The notes: generated by a model from the letters alone, not told the origin. Shown: positions 1 to 64,000, counted from the stretch's first letter. The stretch: DNA of 64,000 nt from Methanomassiliicoccus sp. (GCA_012719175.1 JAAYAX010000004.1:124001-188000); one strand, 5' to 3'. Program-made: numbers and translations.

Positions 1-55
1 ATACTGGCTCATTGAAAAATGGAGTTGTGTTTCAGGTTAAAAGGAGGTTAATTTG

Positions 56-694
56 GTGAAAGTTGCTCTATACGCGAGGGTTTCCACAGAGGACCAAGAC
101 ACCGACGTTCAAAAGTTCAGACTTGAAGAGTATGCCAGGCTCCAGGGGTGGGAGGTCTTCGGGTATTTCAAGGATGAGGCATCCGGAGCTGACGATTCCC
201 GGCCGGGACTGGACCTTATGCTTGAAGCAGCAGGGATATCGAAGGACGGCAAATCTTCCAGGCCCAGGTATGACGCGATCGTCATAACAAAGCTAGACCG
301 CATAATGAGATCTCTCGTTTCCTTGGAGCTGCTAATCTCGAAACTCGATAAACAAAAGGTATCATTGATAGTCATGGACCAGGGGATAGACACAGGGGCA
401 GATGGCAACGACGAGACAAAGAAGCTGATCCGGCGCATCCTAGGGGCCGTTGCGGAGTGGGAACGGCAGATGATCCGGACTAGGGTCAAGGAAGGCATGG
501 AGAAGGCCCGGAAACACGGCACAAGGAGTGGGGAGCCTATCGGACGGCCGAGAGCTCGCGTTCCCCCCGAGGCCCTTACTGCCGTCCGATCGGGTAGGCC
601 CTTGAGGGAAGTAGCAACCGAGTATCACCTTTCACTTGCTACTCTGCAAAGGCGTTCCAAAAAGGACGGGTCCCTTTCTTTAAATAAGAACTAG
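56..694 (+). CDS. Serine recombinase (resolvase/invertase family)
   Basis: Small serine recombinase, about 212 aa. The N-terminal catalytic domain (residues 1-140) starts YARVSTEDQ, with the nucleophile Ser in ARVST, followed by the KLDR segment with the conserved Arg and an AEWERQMIRTR helix. The C-terminal 45 residues (VPPEALTAVRSGRPLREVA) look like the usual resolvase helix-turn-helix. A strong AAGGAGG at 41-47 lies 8 nt before GTG 56, so I prefer this start over TTG 53. It probably resolves element multimers or inverts DNA. It lies in the same integrated element as the tyrosine integrase at 5510, so it is probably not the integration enzyme. The partner site is not visible. Confidence 0.9.
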   Translation: MKVALYARVSTEDQDTDVQKFRLEEYARLQGWEVFGYFKDEASGADDSRPGLDLMLEAAGISKDGKSSRPRYDAIVITKLDRIMRSLVSLELLISKLDKQKVSLIVMDQGIDTGADGNDETKKLIRRILGAVAEWERQMIRTRVKEGMEKARKHGTRSGEPIGRPRARVPPEALTAVRSGRPLREVATEYHLSLATLQRRSKKDGSLSLNKN

Positions 695-795
695 CCCAAA
701 CCACCTTGTTTCACAACCTTTAGGTTATGAGACACACACAGGGCAATAAGCCCGGTAATACATACTCATTATTTTTTTAGGTGCTTCGCACAACT

Positions 796-966
796 TTAAG
801 TCCGATGCTCTTTGGCTTGCTCCTGTTCTGCCTGCATCATCCGTCTTATCGTTACCTCTATTCCGTGGGAACGGTGGGCGAAGGTCCGGTCCTTGACCTT
901 ACTATCCAACCATGCGAGGACCTCTGGGGGGAGGGTGATCGTTACCTGTTCCCTCTGTCGTGTCAT
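796..966 (-). CDS. Ribbon-helix-helix DNA-binding protein (56 aa)
   Basis: Small gene read directly from the minus strand. The protein begins MTRQREQVTITLPPEVLAWL and continues with an RSHGIEVTIRRMM helix. A basic start, one beta strand (VTITLPPE) and two helices is the CopG/Arc ribbon-helix-helix layout. A TATA-like TATATATTTT (991-1000) sits about 26 nt upstream of ATG 966, which fits a leaderless transcript; ATG 975 is an alternative start. A perfect palindrome (961-974) covers the start codon, which suggests autorepression. Its closest relative in the window is the RHH protein at 23952 in the provirus. Confidence 0.75.
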   Translation of the reverse strand: MTRQREQVTITLPPEVLAWLDSKVKDRTFAHRSHGIEVTIRRMMQAEQEQAKEHRT

Positions 967-974
967 ATATGACA
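961..974. promoter_or_regulatory. Perfect 14-bp palindrome, likely RHH operator
   Basis: TGTCATATATGACA is its own reverse complement. It covers the ATG of the RHH gene at 796-966 and lies in the divergent promoter region shared with the gene at 1052. RHH dimers bind short palindromes, so autoregulation is the simplest reading; the assignment to this protein is inference. Confidence 0.6.
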
Positions 975-1007
975 TAACCTTATACCAACATATATATTTT
1001 AGTAATG

Positions 1008-1016
1008 TTATATAGT
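1008..1016 (+). promoter_or_regulatory. TATA-like box for the gene at 1052
   Basis: GTTATATAG lies about 40 nt upstream of ATG 1052, in a 76-bp region between divergent genes. It is the only AT-rich box there on this strand. Confidence 0.4.
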
Positions 1017-1051
1017 CTCTTGTAAGGTGATACCTTACGAAGGTCGATTAA

Positions 1052-1252
1052 ATGAGTGAAAATCGGGTCGGTATGGATGCCAGGAGCATCGAATATGTGC
1101 TAGGAGTGGAGGACTGCGCCGGGATGGTCTACGATATGCTTGAGGAAGGCAAGAACCAGGAAGAGCTCAAGAGGGTCCTTCATAAGCTAATGGTGGTCGC
1201 AGGGAACGTCAGGAGCCAGCGGTTCATGGAGGATAACGGCCTACTTCAATAA
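1052..1252 (+). CDS. Hypothetical 66-aa protein
   Basis: Not recognised. The protein is mostly helical and charged (VYDMLEEGKNQEELKRVLHK), without cysteines suited to a zinc site or a membrane segment. It is divergent from the RHH regulator at 796-966 and shares its control region, so it is probably regulated by it. It could be a small accessory or antirepressor protein; nothing in the sequence decides. Confidence 0.6.
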   Translation: MSENRVGMDARSIEYVLGVEDCAGMVYDMLEEGKNQEELKRVLHKLMVVAGNVRSQRFMEDNGLLQ

Positions 1253-1264
1253 TCCTTCTTTAAT

Positions 1265-1280
1265 GCCGGAGTGTTCCGGC
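1265..1280. terminator. Hairpin GCCGGA-GTGT-TCCGGC
   Basis: Perfect 6-bp GC-rich stem with a 4-nt loop, 12 nt after the stop of the gene at 1052 and followed by pyrimidine-rich sequence. A plausible transcript end. Confidence 0.5.
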
Positions 1281-1323
1281 GACCCCCCATCCCTCCTTTC
1301 TTAATGTTCCTTCTTAACAAATA

Positions 1324-1398
1324 AATGTAATAGCTTTATTTTGTGTGTGGTAAGCTTTACATTCATATCAGACTACTTTCATATTGTCCTTCGGACAA
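1324..1398. repeat. Two inverted repeats between convergent genes
   Basis: The arms AATGTAATAGCTT (1324-1336) and AAGCTTTACATT (1352-1363) are complementary except for one extra base. A second stem, TTGTCC-TTC-GGACAA, occupies 1384-1398. Both lie between convergent genes and may act as terminators in either direction. Confidence 0.4.
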
Positions 1399-1454
1399 CT
1401 ATCGAAGTAAGAACCTCTGGCCTCGCAACATTAGCCAGGCAATGATAATATGTC

Positions 1455-2225
1455 TCAGATCCCTTTTGTCTTGTCTTGCTTCTCCTTCTTCCTTTGTTTA
1501 GAATCCTTAGATGCTGAATCCAGTTCTTCGATGACCTTCATAAAATACCACTTCCATTCCGGGAGACTAGGGTATATGATAACATATAATTCGTTGTTAG
1601 TAAACTCGGGATTTAGGTATAAGCGATCCTCCTTTTCATTCACTCCTTCAATATCTGCCCCGGCGATCTTGACTGGTATTCCTCCAGTACCTCTGAGGTC
1701 CTTCCATCCGAAGAGCCCCTTCCAAAGTGGAGGGTTTTCCTTCTCGAAAAAATGCCAGGGTAAGGTTAGGGAATAGCCTAGACTTTCCAGATACGCTATA
1801 TGACCTATCACTGGGCGTATTTCATTGCATATTTTCCGTATCTTCCTTTTATTCTTCCAGGCGTCGTCCTTCTCAATGGCTTCAACGATTTCCTTTGCCT
1901 GATCAATAACCATCGAGACGAGAACCCCCTTTGAGACCGGGAGAGTCGCTTCCTCTTTTGAAAGATCTATCTCCTGTGTGTTCGGAGGTAATAAAAGTTC
2001 ATCAGTAGGTATGAATTGAGTCGGACCCTTTCCCTTTCCGTGATGGGGTTTAGGTGTTAAATTCCCATCCTTAACAAGATCGGCCCTATGTTTTTGATGA
2101 GAACTCAAAGAGATACCTTGCTTATGAAGGATCTTTTGGGCTTCATCCTCTGTTTTACCCCCACTATATGCCTTCTTTACCGTTTCCCGGGTCTTATCCT
2201 TTTTTGCAATCGTTGCAGAATTCAT
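1455..2225 (-). CDS. Hypothetical 256-aa protein, possible helix-turn-helix N-terminus
   Basis: Not recognised. The first 60 residues are basic, with a segment (KTEDEAQKILHKQGISLSSH) that reads like a helix-turn-helix. A Pro/Lys-rich linker follows, then a Trp-rich C-terminal half (WKGLFGWKDLRG, LPEWKWYFMKVIEEL) and a very basic tail. ATG 2225 opens into the TTGCAA-repeat region shared with the divergent regulator at 2374. The layout suits an element regulator or replication accessory protein, but no family can be named. Confidence 0.65.
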   Translation of the reverse strand: MNSATIAKKDKTRETVKKAYSGGKTEDEAQKILHKQGISLSSHQKHRADLVKDGNLTPKPHHGKGKGPTQFIPTDELLLPPNTQEIDLSKEEATLPVSKGVLVSMVIDQAKEIVEAIEKDDAWKNKRKIRKICNEIRPVIGHIAYLESLGYSLTLPWHFFEKENPPLWKGLFGWKDLRGTGGIPVKIAGADIEGVNEKEDRLYLNPEFTNNELYVIIYPSLPEWKWYFMKVIEELDSASKDSKQRKKEKQDKTKGI

Positions 2226-2327
2226 CCAGCACTTCCTTTTTTTACATTATTGCAACCGGAAATTGCAACGGTCATTGCAAGAGCCAGTTGGCATTATTTT
2301 TATTTATTATTGCAACCGTAATTGCGA
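2204..2327. promoter_or_regulatory. Cluster of TTGCAA repeats (operators or iterons)
   Basis: The hexamer TTGCAA, itself palindromic, occurs at 2204, 2250, 2263, 2275 and 2310, with variants TTGCAG at 2213 and TTGCGA at 2322. Neighbouring copies are 12-13 bp apart inside two related blocks reading ATTATTGCAACCG. The cluster sits between divergent genes. It could be an operator array for the RHH protein at 2374, or replication iterons for the element whose primase is encoded just downstream. Confidence 0.6.
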
Positions 2328-2329
2328 CG

Positions 2330-2342
2330 AAAGTATATATTT
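2330..2342 (+). promoter_or_regulatory. TATA box for the RHH gene at 2374
   Basis: AAGTATATATTTT, centred near 2336, is about 38 nt before ATG 2374. It directly adjoins the TTGCAA repeats, so a protein bound there would block TBP. Confidence 0.55.
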
Positions 2343-2373
2343 TTCTTCATTCTTCGCTCAATGTGGTAAAATC

Positions 2374-2637
2374 ATGAAGAAACATTACAACATGACCCTA
2401 GACGAAGAGGTAGTGAGAAAAGCCAAGGCCCTTGCCGGACCTATCCCCTTCTCTCACTACCTTGAATCTCTAATGGTAAGGGAGATCTCCCTTAACGAGA
2501 AAAGAAGGACCGAACAGAACACCAGGAAGGAAGTCCCTCCCCAGGTCCCTGCTCCTGCAGATCAGTCCAAGCCGACCCGGAAGCGGCTTAGAAAATGGTA
2601 TGATGGTATGCCTTTCTTGAGAGGGGGAGCGAAATGA
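2374..2637 (+). CDS. RHH-like DNA-binding protein (87 aa)
   Basis: The sequence starts MKKHYNMTLDEEVVRKAKAL followed by PFSHYLESLMVREI. A beta strand of NMTLDEEVV type plus a short helix pair is the usual form of archaeal ribbon-helix-helix proteins. The last 45 residues are Pro/Lys/Arg-rich and probably disordered. It is the first gene of a rightward run leading to the primase and integrase and probably autoregulates through the TTGCAA repeats upstream (inference). Confidence 0.65.
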   Translation: MKKHYNMTLDEEVVRKAKALAGPIPFSHYLESLMVREISLNEKRRTEQNTRKEVPPQVPAPADQSKPTRKRLRKWYDGMPFLRGGAK

Positions 2638-2724
2638 GAGCGCTAGCCTCAACTCAAAACAGACGAAAAAAGAGGAAAACATCCGGGATATTTGTGTGAA
2701 ATATAGGTAAAAAGGAGGTGAAAA

Positions 2725-2913
2725 ATGAACGACTGGAATATTGTAAGCAAGGAAAATATAAACACCAATAGAAAGAGCAGGGCGATCGTCCTGCGCTGCT
2801 CCGATGCGACGTATAACGACCTTATGCAGCTCATCAAGACCCTGCCCGATTGCTACATCGTCTTCTCGAAGTCTAGCAACCTGAGGTTAGTCGTTTGTGA
2901 GGAGGGCTGGTAG
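2725..2913 (+). CDS. Hypothetical 62-aa protein
   Basis: It has an excellent ribosome site (AAAAAGGAGGTG, about 6 nt before ATG 2725), which supports it as a real gene. The protein contains SRAIVLRCSDATYNDLMQLI and YIVFSKSSNLRLVVCEE, a short alpha/beta fold of unknown role. It is followed 2 nt later by a second small gene and then by the primase, forming one operon. It may be a primase accessory factor. Confidence 0.65.
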   Translation: MNDWNIVSKENINTNRKSRAIVLRCSDATYNDLMQLIKTLPDCYIVFSKSSNLRLVVCEEGW

Positions 2914-2915
2914 CA

Positions 2916-3107
2916 ATGCCTTGCGAGTACTATCCCGGCATTACCGTATTCAGAGCGGACAAGGACGTTTTCGATGCCTTGAAAGGATTGCTCCAATTCC
3001 GAACTAATACCGTCCAGGTTGAGAAATATACTCTCCGTAGTATCTCGGAGCTTGACTACTACCGAATAATGAAGATCGTGGATCGTCTTTGTCCTAGGAA
3101 GTGGTAG
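2916..3107 (+). CDS. Hypothetical 63-aa protein upstream of primase
   Basis: Second small gene of the replication operon, 2 nt after the previous stop and 1 nt before the primase GTG. It contains GITVFRADKDVFDALKGLLQ and a Tyr-rich C-terminal helix. Its arrangement, a strand then a DALKGLL-type helix, is similar to the preceding protein, so the two may be distant paralogues. No known family. Confidence 0.6.
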   Translation: MPCEYYPGITVFRADKDVFDALKGLLQFRTNTVQVEKYTLRSISELDYYRIMKIVDRLCPRKW

Positions 3108-3108
3108 T

Positions 3109-5325
3109 GTGGCCATTTCCATACCTGACAGGCTCCGAGAGCCGTCATTCCGTTTTGTTCTGGTCAAAGCGAAAGACAAAAGCCCCATTGAAAAGGACTG
3201 GCAGAAAAATGCGAACTATCCATGCGAGGACCCCAAATTATCGAGACACCTGGGCAAGGACGGCAACTATGGAGTGCTCTGCGGTATCAATGGTCTGGCC
3301 GTTATTGACGCTGATTCCCCGGAAGTAGCAGCAGCCGTTGAAGAGTCCCTACCTCAGACCTTTACGGTCCAGACGGGAAGGGGAGGGCGCCATTTCTACT
3401 ATCGCTGTGCAGATCTGCCGGGTCCCCTCCGCCTAGCACGTCCTGGGGACGCCAAAGGGACGATAGGGGACGTTCAATCCACCGGGAAACAGGTCATTGG
3501 TCCAGGTAGCATCCATCCGAACGGGAACGCCTACACGGTCCTAAAGGACCTGCCCCTCGCCTCGATTAAGGCCGAGCAGATCAGGACGGCTCTCAGCGAC
3601 TTCCTGCCCCCTCCGGAGACAGACACGCTCGAAGATATGAAGAGAGAGCTGCCGAACAGGTCCAGGGACGTTGAACTGGACTCCCTGAAGGTCCAGGACG
3701 TTATCTCTATGGGTGGCCTCAAGGGGCTGGGCGGTAAGTTCCGTGGTTCCTGTCCCTGGCATGGCAGCAATACAGGCCATAACTTCGAGGTTGATATTTC
3801 TAAGAACGCCTGGTATTGCTTCCGGCACGGGACGGGAGGGGGACCCCTTCACGCCATCGCCGTACAGGAGAAGGTTCTGGATTGCGGTGATTGCGTCCCA
3901 GGAGCCTTGAGGGGAGAGAAGTTCAAGAGAGCCCTGGAGATCGCCCAGGATAAGCATGGACTCTGCCGGAAAGAAGCCATGTCGTCAGGACGCCTTGGGC
4001 GGAAGGGAAGCAAGGGTATTGAAAAAACGGCACCGATCGGCATACCATACGATTTGGAGCACGCCGAGATTTACAAAGAGGATGGTAAGCTTGGAGCGGC
4101 ATTAATTAAGGACGGTATCGAGATTGAATTTCATACCGTCAAGGAATGGCAGGAAATCGATGATAAAATTGTGAAATACCTGCATTACAAATTTTTGAGC
4201 ATGGATGAACTTCCTTGGAATTTACCAGAAAAGCCGGAGATCAACGAGGATTCGTCCCTTCTTACAGACATCATGAGATGTAATGATGAATATATAGAAT
4301 TCCCAGACGATATCACTCCTGCCAGCCTTGCGATCTGGCAAATCTCGACAGCTTTTGTTCCGTTCATCCCTAGGTCTCCGCTGCTATCACTTTTTGGACC
4401 TCCCATATCGGGTAAAGGGCAAATTCTGGACCAAATATATCTGATAGGGTATCGTGGTTTCAAGATGTCCAGACCGACACCGGCCGTCCTATATCGGGGA
4501 AGCCATTGGAACAAGACTACCTGGGCAATGGACGAACTTCAAGATTTAGGCCAGGAAGATTGGAACTCTTGCATGAACATCTTGAAATGTACCTACGACG
4601 GTACGCCAATTCCTCGATGTAACTGGACCAATACTGGCCTGGATATTTTCCGCCTAAGACCTTTCATGGCGGTTTCTTACAAGGATCAGGTCCCCCCTAA
4701 TGATGTAATGAGCAGGTCCATTAGCATCACAATGCCCAGGGGAGCAGGAAATAAGATATTGGTCGATGAAACAGAGGAACATATCCAGCTTAGAAGCAGG
4801 CTGTTAGCTCTGAGACTACGCCTATTCACACGTCCAGATTTAGTGAAGGAGTATAGAGATAAGGCGACAGAAACCCTCAATCTTGACGAAGTCGGCTTGA
4901 AAAATCGACCTAAAGATATTGCTAATTCTCTTTTGTTCGCAGGAAGTATGTTTAATCAAACCGAGGAAATAATAGAACTTATCAAACAGAGCACCGAGAA
5001 AGAAATCGAGCAGAGCAAAGATACCTTTGAAGCCTTTGTTTATTATGGATTGGACGAACTCTGGAAAGATTTTCACAAGGATAAGATTTATACTACCTTT
5101 GTCCGGGAACGGGTCGCTCAAACCCTGTTTGACCTGGGAGACCTGAAAGATAAGGCAGATCTGACCACACGGAGAGTTAATAAGGCCCTATACATCCTTG
5201 GATATAAACTTCCGAGGGGAGGGCAACACATCCCCTATATTGACAAGCTAGATAGGACTAATATAAAAGCGCATGAAGTGAATGGCCGCCGCTATCCTCC
5301 ACTAATGGATGAGAATAAGAGATGA
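3109..5325 (+). CDS. Primase-polymerase with zinc motif and helicase-like ATPase domain
   Basis: A 738-aa replication protein. Residues 1-150 match the bifunctional primase/polymerase (Prim-Pol) fold: VIDAD with D67 and D69, the GRGGRHFYY motif with H95, and GDVQSTGKQVIGPGS. Residues about 215-241 hold a CPWH...CFRH arrangement like a CHC2-type zinc ribbon. The C-terminal half has a P-loop-like GPPISGKG (430-437) and a Walker-B-like AMDE (D475, E476), suggesting a helicase/ATPase that unwinds the origin. Start is GTG 3109, 1 nt after the previous stop. This is the likely replication initiator of the element and implies a circular form. The final part has no motif I recognise. Confidence 0.85.
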   Translation: MAISIPDRLREPSFRFVLVKAKDKSPIEKDWQKNANYPCEDPKLSRHLGKDGNYGVLCGINGLAVIDADSPEVAAAVEESLPQTFTVQTGRGGRHFYYRCADLPGPLRLARPGDAKGTIGDVQSTGKQVIGPGSIHPNGNAYTVLKDLPLASIKAEQIRTALSDFLPPPETDTLEDMKRELPNRSRDVELDSLKVQDVISMGGLKGLGGKFRGSCPWHGSNTGHNFEVDISKNAWYCFRHGTGGGPLHAIAVQEKVLDCGDCVPGALRGEKFKRALEIAQDKHGLCRKEAMSSGRLGRKGSKGIEKTAPIGIPYDLEHAEIYKEDGKLGAALIKDGIEIEFHTVKEWQEIDDKIVKYLHYKFLSMDELPWNLPEKPEINEDSSLLTDIMRCNDEYIEFPDDITPASLAIWQISTAFVPFIPRSPLLSLFGPPISGKGQILDQIYLIGYRGFKMSRPTPAVLYRGSHWNKTTWAMDELQDLGQEDWNSCMNILKCTYDGTPIPRCNWTNTGLDIFRLRPFMAVSYKDQVPPNDVMSRSISITMPRGAGNKILVDETEEHIQLRSRLLALRLRLFTRPDLVKEYRDKATETLNLDEVGLKNRPKDIANSLLFAGSMFNQTEEIIELIKQSTEKEIEQSKDTFEAFVYYGLDELWKDFHKDKIYTTFVRERVAQTLFDLGDLKDKADLTTRRVNKALYILGYKLPRGGQHIPYIDKLDRTNIKAHEVNGRRYPPLMDENKR

Positions 5326-5507
5326 ATCTTAACCTTTTAACCTCCCCTTACCTTTTTTTAACCTCGATATTTTGGCCTATCCAGATACGGGCCGACGTTA
5401 AGAAAGTTAAGAAGGTTAAGTTTTTTGAAAGGGGTGAGTGGGAGAGCGAATACAACGGACAAATTGTTTCTTTTCGGAATGCTATAGGGCATCTTGGAGG
5501 GACCTGA
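5322..5507 (+). CDS. Possible 61-aa protein between primase and integrase
   Basis: ATG 5322 overlaps the primase stop by 4 nt (ATGA) and the stop lies 2 nt before the integrase ATG, so the position suits translational coupling. The protein has a hydrophobic start and a KKVKKVK stretch encoded by short direct repeats (GTTAAGAA). It may be real or only a spacer that happens to be open. Confidence 0.35.
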   Translation: MNLNLLTSPYLFLTSIFWPIQIRADVKKVKKVKFFERGEWESEYNGQIVSFRNAIGHLGGT

Positions 5508-5509
5508 TA

Positions 5510-6487
5510 ATGGCAAGACCTCGATGGTCCCTCGATCAAGAAGTAGCAGAATATCTTCGAGAATTGGAGGACGGCGGAAGGAGCCCTATGACAATTCAAG
5601 ACTACCGTTGGGCATTGAATCACCTATTCAATGGTCTTGAAGATGCAAAGATGACCCTTAACCCTCGAAAGGTAGGGAAGAAGGAAATCGAGTATCTTAG
5701 GGATGACTACCTTACCCAATGCAACAGGACGAGATCAAACCTTATCAAAATCCTTTTAGGCTTTTTGAGGTGGGCGGGGAATACCCAGATAGCTAAACTC
5801 CGATTCAGTTTCGGAGACACTTCCCCTAGGAATATCCGATGGCTCACCGATGATGAAGCAACCACCGTTAGGTTGAACGCTGTGGGATTGGAAAGGATAG
5901 TCACGCATTGCGAGCTGGACCTAGGCTTGAGAAGGTGTGAGGTCCTAAGGCTCAAGGTGAATGACTTCAAGGATGGCCGACAACCGGCCATCTTCATCCA
6001 CGGTAAGGGCCGAGACGGTGGGAAGTTCAGACAGATAAGCTGGCATCCAGAAACAGCCTCGTTCTTAGATGAATATCTGGATATGAGAAACATGGAAATC
6101 AAGAAGGCTAGAAAGAAAGATCCTTCGGTCAAGATTCCCAATATGTTGCTCATCTACGAACGGGGAGGGAAGCTGAACGCTTACCAGAAAACCGCCGTGG
6201 ACAATCTATTGAAGGATCTTGGTCAAAGAATTGGTTTCGAGTTCTCGAACCATGATCTCAGACGCACCTGTGGGCGTATGATGTACCGTGCGGGCGTGAC
6301 CCTAGAAGAGATCGCACGTATCTTTGGACACGCCGACACTAGGACAACTGCGCACTATATCGGTCTAGACCTTGAGGATATGGACCACGCAATGGCGAAA
6401 TATGCCAGCTATCAAAAATCCTTTGTTGTACCGCAAATGGTACAAAATGAGCTTAGCCAGGAAAAAAGTGGACAGAGCGGGATTTGA
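5510..6487 (+). CDS. Tyrosine recombinase (integrase) of the tRNA-Ala element
   Basis: A 325-aa phage-type integrase that would integrate and excise the element. An N-terminal core-binding SAM-like domain (residues 1-110) precedes the catalytic domain with R141 (GLRRCEVLRL), the HDLRR box (H248, R251), H274 (FGHAD) and nucleophile Y283 (AHYIG). GGAGG at 5496-5500 lies 9 nt before ATG 5510, which fixes the start. The final codons and stop (6469-6487) lie inside the tRNA-Ala gene on the other strand, so the gene tail is built from the attachment site itself. Confidence 0.92.
   Translation: MARPRWSLDQEVAEYLRELEDGGRSPMTIQDYRWALNHLFNGLEDAKMTLNPRKVGKKEIEYLRDDYLTQCNRTRSNLIKILLGFLRWAGNTQIAKLRFSFGDTSPRNIRWLTDDEATTVRLNAVGLERIVTHCELDLGLRRCEVLRLKVNDFKDGRQPAIFIHGKGRDGGKFRQISWHPETASFLDEYLDMRNMEIKKARKKDPSVKIPNMLLIYERGGKLNAYQKTAVDNLLKDLGQRIGFEFSNHDLRRTCGRMMYRAGVTLEEIARIFGHADTRTTAHYIGLDLEDMDHAMAKYASYQKSFVVPQMVQNELSQEKSGQSGI
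6469..6487. other. Attachment-site half: tRNA 3' end overlapping integrase stop
   Basis: The 3' end of tRNA-Ala (minus strand) also encodes the last residues SGQSGI and stop of the integrase. Elements that use tRNA 3' ends leave the host gene intact and place a copy of the 3' end at their far end. I see no second copy to the left inside the window, so the other border should lie before position 1. Confidence 0.6.
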
Positions 6488-6541
6488 ACCCGCGGCCTCG
6501 ACATTGCGAATGTCGCGATCTTCCAGCTGATCTATCTGCCC
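6469..6541 (-). tRNA. tRNA-Ala (anticodon CGC)
   Basis: A 73-nt cloverleaf on the minus strand. The acceptor arm GGGCAGA pairs with TCTGTCC and includes the G3:U70 wobble pair that identifies alanine tRNAs, with discriminator A. The anticodon stem is CGACA/TGTCG around loop TTCGCAA, giving anticodon CGC. The T arm is GCGGG-TTCAAAT-CCCGC. No intron and no encoded CCA. It is the integration target of the element to its left. Confidence 0.95.
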
Positions 6542-6565
6542 GTGATAGACCCAGGTAACGAAAGG

Positions 6566-6583
6566 ATGGATATAATCCTTTTT
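6566..6583 (-). promoter_or_regulatory. Promoter of tRNA-Ala
   Basis: On the minus strand AAAAAGGATTATATCC gives a TATA box centred about 33 nt before the tRNA 5' end (6541), the usual archaeal distance. Confidence 0.55.
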
Positions 6584-6709
6584 CTTCCTCGATGGCGATG
6601 GATATTATTGCCAGATGTCTCAGCTCCATTTTATCTCATCCTTTCCTCTAAGGCAGAACTAAATCTCTGAGAGCGCGAAGTATTTCCATCAGGGGAATGT
6701 CGCGAGCAG

Positions 6710-6820
6710 GTGGATAAGATGGTCGCGGATATTCGTGAACTCCTCTGTGATTGTCCGATAAAAAAGAAGTCCATATCGTTGATGAGAAAGTCAGTGGAGT
6801 TTCTAGTATCATTACTTTAA
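6710..6820 (+). pseudogene. Possible gene remnant (36 aa)
   Basis: From GTG 6710 the frame reads VDKMVADIRELLCDCPIKKK and ends KSVEFLVSLL before TAA 818-820. The residues look protein-like, but an in-frame TGA lies a short way upstream and there is no ribosome site. A decayed C-terminus is the likeliest reading; chance cannot be excluded. Confidence 0.25.
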
Positions 6821-7047
6821 TGAACAGCTGAGCAAACAGGATACCTTCTGCTGAGTTGAAAAAAATTTTTTGGCTACTTAAACCATGTAACCATTTAGGA
6901 TCGCTCTTCAAAGGAGTCAAACGACAGAACCAGACCTCAAAATTTTTATGCGACAGTCACACGGATCTAACCCTTCATCGTTTTTCAATGTTTTTTGTGC
7001 GAGCGTACTAATATTGGCTCCTCTCAAAAACCACCGAGGCTAGTGTT

Positions 7048-7353
7048 GTGATGGCCATCCATGAACACGCGATAGAAAGCTGGAAAATGTCATTTGAGGA
7101 GGATCTAAAAAATTGGCTGGCCTTGAATGCGATGACACAGAACAGCATTCCCTTGGTCCCCCCCAACCGAACAGATGTCGATAATGTCAATTTCGTTATC
7201 AGCACCCAGAACGACACCGACAAAGCCACGAACCAGGAAAGATCTGGAATGTGCTGGCTTATCTTGATCGACGCAGATGCATCCTACCGATACAATCTTA
7301 GGATACTAAATGTCGGAGATGGCCATACATGGAAAAGCTGCAACGCTCCTTAG
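7048..7353 (+). CDS. Doubtful 101-aa hypothetical protein
   Basis: The frame contains SWKMSFEEDLKNWLALNAM and a C-terminal WLILIDADASYRYNLRIL. No family recognised, no clear ribosome site, and it overlaps the permease start by 25 nt. Kept only because the codon use is not unlike neighbouring genes. Confidence 0.25.
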   Translation: MMAIHEHAIESWKMSFEEDLKNWLALNAMTQNSIPLVPPNRTDVDNVNFVISTQNDTDKATNQERSGMCWLILIDADASYRYNLRILNVGDGHTWKSCNAP

Positions 7354-8624
7354 GCTTCTGGGGAGCAACGACCATCGGGATAGGGGCGATCATTGGTACG
7401 GGCATATTCGTCCTCGTTGGTGTGGCCTCTGGTATAGCTGGTCCGGCCGTCATAATATCGTTTATCATCGCAGGTGCAGTCGCCCTTCTTTCCGGCCTCT
7501 CTACAGCAGAGCTGTCCTCTTTCATACATGAGGCAGGTGGAAGTTACATCTATACGACCAAGGCCTTCGGCAAATTTCCAGGATTTATCGTGGGTTGGAT
7601 GAAATCCTTTGACTATATCGTGGGAGCGAGCGCGGTCAGTGTGGGGTTCGCCGCCTATTTTACCTACTTTGTAGGGATTCCAACGAGCACCGCTAACCTG
7701 GTTGTCATCGGAACCATATGGCCCATCGTCCTGATGACATTGAACCTCAAGGGCATAAAGGAAGCATCGTGGGTCAACAGCCTCCTAGTCGTCCTCAAGA
7801 TCATAGCATTGCTGATATTCATCACCACATGCGCTGTGGCCATACTCTCCAGCGGTGATTATTCAAATTATCAGCCATTCGTCCCCGAAGGCTTCTCAGG
7901 CATAATGTCCGGAGCTGCCATCATCTTTTTCGCCTTCATCGGATTCAACACCATCGCCGTCATGGCCGAAGAGATCAAGGAACCCGAAAGGAACGTTCCG
8001 CGGGCCATTCTGTTCTCATTTGCCATATGTACAGCCATCTACATCGGCGTGGCCATAGTGGCCGTAGGGGTTGTGAACTGGCAGCTCCTCGGCACATCCA
8101 GCGCGCCTTTGGAATATGCCTTAAGAACGGTCACCGATAATGTCTTCATCCTTCAGTATGTGGCGATTTCTGCCCTGTTCGCAACGACCTCGGTCATTAT
8201 GTCTTCCATTATGGGCGCGTCCCGGGCCTTGTTCGCCATGGCCCGCCAGGACGTAATACCAAGCAGGCTTGCGAAGATATCGAAACAGAATGTTCCGGCA
8301 TTGACGGTCTTACTATGCGGGATCATCATCAGCGGGATCGTTCTGTTATCAAACGGCGACCTTGAGCTACTGGCATCGATCTTCAATTTCGGTACACTAC
8401 TAACATTTTTCTTCATCAATCTGAGCTTGATAAAGCTTAGAAAGACCATGCCTGATGTACCGCGAAAGTTCAAGGTTCCCCTGTATCCCTACACGCCAGT
8501 GTTTGCCATGATAAGCTGTATCGGTATTGCATTCTACCTGAAGCCATCAGCTGTCGTCACTGCCATTTTCTTCCTGATGATAGGAATCGGAGTTTACATC
8601 TTGAATAAAAAAGTGAAAGCCTGA
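7329..8624 (+). CDS. APC-family amino acid permease
   Basis: A 431-aa integral membrane transporter of the amino acid-polyamine-organocation superfamily. The first membrane helix carries GAIIGTGIFVLVG, matching the unwound substrate-binding helix 1 of this family (GxG-type motif). About 12 hydrophobic segments follow, including IIFFAFIGFNTIAVMAEEIK, matching helix 6 and the conserved MAEEIK loop. It imports or exchanges an amino acid by proton or antiport coupling; the substrate is not predictable. It stands alone without periplasmic or ATPase partners. Confidence 0.9.
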   Translation: MEKLQRSLGFWGATTIGIGAIIGTGIFVLVGVASGIAGPAVIISFIIAGAVALLSGLSTAELSSFIHEAGGSYIYTTKAFGKFPGFIVGWMKSFDYIVGASAVSVGFAAYFTYFVGIPTSTANLVVIGTIWPIVLMTLNLKGIKEASWVNSLLVVLKIIALLIFITTCAVAILSSGDYSNYQPFVPEGFSGIMSGAAIIFFAFIGFNTIAVMAEEIKEPERNVPRAILFSFAICTAIYIGVAIVAVGVVNWQLLGTSSAPLEYALRTVTDNVFILQYVAISALFATTSVIMSSIMGASRALFAMARQDVIPSRLAKISKQNVPALTVLLCGIIISGIVLLSNGDLELLASIFNFGTLLTFFFINLSLIKLRKTMPDVPRKFKVPLYPYTPVFAMISCIGIAFYLKPSAVVTAIFFLMIGIGVYILNKKVKA

Positions 8625-8625
8625 G

Positions 8626-8947
8626 ATGGAGAATTTCCGAAGGACTTCCACCAGCTCAGCGGCAAATCCTATGTGTATGCGTCTCTGGTCACTGCAAGTA
8701 CTCCCGGGGGCTCTTGCCATGAGCGTTCGCATCGTCCACGCCCAGTGGGTCGGGGGGAGAGCATCGAAGAAGGTAGCATGGAACATTTGCCCGGCTAGAG
8801 GCACAACGGTTCAGGGCATAACTCGCCGACATGATCGAGGTGATGGATGACCCACCGGTCGGGTGAGTGGCTCGGCCGCTGGGTGGACCTCCTCAAGAAG
8901 ATGGCAGTAAGTCAGGCTGGTCCTGGCAAAAGTGATTTCCCTTGAGT
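8626..8947. other. About 320 nt with no confident gene, possibly decayed coding DNA
   Basis: Short frames such as RLGRWVDLLKKMAVSQ before a stop at about 8944 look like scraps of coding sequence. No frame has a start, a ribosome site and adequate length. No RNA gene or repeat was seen. Confidence 0.4.
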
Positions 8948-9349
8948 TCAGGGACCTTTTGCCAGCTCCTTCTTCAAGATCACCGCGTGATCGCCCAGGA
9001 ATTCAAATTTCCCGCATCCCTGTAAGTCACCGCACTGACCGCAGGAGGAGAGCCCTTTCTCCCTGGAGCAAAGTCGTATGGGGCAGTTCGGATCGCCACC
9101 CCCATTAAGGCAGCCCGAGCATCTCATCATGTTACTGACCCATACGAGGTTTTCATCGAGCAGCTTGAAGTTCACATCGCTACCTCCCGGCAGCATATGG
9201 GCCCAGCTGGGCACATCGTACCTCTTGAGGTATCCCTTCAGGTTGATCGCTGCCTCGGCCACACAGCCCTTGCCCATCTCGCAATCGCCGCACCGTATCC
9301 CGCACGGGGCCACCTGGTCCTTGACCACAGCATAATCATCAGGAAGCAT
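8948..9349 (-). CDS. Cys-rich DUF3795-like protein
   Basis: A 133-aa soluble protein with 13 cysteines: CGIRCGDCEMGKGC at the N-terminus, CSGCLNGGGDPNCPIRLC in the middle, and CGQCGDLQGC near the end. This spacing fits the DUF3795 family of small archaeal and bacterial proteins, which probably bind a metal or Fe-S cluster. No enzymatic role is established. It is monocistronic here, convergent with the permease. Confidence 0.8.
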   Translation of the reverse strand: MLPDDYAVVKDQVAPCGIRCGDCEMGKGCVAEAAINLKGYLKRYDVPSWAHMLPGGSDVNFKLLDENLVWVSNMMRCSGCLNGGGDPNCPIRLCSREKGLSSCGQCGDLQGCGKFEFLGDHAVILKKELAKGP

Positions 9350-9394
9350 ATAGGGAGAATTGTGCCGGTGAGCAGTTATAGATGTTGTTCGACC

Positions 9395-9619
9395 TCAGCC
9401 CTCGGGCATCTTGTTCTTTTCAACAGGTGAAAATGTTCGCATCATAAGGAACGCTCTTGTCTGGTTGTCCCCGCCTTCAATGCCAACATATTCATAAGCG
9501 AGGAGCTGAAATGGGAAGGGGATAAGCTCGATCCCGTCCAGTTCATGATCGATCAGCCAACGAAAAGTTTCATGGAGAGATAAGATGACCTCACCTGACC
9601 AGCCGCACGCTCTCGCCAT
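9395..9619 (-). CDS. Possible 74-aa hypothetical protein
   Basis: The frame reads VILSLHETFRWLIDHELDGI then ELIPFPFQLLAYEYVG, which looks like a real folded protein. The only ATG available (9619) overlaps the first 35 nt of the redoxin gene on the other strand, so the start is uncertain. No family recognised. Confidence 0.35.
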   Translation of the reverse strand: MARACGWSGEVILSLHETFRWLIDHELDGIELIPFPFQLLAYEYVGIEGGDNQTRAFLMMRTFSPVEKNKMPEG

Positions 9620-10172
9620 CGATGATAGGGCTCCGTCGTTCCAAGGGTTGCTGGGAGTCGACGGAAAGATGTATTCAATGTCCTCGTTCGATGATAGGAA
9701 GGTCCTGGTGATCATCTTCATGGCTAACCGCTGCACCACCAACCTGGCCTACACCGAACGGATCGAGGCGATACAGAGCGATTACAGGGACCAAGGAGTG
9801 CAGATAGTGGCCATAAACTCCGATAACGCGGACCTGCTGCCCACTGAGAGCTACCAGGAGATGATCAGGGTCGCCCATGAGCGAGGTTACTCCTTCCCGT
9901 ACCTGAAGGACGAGGACCAGACGGTCGCAAAAGACTACGGCGCCATATTGACCCTCCATGCCTTCCTGCTCGACCAGGATAGGAAGCTCAGATATCGTGG
10001 CAGGATCGACGATTCGCCCAGGCTGGCCTTCATAACGACCAGCGACCTCAGGAACGCGCTGGACGACGTGCTGGATGGAAGAACGGTCAGGGTCGCGGAG
10101 ACCAGCCCGTTCGGTTGCGCCATAGATGTGTTCGTGTCGTGCCCCTCATGCGGGAGCCGTTTCGAACTTTGA
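9585..10172 (+). CDS. Thioredoxin-like AhpC/TSA-family protein lacking the usual first Cys
   Basis: A 195-aa thioredoxin-fold protein. The order of motifs matches the redoxin family with APSFQGLLGVDGKMYS, then VAINSDN, SFPYLKDEDQTVAKDYGA, DQDRKLRYRGRIDD and a C-terminal FGCAI. The family active site (usually CNHCPY) reads ANRCTT here, so the first cysteine is lost and the second kept. An extra CPSCG pair at the C-terminus could take part in thiol exchange or bind metal. Likely a peroxiredoxin-like or thiol-disulfide protein with altered chemistry. Confidence 0.8.
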   Translation: MTSPDQPHALAIDDRAPSFQGLLGVDGKMYSMSSFDDRKVLVIIFMANRCTTNLAYTERIEAIQSDYRDQGVQIVAINSDNADLLPTESYQEMIRVAHERGYSFPYLKDEDQTVAKDYGAILTLHAFLLDQDRKLRYRGRIDDSPRLAFITTSDLRNALDDVLDGRTVRVAETSPFGCAIDVFVSCPSCGSRFEL

Positions 10173-10272
10173 TACTAACGGGCTTCTATCGTTCCACGTT
10201 ATGAGCTGTTGGGCATAAGATCTGTCCTTAAATGGGTAAGGATATCTAGACCTTCCTCCCATAGGTGAGTTC

Positions 10273-10557
10273 ATGGGCATCGTGTATGCGGTCTTCAATC
10301 ATACCAAGAAGGAGTATGTTCATCCCGAGGGGCTGCCGGTAGACCGTAGCGATCCGGTAAGCTACCCTTACTCAGCGTTCATCACCAACCTGCTGGTGAA
10401 CAGTTGGAGGCACGACCATGTGGTCATGTTCGATGACTCCGGCGACATCCAGTGCGACTGGGAGCTATCAAAGAGGTACAAGGATCGCAGCAAGGAGCTA
10501 TGGAACGAGTTCGTCACTCTGTATGGCGGCTTGCTTCCAGATATAGCACCATTGTGA
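10273..10557 (+). CDS. Hypothetical 94-aa protein
   Basis: Not assigned to a family. The frame starts MGIVYAVFNHTKKEYVHPEG and contains SWRHDHVVMFDDSGD, a pattern of conserved-looking aromatic and acidic residues typical of small soluble proteins. The upstream context GGTGAGTTC ATG gives a modest ribosome site. It is monocistronic between the redoxin and an acidic protein on the opposite strand. Confidence 0.7.
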   Translation: MGIVYAVFNHTKKEYVHPEGLPVDRSDPVSYPYSAFITNLLVNSWRHDHVVMFDDSGDIQCDWELSKRYKDRSKELWNEFVTLYGGLLPDIAPL

Positions 10558-10791
10558 TGCTTTGAGGCATGGTCGCTTGGTCTTGATATAGGTCGATCCT
10601 CCAGGAGTCCATGATCAGGAAACTGGCCAAGTGCCTGGACATAAAAGGGAACCATGCTTCTGGCTCGAAGGAATTAACTTGATATGCTTGGGGACGTGGG
10701 CAGTGCACCTCAATGGATCGCCGCAGGCCTCGTCCTCGAGCGAACTGCCCCGACCTCCATCGATAACTTATTTACGATTCTCTGAAGACAG

Positions 10792-11049
10792 CTAATCCTC
10801 CGTGTACTGGTCCTTCACAAGCTCGACCGACACGGTATCCTTATGCTCTCCCGCCTTCCTTTTCTTCTTACCACCTTCCACGGTCCCATCCCAGCCGCGC
10901 ATGAAACCTTCTTCGGTGGCCGTTATCTCATCGTTCTCGAGCATCTCATCTCTGACCTCTTCATCGTAGATGTCCTGAGGTTCTTCGCCCTCCTCGAAGA
11001 CATACTCCTCAGAATCGTCAGCTAACTTCTTGCGCTCCTTCTTTGCCAT
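10792..11049 (-). CDS. Acidic, charged 85-aa hypothetical protein
   Basis: ATG 11049 follows GAGGTGAGGGGC, which gives a better ribosome site than GTG 11058. The N-terminus is basic (AKKERKKL), followed by a strongly acidic stretch (EEYVFEEGEEPQDIYDEE) and a basic GGKKKRKAGEHK segment. Composition suggests a mostly disordered protein; no family or function can be named. Confidence 0.6.
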   Translation of the reverse strand: MAKKERKKLADDSEEYVFEEGEEPQDIYDEEVRDEMLENDEITATEEGFMRGWDGTVEGGKKKRKAGEHKDTVSVELVKDQYTED

Positions 11050-11058
11050 GCCCCTCAC

Positions 11059-11435
11059 CTCTGATCATTAGAGGAGAGCAGGGAGTAGAAATAACGAGGG
11101 TCGGACCCATCGGTTAGATTCCTAACCAAATGTTTGGAATAAAATTGTTCCCGTAGAGTAGGCCGACCACAACATGTAACTAGCTCACGAACCCCCTCTC
11201 GTTGCGTCCGGAAAGTGCCTCATCCCGAAACAGTGATGAGGGCCTCGATGATAGACGAATGTTCCGACGCTCTGCATCTCGCCATCCTAGGTGACAGAAT
11301 AGGATGAAGTCCGACATCGCCTTATGTTAATAATATATTATACTCTATAATAAAAAATAAAATAATTATCAATATCGAGTCGAAAGTAAGTATGTTATTT
11401 ATACGCTGGCGTGACTTCGTTCCGGGTAGCATGCC
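11059..11435. promoter_or_regulatory. Intergenic region with AT-rich kinase promoter
   Basis: The stretch from 11329 to 11401 is almost pure A/T (TTAATAATATATTATACTC), in sharp contrast to the GC-rich neighbours, and holds several TATA-like boxes. It precedes the histidine kinase gene. Nothing else was found in this 377-nt gap. Confidence 0.5.
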
Positions 11436-14400
11436 ATGATGGACGTCCTCTACATCGACGACGAGAAGGCGTTGCTCGATGTCTGCAAGGCTTTCCTGGA
11501 GCTTTCCGGGGACATGACCGTAGAGACCACCACATCGGTCAAGGGAGCGAGGACGCTGATGGCCGAGAAGAGATTTGACGCCATCATCTCCGACTACCAG
11601 ATGCCGGAGATGAACGGCATCGACTTCCTGAAGATCCTACGCTCGCAAGGAAATGGCATACCCTTCATCCTCTTCACCGGGAAGGGCCGTGAGGAGGTTG
11701 TCATCGAGGCCCTGAACTCCGGCGCCGACTTCTACCTGCAGAAGGGCGGGAACCCCACAGCTCAGTTCAAGGAGCTGGAGTATAAGGTCAAGGAGGCCGT
11801 CCGACGCATTCGGGCCGAGAGCGCCCTCAAGATGAACGAGGCCCGGCTGTCCAAGGCCCAGGCCATCGGACAGATCGGGAGCTGGGAGTATACCTGGAAC
11901 GGAGCGTCCGGTATGTTGTGGGGCTCGGACGAGAGCTGGCGCATCTTCGGCATGCCCCGGCCGAGCGATGGGACCATAGGGTGGTCCAAGATCGCCGAAC
12001 GCATCGTGGGGAAAGAGCGCGCCGTCCAGGCGCTGAGGGACCTTATCGACAGGGGCCCGGCCTACGACATGGAGTACCAGGTCCTGCCTGCTGATAACAG
12101 CCCACCTCGCTTCGTGAGGTCGAGCGCTGAGCTTTTGTGTGACCAGGACGGGACGCCTTCCAAGATCGTAGGCGTCATCCAGGACATCACCGTGAAGAGG
12201 CAGGTAGAGGCGCGCCTGAACCGCCTGAACAAGGAACTGATGGCCATCAAGGAGTGCAACAAGGCCATGATCAGGGCCCGGACGGAGCAGGAGCTGGTAA
12301 ACGACATCTGCCGCATCGTATGCGAGGTCGCGGGGTACAAGGTGGCGTGGATCGGCATGGCCGAGCGCGATGAACAAAGGTCGGTGCGGCCGGTGGCCTG
12401 GAGCGGCGATATCGACGATTATCTGAGGGACCTAAGGGTGAGCTGGACCGATGATGAGAACGGAAGAGGGGCCATGGGCACGGCCATCCGGACCGGGAGG
12501 TCGGTCACTATGCGGAACCTGGAAACCAACCCCCTGATGCGGCCATGGCGGGATAAGCTGCTGAAGCTGGGTTTCCGTTCCATGGTGGCCATACCTATTG
12601 TGGACTCTTCCCTTGCCTTCGGCGCCATGGGCATCTACACGGATGATCCGGAGGGCTTCACCCCCGAGGAGGTCGAGCTCCTGGAGGACATGACCGCGGA
12701 CCTCGCCTTCGGCATCCTGGGCCTGAGGGCCAAGGAGCGCCAGCTGAGAGCGGAGACGGCATTGAGGAGGAGCGAGGAGCGCTTCCGCACCCTGTTCGAG
12801 GAGGCGCCCATTGCCATCAGCATCTCCCCCGACTTCGTGAGGCGGGAGTGCAACCGGCGTTTCGTGAAGCTGTTCGGATACGATGACATCGAAGAGCTGC
12901 GGGACAAGCACATCCTCGATCTCGTCTCCCCCCGCGAGCGCCCGCATATACAGCCGGTGCTGGACCGCGAGCACCTGGGCCGGCTGGAGGAGATGACGAC
13001 CTTCGGCCTGCGGAAGGACGGAAGCGAGTTCCCCATGCACGTACTCATGACGGAGGTGGAGATCTCATCGCGCAGGGCCTTCCTGGCCTTCTTCACCGAC
13101 ATGAGCGACAGGTTCGCCATGGGATCGATGCTAAAGGAGAGCGAGGAGAAGTACCGCACCATCATCGAGCAGGCCCCTCTGGCCTTCGCCCTCATCGATG
13201 CCTCTGGAACCATCATGGAGGTGAACCCCCAGTTCTGCGACATGATGCGGTGCTCCATGGAGGACGTGCTCGGCAAGAGGCCGCAGGACCTCATGCTGCC
13301 GGACGACCAGCTCCGCATGGAGGATCAGCTGCCCGCTCTCCACGACAGAGGCTCGGGGTCCATGCAGGCCCGCCTGTTCCGTGGCGACGGCACTTTCGTG
13401 ACGGTCTCCGTTTTCGCCATTGAGCTGGCCAACGGCAGCACCATGGTCTTCATCGAGGACATCACCGAGAGGAGGGACTGGGAGAGGACACTGGGCGAGA
13501 GGGAGGAGGAGCTGCGGAAGAGCATGCAGAAGTTCCAGGCCATCTTCGAGGGGGCCGCGGTGGGCATAGTAACCGCGGACCTGGAAGGGAGGCCAGTTGA
13601 ATTCAACGACAGGTTCGTCCAGATCACCGGATTCTCTCCCCAGGAGCTTATGGGGATGAGAACCGCAGACCACGCTCACCCCGAGGACGCCTCCGTGGTA
13701 AGGAGTCTGTACGCCTCGCTGAAGGCCGGCGCCATAGACCACTTCGAGAAGGATGTCCGCTACGTCCGAAAGGACGGGGCGGTGGTGTGGGCGCGGCTGT
13801 ACTGCAGCATGCTGGTCGATCCCCGCGGCCGGCCGGAGAAGGTCCTGACTATCGTTGACGACGTGAACGACCGCAGGAGGATGAACGATGCGCTGCGCGT
13901 GAGCGAGGAGATGCACTCCAAGCTGGTGTCCACGATCCCGGACATCGTCATCAGGACCGACATGGACGGCACCATCGTCCTGGTGAACGATCCGGCCCTG
14001 GAGCTGAGCGGGTACGCTCGGGACGAGGTGCTTGGCCACGTCCTGTTCTCCTTCATCGCGGAGGAGGACCGGGATAGGAGCCTATACAACGCCGTGCGGA
14101 TGCTGGAGCGGAAGATCGGTCCGCAGGAGTACCATCTTGTTATGAAGGACGGAGAGAAGCTGCTGTTCGAGGCCAACGGGGACGTTCTAAGGGACGTTGA
14201 CGGGGAGCCCACGGGGCTGGTCTTCGTCTGCCGGGACCTCACCGAGCGCAGGCAGATGGAGACCAGGCTCAAGGAGGCGGACCGGAGGCTGAGCATACTT
14301 GACGGGATCACCAGGCATGACACTCTGAACAAGCTCGTGGCCCTCCAGGGGTACATCGACTTGGAGCGTCTGGGGAACAGAGAGGCCAAGAGAGCGGAGA

Positions 14401-14906
14401 GGCTGGACAACATGGAGAGAAACGTCCGCTTCCTGCGCGAGCAGGCCGACGCTACCAGGGAGTACCAGGGCATCGGAATGGGGCGACCGGAGTGGCAATC
14501 GTTGCGACAGGTCTGGTTCCGGGCGGTCCGTAATGCCGATCTGGGAAAGGTAGCGGTGGATGCTGAAGTGGAGGACGTAGAGATACTCGCTGATCCCCTG
14601 GTTTACAAGGTGTTCCATAACCTCATCGACAACTCCCTGAAGCACGGGGGGAAGGTGGACAGGATCGAGGTGCGCACCGAGAGGTCCGGATGGGACCTGA
14701 TGATCGTGTACGCGGACAATGGGAACGGCATCGCGGACAAGGAGAACCTGTTCAAGAGGGGGCACGGGACGAACCACGGCCTGGGGCTGTTCCTGAGCAG
14801 GGAGATCCTCGACATCACCGGCATGGCGATGACCGAGAATGGCGAGCTTGGCAGAGGTGTGAGGTTCCAGATCGTCGTACCCGCGAACTGCTTCAGAACG
14901 GTTTAG
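11436..14906 (+). CDS. Hybrid sensor histidine kinase (receiver, PAS repeats, GAF, HisKA/HATPase)
   Basis: A 1156-aa cytoplasmic signalling protein with no membrane segment. Residues 1-125 form a receiver domain (D8, D9, phosphoacceptor D53, K103). A PAS domain (about 135-250), a GAF domain (about 270-430) and four more PAS/PAC units follow (ending ITERRDWERTL, VNDRRRMNDAL, LTERRQMETRL and similar). The kinase core has H961 in TRHDTLNKL, the N box NLIDNSLKHGG and the G boxes DNGNGIAD and GTNHGLGLFL. The protein senses a cytosolic ligand or redox state through PAS/GAF and phosphorylates a receiver, perhaps its own. No response regulator or output gene is adjacent. Confidence 0.93.
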   Translation: MMDVLYIDDEKALLDVCKAFLELSGDMTVETTTSVKGARTLMAEKRFDAIISDYQMPEMNGIDFLKILRSQGNGIPFILFTGKGREEVVIEALNSGADFYLQKGGNPTAQFKELEYKVKEAVRRIRAESALKMNEARLSKAQAIGQIGSWEYTWNGASGMLWGSDESWRIFGMPRPSDGTIGWSKIAERIVGKERAVQALRDLIDRGPAYDMEYQVLPADNSPPRFVRSSAELLCDQDGTPSKIVGVIQDITVKRQVEARLNRLNKELMAIKECNKAMIRARTEQELVNDICRIVCEVAGYKVAWIGMAERDEQRSVRPVAWSGDIDDYLRDLRVSWTDDENGRGAMGTAIRTGRSVTMRNLETNPLMRPWRDKLLKLGFRSMVAIPIVDSSLAFGAMGIYTDDPEGFTPEEVELLEDMTADLAFGILGLRAKERQLRAETALRRSEERFRTLFEEAPIAISISPDFVRRECNRRFVKLFGYDDIEELRDKHILDLVSPRERPHIQPVLDREHLGRLEEMTTFGLRKDGSEFPMHVLMTEVEISSRRAFLAFFTDMSDRFAMGSMLKESEEKYRTIIEQAPLAFALIDASGTIMEVNPQFCDMMRCSMEDVLGKRPQDLMLPDDQLRMEDQLPALHDRGSGSMQARLFRGDGTFVTVSVFAIELANGSTMVFIEDITERRDWERTLGEREEELRKSMQKFQAIFEGAAVGIVTADLEGRPVEFNDRFVQITGFSPQELMGMRTADHAHPEDASVVRSLYASLKAGAIDHFEKDVRYVRKDGAVVWARLYCSMLVDPRGRPEKVLTIVDDVNDRRRMNDALRVSEEMHSKLVSTIPDIVIRTDMDGTIVLVNDPALELSGYARDEVLGHVLFSFIAEEDRDRSLYNAVRMLERKIGPQEYHLVMKDGEKLLFEANGDVLRDVDGEPTGLVFVCRDLTERRQMETRLKEADRRLSILDGITRHDTLNKLVALQGYIDLERLGNREAKRAERLDNMERNVRFLREQADATREYQGIGMGRPEWQSLRQVWFRAVRNADLGKVAVDAEVEDVEILADPLVYKVFHNLIDNSLKHGGKVDRIEVRTERSGWDLMIVYADNGNGIADKENLFKRGHGTNHGLGLFLSREILDITGMAMTENGELGRGVRFQIVVPANCFRTV

Positions 14907-15013
14907 CCGGTATACGTAAGTTCAAAACGAATGCAATTAATGAAGGAAAGCGCCGTGCAACGCTATCGTTCTGTAAGTGACCATTCCTCATCGCCCGTAG
15001 CCAGGATTGGGGA

Positions 15014-15511
15014 TCATCGAGAGGCTTCTGTCAGCACCATTCTGGCGAAATCCTCCGCATGGGCGAGGTCCTCGACGTTCGGCCTCCCTTTGTTCAGCCC
15101 TCCAAAGTGACGGATGAAGCTGTTAGTGTTTAGGCCGGGGCAGCTGAACTCCCCTGAGATGGAATAGCCCTTGTAGATCATCTTCTCGCGTAGGGGAGCG
15201 TGGATCTCGCCCATATATTCCTGGAAGCGCTTGCTTCCAGCGTCGCCTACCATGACCGCGCTGCTGGTAGAGAACAGGAACGCCCTCTTGGAGGTGACCG
15301 GAGGCAGCCTTTCGGCGAGTTCCAGGAGGGCCTGGTGGTGCCTACCACTGTAAATACCGGAACCCATTCCCAGGAGGTCGTAACGCGAGGCCTCTTCAGG
15401 GGTGACATCCTGCGGCGTCCTGACATCGGCATCAAGGACCCTGGCGATGACGTCCGCGACCTTCTTGGTGTTGCCGTGATGGTATGAGAGCAGGACCACT
15501 AGAACGTTCAT
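15014..15511 (-). CDS. Flavodoxin-family protein
   Basis: About 165 aa. The N-terminal SYHHGNTKKVADVIARVLDA is the phosphate-binding loop of flavodoxins (here S-Y-H-H-G-N-T). GMGSGIYSGRHHQALLEL and FLFSTSSAV correspond to the second and third FMN loops. It probably binds FMN and acts as an electron carrier or small oxidoreductase. Monocistronic, with GAGGGA just upstream of paired ATGs (15511 or 15514). Confidence 0.85.
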   Translation of the reverse strand: MNVLVVLLSYHHGNTKKVADVIARVLDADVRTPQDVTPEEASRYDLLGMGSGIYSGRHHQALLELAERLPPVTSKRAFLFSTSSAVMVGDAGSKRFQEYMGEIHAPLREKMIYKGYSISGEFSCPGLNTNSFIRHFGGLNKGRPNVEDLAHAEDFARMVLTEASR

Positions 15512-15615
15512 CATTCCCTCATTGACGGCCCATCCCCTTATCTCTTATCATGCCGCTCCGCTGGCCATCGTGCGCGGGATGACATGTCTGAATTTTTCCT
15601 GTTCAGGTATCTCGC

Positions 15616-18231
15616 TCATTCCGATGAGCAATCGAAGTAGCAGGTCAGCTTCTGTTTCAGCACATCGGAGCTGACGCAGATGCGGGAGATGTCCTCGCCG
15701 TCGATGACCTTGATCACCGAACTCAACGGCTCCGCGTCCGGCAGGAGAGCTGTCAACTTGTTCTCGGAGGAGGCGAAGAACTCACTATTGAGCACATGCC
15801 CCTCCCTTGCGGGGTAGACGGCGCAGTAGAGCATGTCGTACTCCACCAGGTCATTGAAGAAATGGGTGCCCAGGGACGCCTCCGGTACCAGCCCCTCGTG
15901 CATGGCCACCACCTCGCACAGTATGGACACGGTGTCTATCTCCGAGAAGGACACGGGGACCCCCAGGAAGGGATCGGCGGTGGCCCACCGCCCCGGGCCG
16001 ATGAGCAGTATGGTGGGCTTCCCTCCCTCTTTCTTCAGGTGCGCCAGCTTGCCTACGGTCCGTGCGACCGTGTAACGGTCGGAGAGCTTCATCCCGCCGT
16101 AGACCTCGGGGACGACGTAGATGATGCGGTCCACGGTGGCGGCGATGTTGCTGCCGATGACCGGACCCGCGGACTCCAGGACCTTCTGCTCCGCGGTGAC
16201 GGAGCAGGTGTTCTCCACGCTCAGGATGTCCCCTTTGGTCTGGAACGGCCGGCACTGCACGAGATTGATCCTGTAGTCCGACAGATCGTTGAAGTTGGCC
16301 GTGAACTCGATGTCCACGGGGTGCTGGTACGCCTCCTCCAGGACGCTCATCATATCCCGCATGTCCTTGACGAAGGAGCCCTTGGATAGGAGCTCATCGA
16401 AGGTTAGGGTCCATGAGAACACCTCATCTCCGCCCGCGTCCCGGACCCGCCTCTCCAGTGCCAGGTCGCGGCTGGCGAATATCTCCAGGGGGAAGTCGTT
16501 CAAGGGCTCCACGATCTCGCGGAAGTCTCGCGACGTGTGGCGGTTGGCCGTCAGGTCCAATATGTCCGCCTTCTTCTGCGAGTATCTCCTCACGTCCTCG
16601 GAGCCGGCCTCGGGGCGGCGCAGCGGGGCATTCAGCGCCACGATGCGGGTGTAGTCGTCATCGATGCGCTCTACCGCCCTCGTGCCCAGGCCGAACACCA
16701 GGCGGAGCATTCCCGCTTTAGGGTCTATCTCGCTGTTCCACACGTAGGGATTGAAGGAGTCCCCCACTCCGGCGATCTGCGGAAAGAACTGGTCCCCGTT
16801 CACGGAGCCGGAGACACGCTGAACCAGGATGGCCATCTGCTCGTCGCGGTCCAGCAGGTCCCAGTGGGCGCGGTAGGCGAGCGCCTCCTTGTTGAGCGTG
16901 CTGGTGTACACCCGACGCACGGCATCGAGGAAATTCTCCAACCTTTCCTGGGGCGTCCCCTGGTTAGCACAGAAGACGCTCTCGTACTTCCCCGAGAAAG
17001 CGTTCCCGTAGGCATCCTCCAAGAGGCTGGAGGAGCGAACGATTATGGGCGACTGCCCGAAGTACTCCAGCATCTTGATGAACTGGGCCTCGATGTCCTT
17101 GGGGAACCTACCCGTGCGTAGACGGCTTTCCGCATCCTCGTCCAGGACGAACCCAGAGCTGGGATCGTTGAGCCTCCTGCGTATCCACCAGCAACGATTC
17201 TGGATGAGGTAGGTGTAGAACACGTCGGAGCCTATGAAGAAGGAGTCGTGCGGCTCCAGCCTCACCGTCCATCTTTCATCCTTCTTCTTCAGGATAGCCC
17301 GGGCCAGGAGCATGCCCACGGACTTGCCCCCTATGAGGCCGGTGCCTATCATCCGCTTACCGATGTCCACCAGGTCGGAGAACTCCAAGTACTGCTCGAT
17401 GAGCCTCGTCAGCCTCTCGTCGCGGGTGAAGGCCATGCGCACCAGGCGGTTGAACAGGCTGCTGCCCCTCCAGTCCTCGCTCCGGTCCGCGCTGGTGGCA
17501 TCGACGACCTTGTGAGCGTGGAGGAAGCACTTGGTCCAGATGTCCTGCTGGTGCAGCGAGTAGTCCAGCCATGGCTGGGGGACCTCGGTGAGGATCTCCG
17601 CGGTGGTGGTGCTGGTGAGCACCGGCGCGAACTCCTCTCCCTCCCAGCGGTGCAGCATATACATGGTCTTGGACTGCCGTCCATCCACCTTGAGGGGGTG
17701 CACATAGATCTCGTCCCTGTGCGTGTATACGTCCATGACCACCTGGGCCGTCGAGTGTATGGCATCTATGGCGAAGGTGGTGTGGTGGTTGCGATAGAGG
17801 GCGAAGTAGGCGACCGTGTCGTAGTCATAGAGGTAGGGACAGGTGAGCATGAAGAAGTTGCCAAGCATGCGGTCGCTATACCAGTCCACAGTAAGCTCGG
17901 AGAGGCAGTCGAAGACATAGAACGCGCCCTTGCCGAACTCCTCGATGACGCTGAATATCTCAGAGATGAAGTTCTCGAAGCCGGCCTCAGGATGGAGCTC
18001 GTAGATGTGGTCGCACGATCCCTGGGGAATGACCACCCGGTGATCTGCGAAGCGGAAGTAGATGAGGTCCTTCCCTCCCTTGCGGGCCTCCAGGCAGAAG
18101 GGGCTCACGAAGCGCATGTAGTCCTCGATGTCGTCCACCTGGAAGACGACGTTGTCCCCCAGTATGACCCCGTTGAGTATCTCGTCGAGACCGGGGAGCC
18201 CAGTGTTGGTCATCTTTTCCGAAATGCTCAC
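15616..18231 (-). CDS. KaiC-like domain fused to PEP/pyruvate-binding (PPDK-like) domain
   Basis: About 871 aa from GTG 18231, chosen because TTGGAG lies 8 nt before it. Residues 1-230 read like a RecA/KaiC-type domain (GLPGLDEILNGVILGDN) but the GxxxxGKT loop is absent, so ATP binding there is doubtful. The rest contains the PPDK N-terminal fold: GGKSVGMLLARAIL, IVRSSSLLEDAYGNAFSGKY, LVQRVSGS, and near the C-terminus ILLIGPGRWATADPFLG. The phosphotransfer His domain and the TIM barrel of true PEP synthase are missing. Role unknown: perhaps a nucleotide- or PEP-sensing or phosphotransfer protein. Confidence 0.8.
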   Translation of the reverse strand: MSISEKMTNTGLPGLDEILNGVILGDNVVFQVDDIEDYMRFVSPFCLEARKGGKDLIYFRFADHRVVIPQGSCDHIYELHPEAGFENFISEIFSVIEEFGKGAFYVFDCLSELTVDWYSDRMLGNFFMLTCPYLYDYDTVAYFALYRNHHTTFAIDAIHSTAQVVMDVYTHRDEIYVHPLKVDGRQSKTMYMLHRWEGEEFAPVLTSTTTAEILTEVPQPWLDYSLHQQDIWTKCFLHAHKVVDATSADRSEDWRGSSLFNRLVRMAFTRDERLTRLIEQYLEFSDLVDIGKRMIGTGLIGGKSVGMLLARAILKKKDERWTVRLEPHDSFFIGSDVFYTYLIQNRCWWIRRRLNDPSSGFVLDEDAESRLRTGRFPKDIEAQFIKMLEYFGQSPIIVRSSSLLEDAYGNAFSGKYESVFCANQGTPQERLENFLDAVRRVYTSTLNKEALAYRAHWDLLDRDEQMAILVQRVSGSVNGDQFFPQIAGVGDSFNPYVWNSEIDPKAGMLRLVFGLGTRAVERIDDDYTRIVALNAPLRRPEAGSEDVRRYSQKKADILDLTANRHTSRDFREIVEPLNDFPLEIFASRDLALERRVRDAGGDEVFSWTLTFDELLSKGSFVKDMRDMMSVLEEAYQHPVDIEFTANFNDLSDYRINLVQCRPFQTKGDILSVENTCSVTAEQKVLESAGPVIGSNIAATVDRIIYVVPEVYGGMKLSDRYTVARTVGKLAHLKKEGGKPTILLIGPGRWATADPFLGVPVSFSEIDTVSILCEVVAMHEGLVPEASLGTHFFNDLVEYDMLYCAVYPAREGHVLNSEFFASSENKLTALLPDAEPLSSVIKVIDGEDISRICVSSDVLKQKLTCYFDCSSE

Positions 18232-18466
18232 ATTTTCAACTCCAATTAGATATTTGTCTATTGATAACAAATGTTAATAGAAAAAGGGGTACTTGTTCCT
18301 TCCTGATAAACGATACGGCCTCTCCATCAAAATAGCTTTCGATGTGCTCTCCAGACACTCACTGTGATCGCTAACCCGATTTGTGAGGAGTCACCTGAAC
18401 GTTACATCGTCAATTCAGAAGGTTGGCCGACAGTGTATTTATCCGTGAAGGAGAGAAACAGTTGGC

Positions 18467-18928
18467 ATGTACTACAGGGAAGGTAACATCGATCGGGACC
18501 CCGACGCCGAACAGGGGCCGATGTCCGCTAGATCTTCTCTGGTCGACATCGTCCACAAGGCCTTGTACCACCGCACGGGAGAGCTGCTGAAGGAGCACCC
18601 CGGTGCGAGGGTGGAGCATGAGTTCGAGGACCGCGAGCCCCGGGCGGTGCTGTGGGTGCTGGACAAGGACGGAACGGTACTTAGGAAGGAGTTCATAGAG
18701 AGCGTGTTCTCCGCCGGGAAGAAGGAGCTGGACAACGAATACATCGAGGCCGCCCGCAAGTACGGGAGGCTGGCCATCCACTACCCCGGACTCATCATGC
18801 CTGAGGGGTCGGTGATTAAGAGGATATCAGAGCTGTGGGTGGGCATCCAGGAGCAGGATGTCCGGGACAAGGTGACCATCCAGGGGTTCCTGTACTCCAA
18901 TGACGGACGAACGCTGCAAGAGGTCTAA
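18467..18928 (+). CDS. Hypothetical 153-aa protein
   Basis: Soluble alpha/beta protein with VLWVLDKDGTVLRKEFIESV followed by a helical C-terminal half. No family recognised, no membrane segment and no metal motif. Monocistronic and divergent from the large fusion gene at 15616-18231, sharing a 235-nt region with it. Confidence 0.65.
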   Translation: MYYREGNIDRDPDAEQGPMSARSSLVDIVHKALYHRTGELLKEHPGARVEHEFEDREPRAVLWVLDKDGTVLRKEFIESVFSAGKKELDNEYIEAARKYGRLAIHYPGLIMPEGSVIKRISELWVGIQEQDVRDKVTIQGFLYSNDGRTLQEV

Positions 18929-19013
18929 GAGAACGTCGTGACCTGGTCCGTGCATCTCCAAGGACAGCGTAAGCTACTTACGATGCCGGTGATGAGGTCT
19001 CTGACGAGAGAGC

Positions 19014-19496
19014 TCAAAGTAGGTCCTTGATGACCCTGCGGGCGAACTCCCTGCTCTTGTCCAGCGCGTCAGGGGCTAGCGGTCCCTTCAATCCTACGAC
19101 CTCGGCCCTGAGCACCTCCGGATGGACCTTCATACCCATCTCCTCGGCGAACGCCTTGATCTTGGGCCCCGCTCCGTCCTCGGTCCACTTCGCAGACTTA
19201 GACCTCTTCTCGGGGTCCTCGGGAAGTTTCAGTACGGTGTCGAAGGCGACGATGGTATGGGCGCTCCAATGCTCCTTCTTGAGGCGCTTCAGGAACCTCC
19301 TGGTGCGGCCGGTCATCTTCGCCATCCGCGTGGGAGAGCCGATGAACGCGAAGTCCGCCTCGGCCCCCCAGGGGATCCTCTTGCCCAGGTCCATGACCTC
19401 GATCTCCTGGCCCTCCGCCCTCAGCTCCTCGGCGATGGCCTCGGCCACCTTGAGGGTGTTGCCGTACACGCTGTCGAACGCCACGATGCCCTTCAT
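19014..19496 (-). CDS. Flavodoxin-like protein
   Basis: About 160 aa. The start MKGIVAFDSVYGNTLKVAEA includes the FMN phosphate loop (DSVYGNT). GSPTRMAKMTGRTRRFL matches the second FMN loop, and the third loop is VAFDTVLKLP. AAGGTC before ATG 19496 is the better ribosome site; an upstream ATG at 19520 is possible. Related to multimeric flavodoxin/WrbA-type proteins. Adjacent to the hydrolase at 19638 but on the opposite strand. Confidence 0.82.
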   Translation of the reverse strand: MKGIVAFDSVYGNTLKVAEAIAEELRAEGQEIEVMDLGKRIPWGAEADFAFIGSPTRMAKMTGRTRRFLKRLKKEHWSAHTIVAFDTVLKLPEDPEKRSKSAKWTEDGAGPKIKAFAEEMGMKVHPEVLRAEVVGLKGPLAPDALDKSREFARRVIKDLL

Positions 19497-19637
19497 GAGA
19501 TTGACCTTATGCCGACCCATAATGAGATCGACGCTACGTGATACGGAGCACCCCCTATGAAGTTTGCCCGAGCCCCTATCCTCGGATGGCCCTCAGGGGC
19601 CTGGTAAGCGGAAATGCCTTAATACCGAAGCGGCGTA

Positions 19638-20492
19638 ATGTGGCCGAGCGATATGGTCTCCATTCATCCCATCACCATACCTTTCAAGGTGCCCATCTCC
19701 CCCACCGTCTCCCTCGACCGCTTCGTCAACATCTTCCTGGTGGAGGGGAACGATCTGACCCTCATAGATTCCGGGGTGAGGGGGGCGGAGAGCATCATCC
19801 TGCACAAGGTGCGCTCCCTGGGACGTCGTCCCAAAGAGCTGAGGAAGCTGGTCCTGACACACTCCCACCCGGACCATATCGGAGCGGCCAGGGAGATCGT
19901 CGACGCCACTGGCTGCGAGGTCCTGGCGCATGAGGGCGAGAGATCATGGATTGAGGACCCCGCGGTGCAGAAGGCGGAGAGGCCGGTCCCCGGATTCGAC
20001 TCCCTGGTGTCCGGTCCCGTGTCCGTGGACACTGTGCTCAGGGACGGGGACCGGATCGACGTGGGGAGCGGGGAGCTGTCGGTGGTGTTCACCCCCGGGC
20101 ACTCTCCCGGGCATATCTCCCTGTGGTCCTCCCAGGGACGCACGATCATCACCGGCGATGCCGTCCCCGTGCCCGGGGACCTGCCCATATATGACGACGC
20201 CTTCTCCACTCTGGGCTCGCTGCGCCGCCTGCGCGGCCTGGGGGCGGAGATCATGCTGTCCGCCTGGGAAAGACCACTAGAGGGGCGGGAGATCAATAAG
20301 CGCCTTGATGACGCTTCCCTCCTGGTGCAGACCGTCCACCGCTCAGTGGTGCGCAACTCCACCGGCCCAGAGGTCTCGCCGGAGCTGATGGCGGCGGTGA
20401 TGAGGGACCTGCATCTCCCCGAAGCACAGGCCAACCCTATGGTCGCCCGTACCATCAGATCACACTTACGCTACAAGTACGATGGGCACTGA
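19638..20492 (+). CDS. Metallo-beta-lactamase fold hydrolase
   Basis: A 284-aa MBL-fold enzyme. It contains the di-metal signature THSHPDHIG (HxHxDH), FTPGHSPGHIS with the third His and TGDAVPV with the bridging Asp, as in glyoxalase II-like hydrolases. ATG 19638 or in-frame ATG 19653. The C-terminal HRSVVRNSTGPEVSPELMAA is an extra helical region. Substrate unknown. The final codon is directly adjacent to the convergent purB stop. Confidence 0.88.
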   Translation: MWPSDMVSIHPITIPFKVPISPTVSLDRFVNIFLVEGNDLTLIDSGVRGAESIILHKVRSLGRRPKELRKLVLTHSHPDHIGAAREIVDATGCEVLAHEGERSWIEDPAVQKAERPVPGFDSLVSGPVSVDTVLRDGDRIDVGSGELSVVFTPGHSPGHISLWSSQGRTIITGDAVPVPGDLPIYDDAFSTLGSLRRLRGLGAEIMLSAWERPLEGREINKRLDDASLLVQTVHRSVVRNSTGPEVSPELMAAVMRDLHLPEAQANPMVARTIRSHLRYKYDGH

Positions 20493-21854
20493 TCAGATGA
20501 TCTTGCGCCCCAGCGTTGCCTCGGCGTAGGCGACGGTGCGGTCGACCATCTCCGGGGCCTGGCCAACGTAGTTCGTGGGGTCCATGACCATGTCCAGCTC
20601 CTTCCCTTTCAATAGTTTGGAGACCGCACGATTGGCCTTCAGCGCCTCCTTGAGGTCCTTGCCCTCATCCTCGGCCTTCCTGCTCACCTTTCGTACCAGC
20701 TCGTGCGCCTCCTGCCGCCCCATTCCCTTGCTGGCAAGGGCCAGGAGAACGGACTCGGCCATGATGAACCCCCCGGCGGAGTCGATGTTACGCAGCATGT
20801 TGGCCTCGTTCACCGTGAGGTGGGCGAACACATCGTTCATCTTGCTGAGGATATCATCGGTGAGCACGGCAGCGTGGGGGAGGATGAACCTCTCCGCGGA
20901 GGAGTTGGTAAGGTCCCTCTCGTGCCAGAGTACCATGCACTCCAGCTGAGGGTCGAGGTACGCGCGCACGATCCGGGCCAGACCGCAGACGTTCTCCGAG
21001 AGCATGGGGTTCCGCTTTTGGGCCATGGTCGAGGAGCCTACCTGTTTCTTGGCGTCGAAGGCCTCCGCCACCTCCGCTATCTCCGAGCGCTGCAGGTTCC
21101 GCACCTCGGTGGCGTACCTCTCGCAGGAGGTGGCGATGATGCTCAATAGGAATACCAGCTCAGCGTAGCGGTCCCGGCCCACTATCTGCGTGGCCGCCTC
21201 TTCCACCCCCAGGCCCAGGTCCTGCATGACCAGCTGCTGTATCCTGAAGAACTTGTCCCCGAAGCCGGCGCCGGTGCCGATGGCCCCGGACATCTTCCCC
21301 ACACATATGCGCGGCCGGGCCTCCCGCAGGCGGTCTCGGTGGCGCAACATCTCCATGACGTAGCCGGAGACCTTGAAGCCGAAGGTGGTGGGGATGGCGA
21401 ACTGCCCATGGGTCCTGCCCATCATCACCGTGTCCCGGTGCCTCGCCGCGAGGGCGCAGAGCGTGATTATGAACTTGTCAAGGTCCTCCTCGATCATATC
21501 CAGGGCGGCCTTGAACTCCAGGGCCGCGGCGGTGTCCACGATGTCGTTGGACGTGGCGCCCAGATGGACGTAGCGGCCGGCGTCCCCGCACTGCTCGGAG
21601 ATGGCGTTGACCATGGCCATGACGTCATGCTTGGTCTCCGCCTCTATCTCCTTGACCCTCTCCAGTTTCACGTGCTCCGGGGAGCACTTCTCTGTGATGA
21701 TCTCCGCAGCATCATCGGGGATGTTGCCGACCGCGGCATGGGCGCGCGCTAGGGCCGCTTCAACGAGAAGCTGGCTCCGGAGGCGGTTCTCCTCCGAGAA
21801 TACGGCCTTCATCTCCTTCTTTCCATAACGATAATCAAGAGGACAAATGAGCAT
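20493..21854 (-). CDS. purB: Adenylosuccinate lyase
   Basis: A 453-aa enzyme of the fumarase/aspartase superfamily that cleaves SAICAR to AICAR and adenylosuccinate to AMP in purine synthesis. The signature loop reads GSSTMAQKRNPMLSE, and the catalytic His region GRTHGQFAIPTTFG and HLGATSNDIVDTA are present. ATG 21854 with GGGGG upstream; ATG 21866 is in frame. It is the last chromosomal gene before the provirus, whose integrase starts 80 nt beyond the gene 5' end. Confidence 0.95.
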   Translation of the reverse strand: MLICPLDYRYGKKEMKAVFSEENRLRSQLLVEAALARAHAAVGNIPDDAAEIITEKCSPEHVKLERVKEIEAETKHDVMAMVNAISEQCGDAGRYVHLGATSNDIVDTAAALEFKAALDMIEEDLDKFIITLCALAARHRDTVMMGRTHGQFAIPTTFGFKVSGYVMEMLRHRDRLREARPRICVGKMSGAIGTGAGFGDKFFRIQQLVMQDLGLGVEEAATQIVGRDRYAELVFLLSIIATSCERYATEVRNLQRSEIAEVAEAFDAKKQVGSSTMAQKRNPMLSENVCGLARIVRAYLDPQLECMVLWHERDLTNSSAERFILPHAAVLTDDILSKMNDVFAHLTVNEANMLRNIDSAGGFIMAESVLLALASKGMGRQEAHELVRKVSRKAEDEGKDLKEALKANRAVSKLLKGKELDMVMDPTNYVGQAPEMVDRTVAYAEATLGRKII

Positions 21855-21945
21855 GATAACCCCCATGGATTATGGCTGCGTAATAAATAGTTAATCCTCC
21901 GCCCCCGTCCTGATTTCCTAGGAGCGAACTGGCGCCGAAAGGAGT

Positions 21946-22902
21946 TTACGCGCCGGTCTCCGACTGGCTTGACATTTCGGGAGTCAGTGAGTCTAGCGCC
22001 GCCCTCATCTCGCACGAGTCCACGCCGATGTACGCTCTGAACGTCTGACCGCAGTCCTCGTGCCTCAGTATCTTGGCGATGGTCTCTATCGGCCATCCCC
22101 GGCGGTGCAGCCGGTGGCCCAACGTCCGGCGCAGATCGTGCATGCCGAACCGCAGTTTCATCCTCTCGGAGAGGATGATGGCGATGTCCCGCATGTCGTC
22201 CTTGTCTGCCCGGCGCATCCTGGCCGGTCGGAAGTAAGTCGTTTCCTTCCACACCAGGAACTCGGACGGCGGGGCATGGTTCCTCTCGAACATCTTCTCG
22301 CGCTCGGCGAGGTACCGCTTCAGCGGCCCGATGGTGTACTTGGAGAAGGTCTGCAGGGCCATCTTGCCCCCGTCGCGGCCCTTCCCTAATATCTCGCTCT
22401 CCCCGAAGTCCAGGAACTCCAGGGCGTTCTCCATCGTCAGGTTGTGGATGTCCACGCACCGCAGGCCGTTGTCCACGGCTAACGATATCACCAGCTCTGC
22501 CAGCGGGCCGAGCCTTGCCGCCTCCTGGTGCAGCTTCGCCACCTGCCGCTCGCTCAGGAACACCCCTCCGCGATATGGCGTGGGATGCCTCGCAACGCGC
22601 CATTTCAGCGCGTCCTGGTTGCCGCTGTATCTCAGGAAGGCCCGGATGACGGACAGCTTCTTCGCGAACGTCCTCTCCGAGCCGCCCGAGATCTGCGACT
22701 CCAGCGCCTTCATCTGAGCGAGCGTCACGTGCCTGGGGTCCGGTAGGCCGAGCAGCTGCCCGGCCTCGTACAGTATCCCCTGATACTCGTAAACGGTCTT
22801 CTTCCTCACCACGCCGCGCTCGGTCCTGGCGTCCCTCGGGCGCAGTGACGTAAGGTATTCTCTGATGGCCTCGTAGAACGCCCCCTGCTTCGCATAGGGC
22901 AT
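21946..22902 (-). CDS. Tyrosine recombinase (integrase) of the provirus
   Basis: A 318-aa integrase. An N-terminal SAM-like core-binding domain (about 1-105) is followed by the catalytic domain with R148 (DNGLRCVDIHN), HDLRR with H255 and R258, H281 (LRHED) and nucleophile Y291. It differs from the integrase at 5510, with almost no shared stretches outside the catalytic boxes. It forms the left end of the provirus between purB and the control operon. No tRNA gene is adjacent, so the attachment site is elsewhere or non-tRNA. Confidence 0.9.
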   Translation of the reverse strand: MPYAKQGAFYEAIREYLTSLRPRDARTERGVVRKKTVYEYQGILYEAGQLLGLPDPRHVTLAQMKALESQISGGSERTFAKKLSVIRAFLRYSGNQDALKWRVARHPTPYRGGVFLSERQVAKLHQEAARLGPLAELVISLAVDNGLRCVDIHNLTMENALEFLDFGESEILGKGRDGGKMALQTFSKYTIGPLKRYLAEREKMFERNHAPPSEFLVWKETTYFRPARMRRADKDDMRDIAIILSERMKLRFGMHDLRRTLGHRLHRRGWPIETIAKILRHEDCGQTFRAYIGVDSCEMRAALDSLTPEMSSQSETGA

Positions 22903-22976
22903 AGCTACTGCTCCGTGAATGTGAACTGTGAATATTTAATCTGCATCCCATCCCTTCTCCCATGCTCCTTCCCCTG

Positions 22977-23321
22977 TCAATCTCGAATTATTCCCGATGC
23001 CTCGTCCACGAGCTCGTGCTCGTCGGCCGTTGTGATGCTGGCTCGTGCCAGCCTGCGGTCCAGTATGCGCTGCATCACCGCGTCCAATCTCCCCTGGTCA
23101 ATGAGCCTGCTGATGCTTTCCTGGAGCACAGCTTCGACGATCCTCTCGGCCTTGGTCTCGATCAAGTCCTCGAGGCACTGATCGCACAGCGGCCCGGCGT
23201 CCCGGCCGCACATCTCGCACACGAAGCGGCGGTCTTCCTTTCGTGGCAGGTCCCTGTCCTTCATGGCCGGGAGCTCTGACGCCGGCACGAACTGCATGAT
23301 CTCCGCCTGAGTGCGAGTCAC
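22977..23321 (-). CDS. Zinc-finger-like 114-aa protein (last gene of control operon)
   Basis: GTG 23321 is preceded by AGGAGGGAGAGC, an excellent ribosome site, and overlaps the preceding stop by 4 nt. The protein has CEMCGRDAGPLCDQCLE, a pair of CxxC motifs that probably bind one zinc, and a long helical C-terminal half rich in charged residues (RIVEAVLQESISRLIDQG). Function unknown; its place beside the integrase suggests a lysogeny or excision role. Confidence 0.7.
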   Translation of the reverse strand: MTRTQAEIMQFVPASELPAMKDRDLPRKEDRRFVCEMCGRDAGPLCDQCLEDLIETKAERIVEAVLQESISRLIDQGRLDAVMQRILDRRLARASITTADEHELVDEASGIIRD

Positions 23322-23530
23322 GCTCTCCCTCCTGAGATGAATGGACGGTGGGCTCTGGGGGGGTCCAGACAAGAGGAGCTGGCGGCCCGGCCGTCGTTCA
23401 GAGTAATGGCGAGATGCTCACGGCGGGCGTTGGCAGGATCGATGCACAGATCCCACGGCCGTGGCAACATGGGGATGGTTGTCCGTGAGCCTTCGGCAGC
23501 GCCCTGTACCGGCATGACGCTCATGATCAT
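23318..23530 (-). CDS. Hypothetical 70-aa protein in overlapping operon
   Basis: ATG 23530 is preceded by GGAGG at 9-nt spacing; GTG 23536 is an alternative that overlaps the upstream stop. The stop overlaps the next start (GTGA). The protein contains TTIPMLPRPWDLCIDPANAR and a Ser/Arg-rich tail, without a recognised family. Supported mainly by the tight overlaps on both sides. Confidence 0.5.
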   Translation of the reverse strand: MIMSVMPVQGAAEGSRTTIPMLPRPWDLCIDPANARREHLAITLNDGRAASSSCLDPPRAHRPFISGGRA

Positions 23531-23532
23531 AT

Positions 23533-23658
23533 TCACAGGCCTCCATTGAGAACGTCCCTGGCGGCCTCCAGCTTCGCGGCCCACCGCTCCGAGGGATGCA
23601 TGGCCATGTGGTACTCCAGCTCCCTGATATACGTCAGGAGCTGCGTACGGTTCATCAT
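23533..23658 (-). CDS. 41-aa microprotein
   Basis: The frame reads MMNRTQLLTYIRELEYHMAM and ends with EAARDVLNGGL. The start ATGA overlaps the preceding stop by 4 nt, indicating translational coupling. Mostly helical with amphipathic character. No family recognised. Confidence 0.55.
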   Translation of the reverse strand: MMNRTQLLTYIRELEYHMAMHPSERWAAKLEAARDVLNGGL

Positions 23659-23807
23659 TGATACTGCCCCCTGGTGAGCTCGAGACGCAGGACGCGCTCG
23701 TTGCCGTCATCGGTGCCGAGGTGAGCGGCCAGGTACTCACGGCGCTCCTCGGGCGTCATGTTCTCCCAGGAGTAGATCCCTGCCGGATAGAGCGAGAAGG
23801 AGGACAC
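23655..23807 (-). CDS. 50-aa microprotein, first gene of control operon
   Basis: GTG 23807 opens a frame reading YSWENMTPEERREYLAAHLG, with a stop inside the ATGA overlap with the next gene. It is the first gene of an overlapping minus-strand operon that runs to 22977, and its promoter region is shared with the divergent RHH gene at 23952. Confidence 0.5.
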   Translation of the reverse strand: MSSFSLYPAGIYSWENMTPEERREYLAAHLGTDDGNERVLRLELTRGQYQ

Positions 23808-23878
23808 GCTCAGGCCCCCGTGTTCGCAAAGCTATCGCTAATTATCCTATCATTCATCCCGTACATTTTGCCAAGTCC

Positions 23879-23901
23879 TGCAAGCATCTGGCTTGCTTGC
23901 A
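23879..23901. promoter_or_regulatory. Inverted repeat TGCAAGCA-N7-TGCTTGCA
   Basis: Perfect 8-bp arms separated by 7 nt, in the 145-bp region between divergent transcripts. GCTTGC is repeated immediately and TTGCAAG recurs at about 23943. Likely operator for the RHH protein encoded next to it or for another provirus regulator. Confidence 0.6.
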
Positions 23902-23920
23902 TAGGCATCGCCATGCACAG

Positions 23921-23928
23921 ATATATAG
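23921..23928 (+). promoter_or_regulatory. TATA box for RHH gene at 23952
   Basis: ATATATAG lies about 27 nt before ATG 23952, consistent with a leaderless archaeal transcript. Confidence 0.5.
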
Positions 23929-23951
23929 ATTGGCATGATGGTTTGCAAGAC

Positions 23952-24116
23952 ATGGCTAGGCGGCGGGAGTCGGTTACTGTGACCCTACCACCGGAGGCCA
24001 CTGATTGGCTTGACAAGATGGTAGGGGAACGTATCTTTGCGAACCGTTCCCATGGCATCGAGCTTGCTCTTCTGGAACTTAAGAAAAGAATGGAGAGGGG
24101 TGACCGGACCCCATAG
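23952..24116 (+). CDS. Ribbon-helix-helix repressor-like protein (54 aa)
   Basis: Starts MARRRESVTVTLPPEATDWL and continues GERIFANRSHGIELAL, a CopG/Arc-type RHH protein. It shares VT(V/I)TLPPE, WLD and F(A)xRSHGIE with the protein at 796-966 of the other element, so the two are homologous over almost the full length. It is divergent from the microgene operon, as expected of a provirus repressor. ATG 23952 is chosen by alignment with that paralogue and by the TATA distance. Confidence 0.75.
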   Translation: MARRRESVTVTLPPEATDWLDKMVGERIFANRSHGIELALLELKKRMERGDRTP

Positions 24117-24207
24117 AAATGTCGGACTTGGCAATCCTGTACGTTCAACAGGGCCCGGCCATTGTCAGTATCATAGGGCTGAGTAGTTAATCTTTCGGGC
24201 ACGACGC

Positions 24208-24495
24208 TCAGGCCCCCATCGTCCCGCCGAGCTCCTCCACGAGCCTCCGCTTCCCATCCTTGTCCAGCGTGATGCCCATGAGCAGGTCCGCCCCGCGCAT
24301 TATGCCGATGATGGACCGTCCGTCCGGGAGGTGCGTGAAGCCGAGGACCTTGTCGCAGCTGAGGCTTCCGCAGGAGCAGGGTACGATCGTCTCCTTGACC
24401 CCCTCGCCCTTGAGGACCTCCGCGAGGATGTCCTGGATCCTGAGCACGTCCCCCGGCCCGGTGATCGGGATCATAAGGACCTTGACGTTGGCCAT
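24208..24495 (-). CDS. Hypothetical 95-aa protein
   Basis: Contains IPITGPGDVLRIQDILAEVL and a CSCGSLSCD cysteine cluster that may bind metal. Stop at 24208, start overlapping the preceding gene by 1 nt (24495). Third gene of a three-gene minus-strand set beginning at 25098. No family recognised. Confidence 0.6.
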   Translation of the reverse strand: MANVKVLMIPITGPGDVLRIQDILAEVLKGEGVKETIVPCSCGSLSCDKVLGFTHLPDGRSIIGIMRGADLLMGITLDKDGKRRLVEELGGTMGA

Positions 24496-24779
24496 CAGCG
24501 ATCACTCTCCATGACGGCCACGAGCCTCTCTGCCGGTGCCATCGGAGCGGAGGCGGCCTCCACCAGGTAGGACATCAGGTCCGCCAGGTGCTGCACGCCG
24601 TCCAGCGCTTCGGCCAGGCCGTTCTCCACGAGCTTCCGGACCTTCTGCACGTCCACACCCTCGGAGGCGAAGCAGGCGGCGCTCTCGGCGTAGCCCATGG
24701 CTTTATTGAGGCACATCCTCGCGGTGTCGGCGTGCCCGGCCGCGAGCTTCATGTAGTCCTCGAAGTACCGGGGGTCCAT
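24495..24779 (-). CDS. Hypothetical 94-aa helical protein
   Basis: Helical, Ala-rich protein reading YFEDYMKLAAGHADTARMCL and VRKLVENGLAEALDGVQHL. No membrane segment or motif recognised. It lies 1 nt downstream of the gene at 24781 and overlaps the next gene by 1 nt, so it is co-translated with both. Confidence 0.6.
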   Translation of the reverse strand: MDPRYFEDYMKLAAGHADTARMCLNKAMGYAESAACFASEGVDVQKVRKLVENGLAEALDGVQHLADLMSYLVEAASAPMAPAERLVAVMESDR

Positions 24780-24780
24780 A

Positions 24781-25098
24781 TCAAGCGCCCCCGTTGGCGG
24801 CGTAGGCAGCGGCAGCCTTGGCCGCGTCGATCCTGCGCTTCGTGCCCTCCTCGTCGAGGAAGTCCACGTAGGCGTACCATCCGATCTCCTTGGTGCTGCC
24901 GACCTTCTCTATCTTGTCGAGCGGCCTCGATGTCGGTGCGTCCAGCGTGATGCTGACGTCCACGCCCATCGCCCGGAGCATCGTCACGTGCGAGTCCAGC
25001 TCGTCCAGCTTGGCGTTCACTATCTTGGCCTGCTCGGCCGTCCTCTGCCGCTCCTGCTCCTCCAGGAGCGCGTCGATCTGTGCGGTGTTGTCTACCAT
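24781..25098 (-). CDS. Hypothetical 105-aa coiled-coil protein
   Basis: From ATG 25098 the N-terminal half is coiled-coil (DALLEEQERQRTAEQAKIVN), followed by VDVSITLDAPTS and a C-terminal WYAYVDFLDEEGTKRRID. The coding appearance is good from this ATG; a longer frame upstream is not convincing. First gene of the three-gene set, divergent from the winged-helix gene at 25367. Confidence 0.6.
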   Translation of the reverse strand: MVDNTAQIDALLEEQERQRTAEQAKIVNAKLDELDSHVTMLRAMGVDVSITLDAPTSRPLDKIEKVGSTKEIGWYAYVDFLDEEGTKRRIDAAKAAAAYAANGGA

Positions 25099-25245
25099 TC
25101 GCCCACTTCCCTTGGTGCCGGGGGAGCGCAGTAGTGTATCCAGTGGGCTAGAGAACAGGGCGCTCCCCCTGGCTTTTGTCGAGAGCTTTCGCTCATGGGT
25201 TGCTTCTCTGCCCCACCACGGTCCGGATGGACCGGGATACACTGG

Positions 25246-25322
25246 TGCTTTCGGTCTTGCCGAATGCAGAATGGTGATAGCCTGGGTGAATATTAATGCT
25301 TTCGGCTTTGTAGAATGCAGAA
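25246..25322. repeat. Two 26-bp direct repeats upstream of winged-helix gene
   Basis: Copies at 25246-25271 and 25297-25322 share TGCTTTCGG and GAATGCAGAA ends with a few changes between. They are 51 bp apart, about five helical turns. CCGAAA after the second copy is complementary to TTTCGG. Placed just before the gene at 25367, they are probable binding sites of its product (inference). Confidence 0.55.
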
Positions 25323-25366
25323 CACCGAAACTAAATTATAATATTCTACATAAATATACATGCTTG

Positions 25367-25657
25367 ATGGCTTCTGCAGTGTACAAAGCACAACTCATGG
25401 AGGAGAGGCTATCAATTGCTGTTCTTTTAACCCTGGCAGAGGAGAAAGAGCCTATTGTCAAAGGTGTTCTCGCAAGTAAAATCGCGAGGAGCGCCGGAAC
25501 GGTGATCGACCGAGTTAATGAGCTATTGGAGGCAGGCCTTGTCACTGAGTCCAAAGAGGAGACTCGCCCCTTCCGTAAGTTTGTTGAGCTCACCCCCCGG
25601 GGCCGCACCGTTGCTGAGCACCTTGCGGCCATCGAGGAGATCTTGGAGGAGAAATAA
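25367..25657 (+). CDS. Winged-helix regulator of the TcmP module
   Basis: A 96-aa protein with VKGVLASKIARSAGTVIDRV (recognition helix region), NELLEAGLVTESKEE and FVELTPRGRTVAEHL (wing), the layout of MarR/ArsR-type winged helices. ATG 25367 sits after an AT-rich TATA region (CTAAATTATAATATTC). Its stop overlaps the TcmP ATG by 1 nt (TAATG), so the two are co-translated. It probably controls this module. Confidence 0.8.
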   Translation: MASAVYKAQLMEERLSIAVLLTLAEEKEPIVKGVLASKIARSAGTVIDRVNELLEAGLVTESKEETRPFRKFVELTPRGRTVAEHLAAIEEILEEK

Positions 25658-26547
25658 TGGCAAGACCCAAGATAAAAAGAAATGAATTGTTTGCGCGGGT
25701 CAGGGCCAGGCGGGAAGGTATCCTAGCACAAGAAATCACGCCAGATGGACGTTTGTTGCCTGCTCGTACAATAGAACAATATGGGGAACAAAAATTAACC
25801 TATCTTAGAAAATACCTCTGGATATATAGTGCCATCATTTCAAATCATTTTGATAAAATGTGGTACTTAGAAACCTGTTCCGGTCCAGGGGTGAACCAGA
25901 TAAAAAACTCCGAACGGAGGGTTCTCGGGACCCCAATGTTGGCTTTAACGAACGAGCCTAATTTCACCGGCTATAGGTTCGTTGAGCTGAACCTAGATTT
26001 AAAAAACGCACTCGATGCACGTATCGCCCATTACTGTCCGGGAGTAGATGCAAAAGTGGAACATGGGGACTGTAATCTTGCATTCGAGAGAGCGCTGGCC
26101 GACATAGGCCATAATGATCATTTCCTGGCCTTTATGGATCCAGAGGGTTTGGAGCTCAAGTGGGACAGGACCGTCGCCTTAGCTGGCCGTTTCCCTCATT
26201 CAGAGCTATACATAAATTTCACTTACCATATGGCCATCCAGCGTCTGATCACTACGCCAAGCTGTGAACAGACTGTTACTGAATATATGGGTTCTGACAA
26301 GTGGATAGCCATTAGAGATCAATATGTCAGTGGAAAGATCAATCACAATCAGTTTAGGCAGGGCATGCTGAACCTTTATCTTGATGGATTGCGAAACCTT
26401 GGTTATTCTCTGACAACGGTTTCGGATGTAATCAGGGGGGCCAATCATCAACCACTCTACTATCTCATTCACGCTACCAAGGCCGAGGTAGCTCAGGATA
26501 CGATGAAGGACGTTATGAGGGTCAAAAAGCAACAGACGTTATTCTGA
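25657..26547 (+). CDS. tcmP: Three-Cys-motif partner protein TcmP
   Basis: A 296-aa protein of the TcmP family. It carries YGEQKLTYLRKYLWIYSAII, then YLETCSGPGVN, GTPMLAL, FVELN, VEHGDCN and FLAFMDPEGLELKW, an arrangement resembling a Rossmann-like methyltransferase fold. Family knowledge: it usually neighbours a protein with three conserved cysteines such as a radical-SAM or Gp37/Gp68-type protein. Here the partner is the convergent gene at 26548-27597. The gene is AT-rich relative to its surroundings, suggesting recent transfer. Biochemical role unknown. Confidence 0.85.
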   Translation: MARPKIKRNELFARVRARREGILAQEITPDGRLLPARTIEQYGEQKLTYLRKYLWIYSAIISNHFDKMWYLETCSGPGVNQIKNSERRVLGTPMLALTNEPNFTGYRFVELNLDLKNALDARIAHYCPGVDAKVEHGDCNLAFERALADIGHNDHFLAFMDPEGLELKWDRTVALAGRFPHSELYINFTYHMAIQRLITTPSCEQTVTEYMGSDKWIAIRDQYVSGKINHNQFRQGMLNLYLDGLRNLGYSLTTVSDVIRGANHQPLYYLIHATKAEVAQDTMKDVMRVKKQQTLF

Positions 26548-27597
26548 TCATAACGTGCAGTTGCACTTGATCTCCTTGTAGTCCAGGCCGACCCTTTCCC
26601 ACATGTCCACAGTCTCCTTGCATAAGGCTACGTTGGAATAACCGTGGTCCTTCTTCAGCTTCCTGATCATGAACTTATACATGTCGACCCTGGTCTCGGT
26701 CGCGATCTTCCGGCCCCAGTTGGACTTCTCCTCCAGGAACGGGACCCAGGACTTGTCGCGTGAGTTATTGATCGTGCTTTGAAGCCCTCTCAGCGATCCC
26801 ATGGTGATACGGGACGGCACGAACCGGTCGAAGATCAGGTCCAGCAGAGCACCGTACTCCTTCTTCCAGCCCTCGATAGGGACCATTGGATCTATCCGCG
26901 CCCGGACCTCGAAGCCCGCGTCGGCGAGCTTACCGGCCGCTTCTATGCGGTCCTGTACCGCCGGGGCCTTCTCCCACTGCTCCGCGACCTTCTCCGCGTT
27001 CAGGCTGAAGCTTACGATCGCCTGCTCCTTGTTAGGTACCTTGAGCAGATTGTCCACCCTGTTGGACTTGGTGACGAAAAGGACCTTGTGCAGGTCCTGC
27101 TTGGCCATCAGGTCCATGATGAAGGTCGAGAACGGATGATCGCTGTTCTCCATGATCATTGAGTCCGAGAGCTCGCCGGCGTTGAGCAGTTCGGGCCGGA
27201 CCCCATCGCCATCGATGAACGCCTCAACATTGTTCTTGATCCTGATGTAGTTCTTCGGCATGGGCTTGGTCTTGTACTCAAGGAAACGAAATGTTCCTTG
27301 CAGGTAGCACCATGCGCAGCTGTAAGGGCAACCGGTAGCCCACTTCAGCTCAAGGAAGTGGGGGCAGACAACATCCGTCGGTTCTTTAGGCAGAGGGGTC
27401 TTATCAAAACGGGTGATGATGGAACCATCGCCTACCCTGGCGACCATGCGTTCTTTGGATCCATCTAATTTTTCATATTCCTCTGTCTTGACCTTCAAAT
27501 CGCTGACCGTCCTCGAAGGTGTGTGTACAGCACCGTCCGATAAAGGTTTTGCTGGATATAATGTCTGCTGAGTAATCATTAGTGCATCACCATTCAT
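26548..27597 (-). CDS. Radical-SAM protein, spore photoproduct lyase-like
   Basis: A 349-aa protein with the radical-SAM cluster motif CPYSCAWC (C90, C94, C97) and VVCPHFLELKW before it, as in SplB/SPL-family proteins. Further blocks are VLFVTKSNRVDNLL, IVSFSLNAEKVAEQWE and ARIDPMVPIEGWKKEY. The C-terminus ends CNCTL, an extra cysteine pair. It probably uses a 4Fe-4S cluster and SAM to repair or modify nucleic acid. Its stop abuts the TcmP stop with no gap. A TATA-like box (TTTTATATTAAAA) about 23 nt upstream of ATG 27597 suggests a leaderless message. Confidence 0.85.
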   Translation of the reverse strand: MNGDALMITQQTLYPAKPLSDGAVHTPSRTVSDLKVKTEEYEKLDGSKERMVARVGDGSIITRFDKTPLPKEPTDVVCPHFLELKWATGCPYSCAWCYLQGTFRFLEYKTKPMPKNYIRIKNNVEAFIDGDGVRPELLNAGELSDSMIMENSDHPFSTFIMDLMAKQDLHKVLFVTKSNRVDNLLKVPNKEQAIVSFSLNAEKVAEQWEKAPAVQDRIEAAGKLADAGFEVRARIDPMVPIEGWKKEYGALLDLIFDRFVPSRITMGSLRGLQSTINNSRDKSWVPFLEEKSNWGRKIATETRVDMYKFMIRKLKKDHGYSNVALCKETVDMWERVGLDYKEIKCNCTL

Positions 27598-27719
27598 TGT
27601 GATATTACTGGCATTTTAATATAAAAGAAATCCAGAGGGTGTTGTGAAAGTGCCTTATTATTATAGTTAATAATTCATGATAACTGGTTTGTCGTTTTTT
27701 CGATATTAAAACCGATAGT

Positions 27720-27730
27720 AAGTATAAATC
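27720..27730 (+). promoter_or_regulatory. TATA box for zinc-ribbon gene
   Basis: AGTATAAATCC centred about 29 nt before ATG 27755 gives a leaderless promoter. Confidence 0.5.
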
Positions 27731-27754
27731 CTCTACCAGTGCATATATCCGACA

Positions 27755-28054
27755 ATGCCCAAGGAATGCCCTCAATGCCACATCATCATTGGCATCCTGC
27801 AGCAGGAGGTCCAGGGACAGAATGTCCGCTGCCCCCTCTGCAATAGACGCTACGTCAAGGGCTGGCAGTGGGTCTTCGATAATGAGGGCTTCCCGGTCAA
27901 TGAGGTATGGCGGGAGAGCGACCGGCCGACCTACTGCACGAAATGCAACTGGGCTGGCCCAATGCGGTTGACCACGTACCTTGAGGGTGATTGCTTCCCC
28001 CACCGGTGCCAGAAGTGTGGGGCTGTTGTAGCGAACAGGAAGGGCGAGGAGTAG
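27755..28054 (+). CDS. Zinc-ribbon protein (99 aa)
   Basis: Four CxxC pairs: CPQCH, CPLCNRRY, CTKCNWAG and CQKCGAVV, enough for two zinc ribbons. Short strands and Trp-rich segments between them (KGWQWVFDNEGFPV). No family recognised. Divergent from the radical-SAM gene across 157 nt with its own TATA box, so a possible nucleic-acid-binding partner of the module. Confidence 0.7.
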   Translation: MPKECPQCHIIIGILQQEVQGQNVRCPLCNRRYVKGWQWVFDNEGFPVNEVWRESDRPTYCTKCNWAGPMRLTTYLEGDCFPHRCQKCGAVVANRKGEE

Positions 28055-28176
28055 GAATTTGGCTTATATGAAATCGTTATAGATATAAGCGTGGTCGCGC
28101 TAAGAAGCGATTGACCTAATGACGTTCTGCCACTAAGGTGCGACGTTTGATCCAAGGAGAAAATGTGTCGACATTC

Positions 28177-29166
28177 TTACTCCGTAACGATGTCAACGTT
28201 CTTCTGCTGCCTGTCATGGATTCCCTGGTTAATCGGCATCGTTTTTACGTAAGCCTTTCCAAGGTTGTTCTCGATGATTTTCACGACTGGTGAGAAGTTG
28301 AATGTATGCATTGTCGCGTGAAACGTCGATAGGACCGCATCTTGGAAGTCCTGATCAGACTCAAGCTCATCGACCTTTAACCCATAAGAACGGACAGTAG
28401 CGCAATCCAGCGGCCGCCCATGGCTGAGCATCGCATTATGATCTGATAGCTTTTCGGCGATTGCCATCCCCTTTTCTGTGGCATCCTGTTCACCTTTGAA
28501 CATGTAGTTGGTTAGCCACTGGGAAACGAGCACCTTGGACAAGGTGATAGCGTTGGTACATTCTATCAAGAACGATGGACCATATTGGCTGAGCATGGGT
28601 AGCCATGAAGTGAGCTTCTGCGGATCCTTACACTCTTCCTGCGCCCTTTTAAACTGGTCAAGGACAGCGACCGCTGGGACCATCTTAACTCCCAAAGGAG
28701 TCATTATGGTGAACTGCGGGTCCACTGGCCCAAGCACGGAGTGCTTGCCCATGATGACCCTGTCTGAGGAGCAAGCAATCATGGTTGCCGCTGACATGGC
28801 GGCCTGAGGTACTACCACCCTTACATCGGAGAATTTTGCTCTTATATACTTCACCAAAGCCTCGGCTGCCGTTGGGCTCCCGCCGGGACTGTGAATGACC
28901 AGGTCGAGCCCCTTAGAGTAGTCGAGGTCGTGGATCGCCTCCATGAAGCCATGGATATCTTCATTGTTCACCATTGTCAACCCAGGGTTGAGGCCCTCAG
29001 TAGGGACAGTCCACCTACTTGAGTAAAGGATGGTATTCCTACCTGATACTTCGCTCATCCTGGCCAGGTACTTCCTCCTGATGTTGTCCAGGGAATGAGG
29101 CCCGTCGGTTGCAAGTCCTATCTTAATCTCTTTTAGAATGTCTCCCCAAGATGGCGCTTTTACCAC
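28177..29166 (-). CDS. Serine dehydrogenase proteinase-like (SDH_sah/SppA-type) protease
   Basis: About 329 aa. It has the ClpP/SppA-type motifs HSPGGSPTAAEALVKYIR and VPQAAMSAATMIACSSD, the latter carrying the likely nucleophile Ser, then SVLGPVDPQ. This matches the SDH_sah family of crotonase-fold serine proteases. No signal peptide or membrane anchor, so it is cytoplasmic. GTG 29166 overlaps the upstream small gene stop by 1 nt (TAGTG); a TTG 29193 start is less likely. Target unknown; cargo of the provirus. Confidence 0.85.
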   Translation of the reverse strand: MVKAPSWGDILKEIKIGLATDGPHSLDNIRRKYLARMSEVSGRNTILYSSRWTVPTEGLNPGLTMVNNEDIHGFMEAIHDLDYSKGLDLVIHSPGGSPTAAEALVKYIRAKFSDVRVVVPQAAMSAATMIACSSDRVIMGKHSVLGPVDPQFTIMTPLGVKMVPAVAVLDQFKRAQEECKDPQKLTSWLPMLSQYGPSFLIECTNAITLSKVLVSQWLTNYMFKGEQDATEKGMAIAEKLSDHNAMLSHGRPLDCATVRSYGLKVDELESDQDFQDAVLSTFHATMHTFNFSPVVKIIENNLGKAYVKTMPINQGIHDRQQKNVDIVTE

Positions 29167-29339
29167 TATCCCGACCGGTCGGAGGCAATACAATACTGGA
29201 TCGGTTTCATCGCGAGTTCATAAGGAACAATCTGATCCATGACCTCCTGGGCGTCGCGATAGATTTTCATGATAGCCTCTATACCGGCATCACTCATTGC
29301 TTCTCTCTCCAACTCCTCCGAGGTCTTCTCATCTACCAT
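29166..29339 (-). CDS. 57-aa protein coupled to the protease
   Basis: The frame starts MVDEKTSEELEREAMSDAGI and continues IYRDAQEVMDQIVPYELAM. GGGGA lies 7 nt before ATG 29339 (ATG 29345 also in frame). The stop overlaps the protease GTG by 1 nt, so the two proteins are made together; a small protein coupled to a protease could be an adaptor, inhibitor or substrate (inference). Confidence 0.6.
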   Translation of the reverse strand: MVDEKTSEELEREAMSDAGIEAIMKIYRDAQEVMDQIVPYELAMKPIQYCIASDRSG

Positions 29340-29437
29340 TGCCATTCCCCGATATGATAAATGATAAACCGAGATAGTTATAACAATATCGCTTCCTTTC
29401 CGTTATTCTATATGGTCAGCCAGATTATTTACGATGC

Positions 29438-29752
29438 TCACTCCATCCGCAAAACCTGCTCAAAGCACACCCGGTGCACGTACCCGTACCGTAGCCCCCA
29501 GGCCTTGCTCCGGAGGAAGAGCTCGTAGCTTACGGTGAGAACGTCCAGGGGCTCCCCGCACAGCTCGCACTGCGTGACGTGCCCGAGATCATAACGTGAA
29601 GGGCCGTCGTACTCCAGGACCTCCAGGCCGCTATCCTTCAGCGCCATCTGCAGGTGCATGACGTTGTACAAGCGGTCCTGGGCGAGGCGCAGGACCTCGA
29701 CCTCCTCCCGCAGGTCCTCGATCTGCCGGTGGATCGGGATCACCTTGCTCAT
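29438..29752 (-). CDS. Zinc-site 104-aa protein
   Basis: ATG 29752 overlaps the preceding stop by 4 nt. N-terminal coiled-coil (QIEDLREEVEVLRLAQDRL), then a CELCGEP motif and HRVC near the end that could bind one zinc. No family recognised. Second gene of a two-gene minus-strand unit. Confidence 0.6.
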   Translation of the reverse strand: MSKVIPIHRQIEDLREEVEVLRLAQDRLYNVMHLQMALKDSGLEVLEYDGPSRYDLGHVTQCELCGEPLDVLTVSYELFLRSKAWGLRYGYVHRVCFEQVLRME

Positions 29753-29979
29753 CGCCGGCACGCTCCGCAGCTCTTGCACCACTCCCTCATCGGCAGCACC
29801 GACGGCAGCCCCAGGTCGTAGGATATCTCCGCGCTCGTGCTCGTCTCTACGGTATCCAGCGCCGCCTCGATGATGTATATGGCGGGGCACTCCTCGCGAT
29901 GATCATCACCTACCTCGTGCTCTATACGATCTCTCAGCGTACGAAGATACTTCTCCAAGCGAATTGCCTCCTGGTTCAC
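29749..29979 (-). CDS. 76-aa protein with C-terminal Cys cluster
   Basis: GTG 29979 follows a GAGG-rich stretch. Charged helical start (NQEAIRLEKYLRTLRDRIEH) and an ending CKSCGACRR that may coordinate zinc. Overlaps the next gene by 4 nt. No family recognised. Confidence 0.55.
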   Translation of the reverse strand: MNQEAIRLEKYLRTLRDRIEHEVGDDHREECPAIYIIEAALDTVETSTSAEISYDLGLPSVLPMREWCKSCGACRR

Positions 29980-30167
29980 TCCTCTTCCTCGAGGACGCTC
30001 ATCGCAAGCTTCCCTTCATAAGCGGAACGGGGGGAGGTGCCCGAACATCGAATATATATCGGGCAGAAAATAGAGCAAAAATCGATATTTTGCCTGGCTT
30101 TCGCGTTTTTCCCGGGACGTGGATCCGCAGCGAGAGGCCAAAAAGTAAACTGAAAGTAAGCATAGCA

Positions 30168-30176
30168 TCCTTTTTA
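30168..30176 (+). promoter_or_regulatory. TATA-like box for methyltransferase gene
   Basis: CCTTTTTAG lies about 33 nt before ATG 30205, the only candidate box in the 225-nt gap upstream of the gene. Confidence 0.35.
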
Positions 30177-30204
30177 GATTCGTACAAACTTACTGCGCGC
30201 AGAC

Positions 30205-31854
30205 ATGGCCGACGATCCTAAGGAAAATTTTCTGTATTATGGGGATAACCTGGACATCCTCCGCCGTTATATCGAGGATGAGTCCGTAGATCTCGTTTAT
30301 CTCGATCCGCCGTTCAAGAGCCAGCAAGATTATAATGTCCTGTTCGCCGAGAGGAACGGTGAGCAGGCCGCTGCTCAGATCAAGGCGTTCGAGGACACGT
30401 GGCGATGGGATCGTTCCGCCGCTGAGGCCTACGAGAGCGTTGTTCTCCTTGGAGGCAAGGTCTCCGATGCCATGTCGGCCCTATATAAATTCCTTGGACC
30501 GAGCGACATGATGGCCTACCTAGCCATGATGGCACCACGTCTGATCGAATTACAACGCGTTATAAAACGGACTGGTTGGTTATATCTTCATTGCGATCCC
30601 ACGGCAAGCCATTATCTTAAATTGCTATTGGATGCTGTTTTTGGTCCGGAAAACTTCAGAAATGAAATTGTTTGGCGCCGATCGCAACCGAAGGGTCACG
30701 CAGTCCTCAGATTCAGCAGAGCTCATGATACCATCTTATCATATGCAAAAACAAATGATGCAATTTTTTATCCTCAATATAAAGAGCACGATCCGGAGTA
30801 TGTCGAAAAATTCTATAGATTCATAGAAGAAGGTTCTGGTCGACGCTATAGATTAGATAATCTCGCAAATCCAAATAAAAATCGTCCAAACCTGACCTAT
30901 GAATTCCCACCAGGATCGGGTATTGTTCGAGTATGGCGTTGGACTGAAGAGCGTATGAAAAAGGCATGGGAGGATGGTCTAGTCGTCCAGACAAGGGAAG
31001 GCGGGGTGGTTTCCCAAAAGCGGTATCTTGACGAAATGGATGGCACACTAATTACTGATTTTTGGGACGACATAGAACACTTACATGGGTCTCATCATGA
31101 AGCGCTGGGGTACCCAACACAAAAACCTGAAGGGCTGCTCGAGCGAATAATCCAGGCTTCCACAGCCGATGATGCTTTGGTTCTAGATCCGTTCTGCGGC
31201 TGTGGGACGACCATAGCTGTGGCGGAGAAATTACACCGCCAATGGATCGGCATTGACATCACACATCTTGCGATCTCATTGATGAGACATCGCCTGGACG
31301 ATTCGTTTGGCGATCAAGCCATCTATAAGGTCATCGGTGAGCCAGTATCTTTGCCGGACGCGGAGGAACTCGCCCAGACAGACCCGTACCAGTTCCAGTG
31401 GTGGGCTCTGGGTCTGGTCGGGGCCCGTCCTGCCGAAGGGAAGAAAGGCGCCGATAAAGGCATCGATGGCCGCTTGATGTTCTTCGTTGAGAACGGTAAG
31501 CCCGAGCAGATCATCTTCTCGGTCAAGGCTGGTAATGTCACTGTCTCCCATGTGCGGGATCTTGTGGGTGTGGTGCAACGTGAGAAGGCGGCCATCGGTG
31601 TGCTCATCAGCATGCACGAGCCGACAGCACCGATGAGGGCGGAGGCCGCGTCGGCCGGTTCCTACATATCTAAGGAGCTCGGCAATCCAAGATATCCGAA
31701 GATCCAGCTACTAACGATCCAGGACCTGTTAAATGGTCGGCGGGTCGACAGTCCACACTCTGTGAGGTCTTCGGAGCGGAACACAACCTTCAAAAAGGCC
31801 CCGGTCGTCAAGAAGAAAAAGAAAGAAGACAAGAAGCAGGCGAAGTTGATGTGA
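30205..31854 (+). CDS. DNA methyltransferase fused to PD-(D/E)xK-like nuclease domain
   Basis: A 549-aa protein. Motif IV DPPF (34-37) precedes motif I DPFCGCGTT (328-336), the order of beta-class N6-A/N4-C methyltransferases; the region between holds the target recognition part. After residue 390 a second domain begins with QFQWWALGLVG, then GADKGIDG (D421) and FSVKAG (K441), matching Mrr-like PD-(D/E)xK endonuclease folds in which the SxK replaces ExK. It may be a self-contained restriction-modification enzyme. The middle (about 30540-31120) is AT-rich while both flanks are GC-rich, suggesting an exchanged recognition domain. The tail is Lys-rich. Confidence 0.82.
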   Translation: MADDPKENFLYYGDNLDILRRYIEDESVDLVYLDPPFKSQQDYNVLFAERNGEQAAAQIKAFEDTWRWDRSAAEAYESVVLLGGKVSDAMSALYKFLGPSDMMAYLAMMAPRLIELQRVIKRTGWLYLHCDPTASHYLKLLLDAVFGPENFRNEIVWRRSQPKGHAVLRFSRAHDTILSYAKTNDAIFYPQYKEHDPEYVEKFYRFIEEGSGRRYRLDNLANPNKNRPNLTYEFPPGSGIVRVWRWTEERMKKAWEDGLVVQTREGGVVSQKRYLDEMDGTLITDFWDDIEHLHGSHHEALGYPTQKPEGLLERIIQASTADDALVLDPFCGCGTTIAVAEKLHRQWIGIDITHLAISLMRHRLDDSFGDQAIYKVIGEPVSLPDAEELAQTDPYQFQWWALGLVGARPAEGKKGADKGIDGRLMFFVENGKPEQIIFSVKAGNVTVSHVRDLVGVVQREKAAIGVLISMHEPTAPMRAEAASAGSYISKELGNPRYPKIQLLTIQDLLNGRRVDSPHSVRSSERNTTFKKAPVVKKKKKEDKKQAKLM

Positions 31855-31943
31855 TGATCTGAACTTCGATTTTCGGACATCCCTAGGTTAGCTTTATCGT
31901 AGAGGATATCTCTCAATCCCCCTAACTTAGGGAGGAAAGGAAA

Positions 31944-32429
31944 ATGGCACTAAGCAAGAAGATGCTGCTGGTCATCGCCGTCATCGCGGTCGTGGCCATC
32001 ATAGCCATTGCTGCCGTCGCCTTGAGCGGCGGTAACAACAACGCATCGAACGATAACGATGATGAGAAGAGCGCCGAGAACTCAACGTTCAAGATCGTTG
32101 TGACCGATGTCGCCGACATGGGTGCCGGCGAGGCGAACCTTACGGAGATATTCTTCAACCCCTCGGATGGCAACCATTTCGTGTTCGTCAATGTGCAGAT
32201 CACCAGCAAGATATCAGAGGCCGGAACTGCTCCTGCGCTGCTCTGGTCACTGTACACGTCCGATGGGCAGATCCACTCCATAACGTTCCTGGCTGAGAAC
32301 ACTGTTCCGAGCGGCATCCAGGGTGGTGCCACCGTGAACTTCGTCCTGCCGTTCGAGGTAGTGAACAACACCACGCCGACGAAGCTCGTATACAGCGGGG
32401 CCACCACGCTCGAGGTCGACCTGACTTAA
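31944..32429 (+). CDS. Membrane-anchored DUF4352-like surface protein
   Basis: A 161-aa protein with an N-terminal membrane segment (KKMLLVIAVIAVVAIIAIAA), a flexible Asn/Asp-rich linker and an extracellular beta-sandwich: HFVFVNVQITSK then a GATVNFVLPFEV strand, as in DUF4352/TelA-type domains. GGAGGAAAGGAAA before ATG 31944 is a strong ribosome site. It probably sits on the outer face of the cell membrane; a superinfection-exclusion role of a provirus is possible but unproven. Confidence 0.7.
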   Translation: MALSKKMLLVIAVIAVVAIIAIAAVALSGGNNNASNDNDDEKSAENSTFKIVVTDVADMGAGEANLTEIFFNPSDGNHFVFVNVQITSKISEAGTAPALLWSLYTSDGQIHSITFLAENTVPSGIQGGATVNFVLPFEVVNNTTPTKLVYSGATTLEVDLT

Positions 32430-32443
32430 GTTTAACTTAAGTC
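32423..32443. terminator. Inverted repeat GACTTAAG-TTTAA-CTTAAGTC
   Basis: Perfect 8-bp stem with a 5-nt loop overlapping the stop codon of the gene at 31944, followed by CCCCTTCCCTTTTATT. A likely transcription terminator. Confidence 0.55.
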
Positions 32444-32510
32444 CCCTTCCCTTTTATTATTTGTAGATTATTCATAATGGCTAAGATTAAAAAAATGTGG
32501 ATGAATAAAC

Positions 32511-32873
32511 ATGGATAGCCTTCTCGATTATATGGCAATCACAATATCGTTTATAGCGCTGGGGCTGAGTGGGTACCAACATTTTTACGTCAGATATGTA
32601 AGGCGGCAGGATGCCCTAGTTTTTCTAAGAGATTTCAATAATGCAGGATGGCCACCAGGGGTCCTTGCATTAGGCGCAGAAAAAGAGAAATGCGATAAAT
32701 TCTATGAGAGCGTCGAGCGTTTGAGGAGTTATCGTAGTGCATATCCAAAAAATATGCATTCTATGATTGACGAATTCCTGGAAAAGGTATCACAGAGGGT
32801 AGACCGCTCTCGGCTCGAGGAGCTGCAAACGCTATTAAAGGCCAGAGCACGAGAGGAACTAGGAAAAACATAA
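32511..32873 (+). CDS. Membrane-anchored hypothetical protein (120 aa)
   Basis: One N-terminal membrane helix (YMAITISFIALGLSGYQ) followed by a soluble helical domain with FYESVERLRSYRSAYP and a basic C-terminus. No family recognised. Convergent with the late operon, ending 7 nt from the terminal gene of the lysis/tail group. Confidence 0.6.
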   Translation: MDSLLDYMAITISFIALGLSGYQHFYVRYVRRQDALVFLRDFNNAGWPPGVLALGAEKEKCDKFYESVERLRSYRSAYPKNMHSMIDEFLEKVSQRVDRSRLEELQTLLKARAREELGKT

Positions 32874-32879
32874 AGAGTT

Positions 32880-33122
32880 TCATGGCCTCGCCCATAGCCG
32901 GTCCAGTATCCACATGAGCACGGGGACCATGACGCAGACGGCCCCCCCAACCACGGTGACTATCGTCTCCAGGCGGGTGATCCGCCGGTCGTGATCGCCG
33001 CACATGGGTGAGGGGCACTGCGGCCGGGACTCCACCGTGGTCTTGAGAGCCTTGAGCTCACCCACTACCTCGATGAGTATCTCCCGGTCCGTCATGTCCT
33101 GATATTCTTCCCCGAAGCCCAC
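32880..33122 (-). CDS. XhlA-like coiled-coil/membrane protein
   Basis: An 80-aa protein with an N-terminal coiled coil (MTDREILIEVVGELKALKTT) and a single C-terminal membrane helix (IVTVVGGAVCVMVPVLMWIL). That order is typical of phage hemolysin XhlA-type lysis proteins. GTG 33122 has GAGGTGG upstream; ATG 33095 is possible. It is the last gene of the late operon, next to a holin-like gene, so a role in host lysis is probable (inference). Confidence 0.65.
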   Translation of the reverse strand: MGFGEEYQDMTDREILIEVVGELKALKTTVESRPQCPSPMCGDHDRRITRLETIVTVVGGAVCVMVPVLMWILDRLWARP

Positions 33123-33131
33123 TATGCCACC

Positions 33132-33464
33132 TCACGCTAGGGCCTTTCCGATCTCAGTTGCCACCGCGAGCAGCTGCTGGTAGTACTCCTCCATCTCCGG
33201 GGTCTTGGTCTTGCTGTCGGCCCACCCCTTCTCCATGGCGCTCAGGATCTCGTCACCCTGCGCTATGTAGAGAGCGGCCTTCTCGTTCGGCCCGTAAACT
33301 GCCTTGATCAGCTCCCATACCTTCCTCGCGGAGGACATGATCAGGTCGCCTTGCTCCGCCGCTTCCGTATACTTCACCCGATACCAGGCGAAGGCACCGG
33401 TGGCCACTACGGTCGCCAGTCCCAGGATCGCCTGTATCACTTCCGCTGTCAGTATCTCTGCCAT
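33132..33464 (-). CDS. Holin-like membrane protein (110 aa)
   Basis: One clear N-terminal membrane helix (AEVIQAILGLATVVATGAFA), then a soluble amphipathic region with VWELIKAVYGPNEKAAL. The length and gene position next to the XhlA-like gene fit a holin or a spanning structural protein. No signature confirms it. Its start lies 4 nt from the stop of the upstream gene. Confidence 0.55.
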   Translation of the reverse strand: MAEILTAEVIQAILGLATVVATGAFAWYRVKYTEAAEQGDLIMSSARKVWELIKAVYGPNEKAALYIAQGDEILSAMEKGWADSKTKTPEMEEYYQQLLAVATEIGKALA

Positions 33465-33468
33465 TCCT

Positions 33469-36009
33469 TCACTTCCTCTTGAACAATCTGCTGAGGATCT
33501 CCGCGATCCTCCGGGCGAGCTCCACCAGGACGTTCCGGCCGGTGCCGGGGGTCGGAGAGCTCGGGGTCGTTGGTGACTCGACCACCGGGTCCTCGGGATC
33601 CTCCGTCACCAGCTCCGTGACCGGGGGATCGCTGATCTCCGACTCCGTAGGCTCAACGACAGGCGGTTCCTCGACCACCACCTCCGGAGGCTCCTCTTGC
33701 CCTGGTTCCGTGGCCTCTCCAGGCGTCTCTATCACCGGCTCCTCTGTCGTTTCCGGCGTCTCCTGCGCCGGTGGTTCAATCTCAGAGGAGGTAGGATCTT
33801 CGACGGGGGTTTCATCCGGCGCAGGAGTGTCAATGGTGGAGCTCGTGACCACGGGCTCCGATGTCAGCGGGAAGCCGTCCCTGGGCGCGAGGCGCATGGC
33901 GCAGCTGTAGAGGCCGGCCAAGCTCATGGCGTCCTCGAGGTCCTTGAGGTACCATGCCGCAGCAGTGCGAAGGTCGCCATGCTCCCCTACCAGCCCGGTG
34001 ACGGCCCTCCCCTTGCAGTACGCGGCGAACGGCGTGATCCAGTCGTTGGTGAAGTCGCTGACCGGAGCGCCGAATGAGTAGGCGTGGATGGACGGCACCG
34101 GGCAGGGATCGTTCGGGATCTTGAGGTAGTCCTTGCCGTTCCTCGCATAGTTCCACGTATCGGCGATGTACCTCCCGTCGCTCTCGCTCCAGTGATAGGT
34201 CTCGACGCAGAACATCGCCCCGATGAGCGCGTGACCCATGGTGATGACCGCATGCCCCTCGCCGGCGAGCTGTCCTGACAGGTCGACCGCGGCCTTGACC
34301 CAGGCGCCGAACTTGGCCAGTCTCGTGGCGTAGTCCGGATACTTCGGGAGCCAGTGGTTGAACGCATAATAGTCATGATCAGGCTCGTTGGCGAACTCGA
34401 TGCAGTAGACGCCACGATGGCCGGCGAAGTGCCTAGCCACGTCACCGACGAATGCGCAGGCATCGGCGAAGTCCTGCGAGCTCGCATCGTAGAGCGTGAC
34501 CCTATCCTTATCATAGCTACCATCAGCGAAGCCGAGGCAGGTGATCACCAGCTGGAGGCCGTGCTCGAGCGCGGCGTCGGCATAGGCATCGAGGGCCTGG
34601 TAGAACCTCGTCGGGTTGTTCTTCCACGCGCTGTACTGGATCTTCGATGACCACGTATCGCCGGCACCGATGCGCAGCAGCTGCACCCCGAGCTCGTGCA
34701 GGCCGGCCATGGTCTTCCGGGCCAGGTCCCGCACGTCCGAGGCGTTCATGGCGGTGGTGGGGTCGAGCTTCGTGCTCCCGAGGAAGAGGCGGTTCTGACC
34801 CACCTTGCCCTCGAGGATCCACGCGAGGACGCACTGATCGTTGACGCCGATGCGGCCCGCGATGACAGCGGCAGGCTCCGAGGCCTCGGGCTCGGGTGTG
34901 GAGCTCGCAGGCGGCGTGCTCTCCTCGAGCGCGGTGGTGGTGAGGATCTCCACCGGCGGGACGATCCTATCCCCGCTGACCGAGTTCCCTGAGATGGTCT
35001 GATCCGCCAGCGATGCCCCTCCGGACGCCACGATCCCACCCCGCAGGTGGCGTATGACATTGTCCTTGAGGGTGTTGCCGTTCGGTCCGCTGTTATAGAC
35101 CACGCCCCAGCCCGTTGGACAGTCGACGTAGTTATGCCGGTGCACGTTCCCGGTGCTCTCCTGTCCGTGCCAGTTGCGCACGGTGATGCACCACGGCCCC
35201 TTATTCACATCACTCTCACTGAGGCCGTACACCCACGGACAGCCGAGATAGTTGTCCTTGACCGTCCACCCTCGGCCGGGCTCGCAGTTCACTGCGCTCA
35301 TGGCGATGTGGTGGATGTAGTTGTTCTCGACCAGGCACTTGCTCGCGCCAGTATCCCATCCCCCACCGCCCCCGGCCACCCCGGACCCGTACTCCCGGTA
35401 GCTCTTGTTGTACCGCAGGCCGCAGTAGGCCAGCTCGCAGTTCCGCACCGTCGCAGAGTATCCTGTCGGATTCCCACGGTGAGCGGCGTAGACCGCCGTA
35501 TGCGTGACGTTGTGGATGTAGCATGAATCGATGGTGGTGCCCTCGCTGTTGTACAGCCCGATGCCACCGAACAGCGCCCTGGACTGGACAGCGTCCGCAG
35601 CGGACAGCCCCCCGTCGATGTCCAGGTAGGCAATGGTGATCGGCGTCTTGTAGTCGTTCCTGCGGAAGATGAACGAGTTGATGTTGTTCACCGAGGAGAC
35701 GATCTTCGAGACCGGCACCGCCACGGTGGCCTTCTTGAACGTCATGCTGGCCCCGTCCCACACATACCCGGTGCGGTTCTCGACAGACCCGAATATGTTG
35801 GAGGCCTTCAGCATCGGCGTCCCCGCGGTCACGAACCTGCCCGGAGCAAGGAGGACGTTCTCACCGGCCGGGCAGTTGTCGATGGCCCACTGGATGGCCT
35901 GCGCTGCCGTGCCCCTGTCCACGATGGTCCCGCCGTTCTCGCCCGCCCGCCCATCGGGGTGCACGATGTAGTCATAGTCCTTGCCTATGTGAGCGACCCT
36001 GGCGGTCAT
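33469..36009 (-). CDS. Beta-helix/glycoside hydrolase tail protein
   Basis: About 846 aa from ATG 36009. Residues about 20-370 form a right-handed parallel beta-helix of the pectate lyase-like type (Asn/Gly-rich turns such as CYIHNVTHTAVYA and NCELAYCG). Residues about 380-710 are a TIM-barrel glycosidase of the GH5/cellulase kind with acid/base Glu in FANEP and a likely nucleophile Glu in GEHGD. A Pro/Glu/Thr-rich stalk of about 120 residues follows, ending in an amphipathic basic helix (ARRIAEILSRLFKRK). It could cleave surface polysaccharide of the host during entry or release. Confidence 0.75.
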   Translation of the reverse strand: MTARVAHIGKDYDYIVHPDGRAGENGGTIVDRGTAAQAIQWAIDNCPAGENVLLAPGRFVTAGTPMLKASNIFGSVENRTGYVWDGASMTFKKATVAVPVSKIVSSVNNINSFIFRRNDYKTPITIAYLDIDGGLSAADAVQSRALFGGIGLYNSEGTTIDSCYIHNVTHTAVYAAHRGNPTGYSATVRNCELAYCGLRYNKSYREYGSGVAGGGGGWDTGASKCLVENNYIHHIAMSAVNCEPGRGWTVKDNYLGCPWVYGLSESDVNKGPWCITVRNWHGQESTGNVHRHNYVDCPTGWGVVYNSGPNGNTLKDNVIRHLRGGIVASGGASLADQTISGNSVSGDRIVPPVEILTTTALEESTPPASSTPEPEASEPAAVIAGRIGVNDQCVLAWILEGKVGQNRLFLGSTKLDPTTAMNASDVRDLARKTMAGLHELGVQLLRIGAGDTWSSKIQYSAWKNNPTRFYQALDAYADAALEHGLQLVITCLGFADGSYDKDRVTLYDASSQDFADACAFVGDVARHFAGHRGVYCIEFANEPDHDYYAFNHWLPKYPDYATRLAKFGAWVKAAVDLSGQLAGEGHAVITMGHALIGAMFCVETYHWSESDGRYIADTWNYARNGKDYLKIPNDPCPVPSIHAYSFGAPVSDFTNDWITPFAAYCKGRAVTGLVGEHGDLRTAAAWYLKDLEDAMSLAGLYSCAMRLAPRDGFPLTSEPVVTSSTIDTPAPDETPVEDPTSSEIEPPAQETPETTEEPVIETPGEATEPGQEEPPEVVVEEPPVVEPTESEISDPPVTELVTEDPEDPVVESPTTPSSPTPGTGRNVLVELARRIAEILSRLFKRK

Positions 36010-36128
36010 GGCGACCCCGACAGGACCCACTTCAGGTACTCGACGATGTTGATCACGATCCACACGGTGGCGACGGTCAGGAACGTGCCACAGATCCAGT
36101 ATGTCAAGCTCTCTCTGTCTAGTTTCAT
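36006..36128 (-). CDS. 40-aa membrane microprotein
   Basis: The frame reads YWICGTFLTVATVWIVINIV, one membrane segment with short charged ends. The ATG overlaps the previous stop and the stop overlaps the next ATG (4-nt overlaps at both ends), so it is part of the operon. Could belong to lysis or be a tail-associated membrane peptide. Confidence 0.55.
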   Translation of the reverse strand: MKLDRESLTYWICGTFLTVATVWIVINIVEYLKWVLSGSP

Positions 36129-37255
36129 AATATCCCAACACCTCCGAAGATCATGCAGCCCCCGGAAGGTCCCGCTCCCCCGGCCGAGGCGGTCAGGCTC
36201 TCGATCCGTATGTTATCGATAGCGTACGGCGTGCTGCCGATCTGATAGAAGAAAAGGACCGAATCATTGACGGCCTGGTTGATGCCCATCATCTGATAGT
36301 TGTTCGGAAGGCTGGATTCCGTGGCCGCGTCCACGACCGAGCCCCAGGTATCGGTCAGCGCGGTGTACTTCTGATAGTACACGTGGCTGGTCGTGGGGAA
36401 ATCCTGCCAGGCGATGAAGAAGTCGCCGCTATCCTTGTTCACGGATACGGCGGGCACATCATCATAGTCGCAATTGTGCTCGATCTCCACGGCGGTACCC
36501 CAGGAGGAGCCGTCGAACTCCCGGCGGTAGATATTGAAAAGGATGTCCTGGGCGTTCCATGCTAGGACGACCTTGTCCCCGTAGGCGCGGGCATCCCATC
36601 GCGGGGTCGCGGAGCAGATGATGCTCGATGCTTGGACGCGAGAACCGAGCGCGGAGCCGTTCCAGATCTTCTCGTAGATGTGCCCCCCAGTGACGCCGCA
36701 GTACAGGCACATCCACTTGCCCGATGTTAGGGCCAGGACCTTGACGTACATGTTCACGGAATCCTCACCGGAATCGGATACCGTCATGGGGTACCCGAAG
36801 GCCACGGACCAGGAGGAACCGTCGTAGGTCAGCTTCGTGACCCTGGCCTTGTTGTCGGCATAGTACCCGATCAGGATAGCGCCGTCGGGATCGATGTCCA
36901 TCGATGTGATGCGCATCTGCGTCCCGGTGGCCCCCGTGGCCTCCGCGTCCCAGGATATCGCTCCTCCGGAGCAATTCCCCCGGCGGATCTTGATGGGGTT
37001 GGAGTCCGGCGTTACTGATGCGAGGTAACAGTACTCGCCCTGTAACAGCGCCTGGAAGTAGCTCCCATCGCTCCCCGCCTTGATGGTCGTGGGGGAACCG
37101 AAGTTGGCCGGGGCGCATTCAGGGTCATCGTTGGAAACGTACACGATGTTGGTGCCGTTGCTGTATGGCAGGAACCAATAGCCTCCGGCGAATCCGGGCT
37201 TACTGCCCATGCCGTAGTAGAGCGCCGAGGAGCTCGTCGAGGTAGGCTGCGTCAT
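36125..37255 (-). CDS. Beta-propeller-like tail fibre protein
   Basis: A 376-aa protein with repeating blade-like segments: SDDPECAPANFGSPTTIKAG, YYADNKARVTKLTYDGSSWS, LFNIYRREFDGSSWGT and YYQKYTALTDTWGS. The repeated DGSSW and TDTWG turns resemble BNR/Asp-box propellers. The C-terminal Gly-rich end (GGVGIL) may be a tail-binding tip. It is probably a receptor-binding fibre; host binding is inference. Stop overlaps the next start by 4 nt. Confidence 0.65.
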   Translation of the reverse strand: MTQPTSTSSSALYYGMGSKPGFAGGYWFLPYSNGTNIVYVSNDDPECAPANFGSPTTIKAGSDGSYFQALLQGEYCYLASVTPDSNPIKIRRGNCSGGAISWDAEATGATGTQMRITSMDIDPDGAILIGYYADNKARVTKLTYDGSSWSVAFGYPMTVSDSGEDSVNMYVKVLALTSGKWMCLYCGVTGGHIYEKIWNGSALGSRVQASSIICSATPRWDARAYGDKVVLAWNAQDILFNIYRREFDGSSWGTAVEIEHNCDYDDVPAVSVNKDSGDFFIAWQDFPTTSHVYYQKYTALTDTWGSVVDAATESSLPNNYQMMGINQAVNDSVLFFYQIGSTPYAIDNIRIESLTASAGGAGPSGGCMIFGGVGIL

Positions 37256-37267
37256 GGTCGATCACTC

Positions 37268-37939
37268 CTAATCGCTGTACGCTCCGGTGTACTCGAGGTA
37301 GATGCCGAGCAGCTTCGCATCGACGGCCAGCGTCCCTTGCTTGCGGTACGCCTTGAACACGACCCATTCCCCTCCGGCCGGGGTCCCGGCCAGCGTTACT
37401 GCGGAGCCGGTGATGATGTGCAGGGCATTGGCCGACTGGAAGGCGTCCGATGCCTCCACTGCGGTACCAAGTGCCTGATCGAGCGATTCGCCGTCGCCGA
37501 AGGAACGGCCCTGAATGCCCCATATCACAGTGTTCCCGGCGGTACCTGATGCCGCCGTCCAATAGAAGCGAGGGACGAACGTGCCGGCATTGTAGCCGTC
37601 CGGCAGAACGAAGCCCCAGGAATCATACTCCTGCGTGCTGGCGTCAAAATTGGCCGTAACGACCATGATGTCGTTGGTCGGCAGCTCCAGCTTCGCGGCC
37701 GGGGCGCATCCGTTGGTCGTATTCGGCGTCCCGCCCCCGGCCGAGAGGAAGATGGGCTTGACGGCGGCAGGGAGCCTATCCTTGTTGATGGTCCCGGTCA
37801 ATTGCGAGGCCGCCACGGCCAGATCGCCGGCCGCCAGGTCGTCCTCGATGCAATCGGCCTGGGTCTGCACATGGTTGCCCCAATCGGCCGTCAATTCCTG
37901 CCCTATGCTCCTGGTCTGCTCCACGAACGAGTTGGTCAT
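37268..37939 (-). CDS. Tail fibre or tail appendage protein
   Basis: A 223-aa protein from ATG 37939 (overlapping the preceding stop by 4 nt). It contains LPTNDIMVVTANFDASTQEY, then GTFVPRFYWTAASGTAG and EWVVFKAYRKQGTLA, beta-sheet-rich segments seen in fibre tips. No enzymatic motif. Function inferred from position between hub and fibre genes. Confidence 0.55.
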   Translation of the reverse strand: MTNSFVEQTRSIGQELTADWGNHVQTQADCIEDDLAAGDLAVAASQLTGTINKDRLPAAVKPIFLSAGGGTPNTTNGCAPAAKLELPTNDIMVVTANFDASTQEYDSWGFVLPDGYNAGTFVPRFYWTAASGTAGNTVIWGIQGRSFGDGESLDQALGTAVEASDAFQSANALHIITGSAVTLAGTPAGGEWVVFKAYRKQGTLAVDAKLLGIYLEYTGAYSD

Positions 37940-38766
37940 GCTGACTCCCACCTCATGATCGCCACTACCTGCGCTCCCTTCCCTACCTCGATCTCATACG
38001 GCCCCGGCGTGATCAGGCCCCGAGCGAACAGGGCCGGGACGGATACCGGCGGGGTGCCGGTGTTCGTATCGAAGTACACCCCGGCCTCGGCCAGCGTCGA
38101 TCCGTTGTACTGGTCCGGGGCGATGGTATAATAGAGCGTGAGCTGGCCATCGGCCGATGCGGTTGAGGCCAGGGGCAACGGGGTCATGGTCCAGGGATCC
38201 GCTAGCCCAGTATCGGCCACGCTCTCGGATACGGTACCCTGGCCGCATAGGAGCGCCGTTAGCTTGATGGTGTACGCACCCTCGCTGTTCGCTAGCTGCG
38301 CGAACATGAGGCATCCCAGGCGGGAATTGGTCCCGCCGAATACCACGTCGAATTGGAAGATATAAGCGAAATCTGCGGTCTTGTCGAGGTCGTCGATCAC
38401 CACGCGGGCGAAGGCATTTCCAGCGGTGGCCGGCGCTATCCATACCTCGCGGATGGTGTGCCCGTTCAGTTCATCCTCGTTTATCTGCTGGACGGCCCGG
38501 AATCGCACCCCGTTGACGTACTTGGTCGTCACCTCGGAGCATAGCAACGGCGTCTGCCCCCACGTTTGGGATGGGACCACGGCGGTACCGGAGGAGCCGA
38601 CGCCGATAGCCTCCAATCTGAATTCGTTGCCGAGCATGGCGTCCCGCAGCATGTTCAGCCCCGTCGATAGGACGGCATTATGCGCCCGACGCACCAATTC
38701 CTTGCGACCATCGCGGCCGAGGCGGTACACCAGGACGTTGCAGTACACGCGGGAACGGACGATCAC
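37936..38766 (-). CDS. Tail appendage protein
   Basis: A 276-aa protein from GTG 38766, which overlaps the hub gene stop (38763) by 4 nt. A well-organised beta-rich sequence: VSSGTAVVPSQ, TIREVWIAPATAGNAFARVV and IFQFDVVFGGTNSR. No family recognised. Gene order (hub, this, fibre) supports a tail tip role. Confidence 0.6.
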   Translation of the reverse strand: MIVRSRVYCNVLVYRLGRDGRKELVRRAHNAVLSTGLNMLRDAMLGNEFRLEAIGVGSSGTAVVPSQTWGQTPLLCSEVTTKYVNGVRFRAVQQINEDELNGHTIREVWIAPATAGNAFARVVIDDLDKTADFAYIFQFDVVFGGTNSRLGCLMFAQLANSEGAYTIKLTALLCGQGTVSESVADTGLADPWTMTPLPLASTASADGQLTLYYTIAPDQYNGSTLAEAGVYFDTNTGTPPVSVPALFARGLITPGPYEIEVGKGAQVVAIMRWESA

Positions 38767-40175
38767 CAGAAGGCCGCCCCCCCGTCGAATGTGGAGCCGG
38801 AGCCGGCCCCGTCGCCGAATACCGCCTGGGGGCGGGATATGACGGAGAAGGTGTGGCTCATCACCACGGTGGCCTCCACCTTGCCACATTGGGTGATGGT
38901 TTCGTCCTCCCTCTCCTCGTACTCCTGCCGGCTCGTCAGCATGCGGTAAAACTCGACCCAATCCTCCCGGCGCTCCCCGGTCACGCCCTCCACCTTGTAG
39001 GATAGCGATAGGTCCGCGTCCTCACGCTCCTCCGCTTCCACGGATGTGATCAGGATCTGCGTATCGATGCCGTAGTCCGTCAGATGCACCGGTATCACCA
39101 TGCCCGCCCGGAGGCCCGGCGCATAGGTGCTGAACTCCGCATCCAGCTTATCGTAGGGATTCTGCTTCATCTCCGTCTCGGCCGCCGTTACAGCCGCGTC
39201 CAGGTACGGGATGCTGGAATCGTCCACGAAGGTTTCATAGCGCCCATGCTCGGCGATGCTGGCCTTATCCTCTAGCATGACCATGATGCCGAACGTCCCC
39301 ACGTAGGTGATGGCCAGGGTGTCCGAGGCCGTCAGGACTGTCCCTGCGTCATCCTGACGGATGATCTTGTCACCCTCGTTCCAGTACCAATCGAAGCCGG
39401 ATTCGACCCCCCATATCCCTACGGTCTTGCTGACGCCGTTCACCTTGATGGTCGGCTCATGCAATACCTTGAAACGGACCTTGAACTCCGTCCGGGTGCC
39501 ATCGCCCACCATCGATTCCGTCCGCTCGTCAGTGATGCCCTTGGCCGAGCCCCGGTAATAGACCACGTTGCAGAAATCGTCCAGGGATTCCTCGATGCTC
39601 AGGCTGATGTAGTCCTGATTGTCGTCAGTGATGGCGAACGGCGCGACGTAGGACTCCTTGGCAATGAAATGCAGCTTCTTCTGATGGTCAATGAACCAGA
39701 TGTAGCCCTCGCGGTCGGCCATCTCGTTCAGCACATCCGTCGCCGATTGCCCGTTGTACTTTACCTTTGATACCGTCCCGCCGGCCTCAATGGTCCCGGC
39801 GGTGACGCCATACTGCGCCAGCTTGGTCGTGATCAGGTCCCGCACTATGGCGTCCGACGTGGTATCCGCATACGCCTTGAGGACATGGGCGCGGTCGGCG
39901 AGGGCCGAGAAATCGGTGAACTTTACGGTCCACTCCATGATGTCCGAGCCCGGGATCATCTTCCGCTTGGCCCGGTACACGATGCCGCCGAAGGCCGTCT
40001 GCGCCTTTTCGGTATCGTAGAAATAAACCTCGTCGCCCTTGTACGGCCGCCACGCGCTCCCTTGGTGGAAGGTGAGCCCGCCGATGGTCCTGGCCCCCAG
40101 CGTGGACTTGAGCGAGGTAGTGCCGGGCACCGTTAGCCCGTCCACATTGGTCCCGTTGATGGTCACCTGGTACAT
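38763..40175 (-). CDS. Tail hub/baseplate protein (gp27/Tal-like)
   Basis: A 470-aa protein. The N-terminal region resembles phage tail hub proteins: TIGGLTFHQGSAWRPYKGDE, then TVKFTDFSALADRAHVL, and later ITDERTESMVGDGTRTEF and VYYRGSAKG. It directly follows the tape measure gene, which is the normal siphovirus position. A few conserved blocks, such as YGVTAGTIEAGG, match the fold of gp27-like proteins. No endopeptidase signature is evident. Confidence 0.7.
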   Translation of the reverse strand: MYQVTINGTNVDGLTVPGTTSLKSTLGARTIGGLTFHQGSAWRPYKGDEVYFYDTEKAQTAFGGIVYRAKRKMIPGSDIMEWTVKFTDFSALADRAHVLKAYADTTSDAIVRDLITTKLAQYGVTAGTIEAGGTVSKVKYNGQSATDVLNEMADREGYIWFIDHQKKLHFIAKESYVAPFAITDDNQDYISLSIEESLDDFCNVVYYRGSAKGITDERTESMVGDGTRTEFKVRFKVLHEPTIKVNGVSKTVGIWGVESGFDWYWNEGDKIIRQDDAGTVLTASDTLAITYVGTFGIMVMLEDKASIAEHGRYETFVDDSSIPYLDAAVTAAETEMKQNPYDKLDAEFSTYAPGLRAGMVIPVHLTDYGIDTQILITSVEAEEREDADLSLSYKVEGVTGERREDWVEFYRMLTSRQEYEEREDETITQCGKVEATVVMSHTFSVISRPQAVFGDGAGSGSTFDGGAAFW

Positions 40176-40178
40176 GGC

Positions 40179-43100
40179 TCAGATCCCCATCAGCTTCAGC
40201 TCGCTCCGGAAGTCCTTCATAAAGGACCGGACGTTGTTGGGCGTTCCCATCTGCATGACGATCTGGCCGACGTATACCGTTTTAGAAAGCCCGGCGGGAT
40301 TGATGCCCACCGGGACCGTGGCCGATAGGCCCATGCTCTGCCCGAGGTTCGACATGATGCTGGCCATGGGGGCCGAGGAGATGATCTGCGAACGGAGGTC
40401 GAGAATGCTCTGCATGATGCCGTCCGGCACGATCCATTCCGGGCCGGCTTCGCCGAAGATACCTAGCGTAGGCTTGTCGGCGTAACCGCCCTTGGCGTAC
40501 AGTTTGAAGCCCGGTATCCATTCCCCGTCCGGGACGAGGTCGCCCACGGCCTTGCCGATGGCATCCCCTACCTTGCCGATGCCCCCGGTGATGCCGCTGA
40601 CCACCTGGTCGATGATCTTGGCCCCGATGTCCCATATCTCACCCAGGCCGCCGGTAATGCCATTCACGAAGTTGCTGATCCACTCGGCCGCGCCCGATAC
40701 CAGGTCATCCACGCCGCCGGCGATGCCGTCCACGAAATTGGTGACCCAATCCGCAGCGCCGGAAACGAGCTTGCTCACTCCCCCCGCTATGCCATTGATG
40801 AAATTGGTCACCCATTCGGCCGCCCCGGAGATGAGCTTCCCCACGCCTCCGGCGATGCCGGTAACGAAGTTCGTTACCCAGGCCAGGGCACCAGATATTA
40901 GCTGCGATACGCCGCCCGCTATCCCGGTAATGAAATTAAGCACCCAGGCGGCGGCCTGGGATACGAGCTGGATGATGCCTCCGGCGATGCCGCTCACAAA
41001 ATTGGACACCCATTGTGCGGCCTGTCCGATCAATTGCCCGATTCCGCCCCCAATGCCAGTGACGAAGTTCAGTACCCAGATGGCCGCTGAGGTGATCAGC
41101 TGTAGGGCCCCGTTGCCTAGACCAGTGATGAAATTCAATACCCAGGAGGCGGCCCCGCCGAGCAGAGAGGAGATGCCGCCGGCGAGGCCATTTACGAATC
41201 CGGTGATCCACGATACGGCGGTATCGACAAGGGATGTGACCCCGCCGGCCAGCGTGTTGTACATCCCGTCCAGGTTGAACAGCCCGATGATGAAGCCGCC
41301 GATGCCCTCCAGGATGCCCAGGACGGTATTGCCGATAGCTACGACGAGGCCCCACCAATCGATCGTTGCGAGGAAGGAAACGACGCCCTGGATGGCCCCT
41401 ATGATGCCGTTCCCTATGCCCTGGATAACTCCCCACCAATCGATGCTCATGACCCAATTTACGAGGTCCTCTATCAGCTTGCGCAGCCCGGTGCCGAACT
41501 CCTTGCCTACCTGGCCCCAATCGATCTCGGAAACCCATTTCACGAAGCCGTTGACCAGCTTGCCGGCCTCCGCCCCGAGATTGCTGAACATCCCGCCCCA
41601 GTCGATGTTCTTGAACCAATTGATGACCCCGTTTATCAGGTCGCTGGTGCTGCCGAGGGAGTCTGACATGCCGCCGAGCCAATCGATAGAATTGAACCAG
41701 TTGGCGATGCCGCTAACTATCCCATCGGCGAAGCTCCCGAGGTCCTTGGCTAGCTGCCCCCAATCGATGCCCCCGAGCCATTTCGCTATGGCATCAACTA
41801 CCTTCGGCCCGAAGGCCAGAATCTTGTTGGTCAGCTCGGTCCAATCCACCGAGTTTATGGCATCCCCTATCTTCTGCCCGATGCCACCCAGGAAATCCGT
41901 TACCCCTTTGATGTCCTGCCCCATGGCATCGACATCGAAGTCACGGATGGCGGCCCATGCGGCAATTCCCCCGATAGCGGCCACAGGGGCGGCAACGGCA
42001 GCAGCGCCCGCTAGCCCGATACCTCCGGCTGCTGCACCCCCAGCAGCAGCTCCGCCACCGCCGAGAAGGCCGCTCAGGCCGCCCAGGATACTGCCCCCTC
42101 CCCCTAGCCCTCCGACGATGCCCATGACCGAGCCGAGGCCGGATACCATGGGGCCGAGCATCATCAATAGCGGGCCGATGGCGGCCGCCAATAGCCCGAT
42201 CTTGACGATCCAGCCCTGCGTACCCTCGGATAGGTTCGAGAACCAATCCAGCGCGGGCATGAGGTAGTTGTTCACCAGGTCCTCGAAGATCGGGAACAGC
42301 TTCTCGCCGAGGGTGATGGCGATGTCCTGGAGCTTATCCTGCATGATCTTCATCTTGCCGGCGGCAGAGTTGGCCATGATATCGGCCGCCTCCGCAGCAG
42401 CGCCCCCGCTGTCCTTCATGTTCTGGATCAGGGTGGCGAAGTCCCCATCGCTCGAGGAGATAAGGGACATCATGGGACCCATGGCCTCGACGGAGAAGAT
42501 CTTGGCCGCATCCCCAGCATCGATATTGGCGTTGCGCAGGTTCCTGAGGGCCCCTTCCAGGCCTGCGACCTTGGGGTTCACATCATCCATGGTGAGGCCG
42601 TACTTGGCCATGGTCTTGGTGAGCGCATCGGAGGGCGTCTGGAGCTTCGTCAGGCCCATCCTTAGCGCCGCGCCCGCGGTGCTGGCGTCGTAACCGGCGC
42701 GGGACATGACATCGAGAGCTGCCGCAGTTTCCCCTATGGACATGCCAGACAGCCTCGCGGACGATGAAACGTATGTGATGGCGGTGTTGAACTCCTCGGC
42801 GGTCCACATGGAGTTTTGGAACGCCGCTGTCAGATTGTCGGCCACCTCGCCGGACCTGGAGGCGTCGATGTTGAACGCCTTCATGGTGGTCTGGAGGTCT
42901 TGCGCCGTGTCGGCTAGATCCGTACCGGCGGCAGTGGAGTAGTCCATCGCACCGGCGAGATACTCCTGGATCTCCGCTGCTGTGCTGGTCGAGTCCGCAA
43001 GCCAGTACATAGCGTCGGCGACCTCGGTCGATGAGAACGTGGAGTCCCTGGACATCTGCCGGGCCGCGTCGCCCAGGTCCGAGATCTGGTCCGCGGCCAT

Positions 43101-43367
43101 GCCAGTGACGGCCTGGATCTTGCTCATGGCCTCGTCGAAGTCCTTGTAGGCAAGGAGGGACGCGGCGCCGACCGCCGCCAGCGGAAGCGTCACGCCGGCG
43201 GTCATGGACCGGCCGACGTTGCTCATGGTGCTGCCTATGGCCTTGAAGGAGGAGGATAGCCGGGTGGCTAGGTTATCGGCTTCCTTCTGGACGGTCGCCA
43301 TGCCCCGCGTGAAGTCGGCGGTGTTCGCCGTCACGTTGACGTTTATGTCACCCAGATTTCCTGCCAT
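40179..43367 (-). CDS. Tail tape measure protein
   Basis: A 1062-aa protein. Residues 30-330 match TP901-type tape measures: FDEAMSKIQAVTGMAADQI, STFSSTEVADAMYWLAD and MGLTKLQTPSDALTKTM. A Gly/Ala-rich hydrophobic segment follows (about 390-480). Two tandem repeat ladders occupy the rest: seven 27-residue units (about 41340-41860) and nine 22-residue units (40617-41210). A single tape measure of this length would give a tail of perhaps 150 nm. Last residues (PNNVRSFMKDFRSELKLMGI) form the hub-binding end. Confidence 0.88.
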   Translation of the reverse strand: MAGNLGDINVNVTANTADFTRGMATVQKEADNLATRLSSSFKAIGSTMSNVGRSMTAGVTLPLAAVGAASLLAYKDFDEAMSKIQAVTGMAADQISDLGDAARQMSRDSTFSSTEVADAMYWLADSTSTAAEIQEYLAGAMDYSTAAGTDLADTAQDLQTTMKAFNIDASRSGEVADNLTAAFQNSMWTAEEFNTAITYVSSSARLSGMSIGETAAALDVMSRAGYDASTAGAALRMGLTKLQTPSDALTKTMAKYGLTMDDVNPKVAGLEGALRNLRNANIDAGDAAKIFSVEAMGPMMSLISSSDGDFATLIQNMKDSGGAAAEAADIMANSAAGKMKIMQDKLQDIAITLGEKLFPIFEDLVNNYLMPALDWFSNLSEGTQGWIVKIGLLAAAIGPLLMMLGPMVSGLGSVMGIVGGLGGGGSILGGLSGLLGGGGAAAGGAAAGGIGLAGAAAVAAPVAAIGGIAAWAAIRDFDVDAMGQDIKGVTDFLGGIGQKIGDAINSVDWTELTNKILAFGPKVVDAIAKWLGGIDWGQLAKDLGSFADGIVSGIANWFNSIDWLGGMSDSLGSTSDLINGVINWFKNIDWGGMFSNLGAEAGKLVNGFVKWVSEIDWGQVGKEFGTGLRKLIEDLVNWVMSIDWWGVIQGIGNGIIGAIQGVVSFLATIDWWGLVVAIGNTVLGILEGIGGFIIGLFNLDGMYNTLAGGVTSLVDTAVSWITGFVNGLAGGISSLLGGAASWVLNFITGLGNGALQLITSAAIWVLNFVTGIGGGIGQLIGQAAQWVSNFVSGIAGGIIQLVSQAAAWVLNFITGIAGGVSQLISGALAWVTNFVTGIAGGVGKLISGAAEWVTNFINGIAGGVSKLVSGAADWVTNFVDGIAGGVDDLVSGAAEWISNFVNGITGGLGEIWDIGAKIIDQVVSGITGGIGKVGDAIGKAVGDLVPDGEWIPGFKLYAKGGYADKPTLGIFGEAGPEWIVPDGIMQSILDLRSQIISSAPMASIMSNLGQSMGLSATVPVGINPAGLSKTVYVGQIVMQMGTPNNVRSFMKDFRSELKLMGI
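40617..41210 (-). repeat. Nine 22-residue (66-bp) tandem repeats in the tape measure
   Basis: Each unit begins with a Trp codon at 66-bp steps (41208, 41142, 41076, 41010, 40944, 40878, 40812, 40746, 40680). Consensus is W-V-x-N-F-V-x-G-I-A-G-G-x-x-x-L-x-S-G-A-A-x. The DNA varies between copies, so the repeats are old rather than a recent expansion. Confidence 0.85.
41340..41860 (-). repeat. Seven 27-residue (81-bp) IDW repeats in the tape measure
   Basis: The motif (V/I)DW recurs every 27 residues with a preceding W-x-x-x segment: SVDW, GGIDW, NSIDW, KNIDW, SEIDW, MSIDW, TIDW. It lies immediately upstream, in protein order, of the 22-residue ladder and has a different period. Confidence 0.8.
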
Positions 43368-43554
43368 GTCTCTTCCTCTTCAGCTCCTCGTAGTCCCTCT
43401 TGGCATCCTTGGCCGTTCTCTTCCTGCCCTCCAACTGAGCGATGGTCGGAAGGCGGTCCATGCGTTGGAACACGGCCGTAAGGTAGGCCGCGTTCCTGAT
43501 CTCCTCGTCCCGGCCGGCGATTCGTAGCATGATCTCCGCCGGGGTCTGGTCCAT
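43348..43554 (-). CDS. Tail assembly chaperone, second frame (T part)
   Basis: The frame from ATG 43554 gives a 68-aa protein with TPAEIMLRIAGRDEEIRNAA and a charged C-terminal tail. ATG 43554 has no convincing ribosome site, while the same frame is open upstream as far as the slippery site at 43647-43653. It is therefore probably made as a -1 frameshift extension of the protein at 43584-44042. Position directly before the tape measure is that of gpT in lambda-like phages. Confidence 0.7.
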   Translation of the reverse strand: MDQTPAEIMLRIAGRDEEIRNAAYLTAVFQRMDRLPTIAQLEGRKRTAKDAKRDYEELKRKRHGRKSG

Positions 43555-43583
43555 AAGGGCCGCAGCGTTGACGTTGAGGCGTT

Positions 43584-44042
43584 TTATCCCTGTCTTGGCG
43601 AATCGCCACCAGGAAGGGCCTGAGCTAAGTGGGTCGTCATCTTCTGGCCCAAAGGGTCAGATGCCCCCTTCTTCTCATCCCGCTTGATGTGCGGCATGGC
43701 GATGAAGAAGGAGTCGAGCATAGCCCGGGAGAACTCTTCCATGGGGGCCATGGTCATCAGTATCCCCACCTCGTCCAGGGTAAGGGTCGGGTCCTCCCAT
43801 ACGAGGCAAGCCCATACCGCAGCGCACAGCGCATTGGTGTCGATCTTGATGGGCGGCTGCTGCTCCGGCGGCAGAACCTCGCCCTTCTCGTCCTTGGCGT
43901 GCTGCGGGAAGACCTCCATGAGGTCCTTCCCGGTCTCGGCCTGGAAGCGCCGCATGGCGTTCAGGTCCATCCTGAAATGCCGCTCGATGTCCAGCACCAT
44001 CGGTACGCTGGGCAATTGCATGTTCCTAAGGTGCAGTGCCAT
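43584..44042 (-). CDS. Tail assembly chaperone (G-like)
   Basis: A 152-aa protein made up of LRNMQLPSVPMVLDIERHF, MRRFQAETGKDLMEVF and ILMTMAPMEEFSRAML, consistent with the first tail chaperone in siphovirus gene order. About 22 residues before its stop lies a T TTG GGC heptamer (43647-43653) that would allow a -1 shift into the 43348-43554 frame, giving a 231-aa G-T product. It coats the tape measure during tail assembly (family knowledge). Confidence 0.75.
   Translation of the reverse strand: MALHLRNMQLPSVPMVLDIERHFRMDLNAMRRFQAETGKDLMEVFPQHAKDEKGEVLPPEQQPPIKIDTNALCAAVWACLVWEDPTLTLDEVGILMTMAPMEEFSRAMLDSFFIAMPHIKRDEKKGASDPLGQKMTTHLAQALPGGDSPRQG
43647..43653 (-). promoter_or_regulatory. Slippery heptamer T TTG GGC for -1 frameshift
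   Basis: In the zero frame the bases read T TTG GGC, a perfect X XXY YYZ match. After a -1 slip translation runs through an open frame to the stop at 43348. The total length then divides exactly into 231 residues plus a stop. A hairpin (TGGCG-ATT-CGCCA, 43596-43608, with a flanking CCTG/CAGG pair) lies about 34 nt downstream. Confidence 0.7.
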
Positions 44043-44051
44043 TCTACCACC

Positions 44052-44384
44052 CTAAGGAACTTCGATGGCCGCCACGGTAACGGTGGCAACGGCCGAGCAT
44101 ACGAAGGAAACGTAGCCCTGCGCGTCATCGAAGCGGTTCTTGTTGAACGGCCCTATCTTCTTGGTATCCCCGGCCCCCACGGCAACGACGAGGTCGTGAT
44201 CGACGCCGAGATCGCAAGGGGTCTTGGCATCCACGGTGACGGTGATCTCGGCCGCGCTGCCGTTGGCCACCTCGATGAAGGTCCGGCCGGAGTTGTAGAA
44301 CTTGTCACCGGTAGAGGCGGTCGGAGCGACCATGCTCGGTTCGATTCCAGTGGGCACGATCTTCTGAACGGTCAATGTGGCCAT
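44052..44384 (-). CDS. Structural protein of the tail region (110 aa)
   Basis: Beta-rich protein with EVANGSAAEITVTVDAKTP and DHDLVVAVGAGDTKKI. Situated between the tail tube and chaperone genes. It is probably a minor tail or decoration protein; no family recognised. Confidence 0.55.
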   Translation of the reverse strand: MATLTVQKIVPTGIEPSMVAPTASTGDKFYNSGRTFIEVANGSAAEITVTVDAKTPCDLGVDHDLVVAVGAGDTKKIGPFNKNRFDDAQGYVSFVCSAVATVTVAAIEVP

Positions 44385-44393
44385 TCATTCACC

Positions 44394-44804
44394 TCAGGGG
44401 GTGGTATCGAGGACGCCGGTTCCCTGGAACTCGATCTTGTAGGTAGCCTCGTCGTCGTATGGCCCCTCCAGGTCCCTCGATTTCAGCAGGGCGGTTCCCA
44501 GGAGTGTCGCGGTCCCCTCGACGTATATCTCAAGCTGCACGTTGGTCTTGTTTCGGAGCGCGCTCTGAAGGGCGAGGTATCCCGCGTCGTCGTCGATCCA
44601 TACACCATCGGCGCTGACGGACCAGGAGCCGAATCCATACTTGAACTCCTTCATCTTCCCGGTGGAGAGCTTCGAGGTGTTCTCTATCATCTCGTTCTCC
44701 TCCGACAGGGTCGCACCCCTCTGGCCGCCAACATCGGTCCAGGTCGGGGATTGAACCGTCCCGGTGTTGGCCTTGATAATTATGTCGCATCCAGATACTG
44801 ACAT
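44394..44804 (-). CDS. Major tail tube protein
   Basis: A 136-aa protein with TVQSPTWTDVGGQRGATLS, SKLSTGKMKEFKYGFGSWSV and TYKIEFQGTGVL, the layout of TP901-1-type major tail proteins, which form the tube from a beta-sandwich with a long loop. It is preceded by a copy of the late promoter-like repeat (44842-44890). Confidence 0.75.
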   Translation of the reverse strand: MSVSGCDIIIKANTGTVQSPTWTDVGGQRGATLSEENEMIENTSKLSTGKMKEFKYGFGSWSVSADGVWIDDDAGYLALQSALRNKTNVQLEIYVEGTATLLGTALLKSRDLEGPYDDEATYKIEFQGTGVLDTTP

Positions 44805-44841
44805 GTCATTTCCTCGCGGCCTAAGGCCGCCTGAACATCAG

Positions 44842-44890
44842 CTGCGCCGGTTATTGGACTTTCTACTTTGAGGTCATTTACTACCTGAAT
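44842..44890 (-). promoter_or_regulatory. Late promoter-like repeat, copy 1
   Basis: This 49-bp element shares 43 positions with the copy at 54580-54628. The core on the minus strand is GTCCAATAAC preceded by CAAAGTAGAAA. Upstream is an inverted repeat AGGT/ACCT, which in the other copy is AGGC/GCCT, a compensatory pair change. It lies 46 nt before the tail tube ATG. Confidence 0.65.
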
Positions 44891-44893
44891 GTA

Positions 44894-45679
44894 TCAGGCT
44901 GACGACTCTAGTCGGACGCGACCGGTAGGATGCACCATGGCCGAGAAGCGGAGGATCGATGCAAAGGAGGATCGATGCTGGGATACGAAGGCATCGAAAT
45001 TGATGGATAGCCCTATCTCCGAGGGGAACCGGACCTCGCAGGGCCTGATCACGCCGGACGTCGCCTCGGCGAAGAAGGAAAGGGATCCTCCTTCCTTACG
45101 GAGGGTGCCGACGATCTCCATGGGCTCGAAGCCCGGCTTCCCCGGCTTGTACTCCTTGAACGGGGAGGCCCGATACGATACGTCCCTCGCGTCCACGTAG
45201 GCGATGAGGTCCCCAAGGCTGAGGATCTCCGCTACCTCGGCCCCGTTCCAGTAGAACTTCGTCCCGGCGGCCAGTGTGCCCATGGCATCGAAGGATAGCA
45301 GGACGAGGAAGTTCTGCCCTATGATGAAGGCCCCGCTTTCGTCGGTACCTAGCGGCATAGGCTCCTGCATCGCCTTCACGCCGAGGTACTTCACGCCGGA
45401 TATCGTGACATTCTCCATGGTCGTCAGGGCCGCCCTTGCCGCGTCCAGCCTAGCCCTGGCGGCATCGCTGTCGGTATCCCGCACCTGGACCTGGAGGCCG
45501 GGGTGCAGGATCCATTTTCCGTCGAAAGTTACCTCCGGTACCTCGCCGGCATCGCCGAACAGGGCCATGCATACGACCGGATCATCTGGCATAAGGTCGC
45601 GGAATACGTTATCAACGGTCCCTGCTCCCTGCTCTATGATGTAGGATTGAATCTTCTCTATCCAATTGGTCAAATGCAC
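44894..45679 (-). CDS. Minor capsid/tail terminator-like protein with extra C-terminal domain
   Basis: A 261-aa protein. The first 130 residues match the phage minor capsid/tail completion fold: IQSYIIEQGAGTVDNVFRDL, PDDPVVCMALFGDAGEVPE, LQVQVRDTDSDAARARLDAA, ISGVKYLGVKAMQEP. The C-terminal half (YWNGAEVAEILSLGDLIAYV) is an added region. It forms the top of the tail or links tail to head. It overlaps the following gene by 10 nt. Confidence 0.7.
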   Translation of the reverse strand: MHLTNWIEKIQSYIIEQGAGTVDNVFRDLMPDDPVVCMALFGDAGEVPEVTFDGKWILHPGLQVQVRDTDSDAARARLDAARAALTTMENVTISGVKYLGVKAMQEPMPLGTDESGAFIIGQNFLVLLSFDAMGTLAAGTKFYWNGAEVAEILSLGDLIAYVDARDVSYRASPFKEYKPGKPGFEPMEIVGTLRKEGGSLSFFAEATSGVIRPCEVRFPSEIGLSINFDAFVSQHRSSFASILRFSAMVHPTGRVRLESSA

Positions 45680-46050
45680 ACTCTCCTGATGATGTCCCTG
45701 ATCTCCCCCTGAACGGTAGGAACCAGGTTCGGCTTATCGCGCAGGAAGGGATCGATCAGGAACTTGGCCTTCCCATGCTCGTGCCGGTACGATTGCTCCT
45801 CATGCTGCCTCCGCGCATAGACGATGTTGTACCCCGACTTCACCGATACGGTGGTCCGGGTGCGCGTGGGCTGGTTCACCTGCCCGGTGCGGATCATGGC
45901 CCTGGTCTGATACGGGGATTCGTCGTGGCTATGCCCCATCATAATGTTGGACCATTTGTACAGGCCCTCCCCGGTGGCCGGCATGATGTCTCCGTCCAGC
46001 GCGGCCGCCCTGGCCTTCACCTTTTCCACGCCGGTCACGGTCGCGGTCAT
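45670..46050 (-). CDS. HK97 gp10-like head-tail protein
   Basis: A 126-aa protein with TATVTGVEKVKARAAALDGD at the N-terminus and SPYQTRAMIRTGQVN inside, consistent with HK97 gp10-type proteins that close the head-tail junction. ATG 46050 overlaps the preceding gene by 4 nt. Assignment rests partly on position. Confidence 0.6.
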   Translation of the reverse strand: MTATVTGVEKVKARAAALDGDIMPATGEGLYKWSNIMMGHSHDESPYQTRAMIRTGQVNQPTRTRTTVSVKSGYNIVYARRQHEEQSYRHEHGKAKFLIDPFLRDKPNLVPTVQGEIRDIIRRVCI

Positions 46051-46370
46051 ACGTCCACCCGCCAGTACGCTAACTGCCCATCCAAATCGTACTGCGGGGC
46101 CACCAGGAGGATGATGGGCACGCTCCCGTCGGGGAGGATGATCTGGTCGCCGATCTCCACGGATGCGGTCCTATCCACGAATATGCGGGCATTGCTCACC
46201 TTCTCGAAGCGGTTCGTGAGGCCGTCCCCGGAGCTCGTCCGGACGAGGCGGGGCTTATGCTCCACCCTGGCCCGATACTCCTTCGGAGTGCCGTAGGTAT
46301 AGTGGCCCTTGCCATCGTTCCCGGTCCGCTTGGCCACGGTGATCGTCTGATTGAGGAGGTCCTCTATCAT
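46047..46370 (-). CDS. Head-tail joining protein
   Basis: A 107-aa beta-rich protein with YGTPKEYRARVEHKPRLV and ILPDGSVPIILLVAPQYD, typical of phage head-closure proteins. It overlaps both neighbours by 4 nt, in the standard connector order. Confidence 0.65.
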   Translation of the reverse strand: MIEDLLNQTITVAKRTGNDGKGHYTYGTPKEYRARVEHKPRLVRTSSGDGLTNRFEKVSNARIFVDRTASVEIGDQIILPDGSVPIILLVAPQYDLDGQLAYWRVDV

Positions 46371-47137
46371 GCATCCTCGCTGTAATTCGGGATCGTGCTG
46401 CCGTCCAATGCCAGCTCCGGCATGTCAGCGTCGCTCCTGGCCCGCATCGGCCCATCCTCGAAGGAATCCTGGTCCAGCAGCCGGGCCAGTTCTCGCTCGT
46501 ATTCCTGCATGAAGGAGCTCGTCCCGCTAGGCTTGGCGTACTGGTAGTCGCCCAGCTTCTCGGTCTGCATGACGGTCCCGCCTCGCGCCACCTCGTACAG
46601 ATGGAGGATGGCCAGCAGGTGCATGTGGTCGTAGGTGTCGGCCGGCACATCGTCCGGCAGATCATTATCGAGGTACACGGTCTTGGCCCTCGCGGCCAGG
46701 AGGTCGAACTGCGCCGAGGTGAACTTGGAGCCGGGCTCGTCGCTCACGGCATACTTGGAGCATAGAGCTACTTGAGCCGCCAGGCCGCTAGGCTGGCTCA
46801 TGGCGACGGCCTTGGCCGTCAGCGCCCCGTAGGCCACGGTGTACACTTCGTCGGCCAGCGTGGTCATCACGACCTCCCATCGATACTCGCCGTTCAGGGC
46901 GGCGGTATCGGCCGGCGTCAGCACGATGCGGGTCGTTCCGGCGATAGGGCTCAGTATGGCTATGCCCTGGTTGATGGTCTTCTGTAGCTTCAGAACGCCG
47001 TACTTGTACACGTTGAAGGCCAGCATGTCGCCCGTCAGCCCGGTGAGATCGATGGCGTTCCCGTCATCGTCCTTTATAGGCATTTCAATCGGTAGGGTAT
47101 CCCCGGCCTTCACGCTCAGCGGTTGAGATTCTTCCAT
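46367..47137 (-). CDS. Head-tail connector with Ig-like N-terminal domain
   Basis: A 256-aa protein. The N-terminal 110 residues (SVKAGDTLPIEMPIKDDDGN, YRWEVVMTTLADEVY) form an Ig-like or BppU-like beta-sandwich. The C-terminal half (LAAQVALCSKYAV, TYDHMHLLAILHLYEVARGG) is helical and fits the gp6-like adaptor that binds the portal. Two such modules in one gene is unusual. It overlaps the giant repeat gene by 53 nt. Confidence 0.6.
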   Translation of the reverse strand: MEESQPLSVKAGDTLPIEMPIKDDDGNAIDLTGLTGDMLAFNVYKYGVLKLQKTINQGIAILSPIAGTTRIVLTPADTAALNGEYRWEVVMTTLADEVYTVAYGALTAKAVAMSQPSGLAAQVALCSKYAVSDEPGSKFTSAQFDLLAARAKTVYLDNDLPDDVPADTYDHMHLLAILHLYEVARGGTVMQTEKLGDYQYAKPSGTSSFMQEYERELARLLDQDSFEDGPMRARSDADMPELALDGSTIPNYSEDA

Positions 47138-50100
47138 TCACATCCTCCTTCCTTTTCGTTCCCTCGATCTCCGCGTCATCCTCGATTCCGGTCAAATCCT
47201 CTCCGAATATCTGGCTCCGCATGGCGACGACGCGCGAGAAAATGCATACGGCCGTCTTGAGGGCAGTGGCCTCATCGGTGGCGATGCCTTCCGATTCGTA
47301 TATGGATTTTGTCAGGGCCAGGGCATCGTCGAAGGATATGGCTTCACTGATCAGCATCGACTTCAGCAGCAGGCCGCTCTCCGTTAGCTCCAAAGCCTCA
47401 CTGATCAGTAGCGCCTTGACCATCTTGGAGGCATCCGATAACTCGACAGTATCCCCGGCCAGGATGCCGTAGGTGGTGGCATCGCTGACCCCTACGGAGT
47501 CGGGGGCGGTCAGGCCGAGGGCAATCGCGTCCAGCAGTCCGGCGTAGTCCTGCGTCCGTATGGCCCGGCCAATGACATCCTCGATCCCTATGGAATCGAG
47601 CAGCCGGAGGCCGATGTTCACTGAATCGTCATGGATGCCTATGGCGTCGAGGATGATGAGCTCCACCATCTCCCCGGCCCGTTCCACGATGGTGGCGATG
47701 TCCTCGGCGGTTATACCGTCCGATGCCAGTAAAGATCTGATGAACACAGCCGCCTCCACCGCGGTAATGGCATCGGAGGCCACCATGGATTCGAGCAGGG
47801 ATACTGCATCCCCTACGGAGATGTCCTCGCCCTCGAAGATCTCCTTGAACAGCAGGGCCGCATCATCGGTGGTGATAGATTCCGAGGCCACTAGCGCCTT
47901 GAATATCGCCTCGGCATCTTCTACCTCTAGGGATTCGGTTGCGAAAAGGGCCTTCGCCAGCGAAACGGCATCAGAACCAGAGAGGGAATCGTCCTCGATG
48001 ATGCTCTTGACGATCGTGCAGGCATCGACTCCCGTTACTGTGTCGGCATCTTCGAGGGATTTTACGAGAGATATCGCTTCCCCGGCCGCTAGGGCATCTT
48101 CTGAGATCAACAGGGCCGTCAGCGCAGCAGTATCGGCCGTCCCTATCGTATCGGTGACGAGGAACAGGAGCCCGATAGCTAGCGATACCGCGTCCTCCGC
48201 GGCGATCACATCGGCGCTCCGGAGCGAGGCGATGAGCCTCACTGATTCGGATACGCCGAGGGTATCGGCCTCGATGATGGCCTTGGCTACCGCTACCGCG
48301 TCGCCGGCTGTGAGGACCTCGGCCGCGACGAGGGATTGAATGAGCTTGACGGCATCGGCGAGGCCTACGGCTTCCGATTCGACTATCCCCTTGACCAATG
48401 CCATCATGTCCGAGGCCGTCAGTGATTCGGCCAGCAGGACCGCCTTGCCTAATGGGGAGGCATCCACGGCCCCGATGGCCTCGGCGAGCTCCATGGTCTT
48501 GCCCAGCGCCTCGGCATCGGCCCCGGATATGCCCTCCGGCGTCCGGTAGCCCATGCCTACGCCCTCGGCGGCCGCTATGGCCTCGGCGGCCAGCAGCGCC
48601 TTGATGAGCTTCTGCGCATCGGCGAGGCCTATGGAATCCACCAGGGCGATGCCTAGCGCCGCCGGCCCCTCGGCAGCCGCCAATGAATCGGTATCGAGGA
48701 GGGATTTGAGCATGGCGACGGCATCGGCGAGGCCGAGGGATTCCGCTATCGTGATCAGGGCGGTGATGCTCGTAGCCTCGGTCAATCCGATGCTCTCGGC
48801 TGCCTTCATCAATTTGGCGGCGATGAGCGCGGCATCGGCCGCCGTGATGTCATCCGCGTCCATGATGGATTTTATGAGCCATGGCGCGTCGGAATTGGTC
48901 ACAACATCAGGGGTTCTTATGCCTAAAATGGCCCCGTTCTCGGCCATGGCGGCGCTATCTGCGATAAGCAGGGTCTTCGCTAGGGCCTCGGCCTCACCGG
49001 CCCCTATTTCATCCGCGTCGACCAGGGCCTTGATGAACATAACGGCCTCGGCGGTGACGATGCTCTCCCCCTCCACGATGGCCTTTATCAGCAGGGCCAC
49101 GTCCGCGGCCGATACATTCTCGGCCGTGAGCAGGGATTTGATGAGCGAGGGGGCATCCACCAGGCCCACGGCGTCCGGGGCGAGATAGGCTAGGATGCTC
49201 GGCCCCTCGGTCGCGGCGATGGCATCCACATCGAGGATTGATTTCAATAGCGAGGCCGCATCGGCCCCGGTGATCGTTTCGGCCAGCAGCAGGGCCTCTA
49301 CTAGCTTCTCGGTATCGGCGGCCGATATGGCCTCGGCCAGGACGATGAGCTTGGCCGCGAACTTCGGAACATCGTCGGCCGCGATGCCCTCGGCGGCAAT
49401 GATGGCCTCCACGATGCGGTGCACCTCCGCGCTGGATATAGTATCCGTTTGCAGGAGCAATTTAGCGGCGATCTTGTGGATCTCCGCGTAAGCTACCGCA
49501 TCCCCCTCGAGGATGGATTTGGATAAGGGCGAGGCCTCGGTCGCGGAGATGGCCTCCGCGAAGTACGCTATCTTGGATAGCGGGCTGGCTTCCGAGGCCG
49601 CTATGGCCTCGGCATTGAGGAGGGCCTTGGGGGCAAAATATGGCGAATCAGCCGCCCCCACGGCATCAGGATCGAGCATGGTCTTGGTCAGCACCGGGGA
49701 ATCCGTGCCGGCGATGCTCTCGGTGGCCGTCTTGTCATACTCATTGATGGTGCCCGGTATGTAGTATCCATCAATCCCGCATATCTCGTACGTCGCGTTG
49801 CTGGAATAGAACTGGATGATTCCACTGGCATCGGTCTTGGTGGGGCAGGTGAATCCGCAGTAGCCATTGTCCTCTGCCTCCATGGCCGGTAGGTACCGCG
49901 CCGCTGAGGAGCCCTTCATCCGCACGCCCACGTTCACCTCGCCCGAAACGAGGTTATGATTGCAGACGCAATCCACGACCTGGCCATCCGAGCCGATGTA
50001 CGAGGTGCAATCCATGTCTGTCCAGGTATTGGCGCTGGTGATCGACGCGGCGCAGTTGCCCCGGTACCTATCGACGTAGCCCATGTTGGCATCGAATACG

Positions 50101-50750
50101 CCGGTGATGTACACATCGACGTAGGTGGTCGATTCGACATAGTACTCGATCTGGTTGCTGGCATCCGTCTTGGTGACCATCATCTGCCCGGTCACGCCGC
50201 CCGATTCCGCTTCGTGCAATTGCGTGGTCTTGTTATAGACCGCATCGCCGGAACGGACGCCGGCGCTCATCTTCGTAGTCGTCCGGTTATTGCATAACGC
50301 GAAGGTGCAGACCCGGCCGGCGGCCGGGGAGTACGATGATAGGGAAACGTGATTGCTGGCATACGTCCCGCCGGACGTGGTGAGGGATAGCTCCGCGAAA
50401 TATTCCTGGTACGTCAGGCCCATCCAGTAGCCCATGATGTAGAACGCGGTATCGGTATGGTCCCCGGTATAGTACTCGATCTTCCCATCCGCGCCCACCT
50501 GGACGTACCATCCGATGAGATTAGCGCCCCCATCCTCGGCCTCGGTCATGTTGAGGTACCGATCCAGGGAGGAGCCGCTAGTGCGGAGGCCCATGATGTT
50601 GTTGGCAGCATCCGCCAGGTTCGCGGCCACTATGTACACGATGGCCCTCGCAGGGATGCCGTTGTTGGCTAGGATGTCATACGAGGTCCAGGTGTCCGAT
50701 GCGCTTATGGAGAGGGCCGTTCCCGCCACTTCCGTGAACGAGATCTGCAT
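47085..50750 (-). CDS. Giant repetitive capsid-region protein (1221 aa)
   Basis: Three beta-sandwich modules (about 1-110, 111-225, 226-345) each share the pattern TEAEDGGANLIGWY, TKTDASNQIEYYV and EDNGYCGFTCPTKTD with YYTG/YYVE/FYSS turns. Residues about 350-1155 are some 40 tandem repeats of around 18 residues with consensus x-I-x-A-A-D-A-x-x-L-I-K-S-L-L-x-A-E. The C-terminal 65 residues are basic and unrelated. No Cys-rich or catalytic motif. The position between the capsid and connector genes suggests a head fibre, a giant decoration or a tail-collar fibre; the family is not recognised. Confidence 0.75.
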   Translation of the reverse strand: MQISFTEVAGTALSISASDTWTSYDILANNGIPARAIVYIVAANLADAANNIMGLRTSGSSLDRYLNMTEAEDGGANLIGWYVQVGADGKIEYYTGDHTDTAFYIMGYWMGLTYQEYFAELSLTTSGGTYASNHVSLSSYSPAAGRVCTFALCNNRTTTKMSAGVRSGDAVYNKTTQLHEAESGGVTGQMMVTKTDASNQIEYYVESTTYVDVYITGVFDANMGYVDRYRGNCAASITSANTWTDMDCTSYIGSDGQVVDCVCNHNLVSGEVNVGVRMKGSSAARYLPAMEAEDNGYCGFTCPTKTDASGIIQFYSSNATYEICGIDGYYIPGTINEYDKTATESIAGTDSPVLTKTMLDPDAVGAADSPYFAPKALLNAEAIAASEASPLSKIAYFAEAISATEASPLSKSILEGDAVAYAEIHKIAAKLLLQTDTISSAEVHRIVEAIIAAEGIAADDVPKFAAKLIVLAEAISAADTEKLVEALLLAETITGADAASLLKSILDVDAIAATEGPSILAYLAPDAVGLVDAPSLIKSLLTAENVSAADVALLIKAIVEGESIVTAEAVMFIKALVDADEIGAGEAEALAKTLLIADSAAMAENGAILGIRTPDVVTNSDAPWLIKSIMDADDITAADAALIAAKLMKAAESIGLTEATSITALITIAESLGLADAVAMLKSLLDTDSLAAAEGPAALGIALVDSIGLADAQKLIKALLAAEAIAAAEGVGMGYRTPEGISGADAEALGKTMELAEAIGAVDASPLGKAVLLAESLTASDMMALVKGIVESEAVGLADAVKLIQSLVAAEVLTAGDAVAVAKAIIEADTLGVSESVRLIASLRSADVIAAEDAVSLAIGLLFLVTDTIGTADTAALTALLISEDALAAGEAISLVKSLEDADTVTGVDACTIVKSIIEDDSLSGSDAVSLAKALFATESLEVEDAEAIFKALVASESITTDDAALLFKEIFEGEDISVGDAVSLLESMVASDAITAVEAAVFIRSLLASDGITAEDIATIVERAGEMVELIILDAIGIHDDSVNIGLRLLDSIGIEDVIGRAIRTQDYAGLLDAIALGLTAPDSVGVSDATTYGILAGDTVELSDASKMVKALLISEALELTESGLLLKSMLISEAISFDDALALTKSIYESEGIATDEATALKTAVCIFSRVVAMRSQIFGEDLTGIEDDAEIEGTKRKEDVNGRISTAEREGRGYPTD
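47270..49705 (-). repeat. About 40 tandem 18-residue repeats (54 bp)
   Basis: The unit reads A-I-x-x-x-D-A-x-x-L-x-K-S-L-L-x-A-E, with one Asp/Glu pair per turn, such as SIGLADAQKLIKALLAAE, SITTDDAALLFKEIFEGE and AISFDDALALTKSIYESE. Some units are shorter (16) or longer (20). The DNA copies differ widely, so the array is old and under selection for the protein pattern. Confidence 0.85.
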
Positions 50751-50754
50751 GGCC

Positions 50755-51114
50755 TCAGTCCTGCATCACCATTATTCTGGCCCTGCGGCAGAAGGCGGTC
50801 ACACCGGCCTGACCGCTCCGGAATTGGAGGGTTAAAGAATGCTCCCCCTCGGTTAGCAGGACTCTCCCAAACGGAGAACAGATGCGGGGATCCTGCGCCA
50901 CCAGGGGGCGGTAGGTTTCTTCGTTGACGACCTCGCCGTCCAACAGGATGCGGAGATAGACCGGGGTTTGGGCCAGGTTGCTCGATACCTCTACGCACGT
51001 CCAGATATTGTGGTATCGGGCATTGGTAGGCCCGGCCGCTTCAACGACGGTGATCCACTCCCCCGTATCCGAGGTGAGCAGACCTTCCACGACGTTGTTG
51101 GCGACGACGGTCAT
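50755..51114 (-). CDS. Beta-sandwich structural protein (119 aa)
   Basis: Contains VPVYLRILLDGEVV-type strands (TPVYLRILLDGEVVNEETYR) and LTEGEHSLTLQFRSGQAGV, an Ig/jelly-roll-like pattern. Probably a capsid decoration or base protein of the giant neighbour downstream; the neighbour starts 5 nt later. No family recognised. Confidence 0.55.
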   Translation of the reverse strand: MTVVANNVVEGLLTSDTGEWITVVEAAGPTNARYHNIWTCVEVSSNLAQTPVYLRILLDGEVVNEETYRPLVAQDPRICSPFGRVLLTEGEHSLTLQFRSGQAGVTAFCRRARIMVMQD

Positions 51115-51123
51115 CTAGCTACC

Positions 51124-51675
51124 TCACGAGAGGGTTACGTCCACTTCCATGGAGTAGCTATCGCTGGCCCCCTTGGTGCCCCACGCGCCTACCTTGCGGT
51201 TCAATCCGGTGCCGGTGCCGTTCCCGGTGAGGACGATCACTTCCTGCCAGGTGAACGATGCCACGCCGGCTGCGAAGGTGGATTTGAACTGCACGGTCTG
51301 GCTGGACCGCTTGGGATAGGTGCTGTCCATGGCCGCATACGCCTTGTTGGTGGCGGCCTGGAGCGCGGTCTGTGTCGCGACGGCGGCGGTAGCGGAATCA
51401 CCCACGCCGATGTACGGAGTGGCCCATGTGGGGGTGGTCTGCGCCCCGATGATGAGGTCGATGATCTGCGCGAGGCCCGCATTGAGGGCCACGTTGCCCT
51501 CGGTATCGACCTTGCCGAGGTAATCGCCGGCATCCTTGGCCATATCGATCACCTGCTGCTGAGGCATGCCCTGCTGGAGCATCTTGGAGTACTTGTTCTC
51601 CGGGTCGTAGAACCCGGTCCGCCTCATCTTGGTTTCCCAAATGTGGGTCTTTTCTGCCTTGTCGTGGATTGCCAT
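51124..51675 (-). CDS. Capsid-associated structural protein (183 aa)
   Basis: ATG 51675 follows TTGGAGGTAATTGAC, a strong ribosome site. The protein begins AIHDKAEKTHIWETKMRRTG, with a later GVGDSATAAVATQTALQAAT segment and FTWQEVIVLTGNGTG, which often occurs in phage structural proteins next to the capsid. Beta-rich C-terminus. Role inferred from context. Confidence 0.6.
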   Translation of the reverse strand: MAIHDKAEKTHIWETKMRRTGFYDPENKYSKMLQQGMPQQQVIDMAKDAGDYLGKVDTEGNVALNAGLAQIIDLIIGAQTTPTWATPYIGVGDSATAAVATQTALQAATNKAYAAMDSTYPKRSSQTVQFKSTFAAGVASFTWQEVIVLTGNGTGTGLNRKVGAWGTKGASDSYSMEVDVTLS

Positions 51676-51710
51676 GTCAATTACCTCCAAAATGAAATCA
51701 TGGAAGTGGT

Positions 51711-52592
51711 TTAGATGGCCGTCAACGTGCAAAGCGCGTCGGCGTGCTTCACCCTCGGGAACAGGGACTCCCAGGTCCTGCCATAGACTGGCGAGGTCTG
51801 CGGGTGCTTGCTATCGATGCCCAGCTCGTTCTTGGCATCGCTGGCCCGAACGAGGTCAAAGTAGGTGCCGGCGTTATCGACCGGGACCATGAGGCCCTTC
51901 CCCGCCACGATCTTGGTGCTCTGGATCACGGTTCCAGGGTACGCGCCGGGTACGGGATTGAGGAGGCGCAGGACCTTCTGCATCTCATCGATGCCGGTAT
52001 CCTGGGACGCATCCAGTTCAGCGAACTGGGCGGGGTTGATGACGAGGTTGAAGTTCACCCCGTTGACCGCCTTCTCCCATAGCTTCGATCTAGCGCCGGA
52101 TACGGCCGCGATGGCGTTACCGAAGGTGCCGAAGTCCTTGCTCGTGGTGTAGGATTGCCCGGCCACGTTGTAGAGCCCCTTGATGACGTACTTGGCGTCG
52201 TCCTTGGGAGCCCATCCCTGGATGAGCAGGTCCTCCTCCTTCTCGGCCAGCTTGCGGGCGGCGTTAAGCATGGATGCACTCTCGATGTTGATGCCCTCGG
52301 AGGCGAAGGCCTCCAGGTCGCTCCGCACGATCTCGTAGTCCTTCCAGAGGAAGGGGAGCCGGAAGTTCTCGCGGGTGATGTTGATAGCATCGCGGGAACC
52401 CTCCTCGCTCGGCATGCCGTAGGCGATCTGCGCCTCGTTCATGTCGCTGATCCTGTCCACATCGACGTTCCATTTGCCGGCGGGCAGGGTGTACACTTTC
52501 TGGAACAATCGCCGGGCGATGAGCGCCTGGCGAAGCGGCTCGACCATCTGGCGGTCGAGGTAATTCGCGGCCCTTTCTAGCGAGCTAGCCAT
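51711..52592 (-). CDS. Major capsid protein, encapsulin-like HK97 fold
   Basis: A 293-aa protein. It begins ERAANYLDRQMVEPLRQAL, then ARRLFQKVYTLPAG, ITRENFRLPFLWKDYEIVRS and EKEEDLLIQGWAP, the arrangement of encapsulin/linocin-type HK97-fold shell proteins, ending with a helix-rich TVIQSTKIVAGKGLMVPVD. There is no N-terminal delta-domain, so the scaffold is separate and is encoded by the protease gene upstream. It forms the icosahedral head shell. Confidence 0.85.
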   Translation of the reverse strand: MASSLERAANYLDRQMVEPLRQALIARRLFQKVYTLPAGKWNVDVDRISDMNEAQIAYGMPSEEGSRDAINITRENFRLPFLWKDYEIVRSDLEAFASEGINIESASMLNAARKLAEKEEDLLIQGWAPKDDAKYVIKGLYNVAGQSYTTSKDFGTFGNAIAAVSGARSKLWEKAVNGVNFNLVINPAQFAELDASQDTGIDEMQKVLRLLNPVPGAYPGTVIQSTKIVAGKGLMVPVDNAGTYFDLVRASDAKNELGIDSKHPQTSPVYGRTWESLFPRVKHADALCTLTAI

Positions 52593-52593
52593 T

Positions 52594-53493
52594 TCAGATC
52601 ACCGCCTCGACGATTATGTCGCCATCGGCGGACGAGGCATCCTTGCCGGCAGCGGCCTTCCCGACCTTGACGACGCCGGGACTGATCACTTTCAGATAGA
52701 TGTTCCCGGCCACGGTGGCATCGGAGGTCGTATAGGATAGGGACCGGGCCGCGTCCACGGCGTATCCGGGGATCTTCTTCTGCGAGTAGAACAGCGGGGT
52801 GGTATCGGCGGTCTTGATGTCCGTTTCGACGAGCAACGCGCCGAGGGTAATGTTCGCCGCAGTGGCATCGACCATGTTATGCGCGACGAAGCCGGCGACG
52901 GCGACGGACTCGCCATCGATGAGGCCGTCCGCATCCCCCCCGCTCTCGGTGGACAGGGTACCGATGTCAATGGTGGCCGATTCAGCGACGGTTACCGCCT
53001 GGACGATGACGTCCTCGATGATGATGCCGGCCGGGAAGATGATGCCGGTATCGAACTCGGCCGCCTTCTTCACGTATGGGACGCGGATGGCGGGAACGCC
53101 GCCCATCATCATACCGGGCACGACGCGGCCGTTGGACCAGGAGAACAGGTCCTCGCCCTGGACGGCCACGAATCCCTTGGCCAGCTTGCCGAGGATGGCG
53201 TATCCGCCGCCCACTAACAGGGGGGCCTCGATGCCTATGTCATCGGTAGCGGCCGCGAAGGCCACGCTCCGGTCGGTAGGCTTGGAGGTAGGATCTGCTC
53301 CCTCCAATCCGATGAAGCCGAGGACGGGGTTCACGCCGTCGGCGACCTTGATCTGCTTGTCGCTGGAGCCGCGTATGGCGAGGCGGCCGGCGTAGAACTC
53401 GGTGGCATCCTCGACGGTGCGGAACTTGGGCCTGGGCTTGCCGTCAACGAGGACGCGGCCCACGCCCGGTGCAATGTAACCAGATTCTCCCAT
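52594..53493 (-). CDS. Head decoration/structural protein (299 aa)
   Basis: Beta-rich protein with MGESGYIAPGVGRVLVDGKP, VGGGYAILGKLAKGFVAVQG and FPAGIIIEDVIVQAVTVAES. Situated between scaffold and capsid genes, 1-2 nt from its neighbours. Probably a decoration protein or capsid stabiliser; family not certain. Confidence 0.6.
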   Translation of the reverse strand: MGESGYIAPGVGRVLVDGKPRPKFRTVEDATEFYAGRLAIRGSSDKQIKVADGVNPVLGFIGLEGADPTSKPTDRSVAFAAATDDIGIEAPLLVGGGYAILGKLAKGFVAVQGEDLFSWSNGRVVPGMMMGGVPAIRVPYVKKAAEFDTGIIFPAGIIIEDVIVQAVTVAESATIDIGTLSTESGGDADGLIDGESVAVAGFVAHNMVDATAANITLGALLVETDIKTADTTPLFYSQKKIPGYAVDAARSLSYTTSDATVAGNIYLKVISPGVVKVGKAAAGKDASSADGDIIVEAVI

Positions 53494-53495
53494 GT

Positions 53496-54056
53496 CTACT
53501 CCTCCACGTACTCACCTTTCTTGGCATCCCATCTACCGACGGTGGTCGCGGCCTGCTTGTTCTGGTGGGCCACCTGCTCAGCTCCATCCTCCCCTCCGGG
53601 GGCCGCATCCTTCTTGTTGAGCAGCTCCTCGAACAGGGCGGCGCGATCGTTCTCGAACCGCTGGCGGGTCTCCGCTTCCTTGTCCTTGTGGAGGTATCCC
53701 TTGGGCACCCAGGCCTTGTTCTTGAACTCGTTCCAGGCCGCTTCCTTCCTCTCCTTCTCGAGAACATCGGCCTTGTTCTTCAGGTCCTGGAGCTCGGCGT
53801 CCCTGGCCATGATGGCCTCGTCGCGCTTGTTGAGCTCCGCCTGCAACCTCTCAATCTCGGCCTTTCCGGCCTGGTCGTTGGCGTTCATGTCTTCCTGCTC
53901 CTTGTCCTTGCTTTCCTCGGGCTTGTCACCCGCTGCGTGATCATCAGCCCCGGTCCGGTCCAGGTCGATGTCCGGGTACTCCTCCTTGATCTTCTTGCGG
54001 AGGAAGCCGAACAGTCCCTTGGCCTGCTTCTTCTCATCTTTCTGCTCGTCGCCCAT
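53496..54056 (-). CDS. Nested scaffold protein (in-frame internal start)
   Basis: In-frame ATG 54056 is preceded by AAGGAG at a 9-nt spacing (54066-54071). The product, starting MGDEQKDEKKQAKG, would be 186 aa and contain only the coiled-coil and charged tail, as in lambda Nu3 inside gene C. The functional claim is inference from this ribosome site and the domain layout. Confidence 0.5.
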   Translation of the reverse strand: MGDEQKDEKKQAKGLFGFLRKKIKEEYPDIDLDRTGADDHAAGDKPEESKDKEQEDMNANDQAGKAEIERLQAELNKRDEAIMARDAELQDLKNKADVLEKERKEAAWNEFKNKAWVPKGYLHKDKEAETRQRFENDRAALFEELLNKKDAAPGGEDGAEQVAHQNKQAATTVGRWDAKKGEYVEE

Positions 54057-54560
54057 GTCCTTGGTCTCCTTATTCAGAAATCCGGCGCCCTGGTCCCAGG
54101 GCTGATCGCTCTCGGTCTCCTCGAATACCAGGACGTGGTGCGGCCGGACCGGGCCGGCCAGCGCTCCGTCGCGGACCGGCGCCCGGAACCCGGTGCTCAG
54201 CGACAGTTCGCCGGCCGCGATCTTGGCGTCCATCGAGGCGTCATTGAACCGTGTGTCGCCCAGCAGCCGGGGGTGCCCGGTAGTGGACAGCTTGGGGTTC
54301 TCCACCTTGCCGACGATCCTGCCGTTGATGCGGGCAAGCTCGACGGCCGGGTCGCTGTCGTAGGCGCTCATGTCCGGGTGGTCCTTGGCATAGATCACCG
54401 GGACGGTGGCCCAGGCGTCGACGGTCTGCGCGAAGCATCGGGCGTCGTAGAAGGTCTTCTTTGGCCCTACGCGACGGTTGAGCGTCTGCAGTAAGGTGTC
54501 GTGCTTCGAGTTGAGGTGCTCGGCGTTCGAGAAGTGCTGCAGCTCGGGATCGTCAGCCAT
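53496..54560 (-). CDS. DUF2213-like prohead protease fused to scaffold
   Basis: A 354-aa protein. Residues about 40-155 contain VPVIYAKDHPD (possible catalytic His), AELSLSTGFRAPVRDGAL (possible catalytic Ser) and PHHVLVFEET, the pattern of DUF2213-type maturation proteases. From residue 169 the sequence is highly charged, with a coiled coil (KAEIERLQAELNKRDEAIMA), i.e. a scaffold. The internal ATG 54056 may start the free scaffold. It follows copy 2 of the late promoter-like repeat. Confidence 0.75.
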   Translation of the reverse strand: MADDPELQHFSNAEHLNSKHDTLLQTLNRRVGPKKTFYDARCFAQTVDAWATVPVIYAKDHPDMSAYDSDPAVELARINGRIVGKVENPKLSTTGHPRLLGDTRFNDASMDAKIAAGELSLSTGFRAPVRDGALAGPVRPHHVLVFEETESDQPWDQGAGFLNKETKDMGDEQKDEKKQAKGLFGFLRKKIKEEYPDIDLDRTGADDHAAGDKPEESKDKEQEDMNANDQAGKAEIERLQAELNKRDEAIMARDAELQDLKNKADVLEKERKEAAWNEFKNKAWVPKGYLHKDKEAETRQRFENDRAALFEELLNKKDAAPGGEDGAEQVAHQNKQAATTVGRWDAKKGEYVEE

Positions 54561-54579
54561 GCTATTGGCAGAGCATTGC

Positions 54580-54628
54580 CTGCGCGGGTTATTGGACTTT
54601 CTACTTTGAGGCCATTAATCGCCTGAAT
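54580..54628 (-). promoter_or_regulatory. Late promoter-like repeat, copy 2
   Basis: Core GTCCAATAAC ends 28 nt before ATG 54560, exactly as in the copy upstream of TerS. The AGGC/GCCT inverted repeat upstream replaces AGGT/ACCT of copy 1, a compensatory change. It also lies right after the stop of the small HTH gene. Confidence 0.65.
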
Positions 54629-54631
54629 AGG

Positions 54632-54778
54632 TCAAGAGGCCTGCTTGCGCTTGATGTACCGCTTGACCGTCTTCCTTGCCACCTGGAGCTCCCGGGCGAT
54701 CTGATTGATGAACATGTCCTCGATGTGCTCGTCGATGAATCTGCGCTGCTCCTCGCTGAGGGGATGTCCGGAGGGCAT
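54632..54778 (-). CDS. 48-aa helix-turn-helix microprotein
   Basis: The frame reads FIDEHIEDMFINQIARELQV then ARKTVKRYIKRKQ, a helix-turn-helix of the resolvase/homeodomain-like type with a basic recognition helix. It lies in the head operon between the Mu F-like and protease genes and just upstream of a promoter-like repeat, so it may be the activator of that promoter (inference). Confidence 0.6.
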   Translation of the reverse strand: MPSGHPLSEEQRRFIDEHIEDMFINQIARELQVARKTVKRYIKRKQAS

Positions 54779-54780
54779 GG

Positions 54781-55440
54781 TCACCCCCGCACCGCCGGCT
54801 CCGGGCCGTAGTACGCGTCATAATACCTCGTCCCGTTGGGGTGATCGTCATGGGTCATAGCGTACTCCTGGGTCCATATCTGCCCGTCGATCTCGTTGCA
54901 TGCCTGGCAGGAGCCGTGCGCGTGTCCGTCATGCACCGTTACCTTCTCCACGCCGTGATCATGGAAGGTTTCCAGCGTGGCCTGGTTCTGGATGCGGGCC
55001 ACTTCCGTCCTGGCGACGGTGGAGGCGTGGGATCTCCGGGCATTGAAGTAGTCCTGCAACTCGGCGGCAACGCTCCCCTTGGGGTACCCTCCCTTCTTGT
55101 ACTCCCGCACGCCGAGGGGCTTGCCGGCCTTGATTCCCTCGTCGATGATGCGGGCGATCTCACTGCGCTCCTCCTTGGCCAGGTCGCGGAGCCATGGAAC
55201 CTCCTTGCCGCTGATCACCGACGCGCCCTTCTCGGTCAATGTTCCCCGGTATCCGACCGCGTACCTGGTCGCGGAATCCGATACCATGTTGAAATCGAGG
55301 CCGCCGATGACGGTGCGGCCAGCGTGGAGGGCTCCGGCCGCATAGGACGCGGCAGCCCCCTGGACGAGGATATTGACCAGGCCGGGCTGGAAGGCCCCAT
55401 AGGCCGCGTTCACCACCGCCTCGATGCCGGGATCGATCAC
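54781..55440 (-). CDS. Mu F-like head morphogenesis protein
   Basis: A 219-aa protein. The C-terminal part has STVARTEVARIQNQATLETF, DGHAHGSCQACNEIDGQIW and MTHDDHPNGTRYY, matching the Phage_Mu_F family of minor head proteins (the Cys/His cluster could bind metal). The N-terminal half is helical and Gly-rich. Its stop overlaps the portal region (starts at 55440, 4-nt overlap). Confidence 0.8.
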   Translation of the reverse strand: MIDPGIEAVVNAAYGAFQPGLVNILVQGAAASYAAGALHAGRTVIGGLDFNMVSDSATRYAVGYRGTLTEKGASVISGKEVPWLRDLAKEERSEIARIIDEGIKAGKPLGVREYKKGGYPKGSVAAELQDYFNARRSHASTVARTEVARIQNQATLETFHDHGVEKVTVHDGHAHGSCQACNEIDGQIWTQEYAMTHDDHPNGTRYYDAYYGPEPAVRG

Positions 55441-56939
55441 TGCCCATCCCTCGCAGCCAGGCGGGCATAGATGTCGTCTGCTAGCCGTGTGTAGGCATCG
55501 CCGATGTCGCCCTCCAGGGTCCGTTTCCGCTCCTCGCTCCTATCCGGCTCCTTGTTCTCGATTTCCTCCTCGCCCTCTGCCTCCTCGGCGTTGGGCGGGA
55601 CCAATGCGGGCGGGGCGGGATGGAACAGCTCCTTCTCGGCCAGCAGCTCCTGCTTCCCCTTGTCGTCCAAGGGCGGCAGCTCTAACTTCTCCCTTACCTC
55701 GTTGATGAGGGCCACGCCGGTATCACTGGCGATCTTCGCTTGCTGGAGCATGATGTTGGCCCGGTCCTTCTTGGGGGCCGGTATGTCGATCTCTGCGCGG
55801 TAGTCCTCGAAGCCGTTCACGTCGAGGTACGTCTGCACGAGGGGCTGGAACGCTTGCTCCAGAATGGAGTGCCAGCCTAAGATGTAAGCGTCGGTGGCAT
55901 CGTTCTCCGCGTTGCCCGTACTGCCCAGCGTGCCCTCCTGCCGCTTTATCATGCTGGACGGGGAGAAGAAATCGTCGATCTCCTGCTTCAGCTCCTCAAT
56001 CGTCATGATGGCCACCTTCGTTTCCGTCACGTCGATGCCATCCACCTCCATGTTGGCCTTCAGGGAGAAGGCGGTATTGTTGCCCCAATTCTCGAGGATG
56101 GCGTTGGCCCAGGCGATGTCGTCCTTCGATGGCTTGTTGGTGAACTTGATGAAGATGTTCCCGGCCCCGATGCGGTTGCATTGCTGCATCTGCACCTTCC
56201 GGCAGAAATTGTACTCTCTGATCAGGCCGACGAGGACCGCCACCTGGGATTCGCCCGCCATCTGGGAGCATGTGGGATCCTTGACCATGTACACGTTCCT
56301 GACCAGGAACGGTCGGGAGGTCATATCGAGAGATTGCCAGAACTGCACCTCCCCTGTATCCTCGTCCAGTACGATGCCCGGCAGCAGTTCGGAAAATTCA
56401 TGCTTGGCCACTGGTGCTTGTACGGAGAATGATTCGGGAGGAAGATGGCGCAGCGCTTTCAAGACCCACTCGTTGCCCTCCTTGGCCCATACGGGATTGT
56501 ACAGGGCCGGCCCCCAATCGATAATGTCGTTGAAGGCCATCATCATCTTGGACCATAGGGCCACGCGGGGCGAGTCGAACATGCGCTGCATGTACTCGGC
56601 CAATTCCTCGTCCGGCTCCCCCTGGGGATTGGTGACATTTAGCTTGTACTTGTCCCTGAACACCAGGCGCTTCAATTTGGTCTTGGACTTGACGATAAGG
56701 TGATTCCGCAGGACCTCAAGGACGACGTCGGAGTCGATCTGCCTCGGTATGAAGCCGATGCCGCCACGGTAGACGTAGACAGCACCTTCCTGGGCGCTGT
56801 TCGGCTCGTACTGTATCTCTTCCTGCATCGCCGCGCCGGGTGAGGCGGGAAGGGAGGCGGATATCTGGGCATCTGTCGAGCTGGACGTTGGCTTGGATCC
56901 TTTCCGTGGCGTTGAGTGCACCCCATTGACATATCGCAC
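55437..56939 (-). CDS. Portal protein
   Basis: A 500-aa protein with the portal fold: LRNHLIVKSKTKLKRLVFRD, IIDWGPALYNPVWAKEGNEW, GPALY, QVAVLVGLIREYNFCRKVQM and KFTNKPSKDDIAWANAI. The C-terminal acidic tail (EAEGEEEIENKEPDRSEER) is long. It forms the dodecameric ring at one capsid vertex for DNA packaging. Located between TerL and Mu F-like genes, the normal order. Confidence 0.85.
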   Translation of the reverse strand: MRYVNGVHSTPRKGSKPTSSSTDAQISASLPASPGAAMQEEIQYEPNSAQEGAVYVYRGGIGFIPRQIDSDVVLEVLRNHLIVKSKTKLKRLVFRDKYKLNVTNPQGEPDEELAEYMQRMFDSPRVALWSKMMMAFNDIIDWGPALYNPVWAKEGNEWVLKALRHLPPESFSVQAPVAKHEFSELLPGIVLDEDTGEVQFWQSLDMTSRPFLVRNVYMVKDPTCSQMAGESQVAVLVGLIREYNFCRKVQMQQCNRIGAGNIFIKFTNKPSKDDIAWANAILENWGNNTAFSLKANMEVDGIDVTETKVAIMTIEELKQEIDDFFSPSSMIKRQEGTLGSTGNAENDATDAYILGWHSILEQAFQPLVQTYLDVNGFEDYRAEIDIPAPKKDRANIMLQQAKIASDTGVALINEVREKLELPPLDDKGKQELLAEKELFHPAPPALVPPNAEEAEGEEEIENKEPDRSEERKRTLEGDIGDAYTRLADDIYARLAARDGQ

Positions 56940-56983
56940 AACGCAATCATTAGCCTTTCTGTGATATTTCTATCCTGTATAGG

Positions 56984-58456
56984 TTAGTAGGGGAACCTGG
57001 AGCCGCCGAACGCTCGCATGCCCGCGTAGGCGTCCTCGTCCACATTTCGGGCGATGGCCTTCTGAACGCTGTTGCCGCCGGCCCGGTTGAGAGCGTCATA
57101 ATCCCCGTCACCCGATTCCTCCCGGCTCGTCCATATGAGATATCTCATGGCATCCATGGCGTGATCGTTGAACGGGACCGGCTCGTCCAGGACCACACCG
57201 TCCTTGGTGCGCCGCCACCTGTACCCGTGGATCTCCTTGATTAGGTTCACCGATTCCGCACTGATGATCAAGCGCTGCGCCTTCACGTGATCGATGCTCG
57301 CCTTCAATGATCTCTTGTCCGCCGGGAGGACGTTGAAGGAATCGATGGCCACCTCCCGCCCGTCTTCCAATTTCCCCTCGAACCCGGAGCATTGCTCCTG
57401 GATGCGGTCCGGCTCCGCGCTATCGGCATAGATGGGCGCGGTATGGTCCACGCCCTCCGCGTCCATGCGGGCCATCAACGCGTGGTTGGTCAGCTTCGAT
57501 TCGTACAGCACCTCATCCAGGTACCAGGCCCCATCATAGTTCCAGCCGGCCACGATGGCCGAGGGATTGTTGTATCCGAAATCCTCCCCGTATGCCGTGG
57601 GGTCCCGGTCCCGCAGGGCCTCAGGCCATACTGCGTAGGGCAAGATCTCGTACCGCGTGTAGATGAGGTCCTGCAATACGCCCGGCTGGCCGAGCGCATA
57701 GACTCGGTGCCAGTTCTCATCGAGATCGATGAGGTGCTCGATCTGCGTGACCGTCGCCTCGTCCAGGTAGGGATTGTTCAGGTATGTGCTGTGGTGGCGG
57801 CCCACGCGGGGATCGGCGCTCTCCACCAGGTCCTTGATGACCCAGTGGTTGCTGTCTATGGGATTGTAGGTAAGGATCAGCTTATTCGTCATGAGGTTCC
57901 TGATCTTGAGCTGTCGCTTCTTCCGCTTGGCGTCCTCCCCCAGTAGGAGATCCCAGTTCGGCGCCCTGGTGGAACGCCGGCACCGGAGGTCGAGCTGCAT
58001 GAAGTCCTCCCTGGTGAGCTCGGTCGCCTCCTCCGCCCACACCACGTTCGTCTCGTAGCTCTTGATCTTCTCCTGGTCGTCGAGCCCTATGCCGTCAATG
58101 ATCGATCCCGTGGCCTCGCAGGTGAGCGTGAGGTCGGTCTTGTTCTCCAGGACGTCCGCGTTCTTCGTCCCGACGCTCAGGCCGAGGCGCCGCAGCTGGT
58201 CCTTGAGCACGCGCCAGCTGCTGTGCTTGAGGCTCGGGCGGTACTTGCGGACAGCGCTGATCACCAGGTCATCGGTGCAGATGAGCAGCATGCAGAGGTG
58301 CTGCGAGACGCTGAAGGACTTGCCGCTGCCGGCGCCGCCCCCCATGACCTTGACCCTGGTGGCTGGATCTAAAAGGAAGTCGTGGAAGTGGTCAAGGAAC
58401 TCGACCGGCTCCGGCTCACTTTCGCCGGTAGTCGGCCGGGATGTGGCGGATGACAA
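56984..58456 (-). CDS. Terminase large subunit
   Basis: A 490-aa DNA packaging motor. ATPase domain: Walker A GGGAGSGKS (39-47), Walker B VVWAEEATEL. Nuclease domain: acidic residues in GEDFGYNNPSA, PIYADSAEPDRI and FNDHAMDAMRY, the three RNase H-like sites of terminases. Overlaps the small subunit gene by 41 nt. It cuts and pumps viral DNA into the head. Confidence 0.93.
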   Translation of the reverse strand: MSSATSRPTTGESEPEPVEFLDHFHDFLLDPATRVKVMGGGAGSGKSFSVSQHLCMLLICTDDLVISAVRKYRPSLKHSSWRVLKDQLRRLGLSVGTKNADVLENKTDLTLTCEATGSIIDGIGLDDQEKIKSYETNVVWAEEATELTREDFMQLDLRCRRSTRAPNWDLLLGEDAKRKKRQLKIRNLMTNKLILTYNPIDSNHWVIKDLVESADPRVGRHHSTYLNNPYLDEATVTQIEHLIDLDENWHRVYALGQPGVLQDLIYTRYEILPYAVWPEALRDRDPTAYGEDFGYNNPSAIVAGWNYDGAWYLDEVLYESKLTNHALMARMDAEGVDHTAPIYADSAEPDRIQEQCSGFEGKLEDGREVAIDSFNVLPADKRSLKASIDHVKAQRLIISAESVNLIKEIHGYRWRRTKDGVVLDEPVPFNDHAMDAMRYLIWTSREESGDGDYDALNRAGGNSVQKAIARNVDEDAYAGMRAFGGSRFPY

Positions 58457-58910
58457 TGGACGGCCCTCCTTTGTGCTCTATCTTGGCGTCGATGCTCTGC
58501 CTTTCGGCGTAGTTCTCCGGGTCGCTGTGCGCGAGCATGTACCTAGCGGCGCTAAGGTCCGGGGCGGTGGTCTTGGAGGCCTCGACGTTGAGGGACTTTA
58601 TCCATCGCTTCCTGGCCGCGGCCCTGGCCCGCTCTATCGCCATCGAGAATTCCGTGTATGCCGGGCTCTTGCCTTCGCGTCCCCAGCGCTGCCAGTCGGT
58701 GACTGTGGTATATCCAATGCCGGCGAGGATGGCCGAGTCCTTGAGCGATAGCCCCTCCTCTAGGTTCTTGCAGATCGTGTCTGATACCTTTTGCGTCAGT
58801 AGGGTGGGCTGACCGGGGCCTCGCTTGGCTGGAGACTTTGCGGGACTCTTCCCCTTGCTCGTGGGTTTGGCGACCTTCTTTGATATCTTGGGGGGCTTCT
58901 TCGGCGACAT
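58416..58910 (-). CDS. Terminase small subunit
   Basis: A 164-aa protein with a basic KSPAKSPAKRGPGQP N-terminus, then a HTH (KNLEEGLSLKDSAILAGIGY, TTVTDWQRWGREGK) that binds the viral packaging site, and a helical oligomerisation region. ATG 58910 lies 28 nt after the third promoter-like copy. It is the first gene of the late operon. Confidence 0.82.
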   Translation of the reverse strand: MSPKKPPKISKKVAKPTSKGKSPAKSPAKRGPGQPTLLTQKVSDTICKNLEEGLSLKDSAILAGIGYTTVTDWQRWGREGKSPAYTEFSMAIERARAAARKRWIKSLNVEASKTTAPDLSAARYMLAHSDPENYAERQSIDAKIEHKGGPSIVIRHIPADYRRK

Positions 58911-58929
58911 AGGCGCCCTGATAATCTAG

Positions 58930-58965
58930 GTGGCAGTGTTATTGGACTTCTCATCCGTGTATGGA
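58930..58965 (-). promoter_or_regulatory. Late promoter-like repeat, copy 3
   Basis: GTCCAATAAC (58938-58947) is 28 nt before ATG 58910, the same spacing as in copy 2. Upstream is a short inverted repeat GTGT-ATGG-ACAC. Sequence beyond the core is not similar to the other copies. Confidence 0.5.
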
Positions 58966-59230
58966 CACTCGAATAGTACCATCCAGTATTTTCAAGCGCG
59001 AATTACCGACAAACATTTTCCGAGGATGTATGTTCGGCTGGGCCGAAGATACATATATTAAGGTATGGTAGATAAATATTCGATAAAATTCTGGATCGTT
59101 TCCCACTTGAATGAAATCGCTAAGGTGTCCCTTTGGTTGTTACGAGCTTATCTTGGTGGAGGGTTCGATAACCTCATTTGAGTAATTATTAGAGGAAAGG
59201 GGAGGGCGGTTGACCCGCCTAATGGTTTTT
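58966..59230. other. About 265 nt without a gene, ending in a hairpin
   Basis: No coding frame with a start was found here. The stem GGCGG-TTGAC-CCGCC (about 59205-59219) with a following T-tract on the plus strand is the only structured part; on the minus strand it lies after the stop of the small gene at 59231. Confidence 0.45.
59205..59219 (-). terminator. Hairpin after the 35-aa gene
   Basis: GGCGG-TTGAC-CCGCC, a 5-bp GC stem with pyrimidine-rich flank on the minus strand. It may end transcription of the small gene and separate it from the late operon. Confidence 0.45.
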
Positions 59231-59338
59231 TTACCCCAAGAGGTCTTTAAGGTAGATGCAGGCGACATATAGGCCTATTGCAGCAACTATCAGCTTCTTG
59301 AGGTGGTTCACTATGTCGATGGCTACCGCTATTAACAT
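59231..59338 (-). CDS. 35-aa membrane microprotein with its own promoter
   Basis: The frame begins MLIAVAIDIVNHLKKLIVAA and ends YLKDLLG, one hydrophobic helix with Lys at both ends. TTATAAAACC (59368-59378 minus strand) lies about 35 nt upstream of ATG 59338, and a GC-rich hairpin follows the stop. Function unknown; could be a host-membrane or lysis regulator. Confidence 0.5.
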   Translation of the reverse strand: MLIAVAIDIVNHLKKLIVAAIGLYVACIYLKDLLG

Positions 59339-59367
59339 TCCTATCAATAATCGATCTCCTGCCGCGA

Positions 59368-59378
59368 AGGTTTTATAA
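59368..59378 (-). promoter_or_regulatory. TATA box of the 35-aa gene
   Basis: CTTATAAAACC on the minus strand, centred about 36 nt before ATG 59338. Confidence 0.5.
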
Positions 59379-59441
59379 GTTCTCCAACGGCAGAATAGAA
59401 AGTATAATATTCAGTATAAAAAATTAACTTATTAAATTCAA

Positions 59442-59465
59442 AAATAAAGCTGTTAGCTTATTTTT
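59442..59465. terminator. Inverted repeat AAATAA(A)GCT-GTT-AGCTTATTT
   Basis: Almost perfect 9-bp stem in AT-rich DNA followed by T-rich sequence, between the early operon end and the small gene. A plausible bidirectional terminator. Confidence 0.45.
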
Positions 59466-59496
59466 ACCTCGTCAAATATGGCCATTCTATACCCTC

Positions 59497-59646
59497 TTAA
59501 TTTCCTTGTAGCACACTTAATGGTTCCGGGCAGCATCGCGGACATGACGAGATGTAGATAACATGCCCCCGCATGATCACGCGCTGCTCCTCGAGCTCCT
59601 GCCCGCAGTCCTCACAGCATCGACGGCCAGATGACCGTTCGGGCAC
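59497..59646 (-). CDS. Possible 49-aa zinc-finger microprotein
   Basis: Frame with RRCCEDCGQELEEQRVIMRG and SCPRCCPE, two CxxC pairs suited to one zinc site. The GTG start is inferred since no ATG precedes the motif; the frame is open further upstream. Likely the last gene of the early operon. Confidence 0.45.
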   Translation of the reverse strand: MPERSSGRRCCEDCGQELEEQRVIMRGHVIYISSCPRCCPEPLSVLQGN

Positions 59647-59780
59647 TGCGGCCAGATGTCCCTCCGTCGACGGCTTGTTCTTTCCACCTGAAGGCGGGGT
59701 ATCTGGCCGCTGTTCGCTTCGGGGTATCTGGGCGCGAGGGAGGTACTTACCGCTCCCATCCCGGCGGCGCTTTGGTTTTG

Positions 59781-60083
59781 TCAGAACGATCCCTCCGCGA
59801 AATCGTCTGCCATGAGCTTAAGCCCCAGGACAGTCTTTCGACCGTCCATGACCGATGCTCCACCACTAGGAAGATTGAGACATCCAGCCGAAGACCTCAC
59901 CTTTGGTGCTGACCTGACCAAGAACCGTCGACCATTGAACCGGGACCAATGGATCCAATTGCTCCAAGTTCTTGTCCCGATGTTCTTCTCGCTCTGGGCT
60001 TTGTTCCATTCGTATGGTGTGTTCTGATACTGGTATACACTCAGCGGACCACTCTCCTGTTTGCCGGATCCTTCATCGTCCAC
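59781..60083 (-). CDS. Hypothetical 100-aa protein
   Basis: Contains WNKAQSEKNIGTRTWSNWIH and ends LKLMADDFAEGSF. No family recognised. It overlaps the preceding gene by 43 nt and an alternative plus-strand frame covers part of it, so support is modest; its place in the run of early genes favours it. Confidence 0.45.
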   Translation of the reverse strand: MDDEGSGKQESGPLSVYQYQNTPYEWNKAQSEKNIGTRTWSNWIHWSRFNGRRFLVRSAPKVRSSAGCLNLPSGGASVMDGRKTVLGLKLMADDFAEGSF

Positions 60084-60274
60084 TGCACGATGTGGTCGCG
60101 GTTCAGCACCAGAGGGTCCGTGCCATCTGCTCTCAGGTCCTTTATCACGCGCTTGGTGAACTGCACCGTCTGCGGGACGGTCAGCAGGAAGTCCAGAACA
60201 TCCGGGGATATGAGCACGTTGTCCCTGGCCACGGCATAGATCAGGGGGATCCTGAGATCGTGGTTCGGGGTCAC
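60041..60274 (-). CDS. Hypothetical 77-aa protein
   Basis: GTG 60274 overlaps the preceding TAG by 1 nt (TAGTG). The protein reads LRIPLIYAVARDNVLISPDV then TVQFTKRVIKDLRADG, a compact alpha/beta pattern resembling a short DNA-binding or wHTH protein. No family recognised. Confidence 0.55.
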   Translation of the reverse strand: MTPNHDLRIPLIYAVARDNVLISPDVLDFLLTVPQTVQFTKRVIKDLRADGTDPLVLNRDHIVQWTMKDPANRRVVR

Positions 60275-60438
60275 TACTCTCGCCCCGTCATGATCCCGCG
60301 GTGCTCCGGGCATTCCGTGATGGTCTTATCGCGTTTACCCTTACGCCTGGTCACTGAGCGCCAGCCCAGGGCATGCAGCTCTCCGACCGTCCCCTCGGCG
60401 GTCCTCCCGCAGCAGTTGCACTTTAAGCGGACGTTCAT
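60274..60438 (-). CDS. 54-aa zinc-ribbon protein
   Basis: The frame starts MNVRLKCNCCGRTAEGTVGE and ends CPEHRGIMTGRE, with a CNCC pair and a later CPEH pair for one zinc. ATG 60438 overlaps the next gene stop (60435) by 4 nt. A small nucleic-acid- or protein-binding ribbon. Confidence 0.6.
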   Translation of the reverse strand: MNVRLKCNCCGRTAEGTVGELHALGWRSVTRRKGKRDKTITECPEHRGIMTGRE

Positions 60439-60767
60439 ACCACTCGCCTCCGTATCTCCTCTGCGAGCATATGGCCGTCCGTCGTCAGGACGTACACGTA
60501 AGCGTAAACATGGCCCTGGCGGGCGTCGGTCCGGTACTGCACGTCATGGAGCTCGATAATGCCGTCGTGCTGCATCCTCTTCAGGAGCGGGGCCATCGTA
60601 GGGTACGGGATCTCGGTGGCCGCCGATATGCCAGTGGCGGTCCGTTTGTAGCCGTTCGGGTCGAACTTGGTCTCCGGCAGCTCATTGAGGCCGCCTAGAT
60701 GCAAGACCACGCGCTCCTCCGGCGACTGGTCGATGGACAGCCGCCCGGCCTTGACGCGGAGTCTCAT
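60435..60767 (-). CDS. Winged-helix protein (110 aa)
   Basis: Contains GYKRTATGISAATEIPYPTM (helix-turn-helix) then APLLKRMQHDGIIELHDVQY and YVLTTDGHMLAEEI (wing and final helix), the MarR/TrmB-like pattern. Paralogue of the next gene. Probably an early transcription regulator of the provirus. Overlaps both neighbours by 4 nt. Confidence 0.7.
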   Translation of the reverse strand: MRLRVKAGRLSIDQSPEERVVLHLGGLNELPETKFDPNGYKRTATGISAATEIPYPTMAPLLKRMQHDGIIELHDVQYRTDARQGHVYAYVYVLTTDGHMLAEEIRRRVV

Positions 60768-61090
60768 ATGGCCCGCCTCCGGAGCGCCTCTGCCAGGAGA
60801 TTGCCCTCCGGGGTGAGGACATAGACGTTGGAGTAGCCCCCGACGGTCTTGGTCTTGAGGGCTATCGGATGGTGCGCTATGATCAACTCCTCCATCATGC
60901 TCTCGAGCAGAGCGTACAGAACGGTGCGGGTGATGTGCAGGGCCTCAACCATGCGTGCCACGGTCCGGGGGAGCGCCTTGACGTCGTACTTGCTCTCCGG
61001 CAACGGCAGGTCCTGGGCCAGGTAGAGGATGATCCTCTCACGGTCATCCAGCTCGATGGTGACCTCTCTGTGCTGGGCCCTGAGTATCAT
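60764..61090 (-). CDS. Winged-helix protein (108 aa), paralogue of neighbour
   Basis: Contains RTVARMVEALHITRTVLYAL, LESMMEELIIAHHP and NVYVLTPEGNLLAEAL. The pattern NVYVLTxxGxxLAEA and the N-terminal ELDDRERIILYLA closely parallel the previous protein, so the two arose by duplication. DNA-binding regulator (inference). Confidence 0.7.
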   Translation of the reverse strand: MILRAQHREVTIELDDRERIILYLAQDLPLPESKYDVKALPRTVARMVEALHITRTVLYALLESMMEELIIAHHPIALKTKTVGGYSNVYVLTPEGNLLAEALRRRAI

Positions 61091-61311
61091 GGTCCGGCCT
61101 CCGCCACGTGGTGCTCCTCCATGACCTTGACGATGCAGATGCTCGGCCAGCCCTGGGCAGTGTTCATCAGGGCGGTAAGCTTTTTCTTATGCACCTCCAG
61201 CGCGGCCCGGGCCTTTGTGAGCGAGATGTACGGACCCAGCGTTAGCATGTTGATGCCGCCGATGGGGGAAGGGCGAGGGACCTGAACGTAATATTTCGCG
61301 CCAGTGGTCAA
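61087..61311 (-). CDS. Hypothetical 74-aa protein
   Basis: Contains LGPYISLTKARAALEVHKKK and ALMNTAQGWPSICIVKVMEE. No family recognised. Overlaps the neighbours by 4 nt on either side, so part of the early operon. Confidence 0.55.
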   Translation of the reverse strand: MTTGAKYYVQVPRPSPIGGINMLTLGPYISLTKARAALEVHKKKLTALMNTAQGWPSICIVKVMEEHHVAEAGP

Positions 61312-61580
61312 CGTTCCTCACCCCGCACGAGCCTGTAAACGAACAGGCCGCCCCCGGCCCGCTTGGTCTCGATCGTGTAGCCGCCGTTCTCCTCCTTACG
61401 CAGGTTCCGGATCTGGGCGCTCACGGACGGTTCCGGGGCGTCTATGAGCTGGGCGATGGCGGCGACGGTATGCCAGCGCCCGTCCTCGAGGACGTGCCTT
61501 ACACGTTCGAGCTGAGTGGTGAGGCGTGCGCCATCCTGCGCCTCGTCGTAATATGCCCCGTCAATGCGGGCGGACATCAC
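61308..61580 (-). CDS. Winged-helix protein (90 aa)
   Basis: Contains RVRHVLEDGRWHTVAAIAQL, DAPEPSVSAQIRNLRKEENG and FVYRLVRGEE, the helix-turn-helix plus wing of a small transcription factor. Another early regulator; overlaps the preceding gene by 4 nt. Confidence 0.65.
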   Translation of the reverse strand: MMSARIDGAYYDEAQDGARLTTQLERVRHVLEDGRWHTVAAIAQLIDAPEPSVSAQIRNLRKEENGGYTIETKRAGGGLFVYRLVRGEER

Positions 61581-62521
61581 GAGCCCACCTCCGCGAGCTC
61601 CCTCTCAAACCTCCGCAGCTCCCGCTCCTTCGTCCTCCTCGCCGCGTGGACCCTATCGGCCATCGCCTCGGCAGCTGCTGCCCTGCGTCTTAGCTTCCTC
61701 TCGACCCTCTTAAGCTTGGAGATCTCACGGCCGACCCGGATGCGGTGCTGCTGCGCGAACAGGGCGAGGGGATCCTGGAGCTTGGACAAAGGTTGGACAT
61801 CGTTGGATGAGGTCTGCCTCTGGCTTAGTACCGGTTCCTGGACGTCGTTGGACTCTACCTGGGCCGTTAGCATTACGGCTGCAATCTTCTGGTCCGCGCT
61901 CAACGGTGGCACCGTGTCGTCTATCGGCTCCGGCCCCTCCGTCAGCTGTTGGTCACTTCCTGGAGGATCCCGGGCGATATCGAGCACCATGGTTTCGACG
62001 GGCGTCGATGGCTCCTCCATTCGCTCCTTGCGCTTCTTGGTGGCCACTCCCGGCGGTGTCCTGTGGTCCGGGTTCTCCTTGCAGTAGTTCTCGTGCTGCC
62101 ACAGGTACTTCTCCACGATCTTCCCGCAGAACTGGCACTTGTTCTTTGGCCTCGCCTCTAGGGGGAACCAGTCGGGCGCCGCCCTGTCGGCATCTGGGTC
62201 CGGGGTCGGTATCTCGCCGGCATCGATCTTCCGCTCGTACCCTGCGAGACGGTCCTTCTGCGCTGGTGGGGAGACCCCCTTGGCCTTCATCGGCCCCGGG
62301 CACGGGTAGTACATGCAGTAGCCCTTGCCGTTCCACGCGCTGTTTATGACATGCTCCTCGACGAGGCTCTTGAGGATGCTCTCGACGGCGGAGCGCTTTA
62401 TGCCGGTGCCTATGGACGCGCTGATGCAGCTGACGCCCTCGTTGCAGTCATTGACGTACGTCAGGACGCGGTCCCTCTCGCTCCTCACGTCCTGGGGCTG
62501 GAGCTCGGGATCGGTGCTCAT
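61577..62521 (-). CDS. Winged-helix/zinc/coiled-coil protein (314 aa)
   Basis: N-terminal winged-helix-like region (GTGIKRSAVESILKSLVEEH), then a CQFCGKIVEKYLWQHENYC zinc finger, a long disordered Pro/Glu segment and a strongly basic coiled coil (KRVERKLRRRAAAAEAMADR) at the end. Looks like a DNA-binding regulator or nucleoid protein with several modules. No family match. Confidence 0.6.
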   Translation of the reverse strand: MSTDPELQPQDVRSERDRVLTYVNDCNEGVSCISASIGTGIKRSAVESILKSLVEEHVINSAWNGKGYCMYYPCPGPMKAKGVSPPAQKDRLAGYERKIDAGEIPTPDPDADRAAPDWFPLEARPKNKCQFCGKIVEKYLWQHENYCKENPDHRTPPGVATKKRKERMEEPSTPVETMVLDIARDPPGSDQQLTEGPEPIDDTVPPLSADQKIAAVMLTAQVESNDVQEPVLSQRQTSSNDVQPLSKLQDPLALFAQQHRIRVGREISKLKRVERKLRRRAAAAEAMADRVHAARRTKERELRRFERELAEVGS

Positions 62522-62676
62522 TCGTCAATCACCACCCTGGCGAAGCGATTCCGTATTAGCCTGGCCGCGGACTCCTCGTCCAGTTCGTACCTCCGGCCGA
62601 CGATGGGGTCGATGTAGTTGCCATCCGCTTGGTAGATCGACGGGGTCGGGCGCAGGATCTCCACGGTGACGATCAT
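62518..62676 (-). CDS. 52-aa microprotein
   Basis: Frame reads YQADGNYIDPIVGRRYELDE then EESAARLIRNRFARVVIDE. ATG 62676 overlaps the preceding gene and its stop overlaps the next ATG by 4 nt. No family recognised; could be a small regulator. Confidence 0.55.
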   Translation of the reverse strand: MIVTVEILRPTPSIYQADGNYIDPIVGRRYELDEESAARLIRNRFARVVIDE

Positions 62677-62999
62677 CCCTCGCACCTCCTCAGCTGATGC
62701 ACGGCACGGTGGCCCTTGTCCGTCAGCACATAGTAGTTAGCCTTGCCCCTGAGGCTCGTGGCCACCTTCCCGGGGCTTTCGATGAGCTTGTTCTCCACCA
62801 GGTCGAGGACGCTCTTGTAGACCGTGGCTGTCGGTTCGTTGAGGCCCTCTATGATTCCGTTGACGGTGTGCCGGCGCTTTTCGGCGTCGTTGCCCTCGCC
62901 GTGCCAGTCCGCGAGGAAGATCATGATCCTGTCGCCCATGTCATCGATGACCGTGGCGATCTCCCCGCAGTGGGGGCACACGCAGGTAGAGGCGGTCAC
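62673..62999 (-). CDS. Zinc/winged-helix protein (108 aa)
   Basis: GTG 62999 overlaps the previous stop by 4 nt. The product has CVCPHCGE, a zinc pair, followed by NGIIEGLNEPTATVYKSVLD, ENKLIESPGKVATSLRG and YYVLTDKGHRAVHQL, a winged-helix. Again a regulatory-type protein of the early operon. Confidence 0.65.
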   Translation of the reverse strand: MTASTCVCPHCGEIATVIDDMGDRIMIFLADWHGEGNDAEKRRHTVNGIIEGLNEPTATVYKSVLDLVENKLIESPGKVATSLRGKANYYVLTDKGHRAVHQLRRCEG

Positions 63000-63238
63000 T
63001 GCACCACCCCTCGCTCCCTCTGCTCCTCGTATTGAGCGATGCATAGGTCGAGGTCCGCCCCGTCGGCCATGGGGCACCGCGCGTCCACGAGCCTCCTGGC
63101 CTCGTCCATGGTCTTGCCGTGCATCCTGGAGACGTGTCCTATCATGCACTCCCTTGCTGACTTCTTGCCGTGCCCGTGGCCGTAGCGGGTGATGTGGCCG
63201 CATCCGCAGGGGCAGGTGATAAAATGGAGAGGGGTCAC
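62996..63238 (-). CDS. Zinc-finger protein (80 aa)
   Basis: Starts with HFITCPCGCGHITRYGHGHG and has an HVSRMHG segment, a C2H2-like or MUC-like zinc site, then a helical charged tail. Overlaps both neighbours. Function unknown. Confidence 0.6.
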   Translation of the reverse strand: MTPLHFITCPCGCGHITRYGHGHGKKSARECMIGHVSRMHGKTMDEARRLVDARCPMADGADLDLCIAQYEEQRERGVVQ

Positions 63239-63417
63239 CGGACCACCTCCTTAATCCTCCGGACGATGACGCCCTCCCAGCGGTGAATCTGCTCTATGTC
63301 CTCTACCGAGTAACCGAGTCCCTGGTAAACCTCCAATGTGAGCTTGGCCTCGCGCCATAACGGGTCGTTTCCGATCTCCGATGGCAGCGGTTCCGTTGCG
63401 ATCTCCGAGCCGCTCAT
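63235..63417 (-). CDS. Hypothetical 60-aa protein
   Basis: Contains WREAKLTLEVYQGLGYSVED and HRWEGVIVRRIKEV. Overlaps its neighbours by 4 nt at both ends. No family recognised. Confidence 0.5.
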   Translation of the reverse strand: MSGSEIATEPLPSEIGNDPLWREAKLTLEVYQGLGYSVEDIEQIHRWEGVIVRRIKEVVR

Positions 63418-63770
63418 CGCGACCGCCTCTTGTCGATGAGCTGCACGTCACCGGCGTTCACGAGCTCGGCGTCGATCATACGCTCCTTCGCGGCCCTATA
63501 TATCGGGGAGTTCCTCCACGCTTCCTTGGCATAGTGGAGGTTCCCAGTATTCCCCAGCTTCACGATGAACCCGAGGTCAACGCAGCGGTTGAACCAGTCA
63601 CTGATGCTCCTCTTATCAACCACGCAAAGCGCCTCGGTCACGGCGCAGCGGAAGTCCTTGGTCGTCAGGACATATCCGCTGCTCTCATCATACTCGGTCC
63701 GGCCCTCGATCGCGCTCATGACGCGATAGAACCGCTGCACACGCCCCTCTTGAGTGCTCCATTGATCCAT
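63414..63770 (-). CDS. Winged-helix-like protein, first gene of early operon
   Basis: ATG 63770 is preceded by GGAGG with 9-nt spacing; ATG 63815 is less likely. It reads QWSTQEGRVQRFYRVMSAIE, then TEALCVVDKRSISDWFNRCV and LGFIVKLGNTGNLHYAKEAW, a helix-turn-helix with wing-like strand. It heads the run of overlapping early genes that extends to about 59.5 kb. Confidence 0.6.
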   Translation of the reverse strand: MDQWSTQEGRVQRFYRVMSAIEGRTEYDESSGYVLTTKDFRCAVTEALCVVDKRSISDWFNRCVDLGFIVKLGNTGNLHYAKEAWRNSPIYRAAKERMIDAELVNAGDVQLIDKRRSR

Positions 63771-63839
63771 TATTTCCGTCCTCCTTGCACCGATTTCCTT
63801 TGTGTGTGTGCGCACCCCTTCTGCCTCTCCGGGGCGCTC

Positions 63840-63910
63840 CGGACGCTTGTCAGCGTCCGTCCGCCCCTCGTGCGCTAGCGGCGCTTTCGCTAGCCCGACC
63901 CCGTCGGGCT
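63840..63910. repeat. Three consecutive perfect hairpins
   Basis: CGGACGCT-TGTC-AGCGTCCG (63840-63859, 8-bp stem), GCTAGCG-N7-CGCTAGC (63874-63894, 7-bp stem) and AGCCCGAC-CCC-GTCGGGCT (63892-63910, 8-bp stem). They lie upstream of the early operon, where an attenuator, terminator of an incoming transcript or protein-binding array could sit. Confidence 0.6.
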
Positions 63911-64000
63911 GCTCCGCGTCGGTGCCAGCCGGGGAAAAAGAGGACGGGAGGCGACGGTCCGAGCGACCGACCGAGACCCTTTATTCCTCGATTTCCCCCT
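63911..64000. other. Window end with no gene seen
   Basis: GC-rich sequence with a purine-rich run and no open frame with a start. The provirus presumably continues to the right. Confidence 0.5.

Follow-up and report, generated by a model that had tools for sequence, protein, structure and literature searches.

Whole-gene exchange of the methyltransferase-fold protein TcmP beside near-constant radical-SAM partners in archaeal and bacterial loci, plasmids and temperate phages

In a provirus of Methanomassiliicoccus sp., the gene of TcmP lies against a radical-SAM gene that is near-constant among its relatives, while TcmP is replaced whole. The same pattern, with one partner constant and the other replaced at the gene borders, is seen both with partners that resemble spore photoproduct lyase (SPL) and with partners of the DUF5131 family. 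The pairing of TcmP with a three-Cys radical-SAM protein already has a name and is recognised from its genomic neighbourhoods. New, as far as the literature shows, are the SPL-like class of partner (with the catalytic Cys lost and a set of Cys added), the fusions, the relationship to RlmJ and the exchange of TcmP; the literature search turned up neither an earlier account of such exchange next to a constant partner nor a functional paper on TcmP or DUF5131. The explanation considered best, with a probability of about 0.4, is a two-enzyme, SAM-dependent unit aimed at nucleic acid and expressed in lysogeny, in which TcmP would set the target and which most likely protects the lysogen from other viruses.

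The module in its provirus

The window, a stretch of 64,000 nt, comes from an archaeal genome of 2.42 Mb (G000:C4:124001-188000). It carries a tailed-virus provirus of about 42.5 kb, which adjoins purB at its insertion point, spans 21934-64000 in the window and extends to 64425 in the genome. The features used in this work are listed below.

21934-21948, no strand: attL core GCCGAAAGGAGTTTA, 15 nt, present at both junctions
21946-22902, minus strand: tyrosine integrase of the provirus, adjoining attL (Pfam PF00589, 47.4 bits; PHROG integrase families)
25246-25271, plus strand: repeat/dyad copy 1, TGCTTTCGGTCTTGCCGAATGCAGAA, a putative operator, 22/26 identical to copy 2
25297-25322, plus strand: repeat/dyad copy 2, TGCTTTCGGCTTTGTAGAATGCAGAA, a putative operator, 51 nt from copy 1
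25333-25345, plus strand: AAATTATAATATT, read from the sequence as a possible archaeal TATA box of a leaderless winged-helix/TcmP transcript
25367-25657, plus strand: winged-helix regulator, 96 aa (weak Pfam/NCBIfam winged-helix matches, below cut-offs)
25657-26547, plus strand: TcmP, 296 aa, the half that is exchanged, with an RlmJ-like fold of class I methyltransferases (TIGR04474, PADLOC PDC-M41A, AlphaFold2, RlmJ matches)
26548-27597, minus strand: radical-SAM partner of SPL-like type, the half that stays constant, 349 aa (PF20903, CX3CX2C, AlphaFold2, SPL as best PDB match)
30205-31854, plus strand: second cargo gene of the provirus, outside the pair, an N6/N4 DNA methylase with a C-terminal Mrr-like domain (PF01555, 144.8 bits; PF04471, 31.7 bits)
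64411-64425, just past the window end (G000:C4:188411-188425): attR copy of GCCGAAAGGAGTTTA

The provirus has genes for integrase, terminase, portal, major head protein, tape measure and head-tail connector, many of the structural genes having weak PHROG matches only. In a genome of the same genus (G213) the site is empty and holds a single copy of the 15-nt core, with flanks 91% and 97% identical to those of the provirus genome; homology to G213 ends at 21948 and restarts past the window end. From these ends, the empty site and the viral genes, it follows that the module is cargo of the provirus, near its integrase end, and the term "cargo module" in an earlier note on this DNA is thereby borne out. 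Several neighbours were recorded in passing. The DNA methylase-Mrr gene (30205-31854) may be an independent restriction or modification gene, and between it and the module lies a ClpP/SDH-type serine protease (28177-29193) with a strong match to phrog_11747, a family of unknown function (E 1e-87). Integrated elements of the lineage repeatedly have a small conserved ORF (…CKSCGACRR) nearby (window 29749-29979, L020:7590-7817, G213:C6:16374-16604). Further to the left, a second recombinase-like ORF (5438-6541) ends at a tRNA-Ala (CGC) gene (6468-6541), which suggests another integrated element on that side.

The layout of the module is compact, as the earlier note had described. The winged-helix gene runs from an ATG at 25367 to a TAA at 25655-25657 and overlaps by 1 nt (TAATG, at 25657) with the TcmP gene, which opens with an ATG at 25657 and closes with a TGA at 26545-26547. 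The radical-SAM gene, on the minus strand, has its stop (TCA) at 26548-26550, so that the two convergent genes abut with contiguous stops and a 0-nt gap (26547/26548). The 26-bp direct repeats reported ahead of the regulator are present in two copies that agree at 22 of 26 positions, a match reached in 0 of 500 simulations (maximum 20; first-order Markov, 268-nt intergenic stretch). Each 26-nt repeat is an imperfect dyad, TGCTTTC-n9-GAATGCA, and may on that account be operator-like. TcmP is also AT-rich compared with its neighbours, its GC content being 45.5%, against 52.9% for the winged-helix gene, 54.2% for the radical-SAM gene and 63-67% for the genes leftward.

The claim of a three-gene module holds in part. 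The unit is present in close relatives, the closest relative of the regulator being the one at the same position in L020 (55.7% identity), and elsewhere the regulator differs or is absent. A related regulator directly upstream of TcmP is found only in the window, L020, L071 and L006, and in L003 it lies at 343 nt; the winged-helix gene was therefore rejected as a fixed third part, since other loci have other regulators or none. The repeats were likewise rejected as a common operator, because L020 is without them though its regulator is 56% identical to that of the window. The element that carries the L020 module also contains a 1617-aa Mrr-type helicase/methylase-like ORF (L020:1665-6518), which by inspection is type ISP restriction-like.

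Pairing and exchange of TcmP

That the pair is known from genomic neighbourhoods, as the earlier note stated, is confirmed by NCBIfam TIGR04474 and by PADLOC candidates. The known pair of TcmP with phage Gp37/Gp68 (DUF5131) corresponds to TIGR04474 and to the phage-defence candidates PDC-M41 and PDC-M30 of PADLOC. The window pair resembles it in having a clear member of the TcmP family and a CX3CX2C partner, often convergent. It differs in that the partner is SPL-like (349 aa) and that component B of PDC-M41/PDC-M30 is not matched, whereas DUF5131 partners at other loci do match PADLOC.

Of 390 genomes of the phylum, 18 have TIGR04474, and in all readable cases a three-Cys protein is adjacent, of one of three kinds: SPL-like, DUF5131 or PA0069/Rv2578c-like (the last in L004, L005, L006 and L011). 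The association was also examined reciprocally at 80 archaeal and bacterial loci chosen by the radical-SAM protein alone, TcmP-chosen loci being left out. The contig ended too soon at 11 of the 80; TcmP was present at 59 of the 69 evaluable loci, and the other 10 had open flanks and no TcmP. At 8 of the 59 the two proteins form a single fused polypeptide, all of these fusions being bacterial and one of them interrupted. The link between TcmP and the radical-SAM protein is thus well upheld. Convergence as a fixed feature was rejected, since SPL-like loci are tandem in 39 cases versus convergent in 16, and 8 loci are fused.

Some SPL-like radical-SAM genes without a visible TcmP have other neighbours. 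One lies directly behind an HsdS-like gene (L048:6529-8945), one directly behind a type III restriction helicase-like gene (L055:5377-8969), and those of L044 and L095 lie near nuclease and methylase genes; these neighbours are perhaps other targeting partners. At L041:7751-10555 the radical-SAM gene sits between a 68-aa duplicate of the mnmE start and the complete mnmE, an insertion footprint. In L023, L039, L049, L060, L072 and L083 the SPL-like radical-SAM gene has beside it another, more distant one of about 360 aa, giving a version with two radical-SAM genes and TcmP.

In a set of 48 SPL-like pairs, the radical-SAM proteins share a median identity of 51% and the TcmPs one of 24%. By the radical-SAM gene, the closest relatives of the window are Methanomassiliicoccales, and compared with L020 the identities are 78% for the radical-SAM protein, 56% for the regulator and 23% for TcmP. 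The DNA common to the two is 26542-27570, exactly the radical-SAM gene, and the regulators lie beyond TcmP. The Methanoperedens loci give 91-95% for the radical-SAM protein versus 21-31% for TcmP; like the window case, they come from draft or metagenome assemblies. Similar values separate L026 from L030 (95% and 31%), L061 from L064 (92% and 23%) and L003 from L015 (80% and 25%), and both genes are kept in L057/L059 (92% and 94%). In 16 of 26 nearest-neighbour pairs TcmP is below 40%. At one chromosomal site, represented by L022 and L030, the DNA is homologous through the radical-SAM gene to 4760 (stop at 4762) and again from 5674 (TcmP stop at 5689), which means on both sides of TcmP and not inside it.

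Fast evolution could have produced low identities of this kind. It is ruled out by the TcmPs that were not exchanged, which are 57-97% alike beside equally similar partners, and by the breaks of homology at the gene borders. Since related, unexchanged TcmPs stay so similar, the others have been replaced and have not merely evolved fast. The earlier note had read the AT-richness of TcmP as a sign of transfer; that TcmP alone is exchanged supports transfer more strongly than could be seen from this DNA by itself.

Exchange is equally evident beside DUF5131, a family present in 405 of the 72,556 records for plasmids and in 161 of the 50,697 for phages. In Streptomyces plasmids TcmP adjoins DUF5131 in 12/12 cases and is convergent with it in 11/12. 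For the plasmid pairs L131/L142 and L134/L140, DUF5131 is 93-95% identical and TcmP 23%, and the homology ends at 2328-2329, 18-30 nt short of the end of DUF5131.

Seven temperate phages of Gordonia share the order integrase, small HTH gene, metallo-protease, DUF5131, convergent TcmP and immunity repressor, except that two further genes follow the integrase in Bosnia and that other genes adjoin TcmP in Jablanski. The metallo-protease gene adjoins DUF5131 in 7/7 of the Gordonia phages with the pair. The spacing between TcmP and the repressor is 3 nt or a 4-nt overlap in 6/7. DUF5131 is 92-97% identical in all pairs of these phages; TcmP is 88-97% identical within a class, 51% between Fairfaxidum and Jablanski, and otherwise 21-27%. 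The breakpoints fall at 5228-5252 in comparisons of the L145 type, and in L144/L145 homology is back at 6441/6345, the 3' end of the repressor gene. The TcmP class does not follow the repressor: Bosnia and Easley share 85% in the repressor and 21% in TcmP, and Easley and ThankyouJordi share 37% in the repressor and 97% in TcmP. Because these are complete genomes of isolated phages, assembly error is no explanation for the exchange.

The two proteins

The constant half has the fold of SPL. It matches the Pfam SPL domain PF20903 at 81.2 bits (cut-off 27), and with its AlphaFold2 model (pLDDT 91.2) Foldseek returned SPL as the best PDB match (E 2e-14), with LipA, Elp3 and MiaB also among the matches. 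It shares the radical-SAM core with SPL as well: the CX3CX2C motif CPYSCAWC supplies C90, C94 and C97 for the cluster and is invariant in 65 sequences, as are C78, C326, C345, C347 and E142. The active site differs. The catalytic Cys in SPL is essential and serves as the H-atom donor (PMC3742179). Its position (C141 in Bs, C140 in Gt) is Glu142 in 65/65 sequences; the SPL structures 4rh0 (C140A) and 4fhg (C140S) differ at one aligned residue, and this residue aligns with E142. In addition, the position of SPL Y96 is Trp in the window protein, and the match to the SPL equivalog TIGR04070 (87.9 bits) falls below the 400-bit cut-off. Because the catalytic Cys is replaced by an invariant Glu, the SPL reaction is not expected from this SPL-like fold. 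The four extra Cys (C78, C326, C345 and C347) could hold a second cluster or metal.

These data bear on the nucleic-acid repair that the earlier note had put forward. If the radical-SAM protein were an SPL-type enzyme for UV damage with TcmP as an accessory, the Pfam score and the best PDB match would be accounted for. The Glu at the essential position, the missed equivalog cut-off and the four extra invariant Cys tell against it, and the exchange of TcmP would be left unexplained, so that UV-damage repair is very improbable; SPL-type DNA repair was rejected because of the active site.

PADLOC gave no match for the window radical-SAM protein, and the SPL-like variant is absent from PADLOC. Searches of plasmids and phages with this protein returned SPL-like matches only. 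Four viral contigs of IMG/VR (L100-L103) carry more distant relatives (33-36%) with no recognisable TcmP.

TcmP scores 128.6 bits against TIGR04474 (curated cut-off 53) and is a match of PDC-M41A of PADLOC (E 3e-16). A sequence search found no solved structure for it, and IMG/VR held no close viral relatives of the window TcmP. The first 14 PDB matches of its AlphaFold2 model (pLDDT 89.9) are all to E. coli RlmJ or relatives of it (E about 1e-7 to 1.6e-6; TM about 0.5). RlmJ is the 23S rRNA m6A2030 methyltransferase, and hhalign aligned the two with probability 86.5 (E 4.6e-6) over motif I, GSP, the acid of motif II and IDP. RlmJ needs K18 and D164, binds the ribose through E118 and the cofactor through S100 (PMC3814359). 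The counterpart of D164, D161 in TcmP, lies inside the hhalign alignment and is conserved in 56/56 sequences; that of K18, K46, is conserved in 54/54 aligned and lies outside the hhalign alignment, being matched by motif X order and fold order. The motif II acid E110 (RlmJ E118) is an acid in 56/56, and the position of S92 (RlmJ S100) is Ser in 50/56 and Thr in the window. TcmP thus resembles RlmJ in fold, motif I (D/E-x-x-A/S-G-x-G), GSP, motif II acid and the catalytic Lys and Asp. It differs in its structural-alignment identity of 10-13%, in being an accessory, mobile protein with a radical-SAM partner, and in motif IV, where the DPPY of RlmJ is absent and DPEG stands in the window, mostly DPxG across the family. 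TcmP is predicted to have SAM and a base as ligands. Transfer of a methyl group is plausible, and it is not assured because DPPY is replaced by DPxG.

The match to an rRNA methyltransferase, together with Elp3 and MiaB among the radical-SAM matches and the many pairs among housekeeping genes, would suit an RNA-modifying role, in which rRNA or tRNA of the host or provirus is altered at sites chosen by TcmP variants, so as to tune translation or to shield the RNA from RNA-cutting defences. A housekeeping role would not favour the repeated exchange of the targeting half, nor the patchy presence of the pair in the phylum (18/390 genomes), and this reading is judged unlikely. Ahead of it in rank, and improbable too, is a toxic modifier with a reversal enzyme: TcmP would add a harmful base modification, in abortive infection or addiction, and a single constant radical-SAM antidote would remove or prevent the products of many TcmPs. 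The SPL-like fold hints at reversal chemistry on bases, the pairing is tight with a convergent arrangement, and the pair is carried by plasmids and proviruses. Single-chain fusions would be unusual for a toxin and its antidote, the constant antidote would have to handle products of TcmPs only 20% alike, and the catalytic Cys of SPL is absent.

Function in the lysogen

The reading preferred here is a common reaction aimed by TcmP, and it is the best explanation because a constant radical-SAM enzyme is joined, sometimes by fusion, to an exchanged partner of methyltransferase fold. The gene order, the provirus, the fusions, the exchange and the conservation of cofactor-binding and catalytic residues are established from the sequences, and target choice by TcmP and defence as its result are inferred from them. 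The pair, carried by the provirus, would be expressed in the lysogenic state. TcmP would recognise the target, for which we infer nucleic acid, and probably modify a base; the radical-SAM partner would work on the same substrate or complex, with a chemistry independent of which TcmP is present. Replacement of the whole TcmP gene by that of a distant family member would then change the target. The winged-helix gene, translationally coupled to TcmP, may act as a local regulator at the two dyads. An analogy is offered by type I restriction, in which HsdS is the exchangeable targeting half of a constant enzyme. TcmP has no sequence relation to HsdS and is replaced as a whole gene, and for the mechanism the comparison serves by analogy only.

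The window pair lies in a provirus near the integrase and a regulator, and the Gordonia relatives are placed likewise. In prophage-mediated defence of Gordonia and Mycobacterium phages (CarolAnn 43/44, Sbash 30/31), the genes at work are variable ones that lie, in temperate phages, beside the integrase and the immunity repressor, and CarolAnn genes 43/44 are coexpressed with the repressor and give such defence (PMC6426606). TcmP occupies the same slot in the seven Gordonia phages, and it belongs to protein families different from those of CarolAnn 43/44 and Sbash 30/31. Defence in lysogeny is favoured because the pair lies in a provirus and because TcmP of the Gordonia phages sits next to the repressor, where CarolAnn 43/44 act. 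The literature yielded no test of TcmP modules for defence.

The same carriage by temperate viruses and plasmids would fit a counter-defence role, with the pair modifying the provirus's own nucleic acid against host restriction and TcmP variants matching different host systems; the provirus, moreover, has a DNA methylase as further cargo. The position next to the immunity repressor points to lysogenic and not early-infection expression, and chromosomal fusion loci without evident virus genes exist, which leaves counter-defence with a low probability.

The anti-virus idea of the earlier note therefore stands on the provirus and prophage setting and on the PADLOC candidate listing, and lacks a clear enrichment of defence genes nearby. 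Around SPL-like pairs, PADLOC matched few of 110 neighbouring genes, with no clear excess over 110 random genes. With archaeal-only controls and tallies in place of per-protein calls the test is a weak one, and the co-occurrence with other defence genes for which that note had proposed a search did not clearly emerge from it. The many SPL-like pairs among housekeeping genes also count against defence, and the SPL-like radical-SAM genes that have open flanks and no TcmP count against protection of the lysogen by a TcmP-aimed reaction. The variation of TcmP could, furthermore, stem from evasion of anti-defence proteins or from other pressures, and not from target choice.

TcmP and its partners are widespread, as the plasmid and phage records show, and whole-gene exchange beside a constant partner extends to two unrelated radical-SAM families and to isolated temperate phages of one laboratory host. 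Natural swaps, in which near-identical partners stand beside different TcmPs, exist already and make the function directly testable. If it is true that TcmP sets the target, the pair would represent a modular radical-SAM immunity. On a broader and more doubtful view, TcmP may serve several unrelated, constant radical-SAM enzymes as their universal, exchangeable half for targeting, in a modular, base-modifying antiviral immunity of proviruses and plasmids in bacteria and archaea that would gain its specificity through whole-gene exchange.
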